A stretch of 16,059 nt of DNA from a bacterium. GTDB lineage: Bacteria; UBP15; UBA6099; JAJRTR01. The DNA lies in NCBI GenBank assembly GCA_024278215.1, contig JAJRTR010000131.1, positions 1 through 16,059 of the forward strand. Reading direction: 5' to 3'. The notes under the pieces were generated by a model. That model was not told where the DNA came from. It did no database searches and worked only from the letters and a program-made list of their open reading frames with translations. Positions 1-16,059 of the stretch are shown piece by piece; positions within the stretch are counted from its first letter, which is position 1; every line of letters begins with the position of its first letter. Position numbers and translations under genes: made by a program.

Positions 1-82
1 AAGAGCTCTGAAACCACATCTTGATGTTACCGAAAATCAAGTATTTACACCCGTAATCGGTTCATTGCGCAGCTCGGGTTTA

Positions 83-117
83 CTACCCCGTCCGCTTGCG
101 GCGGGGTAGATTATTTT
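83..117 (+). terminator. Terminator-like hairpin at the left edge
   Basis: CTACCCCG (83-90) pairs with CGGGGTAG (102-109), and CCGC/GCGG continues the stem inside after a one-base bulge. On the plus strand it is followed by a T-rich ATTATTTTG, so it would end a plus-strand transcript entering from the left. It also lies directly after the stop codon of the minus-strand glycosyltransferase. Positions 2-109 contain a short open plus-strand frame ending in TAG inside the hairpin. It is too short to judge as a gene end, so nothing is called in 1-82. Confidence 0.55.
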
Positions 118-1646
118 GTGTTGCTGAAAAGGTATAATCTTCCTACAGGCCCTGCAAACGACGCGGGAGTAAAACTTTTCTCATATACAAACTCGAAATT
201 TTCGCGCATGTATTGCATCGTGCGTTCTTCCTGGTCCGGCTTTGTGACGGGGCCAAATCCGTAGAAAGCCCACACACGTCCGTCCTGTGCAACAGCATCG
301 TCCAGTTCCGCCAGTCTCGCGGCGCTCACCTGTGTGGTGTCCTGGAAGTTGTATTTCATGATGTCGAACTGTCCCGGTATTCCGAATGTTTTTAAAGGTT
401 TTTGAGCATAGTATTCGAAAAGTGAGGCCTGGTATGCAGGGTTTATAACAACGACATCGCCCTCGCGCCAATTGTCTTCTATATGGCTGATAATTGTCTT
501 ATTGTTTTCCGCTACAGGCAATCTGATGAAATGTGAGACAACACTGCAAAGCATAAGGATCACAAGGCCTGCCGCCGCGCCATATCTCAGATAGCAGGGG
601 GCAACCCATTTATTGCCGAAAAATGCAATCGCGACTCCTGCATAAAAAAGAGGCGAGAAAACACAGAAATACATTACTTGCAGCCGCAGCCCCAGAAACA
701 ACATCATAAAATATGGCAAAAAGAGTCCCATTCCAAGGTTGGAAACTACAAAGAACACTTCTTTGCGGCTCGGATACTTTGCTGACTGGTAAAAAATCAA
801 AACGTAAACAATCACTGCAAATACGGCAAAAACAATATGTGTTTCAAGCGAAAAGGAACCGAAAGAATAGGATTCGAGAATGTGCGGAACAGCGAAAAAT
901 GGAAGTGTTTTTAAATGTATTACGAGTTTGTCGACAGGAACAACCCCGATTTCGCCGCCCGCCTGTCCCATGAAAGCGAGCATCCATGGAATAAACGTCG
1001 CCGCCGCAACCGCCTGGGCCACCAGCCATGCGGCAAGCTGTTTCTTGTCTCTGCGATGCGCGACAATCACATACAGATTCGCACCGAGGATGAGAAAGCC
1101 ATAGAAATAATGCGTATAAAGCCCGAGGATAAAAACGAGGGCAAGCGGCGTGAGAAGACGATTGTCACGTTCCTGCGACCACCTCCAAAGCAGGTAATAT
1201 CCCACCGCGCCAAGAAGAATAAGAAGGGCTGGATACCTGTATATCTGGGCAAAATCGAGTTGGTATGCGGAAACAGCCGCAAGCGCCGCCGCAAAAATGC
1301 CCGATGTTCGTCCTGCAATGTGGCATGTGAAAAAATAAATTACTACGACCGCTGCGACACTCAGTAGCAGGCACAGAAGGCGAAGTTCCCATTCTGCACT
1401 CGCCCAGCTCTGCCAGAAATGAAATAAAAACACAGGCAGCGGAGGGTTCGACTCCGATGCCGCGCCGGCAATTATGCCGCTGATATTGTGGCTTGCCAGC
1501 AGACGACTGAACGCCTCGTCGATATAAAAAGTGCGTTCCTGAAGAAATGGAATCCGCATCAGGACGGAGGCAGCGCCAATGATAAGTGCATCAATGAACC
1601 GCCAACCGAGGCTTATGCTTCTTCCCTGTGGTTGATTATCAGACAC
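111..1646 (-). CDS. Membrane glycosyltransferase, GT-C fold (PMT/ArnT-like, GT39/GT83 type)
   Basis: This 511-residue polytopic membrane protein probably transfers a sugar from a polyprenyl-phosphate donor to an acceptor on the outer face of the cytoplasmic membrane. About ten or more hydrophobic segments run from residue 17 to about 370. The first extracytoplasmic loop carries the Asp-Glu pair (D43-E44, in FYIDEAFSR) typical of the catalytic region in GT-C enzymes. A soluble C-terminal part of about 130 residues follows the last membrane segment. The start is GTG at 1646, with no clear ribosome-binding site; the next Met (residue 30) would cut into the first membrane segment, so GTG is preferred. 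Acceptor and sugar cannot be told from sequence. It stands alone, 95 bp downstream of the next gene, and ends in TAA. Confidence 0.82.
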   Translation of the reverse strand: MSDNQPQGRSISLGWRFIDALIIGAASVLMRIPFLQERTFYIDEAFSRLLASHNISGIIAGAASESNPPLPVFLFHFWQSWASAEWELRLLCLLLSVAAVVVIYFFTCHIAGRTSGIFAAALAAVSAYQLDFAQIYRYPALLILLGAVGYYLLWRWSQERDNRLLTPLALVFILGLYTHYFYGFLILGANLYVIVAHRRDKKQLAAWLVAQAVAAATFIPWMLAFMGQAGGEIGVVPVDKLVIHLKTLPFFAVPHILESYSFGSFSLETHIVFAVFAVIVYVLIFYQSAKYPSRKEVFFVVSNLGMGLFLPYFMMLFLGLRLQVMYFCVFSPLFYAGVAIAFFGNKWVAPCYLRYGAAAGLVILMLCSVVSHFIRLPVAENNKTIISHIEDNWREGDVVVINPAYQASLFEYYAQKPLKTFGIPGQFDIMKYNFQDTTQVSAARLAELDDAVAQDGRVWAFYGFGPVTKPDQEERTMQYMRENFEFVYEKSFTPASFAGPVGRLYLFSNTK

Positions 1647-1741
1647 CTGATTATTGTATCATAATTATCAGCTTGCATACGTCCACGGAATATTTACATA
1701 CTGCAATAGAGACGAGCTTTATATCAGCACAAACGATTATT

Positions 1742-2191
1742 TTACCTTTTTGCCTTTAATTCCTGCTCGAAGTTCTCGATAAAGTCGACCAGCAGCCCGG
1801 CAGTTGTTTCCGTGAGGCTGCGACAGTGCTCGTAGCGTTTCACGATTTTATCTTTGCCTATCATTTCGCCGCAGTTGGAGGAACCGAATTCCTTAACAAA
1901 TCTCTTTCTGAACAATCGTACCGCCCGTTGCGAAACATGCTCCGAACCGTGCCGATTATCGCGACCATACAGAAGACTCAGCACGATCACAGCGCCCGAT
2001 AATGCGCCGCACGCTTCGCGCATGCAGCCCATTCCATGCCCGAACGCTGTTGCCACTCTCGGAGCGTCAGGCACAAGGTCTTCGTCTATGACATCGTTAG
2101 CCGTAAGCACTATCGACTCTGCGCAATTATAACCTCGACCGTAGTATGTGTCCGCCCTCATCCTTGCTTTATCTTTGTTCAGTTTTTTCAT
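1742..2191 (-). CDS. C_GCAxxG_C_C family protein (putative redox/metal protein)
   Basis: This 149-residue protein shows the Cys pattern that names the C_GCAxxG_C_C family: YNCAES with Cys23, a GxGMGC...CGALSG core with Cys56 and Cys61, and later Cys107 (SSNCGEMIG) and Cys123 (HCRSL). The family is thought to be redox or metal related, often encoded near electron-transfer or transport genes, but no reaction is established. I chose the ATG at 2191 because an AGGA sits about 9 bases upstream and the Lys-rich start fits. A longer in-frame version starting at 2248 would add 19 residues without family resemblance. It appears monocistronic and ends in TAA. Confidence 0.8.
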   Translation of the reverse strand: MKKLNKDKARMRADTYYGRGYNCAESIVLTANDVIDEDLVPDAPRVATAFGHGMGCMREACGALSGAVIVLSLLYGRDNRHGSEHVSQRAVRLFRKRFVKEFGSSNCGEMIGKDKIVKRYEHCRSLTETTAGLLVDFIENFEQELKAKR

Positions 2192-2603
2192 TGTATGATT
2201 TCCTGCCTGGTTTGTTTTATGTATCTGTTCACGGGTAACTGTTCGCAATGGAACATCTGAAATTTCTGGGTTGTCATTCCGGGCGAAGCAGATAATCTCC
2301 AGGTGTATAACGCATTATTTCCAATGCTACCCCCGTGAACAATTACGTTTTTATTATAAATCATCGTAGGCAATGAAAACATATATTGCCCTTAATAATC
2401 CCGCCCCACAGGCACTTGGGGCTCGTCCGTAAACGGCATAATGTTGTCGCCAAAAACTATGCGGTGGAAGCCGGAGTTTTTCACATTATGTTTTTTCTTA
2501 AGCAGGCGACACGAAGCTGGCTCTTCGCAACGATAATAAATATGCGGGCCGATCCGGATCGCAATATCATGTTGCATTGTGCTATCATGAATAGATAGTA
2601 AAG
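2192..2603. other. Intergenic stretch between groEL terminator and C_GCAxxG gene
   Basis: No convincing gene was seen in these 412 bases. A minus-strand open frame at 2392-2577 could encode 61 residues starting MQHDIAIRIG and ending VPVGRDY. It has no ribosome-binding site and no family I recognise, so it is not called. A small CCCCA/TGGGG hairpin lies near 2404-2422. The stretch presumably holds the promoter of the C_GCAxxG gene, but no good -35/-10 pair stands out. Confidence 0.4.
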
Positions 2604-2632
2604 AAAAAAAAGAGCTCTTGCGAGCTCTTTTT
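2604..2632 (-). terminator. Rho-independent terminator of groESL
   Basis: AGAGCTC (2611-2617), loop TTGC, GAGCTCT (2622-2628), with flanking A-run and T-run extending the stem to about 11 bp. Read on the minus strand, the hairpin is followed by eight T residues. It lies 31 bases past the groEL stop codon. The A/T symmetry makes it potentially bidirectional. Confidence 0.9.
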
Positions 2633-2662
2633 GATTTGTCTGAAACTGATGTGTGGCAGGGC

Positions 2663-4641
<1,979 letters not shown>

Positions 4642-4693
4642 AAGTGTCTTCCTCCTTTCAATGCTTATGTTTTTACTCTTGTTTACCCTTTGA

Positions 4694-4720
4694 TTAGCAA
4701 TCAGGTCTTCCAAGTGCTAA
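4694..4720 (-). promoter_or_regulatory. CIRCE operator (HrcA binding site)
   Basis: On the minus strand the sequence is TTAGCACTT, nine bases, GATTGCTAA. The consensus is TTAGCACTC-N9-GAGTGCTAA, so 16 of 18 arm positions agree and the N9 spacing is exact. It begins one base after the -10 hexamer, so HrcA bound here would block initiation, and the element would also lie in the 5' leader of the mRNA. It implies an hrcA gene elsewhere in the genome. Confidence 0.95.
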
Positions 4721-4721
4721 T

Positions 4722-4749
4722 ATTCTAACACAAAATCAAAAAAAATCAA
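4722..4749 (-). promoter_or_regulatory. Sigma-70-type promoter of groESL
   Basis: TTGATT (4744-4749) and TAGAAT (4722-4727) are separated by 16 bases on the minus strand. The predicted start of transcription falls inside the CIRCE element, the usual arrangement for HrcA-repressed groE operons. Confidence 0.75.
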
Positions 4750-4905
4750 GCATCGCAAAAGACTATATTCATTTATTATTGTGCTTATTGTGGTATTAAT
4801 CAGAGATTAAGTCTTTATTTTATGTATTTTCAGTAAATTTCAAGGAAATACGTTGAATATCAGATTAGTTGACAGTATAGCGATAAGGAATTATTAAAAA
4901 TATTG

Positions 4906-5736
4906 TCATAATGGGTAGTGGCGAGACAGAAAATCAAGGATCAGCGGATTGACCAGATGTGGTTTCAGCATCTTGCCCATGTGGTTCATCGGGCGTATGT
5001 GAACTTCGGAATCCGGGATCAATTCGCCCATCCTTATCGACTGTCGAGCGGGAGCCAAAAGGTCGAATGTGCCGCCGATTATCAGTGTGGGCACTTTTAT
5101 TGAAGGTAGACGATCACTGATGTCGTGGCGTACGATTTCTTCGAGTTCGGCGCGTGCCACCTTGGAGCGTGTACGCTGGATGTCCATTATCCATGCGCGT
5201 GTTTTTGCCGGTTCTGTTCCATATATTGCAGAAGCCAGCCATGCGAAGGAATTCATAAGTGAGCGCGAGATGAGCTTCGCCGGCGTGCTGAATCCTATCT
5301 CGACAAATGGCGCTGCATTTTCCCATATAAGTTTTCTAAGCGGTGTGTCGCACATCTTGTAGCCGGTTTGCAGAAGAACCATGCACGAGTAAAGTTCGGG
5401 ATACTTGAAGTAGGTAGCCATAGCGATAGCGCCGCCCGCGCTGTGCCCGATGATCGCGGCCGGCTCGTCGGCGAGTCCGGTTTGCTCGCAGATTTCTTTT
5501 GTGAAGTCCGCCATGGCGTCCATATCGACATCGTCGTTTCTTTTACTGGAACGTCCGTGGCCTGCGCTGTCGATTGTGATGACACGGTAACCCTCGTGCA
5601 CCAGGGCTTCTACCTGTTCGCTCCAGAGGTTGCCCGTCGCGCACCAGCCGTGCAGCAGCAGCACACCGCGTCCGTCTGCCGGGCCGTGCGCTGTATAATA
5701 GATGCGTTGACCGCTGCTCAGATATAGCCAGCCCAT
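4906..5736 (-). CDS. Alpha/beta hydrolase fold protein
   Basis: This 276-residue soluble hydrolase has a complete apparent catalytic triad: Ser99 in the nucleophile elbow GHSAGG, Asp225 in GGTFDLLAP and His252 in MNHMGK. HGW (29-31) would supply the oxyanion hole, and DSAGHGRSS (56-64) is the usual strand-4 turn. Between residues 120 and 200 lies a helical cap. The substrate cannot be deduced; relatives include esterases, haloperoxidase-like and C-C bond hydrolases. There is no signal peptide. The start at 5736 is supported by family alignment (MGWLYLSSGQRIYY as the first beta strands), though the ribosome-binding site is weak. It lies 265 bp upstream of groES with its own direction, and it appears to be a separate unit. 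It ends in TGA. Confidence 0.88.
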   Translation of the reverse strand: MGWLYLSSGQRIYYTAHGPADGRGVLLLHGWCATGNLWSEQVEALVHEGYRVITIDSAGHGRSSKRNDDVDMDAMADFTKEICEQTGLADEPAAIIGHSAGGAIAMATYFKYPELYSCMVLLQTGYKMCDTPLRKLIWENAAPFVEIGFSTPAKLISRSLMNSFAWLASAIYGTEPAKTRAWIMDIQRTRSKVARAELEEIVRHDISDRLPSIKVPTLIIGGTFDLLAPARQSIRMGELIPDSEVHIRPMNHMGKMLKPHLVNPLILDFLSRHYPL

Positions 5737-5764
5737 AATGTGGTTCTCTTTTCCCAGTCTTATT

Positions 5765-5943
5765 GAGCCAATTGCAAAATTATGTTCGTAGCGAGGTCGA
5801 GCGAAATTGTTCAGAGCAAGGCGGAGGTGTAAAATCCTCGCAGGCGTACTTTGTAGAGTACGTCGAGGACGATTTTATGCCGACAACGCCGCTATGGACA
5901 ATAGCAGCCGACCGCACCAGAATCAGAGTTTTGCAATTGGCTC
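5765..5943. mobile_element. 179-bp MITE-like element with 15-bp terminal inverted repeats
   Basis: GAGCCAATTGCAAAA (5765-5779) is repeated perfectly inverted at 5929-5943. The five bases TTATT occur directly on both sides (5760-5764 and 5944-5948), as expected for a target-site duplication. The interior carries no gene. It folds on itself imperfectly: AAAATCCTCG near 5832 faces CGAGGACGATTTT near 5866, around a GTAC/GTAC centre. This looks like a non-autonomous transposable element mobilised by a transposase encoded elsewhere. It sits between the start of the hydrolase gene and the divergent region, so it may have displaced or donated a promoter. Confidence 0.75.
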
Positions 5944-6050
5944 TTATTATGTAGATTCTATCATGTTGGCTATGAAAAGAAAAATGCAAAACGTTCAATC
6001 GTTCATGGGATGGCATTAGTGAAATAATATGCGGAATATTTTTTAAAATT

Positions 6051-6066
6051 AGTGATTCATATCACA
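6051..6066. promoter_or_regulatory. CRP/FNR-family-like operator palindrome
   Basis: AGTGA-TTCATA-TCACA matches the CRP consensus TGTGA-N6-TCACA at nine of ten positions, and the core GTGATTCATATCAC is a 14-bp palindrome. It lies in the divergent gap, about 315 bp from the hydrolase start and about 730 bp from tyrS. Which transcript it would control is not clear, and short palindromes also occur by chance. Confidence 0.35.
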
Positions 6067-6082
6067 TAATGCAGGGTAATAA

Positions 6083-6137
6083 AGAAAAAAGGGCGAGACG
6101 GCCGGATCGACCTTGACAGTCCGGCCGCCTCATTCCC
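6083..6137 (-). terminator. Rho-independent terminator (minus strand)
   Basis: GAGACGGCCGGA (6095-6106) pairs with TCCGGCCGCCTC (6120-6131) with one mismatch, and GGG (6091-6093) can pair with CCC (6135-6137). On the minus strand the stem is followed at once by six T residues and CTTT. No annotated gene reads into it from the right on this strand, so it points to an unrecognised transcript. Confidence 0.75.
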
Positions 6138-6179
6138 AGTCGATTTGATGTTAGTGAAAACCCTCCGATACAAAAGACA

Positions 6180-6218
6180 GGACTGCCCGACTTATGGACA
6201 TGCCGGGCAGTCCCTTTT
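6180..6218. terminator. Strong hairpin terminator, possibly bidirectional
   Basis: GGACTGCCCG (6180-6189) pairs perfectly with CGGGCAGTCC (6204-6213) around a 14-base loop. It is followed by CTTTT on the plus strand and by TGTCTTTTG on the minus strand. It lies 50 bp from the other terminator in a region between two divergent genes, where terminators are not expected. Confidence 0.7.
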
Positions 6219-6324
6219 CCAAGGAAGTTTCTCTTGCGCACCTGCTGTTCCTGCGGTTGTATGTATTATGTATCATTGGTTTTTTTCTGATATTTAACAA
6301 AGCCGATTGAATATCATTGATAAA

Positions 6325-6379
6325 TTCTTCGAGGACACGATCAGGAATTGAAATTCAATTCCGGTCATGTCCCAAGAAG
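6325..6379. repeat. Long imperfect palindrome (cruciform/hairpin)
   Basis: The centre GGAATTGAA-A-TTCAATTCC (6344-6362) is a perfect 9+1+9 palindrome. Pairing continues outward with small bulges through GGACA (6332-6336) facing TGTCC (6368-6372) and TTCTTC facing AAGAAG at the ends, giving a stem of roughly 25 bp. No T-run follows in either direction, so it is not a standard terminator. It could be an RNA stem, a protein-binding palindrome or a REP-type repeat. Confidence 0.6.
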
Positions 6380-6603
6380 CTCCCGATATAAGAGCCGTAC
6401 GTCCCATTTTCCCCATGTACTGCCGATATTTTATGATTGCGCTTCGAAGACCCACTAATCCCTATATATAGGATCCACATTTTTGTGCTATTTGCATAGT
6501 CGGTAATCATCGACAATGATTGTGGTCGAATCCACTATTTAATGTAGTTAAATTACTTACGTTGTGAAAAATGCCTTCAAACAATGGGATATTTCACCGG
6601 CAA

Positions 6604-6650
6604 CGCACAGGTGCCACCAGCGTCGGCTGTGCGATAAGACATCGCTTTTT
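6604..6650 (+). promoter_or_regulatory. Possible attenuator in the tyrS leader
   Basis: CGCACAG (6604-6610) can pair with CTGTGCG (6627-6633). Alternatively GCGAT (6631-6635) can pair with ATCGC (6641-6645) and is followed by TTTTT (6646-6650), a small terminator. The two stems share 6631-6633 and exclude each other, the basic design of an attenuator. The terminator stem is only five base pairs and no T-box consensus is present, so this remains tentative. Confidence 0.3.
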
Positions 6651-6792
6651 CAATCAGCCGGCGTTTCACCGGTGCGGGCCGAACACCTTTGCAATGCCTG
6701 GCGCTTGAACTATTCTCATATCTCAATTAACATTGGAATCCTTGACCGGGCGCATTTCAGACCGGGCGACAATCCGCAATGGACGGTAAATT

Positions 6793-8589
6793 ATGGATAC
6801 AACATTTTTCAGTGAGAACAATATCGAATTTGATGAATTGCAGCACTCGGAGATAAAAGGTGCGGGTGTCACGGGTGCGGCCCAGGTGCTCAACTGCCCG
6901 ATGTCCTATATTGTTACAACAAATCTTTTCGAGGCCGCCGGAGAAATTATTTGCGCAGTCACAGGCGGCGGTGCGCGGCCCGCGCCGGAAGCGGTCGCGA
7001 AGGCAGCCGGCACGGATTCCGCGGCATATATCGAACCCGCGCGCGCCGAGGAACTCACAGGGCTCGGCAAGTTCGATATCAGTCCCCTGACATTGTGGAA
7101 GAAGCATAAACTTATCTGGGACAGGCAACTGCTGGATTATCCATACATAATATTCGCGCGGGGCGGCGAGACCACTTCTCTCAGGGTGGACACACGCGGT
7201 TTCATCCGGGCGGGTGTGATGTCGGCGGATATATCGGGAGCGGCGACAGGAGAAAAAACATCAGCTTACGGCGTTCTGCTGCGTCGCGGATTCATTGACA
7301 GGATCACGGACGAGGCGCTTTGTGAAAAAGTGATGTCCGACACTGAGACAAGCGGATATATCGGGTTCGACCCGACGGCGGACAGTCTGCACGTGGGCAG
7401 CCTTGTGCCGATCATGGCGCTTGCGCACTTGCAGAAGGCCGGGTTGCGCCCGATAGCGCTTGTGGGCGGAGGCACAGCGCTTGTGGGCGATCCCAGCGGC
7501 AAGACGGAACTGCGCAAGATGCTGACCCGTGCACAGGTGGACAGCAACGCGAAAGGTATCGAAAACCAGCTTTCCAATTACATCGATTTCTCCGGCGGAA
7601 ATGCGAAACTTGTGAACAATGCGGACTGGCTTGCGGACTTGACATACATTGATTTCCTGCGTGAAGTAGGTGTTCATTTCTCGGTCAACCGGATGATAAA
7701 AGCCGAGTGTTTCGCCAGCAGGATGGAGAAAGGGCTTTCTTTCATCGAGTTCAACTATATGCTTATGCAGGCTTATGATTTTGTACATCTCGCGGAAGAA
7801 CTCAACTGTCTTGTGCAGATGGGCGGCAGCGACCAGTGGGGCAATATTTGCGCCGGCAAAGACCTCGGACATCGTGTGCATGGCCGCACGATATTCGGTC
7901 GTGAAGCAAAACGCTGCGACCATACGGTGGGCGTGACTTTCCCCCTGTTGAAAAACGCGGCGGGCGGCAAGTTCGGCAAAACCGAAGGCGGCAATGTATG
8001 GCTCGACAAAAACCGCACTTCGATCTTCGACTTTTTCCAGTTCTGGCGAAACGCCGACGACACCGATGTGCGCCGGTTCCTCTCGCTGTTCACTTTCATA
8101 CCGATGGAAGATGTCCGTGAACTTTCCTCGCACGATCCCGGACCGGAACTGAACGAGGCGAAAGAGATACTTGCGTTTGCGGCGACATCGCTTGCGCATG
8201 GAGTCGACCAGGCGTTCGCGGCGGCGGCGACCGCGAAGGAGCTCTTCGGCGGCTACGGAGCGGGATTCATCGAAAAAATCGTGGCGCTCGGGCTGGCAGA
8301 TAAAAACAAGGCGGATGAATTCAAAAACACCGAGAAAGCGAAAATTCCTGAAATAGAGTTGAGGGCGAACGCGCTCGCCGGAGACGGCTATCCCGTGTCG
8401 AAAGCACTGAACGAATTGGGACTGGTTTCGTCTAACGGCGAAGCTAAAAGGATGATCAGGCAGAACGCCGTCACAGTCGATGGAGAAAAGGTTTCCTCTC
8501 CCGGCACCATGCTGCCTGCCGCACCGGCCGGTGCGGAAATCGGAATCCGCGTCGGCAAGAAAAAGCACGGCATTGTGAAAGTAATATAG
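6793..8589 (+). CDS. tyrS: Tyrosyl-tRNA synthetase with fused N-terminal YbaK-like editing domain
   Basis: This 598-residue protein has two parts. Residues 1-150 resemble YbaK/ProX aminoacyl-tRNA deacylases over their whole length: FFSENNIEFDELQHSE at the start, ELTGLGKFDISPL (87-99) for the family's TGY-GGISPL, and the ARGGETTSLRVD strand (122-133). The family's catalytic Lys (Lys46 of E. coli YbaK) aligns with Thr42 in IVTTNLF. Residues 158-598 are a complete class I TyrRS of the E. coli type: GFDPTADSLHVGSL (191-204) with the HIGH-type motif as HVGS, GGSDQWGNI (344-352), the KMSKS loop as KFGKTEGG (393-400), and a C-terminal S4 RNA-binding domain (about 530-598). It charges tRNA-Tyr; the extra domain could hydrolyse a mischarged tRNA or only bind tRNA. 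The frame is continuous. It stops at TAG, with an in-frame TGA five codons later. Confidence 0.93.
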   Translation: MDTTFFSENNIEFDELQHSEIKGAGVTGAAQVLNCPMSYIVTTNLFEAAGEIICAVTGGGARPAPEAVAKAAGTDSAAYIEPARAEELTGLGKFDISPLTLWKKHKLIWDRQLLDYPYIIFARGGETTSLRVDTRGFIRAGVMSADISGAATGEKTSAYGVLLRRGFIDRITDEALCEKVMSDTETSGYIGFDPTADSLHVGSLVPIMALAHLQKAGLRPIALVGGGTALVGDPSGKTELRKMLTRAQVDSNAKGIENQLSNYIDFSGGNAKLVNNADWLADLTYIDFLREVGVHFSVNRMIKAECFASRMEKGLSFIEFNYMLMQAYDFVHLAEELNCLVQMGGSDQWGNICAGKDLGHRVHGRTIFGREAKRCDHTVGVTFPLLKNAAGGKFGKTEGGNVWLDKNRTSIFDFFQFWRNADDTDVRRFLSLFTFIPMEDVRELSSHDPGPELNEAKEILAFAATSLAHGVDQAFAAAATAKELFGGYGAGFIEKIVALGLADKNKADEFKNTEKAKIPEIELRANALAGDGYPVSKALNELGLVSSNGEAKRMIRQNAVTVDGEKVSSPGTMLPAAPAGAEIGIRVGKKKHGIVKVI

Positions 8590-8660
8590 AAATACAACCT
8601 GCCATGAACCGGATATAATATTCATAAAGCACGCAGTTTTTGCAGGAGGATGAACTTACC

Positions 8661-9149
8661 TTGAAAATAGAAGACAGCACGAAAGCAGAATACTACAAGC
8701 GGGTTTATGAATCGATAGACGGACTCTGGTTCCTGATGGTCGAAGCGGACAAGGATTTCGATCATGCGCTGGAGATAGACAGGCGTGTGTGGCAGATTGT
8801 GCCGAAGATACAGGCTCGAAAAATACGTGAACTGCTCGATATTGAAGGCAGGGGTGCTGAGGCCCTCGCGCAGGCGCTGGAAGCGAAGTTCCTCATGGAC
8901 GGCGCGAATGCTGAAATAAGCATTGAAAACAAATCGTTGACAATAAGCATTAAGACCTGTCCGTGGTACGCACTGATGAAAGGTTCGGGACGTGAACCGC
9001 TCGCAGAAAAAGTGGGTACTGTGATATGCGGTACTGAATATCCGGTGTGGCAGAAAGAGTTCGGAGTTGAAGGCGACTTTGTCATAGACGAATTGCAGTG
9101 CGGCGGTGCGCCGGTTTGCCGTATGAGATTCGATCTTCACGAGTTGTAA
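8661..9149 (+). CDS. DUF6125-like protein (related to L-2-amino-thiazoline-4-carboxylate hydrolase-type proteins)
   Basis: This 162-residue soluble protein of unknown function resembles, from memory, the DUF6125 family. It has an N-terminal helix pair with SIDGLWFLMVEADKDFDHALEID, a helical RKIRELLDIEG segment, a central TCPWYALMKGSGRE motif and a Cys-rich end (VICGTEYPVW, then LQCGGAPVCRMRF). Cys residues in CPW, CGTEYP, QCGG and VCR could bind a metal or cofactor. The start is TTG at 8661, because AGGAGG (8644-8649) lies 11 bases upstream; a TTG at 8640 would place that Shine-Dalgarno inside the gene. It follows tyrS by 71 bases and precedes the FtsZ-like gene by 90, so the three may be co-transcribed. 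It ends in TAA. Confidence 0.72.
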   Translation: MKIEDSTKAEYYKRVYESIDGLWFLMVEADKDFDHALEIDRRVWQIVPKIQARKIRELLDIEGRGAEALAQALEAKFLMDGANAEISIENKSLTISIKTCPWYALMKGSGREPLAEKVGTVICGTEYPVWQKEFGVEGDFVIDELQCGGAPVCRMRFDLHEL

Positions 9150-9181
9150 TATATCATGTCGATACTATCGTTCAGAACGTA

Positions 9182-9211
9182 TTGACGACAGCAGAAGCTG
9201 TTGATTATCTT
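9182..9211 (+). promoter_or_regulatory. Possible promoter of the FtsZ-like gene
   Basis: TTGACG (9182-9187) and TATCTT (9206-9211) are 18 bases apart. Transcription would start about 20 bases before the ATG at 9240. The -10 box matches the consensus at only four of six positions. Confidence 0.3.
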
Positions 9212-9239
9212 TCATAACCAGGAGCGGGAAAAAACAGCA

Positions 9240-10184
9240 ATGGGTTATAATGGAATAATTAGTACGAAGTATCGCATAGTCGGTGTCGGTGGCTGCGGAT
9301 GTAATTGCCTGAACTGGATACAGGAACGCGAGCAGATAGATTCCGGCTATGTAGTGATCGACAGCGATACCGTGGCGCTTGATAAATCACCCGTAAGGCG
9401 AAAACTGCGAATAGATTATACAGCACACGGGAAATCCGTCGCGGATAAAATGGCAGCCGTCAGCCTGGCGGCAACCGAGATGAAAGATAGGATAAGATCA
9501 TCGGTCGCCGGTAATGATTTTGTTTTTCTACTCGCGGGCATGGGCGGCGTGACCGGTACATCCGCAGCACCCGCCGCAGCGCTTGCCGCTTCTGAAGCCG
9601 GCGCTGTTTCTGTCGCTCTTGTTACAATGCCGTTTACATTCGAAGGTAAAAAAACGCGTGCGTTCGCGGAACTCGGACTGGACAATCTCGGACAATATGC
9701 CGACACGGTATTCTGCGTGGAAAACGACGCGCTTCTCAGATATCTGGGCTCCGACAGGAATATGAACATGGTTGCCGAAGCGGGCTATGTTTTTTTCTAT
9801 GAAGCCATTCTTACGCTTATGGATACAGTAAATACGCGTGGAGAACTCAATGTATCACTGATAGATGTAAAGAACATTCTGTCAGGGCACAGGCTCGGAA
9901 TCATCGGCATGGGAGAAAGCACAGGCGGCAATTTTCCCACAAGCAAGGCCATGACGGAGGCGCTCGACGGCTATTTTCTGAAAGATAATCTTGAACAGGC
10001 TGCATCAATTCTTGTCGTCATCAGGGGTGCGGATGGCCCTCTCTACGAAGTAAATACCGCAATGGGACTTGTAAACGACAGGATCGGCGATGGTACGCTG
10101 GTCTTCAACCATGTCATTAGCGATTCTTCTTTCATGAATTCAGTCAGGGTTGTTATTTTCGCAGTATATCAATGCCTTGCATGA
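9240..10184 (+). CDS. Divergent FtsZ-like (tubulin-family) GTPase
   Basis: This 314-residue protein shows the FtsZ order of motifs: YRIVGVGGCGCNCLN (11-25) as the first nucleotide-binding loop, GMGGVTGTSAAP (100-111) in the place of the tubulin signature GGGTGTG, TMPFTFEGKKTRAFAE (129-144), ENDALLRYL (161-169), LNVSLIDVKNIL (203-214) as the T7 loop, and IGMGESTGG. Three features differ from a dividing FtsZ: the signature reads GGVTGTS, the first catalytic Asp of the T7 loop (NxDxxD) is Ser206 while Asp209 remains, and the protein ends after the core, without the linker and C-terminal peptide that bind FtsA/ZipA-type partners. It may polymerise without normal GTP hydrolysis, or regulate another FtsZ. 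The ATG at 9240 fits the FtsZ N-terminus; a TTG at 9201 is an alternative. It ends in TGA. Confidence 0.85.
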   Translation: MGYNGIISTKYRIVGVGGCGCNCLNWIQEREQIDSGYVVIDSDTVALDKSPVRRKLRIDYTAHGKSVADKMAAVSLAATEMKDRIRSSVAGNDFVFLLAGMGGVTGTSAAPAAALAASEAGAVSVALVTMPFTFEGKKTRAFAELGLDNLGQYADTVFCVENDALLRYLGSDRNMNMVAEAGYVFFYEAILTLMDTVNTRGELNVSLIDVKNILSGHRLGIIGMGESTGGNFPTSKAMTEALDGYFLKDNLEQAASILVVIRGADGPLYEVNTAMGLVNDRIGDGTLVFNHVISDSSFMNSVRVVIFAVYQCLA

Positions 10185-10223
10185 TTAGCCCAATACAGCT
10201 TATTCAAACAAAAACTACTTGAA

Positions 10224-10271
10224 TTTGGAGTGCGACAATTTATTGTCGCTTTCGCGGCCCTGCACTCCAAA
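10224..10271. repeat. Nested palindrome (48 bp)
   Basis: The outer arms TTTGGAGTGC (10224-10233) and GCACTCCAAA (10262-10271) are perfect inverted repeats. Inside, GCGACAAT-TT-ATTGTCGC (10232-10249) is a second perfect palindrome that shares two bases with the left outer arm. It lies 40 bp after the FtsZ-like stop codon. With no T-run it is an unlikely intrinsic terminator; it looks like a REP-type repeat that may recur in the genome. Confidence 0.6.
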
Positions 10272-10306
10272 GTGCTTCGTGCTCTCTAATGTAAGCAGTA
10301 TTGAGC

Positions 10307-10574
10307 ATAGTGTCATGTCACACTTGTAAATGCGCAAGATGTGCAGGGCGGGGGCACCGTACCCCGCCTAACCCCAGTACCGTTCAAATACGGGCAGGGA
10401 AACAATAAAAACGCTGATAAACACTGGCGTTATTTGGCACATTAGGTCTTAACTGAACGGTATTGCGCCCAACCCGGCTTTCTTTGTGAGAAATTCGGGT
10501 TGATTCCGGATCGTGTTTTCTTGAAATTCTGCACATGTTTCAAAAACGCACAAGTTCTGTTGACATGACACTAT
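10307..10574. mobile_element. 268-bp element with 14-bp terminal inverted repeats
   Basis: ATAGTGTCATGTCA (10307-10320) occurs perfectly inverted at 10561-10574. The inside encodes nothing recognisable. It contains further inverted pairs: GGCGGGG/CCCCGCC (10347-10353 and 10362-10368) and TACCGTTCA/TGAACGGTA (10378-10386 and 10454-10462). A TA dinucleotide sits at each end, which would fit IS630/Tc1-type insertion, but TA is part of the repeat itself and no longer target duplication is visible. It ends 17 bp from the stop codon of the dehydratase gene. It may be a MITE or an internally deleted insertion sequence. Confidence 0.5.
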
Positions 10575-10591
10575 CCATTTCACCAATGCAG

Positions 10592-11605
10592 CTAAAAGTT
10601 GATTCTCTTCAATAGTGTCATGAACTCTTTCTTGTTCATGGGTTTTTCCTGGTGGGACGTGTATGTTTTCACCTGCGGCTCGAACTGTCCGGGATAAGAA
10701 TATTCGCGCTCGAAAAGGTCGCGCACCTGCGGCAGGAGTATAAACATGTCTTCTGTTTCCACGGCGCGTGTAACCTCTTCCTCGGTCATCAGTTCCTCGT
10801 AGATTTTTTCACCCGGCTGTGCGCCAATGGTTCTGATCTCGATCTCATCGCGCTTTGCAGGGTCAGCGTACATATCAAGCATAATATCTACGAGGCCGGT
10901 CATTTTTATAACCGGCATTTTTGGTATGAAAATCTCGCCGCCTTTAGCAAGTCTTGTGGATTTAAAAACGAAATCGAGTGCTTCTTTCACAGTCATAACG
11001 AAGCGAGTCATTTCCGGATCGGTGAGAGTGATGGGGCCACCGTTTTCGATCTGCCTGCGAAAGACCGGCAGCACAGACCCGCGTGAGCCGAGCAGATTCC
11101 CGAACCTTACGGATGAAAAGATCGTTTTGCTTTTACCTTTATAATAGTTGGCTGCTGTGAAGAGCCGTTCGGCGAAAAGTTTAGAGACACCCATTGTGTT
11201 GCAGGGGTTTGTCGCTTTGTCGGAGCTGGTAAGCATCACCTTGCCGGCGCCGGCTTCCATAGCGGTTTCTATAATGTTGCGTGTTCCGTCGATGTTGGTC
11301 TTCAACGCTTCGAACGGATTATATTCGCAAGCGATAACATGTTTCATAGCTGCGGTGTGAAAGACGATGTCGACATCTTTCATCGCGTGCATGAGCCTTT
11401 CCTTATCACGCACGTCACCGATAAGAAACCTGACATTCCTGTGTTCCCACAGTTCTTTCTGCATATCGAATTGCTTGGATTCGTCGCGGCTGAATATGCG
11501 AATCGTTTTCGGCTCGTAATCGAGCAGAGCCCTTACAATAGTGCCGCCGACCGTTCCTGTGCCGCCGGTGATAAGGATAACTTTTCCTTTAAACAAATTC
11601 TTCAT
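10592..11605 (-). CDS. Nucleotide-sugar 4,6-dehydratase/epimerase (PseB/CapD-type SDR, flagellin glycosylation)
   Basis: This 337-residue Rossmann-fold SDR enzyme probably acts on UDP-GlcNAc in the cytoplasm as the first step toward a modified sugar. It has GGTGTVG (14-20) for NAD(P), GDVRD (63-67), HTAAMKHV (83-90), the catalytic segment SSDKATNPCNTMGVSK (127-142), VRFGNLLGSRGSV (166-178) and the C-terminal EIRTIGAQPGEKIYEEL. The Tyr of the usual YxxxK is Met138, as in the WbpM/PglF/CapD group, although the length is that of the short PseB/FlaA1 type. Its start overlaps the end of the upstream gene by 17 bases, which suggests translational coupling. Given the Maf-type partner, flagellin modification (pseudaminic or legionaminic acid-like) is the likely role; O-antigen synthesis is the alternative. 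It stops at TAG, with TGA three codons later. Confidence 0.88.
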   Translation of the reverse strand: MKNLFKGKVILITGGTGTVGGTIVRALLDYEPKTIRIFSRDESKQFDMQKELWEHRNVRFLIGDVRDKERLMHAMKDVDIVFHTAAMKHVIACEYNPFEALKTNIDGTRNIIETAMEAGAGKVMLTSSDKATNPCNTMGVSKLFAERLFTAANYYKGKSKTIFSSVRFGNLLGSRGSVLPVFRRQIENGGPITLTDPEMTRFVMTVKEALDFVFKSTRLAKGGEIFIPKMPVIKMTGLVDIMLDMYADPAKRDEIEIRTIGAQPGEKIYEELMTEEEVTRAVETEDMFILLPQVRDLFEREYSYPGQFEPQVKTYTSHQEKPMNKKEFMTLLKRINF

Positions 11606-13487
11606 CTCTCTCGAGCTCCAGTTCTTCTTTGACCATAGTGAAATGAATTCTCATATTTGCGCAAGCTTTATTTATTTTATCGTAGAGGTTTTTGTCGAGT
11701 TCGACAAGATTCTTGTATCTTTCGTTGCGCGGCAGCGTGTCATCCTCTTCGCTGTAGAAAATATGGGCCATTTGTCGTTCGAGCATCGGTGCAAGGAAGT
11801 TGAGAGGGCCCTGCTTATTTGTGTTTTTAAGCACTTTTTTAGAGTCGTTGATGCGCTTGAGGAGCCTGATAAGTTCCTTATTATTCTGCATGGCTTTTGA
11901 TCTTTCGAGAATGTCGATGGCACGGTTGCAGCTCTTTATTCCCTTTGACACAGTGTCTTCGAGTTCCTTGAAAGTATTGATATATCCCGTGAGTTTTTCA
12001 ATTACCATATCAGTATCTGGCGGTACATAGCTTTCATAAACGGCGTCGAGAACATCGCGCGGATTTTCTTCGATGTGATCTACGTATTTATCGATGGCGT
12101 CGGAGAGAGTCATGATCAGGGCGTCGTCGAGCTTTGCGCCCCCTTCGGTGGCATCGATAACTTCAGTCTTCATTCGCGGTATGCGCAGGTTGAACCAGTG
12201 AATAAACTCGAGGAAGCTTTTGTAGGTGCAGAGCGGTTTTCCGTATATGTCTTCTACTTCGACGATTTCATGTTTTCCATCTTCGAGGTCCTGCGAGAAT
12301 TTACCGTCGTCGAAGCTGCCGTCGGCATACCATTTCATGCCGGGGAATCCGAGGTCTACCCCTACGAGAATTATCGGGTCGGCACGCATCTGTCTTGCGA
12401 AATTGAAAGCGTCCGTAAGCACGGAACCGCCTGTGGTTATTATGCCTTTGCTGCCGAGCACATCTGAAAAAAGGCTTTCGGATATTCCCGAATGGTAGTA
12501 ATTGAACATGCGCCCGCCGTGGTTTTTCGGGGAGAAAGGAGTGAGTTCCATTGCGGGTATGAAATAAGCGAATGATGTGTCTATGCCTCTGATTTTGAAG
12601 AAATTGGCCGCCTGATAGTCGATGGAAATAATGCAGTCCGGTTCGACACCGTGTCTCAGCATGGGTTTTGTAGCAGTGTCGCAGGCCAGGATCAACGCCT
12701 TGCCTTTTGCACGCTCGAGTTGCTTCACATTTTTCTCGAGTGAAGGTCCGGGCGCGACAATGATGACCGGTTTCTTATCGAAACAGCCCTCGAGCATCGA
12801 GACTCCCGGATGCTTGATGGCAATAGAAAAATTCATCGCAATATTGTTCTGGAATATCGGGCCGCTGATCATGCCCGTGTAGAGGTTGAAAGTGAGGTAG
12901 GTTTTGGAAAGCTCTATCGCTTTCTTCGTTATGTCATGTATTTCGGGGAATGCGCTGATGTGTGGAAGGATGCTGATTTTGAAGTCAGGCAAATTGATAT
13001 GTGTTAGATTGGAAGTAAGCGTATATTTAAGTTCTTCCGGTGTGACGGCGAAAGACAGGATGACTCTGCCTGTAGAGAAAATATCGGTAATATCAACATT
13101 TTCGAGAGCTTTTCTGAAAACGCTTACATAAGGCTCCAGAACGACTATTACAGGATGCTTTATCCTTGAGAGAAGATACCTGACCTCATATCCGAAACCG
13201 AATCCGATAACAATGATTCTTGTATTTTCTTTGAAAAAGTCATTATCCGAATATCGCTTTTCAGCATCTTTATTGGGATCGAAAACAGAGTGACCGGTGA
13301 TTGTTTTCCCGTTGCGTGGATATACTTTAAATGTTGGAAATCCGCGCCGTCCTTCGAGTACCTCGATCTCGATACGGACATCGGGTCTGTCGTCTATATT
13401 TTTTTCTATGCGAACAAGGTCGTCATAGATAGAAGGACAGCGGGTACGCAGGAAATTGATGTTTTTCTCGTAAATTTCATTGTTCAT
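11589..13487 (-). CDS. Motility-associated factor (Maf) glycosyltransferase family, DUF115
   Basis: This 632-residue soluble protein carries the DUF115/MptE-like domain that defines Maf proteins, which transfer nonulosonic acids to flagellin. Residues 91-110 hold a Rossmann-like IGFGFGYEVRYLL. The DUF115 core begins at VIIVAPGPSLEKN (241-253) and continues through ACDTATKPML, EPDCIISIDYQ and GVDLGFPGMKWYADG (376-390). The C-terminal 170 residues are helical and charged. An AGGA lies about nine bases before the ATG at 13487. It is the first gene of a two-gene operon with the sugar dehydratase and lies next to flagellar cap genes, which supports flagellin glycosylation. The donor sugar and the target protein are inferred from family, not seen. 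It ends in TAA. Confidence 0.9.
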   Translation of the reverse strand: MNNEIYEKNINFLRTRCPSIYDDLVRIEKNIDDRPDVRIEIEVLEGRRGFPTFKVYPRNGKTITGHSVFDPNKDAEKRYSDNDFFKENTRIIVIGFGFGYEVRYLLSRIKHPVIVVLEPYVSVFRKALENVDITDIFSTGRVILSFAVTPEELKYTLTSNLTHINLPDFKISILPHISAFPEIHDITKKAIELSKTYLTFNLYTGMISGPIFQNNIAMNFSIAIKHPGVSMLEGCFDKKPVIIVAPGPSLEKNVKQLERAKGKALILACDTATKPMLRHGVEPDCIISIDYQAANFFKIRGIDTSFAYFIPAMELTPFSPKNHGGRMFNYYHSGISESLFSDVLGSKGIITTGGSVLTDAFNFARQMRADPIILVGVDLGFPGMKWYADGSFDDGKFSQDLEDGKHEIVEVEDIYGKPLCTYKSFLEFIHWFNLRIPRMKTEVIDATEGGAKLDDALIMTLSDAIDKYVDHIEENPRDVLDAVYESYVPPDTDMVIEKLTGYINTFKELEDTVSKGIKSCNRAIDILERSKAMQNNKELIRLLKRINDSKKVLKNTNKQGPLNFLAPMLERQMAHIFYSEEDDTLPRNERYKNLVELDKNLYDKINKACANMRIHFTMVKEELELERDEEFV

Positions 13488-13561
13488 TCAGATGTTCCTC
13501 GGAACAGGATACAGCGATCACCACAACCTGTCCTGGTGTCGTGTCAACTCTGTATTGATGT

Positions 13562-13587
13562 ATTTAGGCCCATTACCGTTCACTTTA
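13562..13587 (-). promoter_or_regulatory. Sigma-28 (FliA)-like promoter
   Basis: On the minus strand TAAAGTGA is followed by GCCTAAAT; TAAA and GCC are separated by 14 bases. The flagellar consensus is TAAA-N15-GCCGATAA, so both boxes are recognisable with one base less spacing. It lies about 75 bases before the Maf-type gene, whose flagellar role fits. Confidence 0.4.
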
Positions 13588-13780
13588 GCAACAATGATGT
13601 GTAAAAAAGACTGTATTTATCGCGAATATTGATACATATATCCTATCCTGGCATAGGCGGAACTAAAAAGGTCGCATTTTCGTGCCCAAACAAATGCGGT
13701 TTGAGCACGGTACACAGAGTTTCATCGTTCCACAGTCATCACACTCACACGAGTCTTCGCTATTTGGTGTGGGTAGAATA

Positions 13781-13810
13781 ATTATAGTGTGCCGCCGGTG
13801 AGACTGACAA
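13781..13810 (-). promoter_or_regulatory. Sigma-70-type promoter (minus strand)
   Basis: TTGTCA (13805-13810) and a perfect TATAAT (13781-13786) are 18 bases apart. Transcription would run toward the Maf-type gene with a leader of about 290 bases. Confidence 0.5.
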
Positions 13811-13845
13811 TCTGGCAACGACAACTGTATAGTTTTCCACAAATC

Positions 13846-13884
13846 CACCGTCCGGCAATCATTTGAAATTGCCGGGAAACGGTG
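13846..13884. repeat. Hairpin of 14 base pairs with one bulge
   Basis: CACCGT plus CCGGCAAT (13846-13859) pairs with ATTGCCGG, a three-base bulge and ACGGTG (13868-13884). It lies just upstream of the TTGTCA/TATAAT promoter. No T-run follows on either strand, so a protein-binding or RNA-structure role is more likely than termination. Confidence 0.55.
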
Positions 13885-13971
13885 AGTATTGTGGTAAACT
13901 CGGCACGAAAGCATGAATTCCCCGCACGAGCCGAAGTTCTTTTATGGTGAATGCGGAGCGTTCAGTCCATA

Positions 13972-13996
13972 CGTTCCGGGTCGAAGCCCCGGAACG
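13972..13996. repeat. Perfect 9-bp hairpin
   Basis: CGTTCCGGG (13972-13980), seven-base loop, CCCGGAACG (13988-13996). On the plus strand it is followed by ATAAAAAC rather than T residues, so it is not a clear terminator. It may be part of a structured transcript ending at the terminator about 130 bases further on. Confidence 0.5.
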
Positions 13997-14125
13997 ATAA
14001 AAACTCATTTTACCCATACGATTCAGCGAAGAGCCCACTCACACTCGTCCACACCGGTTTTTCCTCGTCCCGGGGTCTACTCTTGGGAACGCGCGAAAAC
14101 CCTGAAAATTCGTGAAAACCAGATA

Positions 14126-14157
14126 AAAAAACTCTCATCAAATCGACGAGAGTTTTT
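14126..14157 (-). terminator. Rho-independent terminator of the fliD-fliS operon
   Basis: AAAAAACTCTC (14126-14136) pairs with GAGAGTTTTT (14148-14157). On the minus strand the hairpin runs into seven T residues, about 60 bases after the fliS stop codon. The plus strand also has a T-run, so it may stop transcription from both sides. Confidence 0.88.
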
Positions 14158-14214
14158 ATTGCTGTATTCAAGATCACAAATTCCGCAAAGGAAAGTGGAC
14201 CTGGAAAACATCGT

Positions 14215-14649
14215 TCATGCCTGGGTCGAAATGCCGCCTGCATGATGAAGCATATTCTTTCTGTTTTCCTGGTTGACAATATGCCATGCTTCTCGAAGGT
14301 CTCTAAGGATGCGAAGCGCTTCGTCGATTTTTTCACTGCTGTTTTCGATGTTGGCCTCCACCAGTCGCATGTGAAGGTAAACATATATGGACTTGAGATT
14401 TTCTGCAACTTCACCACCGGCGTCCATGTTGAGTGAAACAGTAAGTTCAGTGACAATCTTCTGGGCTTTTATAAGGTTATTGTGAACTTCTTCCTTGTTG
14501 CTGCCCATGCTCTGCTGTGCAAGACGACACACCTTTATGGCTTCATCGTAAAGCATGATGATAAGCATCAGTGGTGTTGCCGTTTCAACTTTGTTGCGCA
14601 GGTACTGCCTGTATGCTCCTGGTGCAGGTTTATTCTGGTTAATGCTCAT
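14215..14649 (-). CDS. fliS: Flagellar export chaperone FliS
   Basis: This 144-residue cytoplasmic chaperone binds the C-terminus of flagellin before export and prevents premature assembly. It is the usual all-helical FliS: YRQYLRNKVETATPLMLIIMLYDEAIK at the start, the KAQKIVTELTVSLNMDAGGEVAENL core (the near-universal segment before the third helix), YVYLHMRLVEAN, and LRDLREAWHIV near the end. The start ATG at 14649 overlaps the stop of the upstream gene as ATGA, so translation is coupled. It is the last gene of the fliD operon and is followed by a strong terminator. It ends in TGA. No unusual residue was seen. Confidence 0.95.
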   Translation of the reverse strand: MSINQNKPAPGAYRQYLRNKVETATPLMLIIMLYDEAIKVCRLAQQSMGSNKEEVHNNLIKAQKIVTELTVSLNMDAGGEVAENLKSIYVYLHMRLVEANIENSSEKIDEALRILRDLREAWHIVNQENRKNMLHHAGGISTQA

Positions 14650-15287
14650 GAGTCCTCGCTAAATGAAAATTCAGAAACCATTGTTCTGATCTCCGGGATA
14701 GTTTCCTCGAGTTCGCCGATAGCCGGCTCCAGCTCATATTCAAGGAAGTCGTTTATCAGGGTTATGTCGTTGTTCTCCATAGCTTCCATGAGTTCCTTGA
14801 GTGTATCATTGAACTTATTTAGGAAATCCCTGAGAGTGCCTTTATCTCCGTAATGGACTTCATCCATTTTAAGTGCGCCGATAACGTCGATCTGTTCGAA
14901 AAGGTTGAAGAGCCAGATCATTTTTCCGATATTATCGCTGAGCTTGGTCATACCCTGTTCGATCTCTTCGGACAGCATATGTCCAACGATGTCGTTTATT
15001 TCCTCTTTGACACCGTCAAGAATTTTAATAGCTCCGTCCAGTTCTTTTGCAAGGTTATCCTGTACGGATTCTGTTTTGAAACTTATCTGGTGAATCTGGT
15101 CCAGTGTTACCTGTTCCGGAGTAAGGTCCATGTCGGTTCCGTCCTGGAGTTCGTCGACCTTAACTTCCACAATGACCTTTTTTTCATCGACAAGCAGCCG
15201 CTCATTTATGTCCTTGATCATGTCGCTAAGCGTCAGGTCTTCTTCGTAAGTCCAGCTTTTTTGCTCGTCGTCAACGAGGACTCTCAT
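14646..15287 (-). CDS. Unknown acidic protein encoded between fliD and fliS
   Basis: I do not recognise this 213-residue protein. It has no signal peptide or membrane segment and no Cys, and it is strongly acidic. Residues 1-75 alternate beta strands and a helix (MRVLVDDEQKSWTYEED, then VIVEVKVDEL and QIHQISFKT), suggesting a small alpha/beta domain. Residues 76-205 look like long amphipathic helices, with a conspicuous FLEYELEPAIGELEE near 182. It starts 24 bases after the fliD stop and overlaps fliS by four bases, so it is a true operon member. In many bacteria fliT, the FliD export chaperone, holds this position; a FliT-like helical role is a reasonable guess from position and helix content, not from sequence identity. 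It ends in TGA. Confidence 0.82.
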   Translation of the reverse strand: MRVLVDDEQKSWTYEEDLTLSDMIKDINERLLVDEKKVIVEVKVDELQDGTDMDLTPEQVTLDQIHQISFKTESVQDNLAKELDGAIKILDGVKEEINDIVGHMLSEEIEQGMTKLSDNIGKMIWLFNLFEQIDVIGALKMDEVHYGDKGTLRDFLNKFNDTLKELMEAMENNDITLINDFLEYELEPAIGELEETIPEIRTMVSEFSFSEDS

Positions 15288-15311
15288 AATGCCTATTCTC
15301 TCAATCTAAAA

Positions 15312-16059
15312 TTATTTCTTGCTACTTGCGGATGACAGGCTTGCGAGTTGCTGCGTGAGATAGTCACTCTGCGTCTGGAGTTGCGCGAGGGCCGATTCCA
15401 TCGCTGTCCATTCATTTCGCATTGTGTCTTCCACGCTTGCGAGTCTTTCTTCCCAGCTGGCTTTGTCGTCGTCCAGGTCGTCGATGCGGTTCTCGATGCT
15501 CATAATCCGGTTGTAGTATACTCCGGCGTCCGTCTCGATGACACTGACCTCGGTCTGCGCCTCTATATAAGTGTCGAGCTGATCCGCCCAGCCTTCGAGC
15601 AGTGAGGTGACCTGTGATTTATCGTTGGCGAGAGCGTCTCGCAGTTTTTGTTCGTCGAATTCGATATTGTCGGAAACAGACGAACCGATCGACGCTTCAC
15701 TTGTGATGCCGATCTGCTAAAGAATCTGGTAGTCGGGCTGAGTCGTGTCGATATATCCTGTTGTCCGCATCCTGATTTCGGATTTTGTGGACTGGAGATC
15801 GAAATCGCCGTTGAGGATTCCGGTGCGATAGTCTTCATCCGTTGCGGGGTCGGCTATCGGTTTTTCTGTGATGTAATTTGCAAGCATGTCGGTCGTCGTG
15901 TTGAACTGATCGACAAAATCGCTGACAAGCTGCACAAAATCGTCGTCGGCGAGACCTACAGTAACTTCGACAGGATTGCCCGGGTCGGCGGAATTCGCCT
16001 GGAGCGTGACACCTGTAATTGCGTTGCTGAACGTGTTGGTCTCGCTTTGCACGGCAATT
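15312..16059 (-). CDS. fliD: Flagellar filament cap protein FliD, 3' part, with an in-frame TAG
   Basis: FliD caps the growing flagellum and guides flagellin folding outside the cell. The gene continues beyond the right edge. Visible from 16058 is NTFSNAITGVTLQANSADPG, the usual NTxxxxxxGVTL region, then VQLVSDFVDQFNTTTDML. The reading frame meets TAG at 15717-15719, just before QIGIT, the usual [DQ]IGIT segment, and continues in the same frame for 134 codons: FDEQKLRDALAND, the ENRIDDLDDDKASWEERL coiled coil, and TAMESALAQLQTQSDYL, all typical of the FliD C-terminus, ending in TAA at 15312. Only this codon interrupts the gene. It may be a recent nonsense mutation, a sequence error, or a UAG read as an amino acid. 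It is followed by the unknown gene and fliS. Confidence 0.88.

Follow-up and report, generated by a model that had tools for sequence, protein, structure and literature searches.

One reading frame joins a YbaK-like domain to a tyrosyl-tRNA synthetase

Does a tyrosyl-tRNA synthetase (TyrRS) that carries a domain of a tRNA-editing family, one usually associated with proline, proofread its product, or is that domain something else? TyrRS is the standard example of a synthetase lacking an editing domain, and we know of no need for it to proofread. In the 16,059-nucleotide stretch of DNA analyzed here (the window), a single frame runs without interruption from an ATG at position 6793 to a stop codon ending at 8589 on the forward strand and encodes 598 amino acids. 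Within this one protein, Pfam placed PF04073 (tRNA_edit) at residues 28 to 138, PF00579 (tRNA-synt_1b) at residues 185 to 485, and an S4 domain at residues 537 to 574. An earlier, sequence-only reading had described a YbaK-like domain and a complete TyrRS in one frame, and the open reading frame, Pfam, and NCBIfam agree with it; the pair that it had proposed to look for, PF04073 plus tRNA-synt_1b in one protein, was found, with PF04073 above its curated cutoff. The architecture is a real gene fusion of known parts in a new domain combination, found in a single genome. The features discussed below are as follows.

6793..8589, + strand: fused gene, INS/YbaK-fold domain plus tyrosyl-tRNA synthetase (frame, Pfam, NCBIfam; no other TyrRS found in the genome)
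6793..7236, + strand: N-terminal tRNA_edit (PF04073)/YbaK-fold domain, residues 1 to 148, with a degenerate active site (Pfam, AlphaFold2 model, fold search)
6916..6918, + strand: codon of Thr42, aligned with the essential Lys of the family, i.e., Lys46 of H. influenzae YbaK and Lys45 of C. crescentus ProXp-ala (alignment)
7072..7086, + strand: F94-D-I-S-P98, counterpart of the GXXXP loop, with Gly replaced by Phe94 (Gly in 37 of 37 other aligned homologues)
7219..7221, + strand: in-frame ATG (Met143), sole internal codon from which a complete free TyrRS could start, with no upstream Shine-Dalgarno sequence (start-codon scan)
7237..7257, + strand: linker GAATGEK, residues 149 to 155, from the last YbaK strand to the TyrRS start (end of the 1wdv match, starts of free TyrRSs)
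7248..7253, + strand: AGGAGA, possible fossil Shine-Dalgarno sequence of a once-separate tyrS, just upstream of codon 156
7258..8586, + strand: tyrosyl-tRNA synthetase, residues 156 to 598, with HVGS, KFGKT, tyrosine-site residues, and a C-terminal S4 domain (Pfam, NCBIfam, alignment)

The synthetase part matched the tyrS equivalog TIGR00234 with 360.6 bits (cutoff, 113.8) and PF00579 with an E value of 3e-75. Both class I signatures (HVGS and KFGKT) and the tyrosine-site residues Y189, D233, Y322, Q326, D329, and Q348 are present; the Ser at the last position of the HIGH motif was found in 4 of 110 TyrRS sequences. The nearest TyrRSs are clostridial (43 to 48% identity) and all unfused. The enzyme is complete, as had been noted from the sequence, while the label "E. 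coli-type" attached to it is loose given these clostridial neighbors. In a tree, the TyrRS of the window sits on a long branch with no well-supported partner; within its order, genome G002 encodes an unfused TyrRS of broadly the same type with 46% identity. The best-supported reading is that the TyrRS part is predicted to charge tRNA-Tyr as usual.

The N-terminal domain is predicted to adopt the YbaK fold

The fused protein matched PF04073 with 37.9 bits (E value, 2e-9; curated cutoff, 25.5), and the isolated N-terminal domain did so with 41.3 bits. The domain fell far short of the YbaK/EbsC Cys-tRNA(Pro) deacylase equivalog TIGR00011 (24 to 28.5 bits versus a cutoff of 153.25), and a PDB sequence search with the domain alone gave only a marginal match, to 1wdv, that ended at the equivalent of residue 148. 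AlphaFold2 modeled residues 1 to 155 with a mean pLDDT of 84.6 and a pTM of 0.81 from an alignment whose two added rows, free-standing YbaKs of a clostridial and a prophage contig, may favor the YbaK fold; the Pfam match is independent of those rows. Submitted as a single sequence, the full 598-residue protein reached a pLDDT of 38.6. In a fold search with the domain model, all 37 PDB matches at E ≤ 0.001 were YbaK, ProX, ProRS INS, or YbaK-like (SadB, 3mem) domains, and VIA-align gave Z scores of 15.8 against the archaeal YbaK homologue 1wdv and 15.3 to 15.7 against H. influenzae and E. coli YbaK over 146 to 148 residues. Profile and model thus point to a YbaK fold for residues 1 to 155; the sequence-only reading had assigned it to residues 1 to 150, and the different fold that would have spoken against it was not obtained.

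In composition, the domain is acidic, with a pI of 4.87 and 13 basic versus 19 acidic residues. Of the free-standing homologues compared, two have a pI of 8.7 and one of 6.1. Degenerate DNA patterns recovered three usable YbaK loci. A related-locus search for further YbaK rows among viral contigs returned none.

Both catalytic features of the family are missing from the fused domain

The active site was compared in an alignment of the fused domain with 37 other PF04073 domain rows from diverse genomes. Where the fused domain has Thr42, these rows show 33 Lys, 3 Asn, and 1 gap. One five-row MAFFT alignment placed Val41 instead of Thr42 opposite the family Lys; since the domain has no Lys between K22 and K70, the absence of this residue does not depend on the choice of alignment. 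Likewise, the GXXXP loop reads FDISP with Phe94 in the place of Gly. The replacements of Lys by Thr42 and of GGISP by FDISP, first seen by eye, were both confirmed against the 37 homologues. Other family positions are still present in the alignment, namely, T43, T89-G90, P98, and D112.

The Lys is essential in every INS-superfamily member tested and is important for binding A76 (PMC10164551), and all characterized members use both Lys and GXXXP (PMC11286415). On sequence grounds, we infer that the fused domain probably does not hydrolyze aminoacyl-tRNA by the family mechanism.

The Lys position, supposedly strict, also varies elsewhere: the free-standing YbaK homologues at loci L117, L118, L120, and L195 have Asn there (C-N-T or A-N-C) and keep the Gly of GXXXP.

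The fusion is the only TyrRS found in its genome and was seen in no other genome searched

A PF00579 profile search of the genome recovered this gene and trpS only; to the extent that a 95% complete assembly can show, the cell has no TyrRS besides the fusion. ProRS, encoded in the same genome (G000:C191), has an intact INS domain with both catalytic features (VVKTLIY and GFAGP); their loss is therefore specific to the fused domain. An intact D-aminoacyl-tRNA deacylase (DTD) is also encoded. No T-box or other RNA family was found upstream of the fused gene.

In the six other genomes of the small phylum that were searched, the domain did not occur outside ProRS. The fusion was absent from the 80 nearest TyrRS loci, and none of the 110 TyrRS loci compared carries any N-terminal domain. 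Further searches, which like the preceding ones used the N-terminal domain as a single sequence and could miss strongly diverged fusions, found no fusion in 386 broad relatives plus ~265 genomes of four other phyla (about 650 in all) or in plasmids and phages. Matches in those ~650 genomes were weak (19 to 27 bits), none lay in a TyrRS-sized frame, and the weak matches inspected over their whole length are free-standing proteins of the YbaK type. A long open frame around the TyrRS of G002 (L007) was considered as a second fusion and rejected, its upstream frame not being YbaK.

Some other features of the contig and of the compared genomes were recorded. At positions 5765 to 5943, the window contains a highly amplified, MITE-like palindromic element of 179 bp with perfect 15-bp terminal inverted repeats, flanked on both sides by TTATT (a probable target duplication); it has at least 40 near-full copies in the genome at 94 to 97% identity, 40 of 468 first-look candidates having been scored. 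A divergent FtsZ-like protein is encoded at positions 9201 to 10184 of the window (180 bits to TIGR00065; cutoff, 295). At locus L040 (12361 to 13164), two YbaK gene copies lie in tandem, the second truncated at its start and identical in the shared part, either as a duplication or as an assembly repeat.

Comparison with known synthetases and YbaK-fold proteins

Members of the INS superfamily are described as single-domain proteins, with the exception of ProRS (PMC11295145). Bacterial-type ProRS, such as the one in this genome, is likewise a synthetase with an INS-superfamily domain in cis; there, however, a class II enzyme bears the domain as an insertion that retains Lys and GXXXP and acts in editing of Ala-tRNA-Pro, whereas in the fused TyrRS the domain precedes a class I enzyme and has lost both. 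The ProXp-ala-ProRS proteins of Plasmodium and trypanosomatids also carry a YbaK/ProXp domain at the N terminus of a synthetase, but the partner is ProRS instead of TyrRS (PMC11295145, PMC11286415, PMC3532385). By sequence and by fold, residues 1 to 148 best match the free-standing YbaK/EbsC (TIGR00011) and ProXp-x proteins, which, unlike the fused domain, are basic to neutral and possess Lys and GXXXP. SadB, with a YbaK-like and an HDOD domain, resembles the fused TyrRS in having a YbaK fold within a multidomain protein; no deacylase role has been demonstrated for it, and its partner is a signaling domain instead of a synthetase. Bacterial TyrRS (TIGR00234) corresponds in full to residues 156 to 598. 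A full-text search of the literature found no TyrRS-INS fusion, and the statement that known TyrRSs have no described editing domain held in the literature searched. The combination of TyrRS and INS domain, seen in one metagenome-like assembly only, thus appears to be undescribed so far.

The domain is probably a non-catalytic appendage

With a probability of roughly 0.6, we read the protein as an ordinary TyrRS with a catalytically degenerate, non-catalytic INS-fold appendage, either repurposed or left over, and not as a tyrosine proofreader. A free-standing YbaK-like gene of the INS superfamily and a downstream tyrS would have come into one reading frame, probably by loss of the stop codon between the neighboring genes, and the only TyrRS of the cell would thereby have gained an N-terminal pseudo-editing domain. 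Its C-terminal part would charge tRNA-Tyr normally. The N-terminal domain would have kept its fold but neither the Lys that guides the A76 end of aminoacyl-tRNA to its pocket nor the Gly of GXXXP, and would most likely persist for docking, for dimer or ligand contact, or because it is merely tolerated. There are precedents for a YbaK fold outside catalysis: a free-standing YbaK of L. major without the Lys was judged probably nonfunctional (PMC3532385), and a YbaK-like domain occurs in the c-di-GMP-binding regulator SadB (PMC6543031), a domain that our fold search also recovered. Several points weigh against this reading. With a single genome, conservation of and selection on the domain are not measurable, and one would expect a functionless domain to decay, whereas this one has an intact fold. 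The free-standing homologues with Asn for Lys keep the rest of the site, so loss of the Lys alone need not mean inactivity. In principle, tethering to the synthetase could also offset weaker binding, with the A76 2'-OH probably doing the chemistry (PMC10164551).

Alternatively, the domain may be an arm that binds or positions tRNA and helps TyrRS hold tRNA-Tyr without hydrolysis. Domains appended to synthetases often bind tRNA, which makes such a role conceivable, and the related folds bind the tRNA acceptor end (PMC10164551). However, the domain lacks the A76-contacting Lys, TyrRS already has its own S4 domain, and a simple tRNA-binding role is weakened by the acidity of the domain, which sets it apart from its free-standing homologues. 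We regard this role as unlikely. The fallback offered by the sequence-only reading, a repurposed domain, fits best; the acidity of the domain weakens only the tRNA-binding variant of it.

We consider it distinctly unlikely that the domain works in cis as an editing or tRNA-checking module with an altered but active site (Thr42 and Phe94), directed at a tyrosine analogue, at D-Tyr or Phe, or at some other misacylated tRNA. Such a module would be in keeping with the retained fold and family positions, with the direct attachment to a synthetase, a trait shared with ProRS, and with the substrate-assisted catalysis of the family, in which the A76 2'-OH is thought to perform the deacylation chemistry (PMC10164551). 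Yet both defining catalytic features are absent, the domain is acidic, DTD is already present for D-Tyr-tRNA, and the literature searched in full text reports no TyrRS editing; a proofreading role is unlikely for these reasons, and the tyrosine proofreading that had been suggested was not borne out. That an INS-fold checking domain without Lys and the GXXXP Gly would clear a tyrosine analogue or misacylated tRNA-Tyr in cis by new chemistry is quite improbable.

The junction argues against an artefact

Seven residues separate the end of the YbaK domain from the N terminus of TyrRS, and free TyrRSs begin at about residue 156 to 157 of the fused protein. Between position 7219 and the conserved TyrRS N terminus, the two other frames contain no ATG, GTG, or TTG, and an in-frame join is therefore hard to make by an indel, as the shifted frames would leave TyrRS without a usual start. 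After a stop at codons 149 to 155, the next in-frame start would be Met181, beyond the conserved first helix of TyrRS. The AGGAGA just upstream of codon 156 is suggestive only as a fossil tyrS start signal, given that the site was spotted after the fact and that a Shine-Dalgarno core occurred at this position in 2.7% of codon shuffles. The same fusion, which the sequence-only reading had proposed to look for in related genomes, was absent from those searched.

The assembly is not free of such errors: in the same genome, a frameshift breaks trpS (G000:C142; L123, L124) within a T run that reads TTTTC instead of the expected TTTTTC, probably a homopolymer assembly error or else a real lesion in an essential gene. 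That the YbaK-like gene and tyrS are separate in the cell and were fused by assembly or sequencing is nevertheless very improbable: the single metagenome-like assembly, its homopolymer frameshift (at least one), and the possible fossil Shine-Dalgarno sequence would fit, whereas the lack of alternative starts, the helix cut off by a Met181 start, the codon-position G+C, which shows no break across the join, and a domain already degenerate, as an old event would predict, all argue against it.

Implications

A natural TyrRS-INS fusion indicates that an unrelated synthetase can acquire a domain of the editing type. An active N-terminal domain would be the first proofreading module known on a TyrRS and, at the same time, a deacylase that lacks the family Lys. 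If it is non-catalytic, as we favor, the protein would offer a clear example of an essential enzyme that carries along a pseudo-editing domain.
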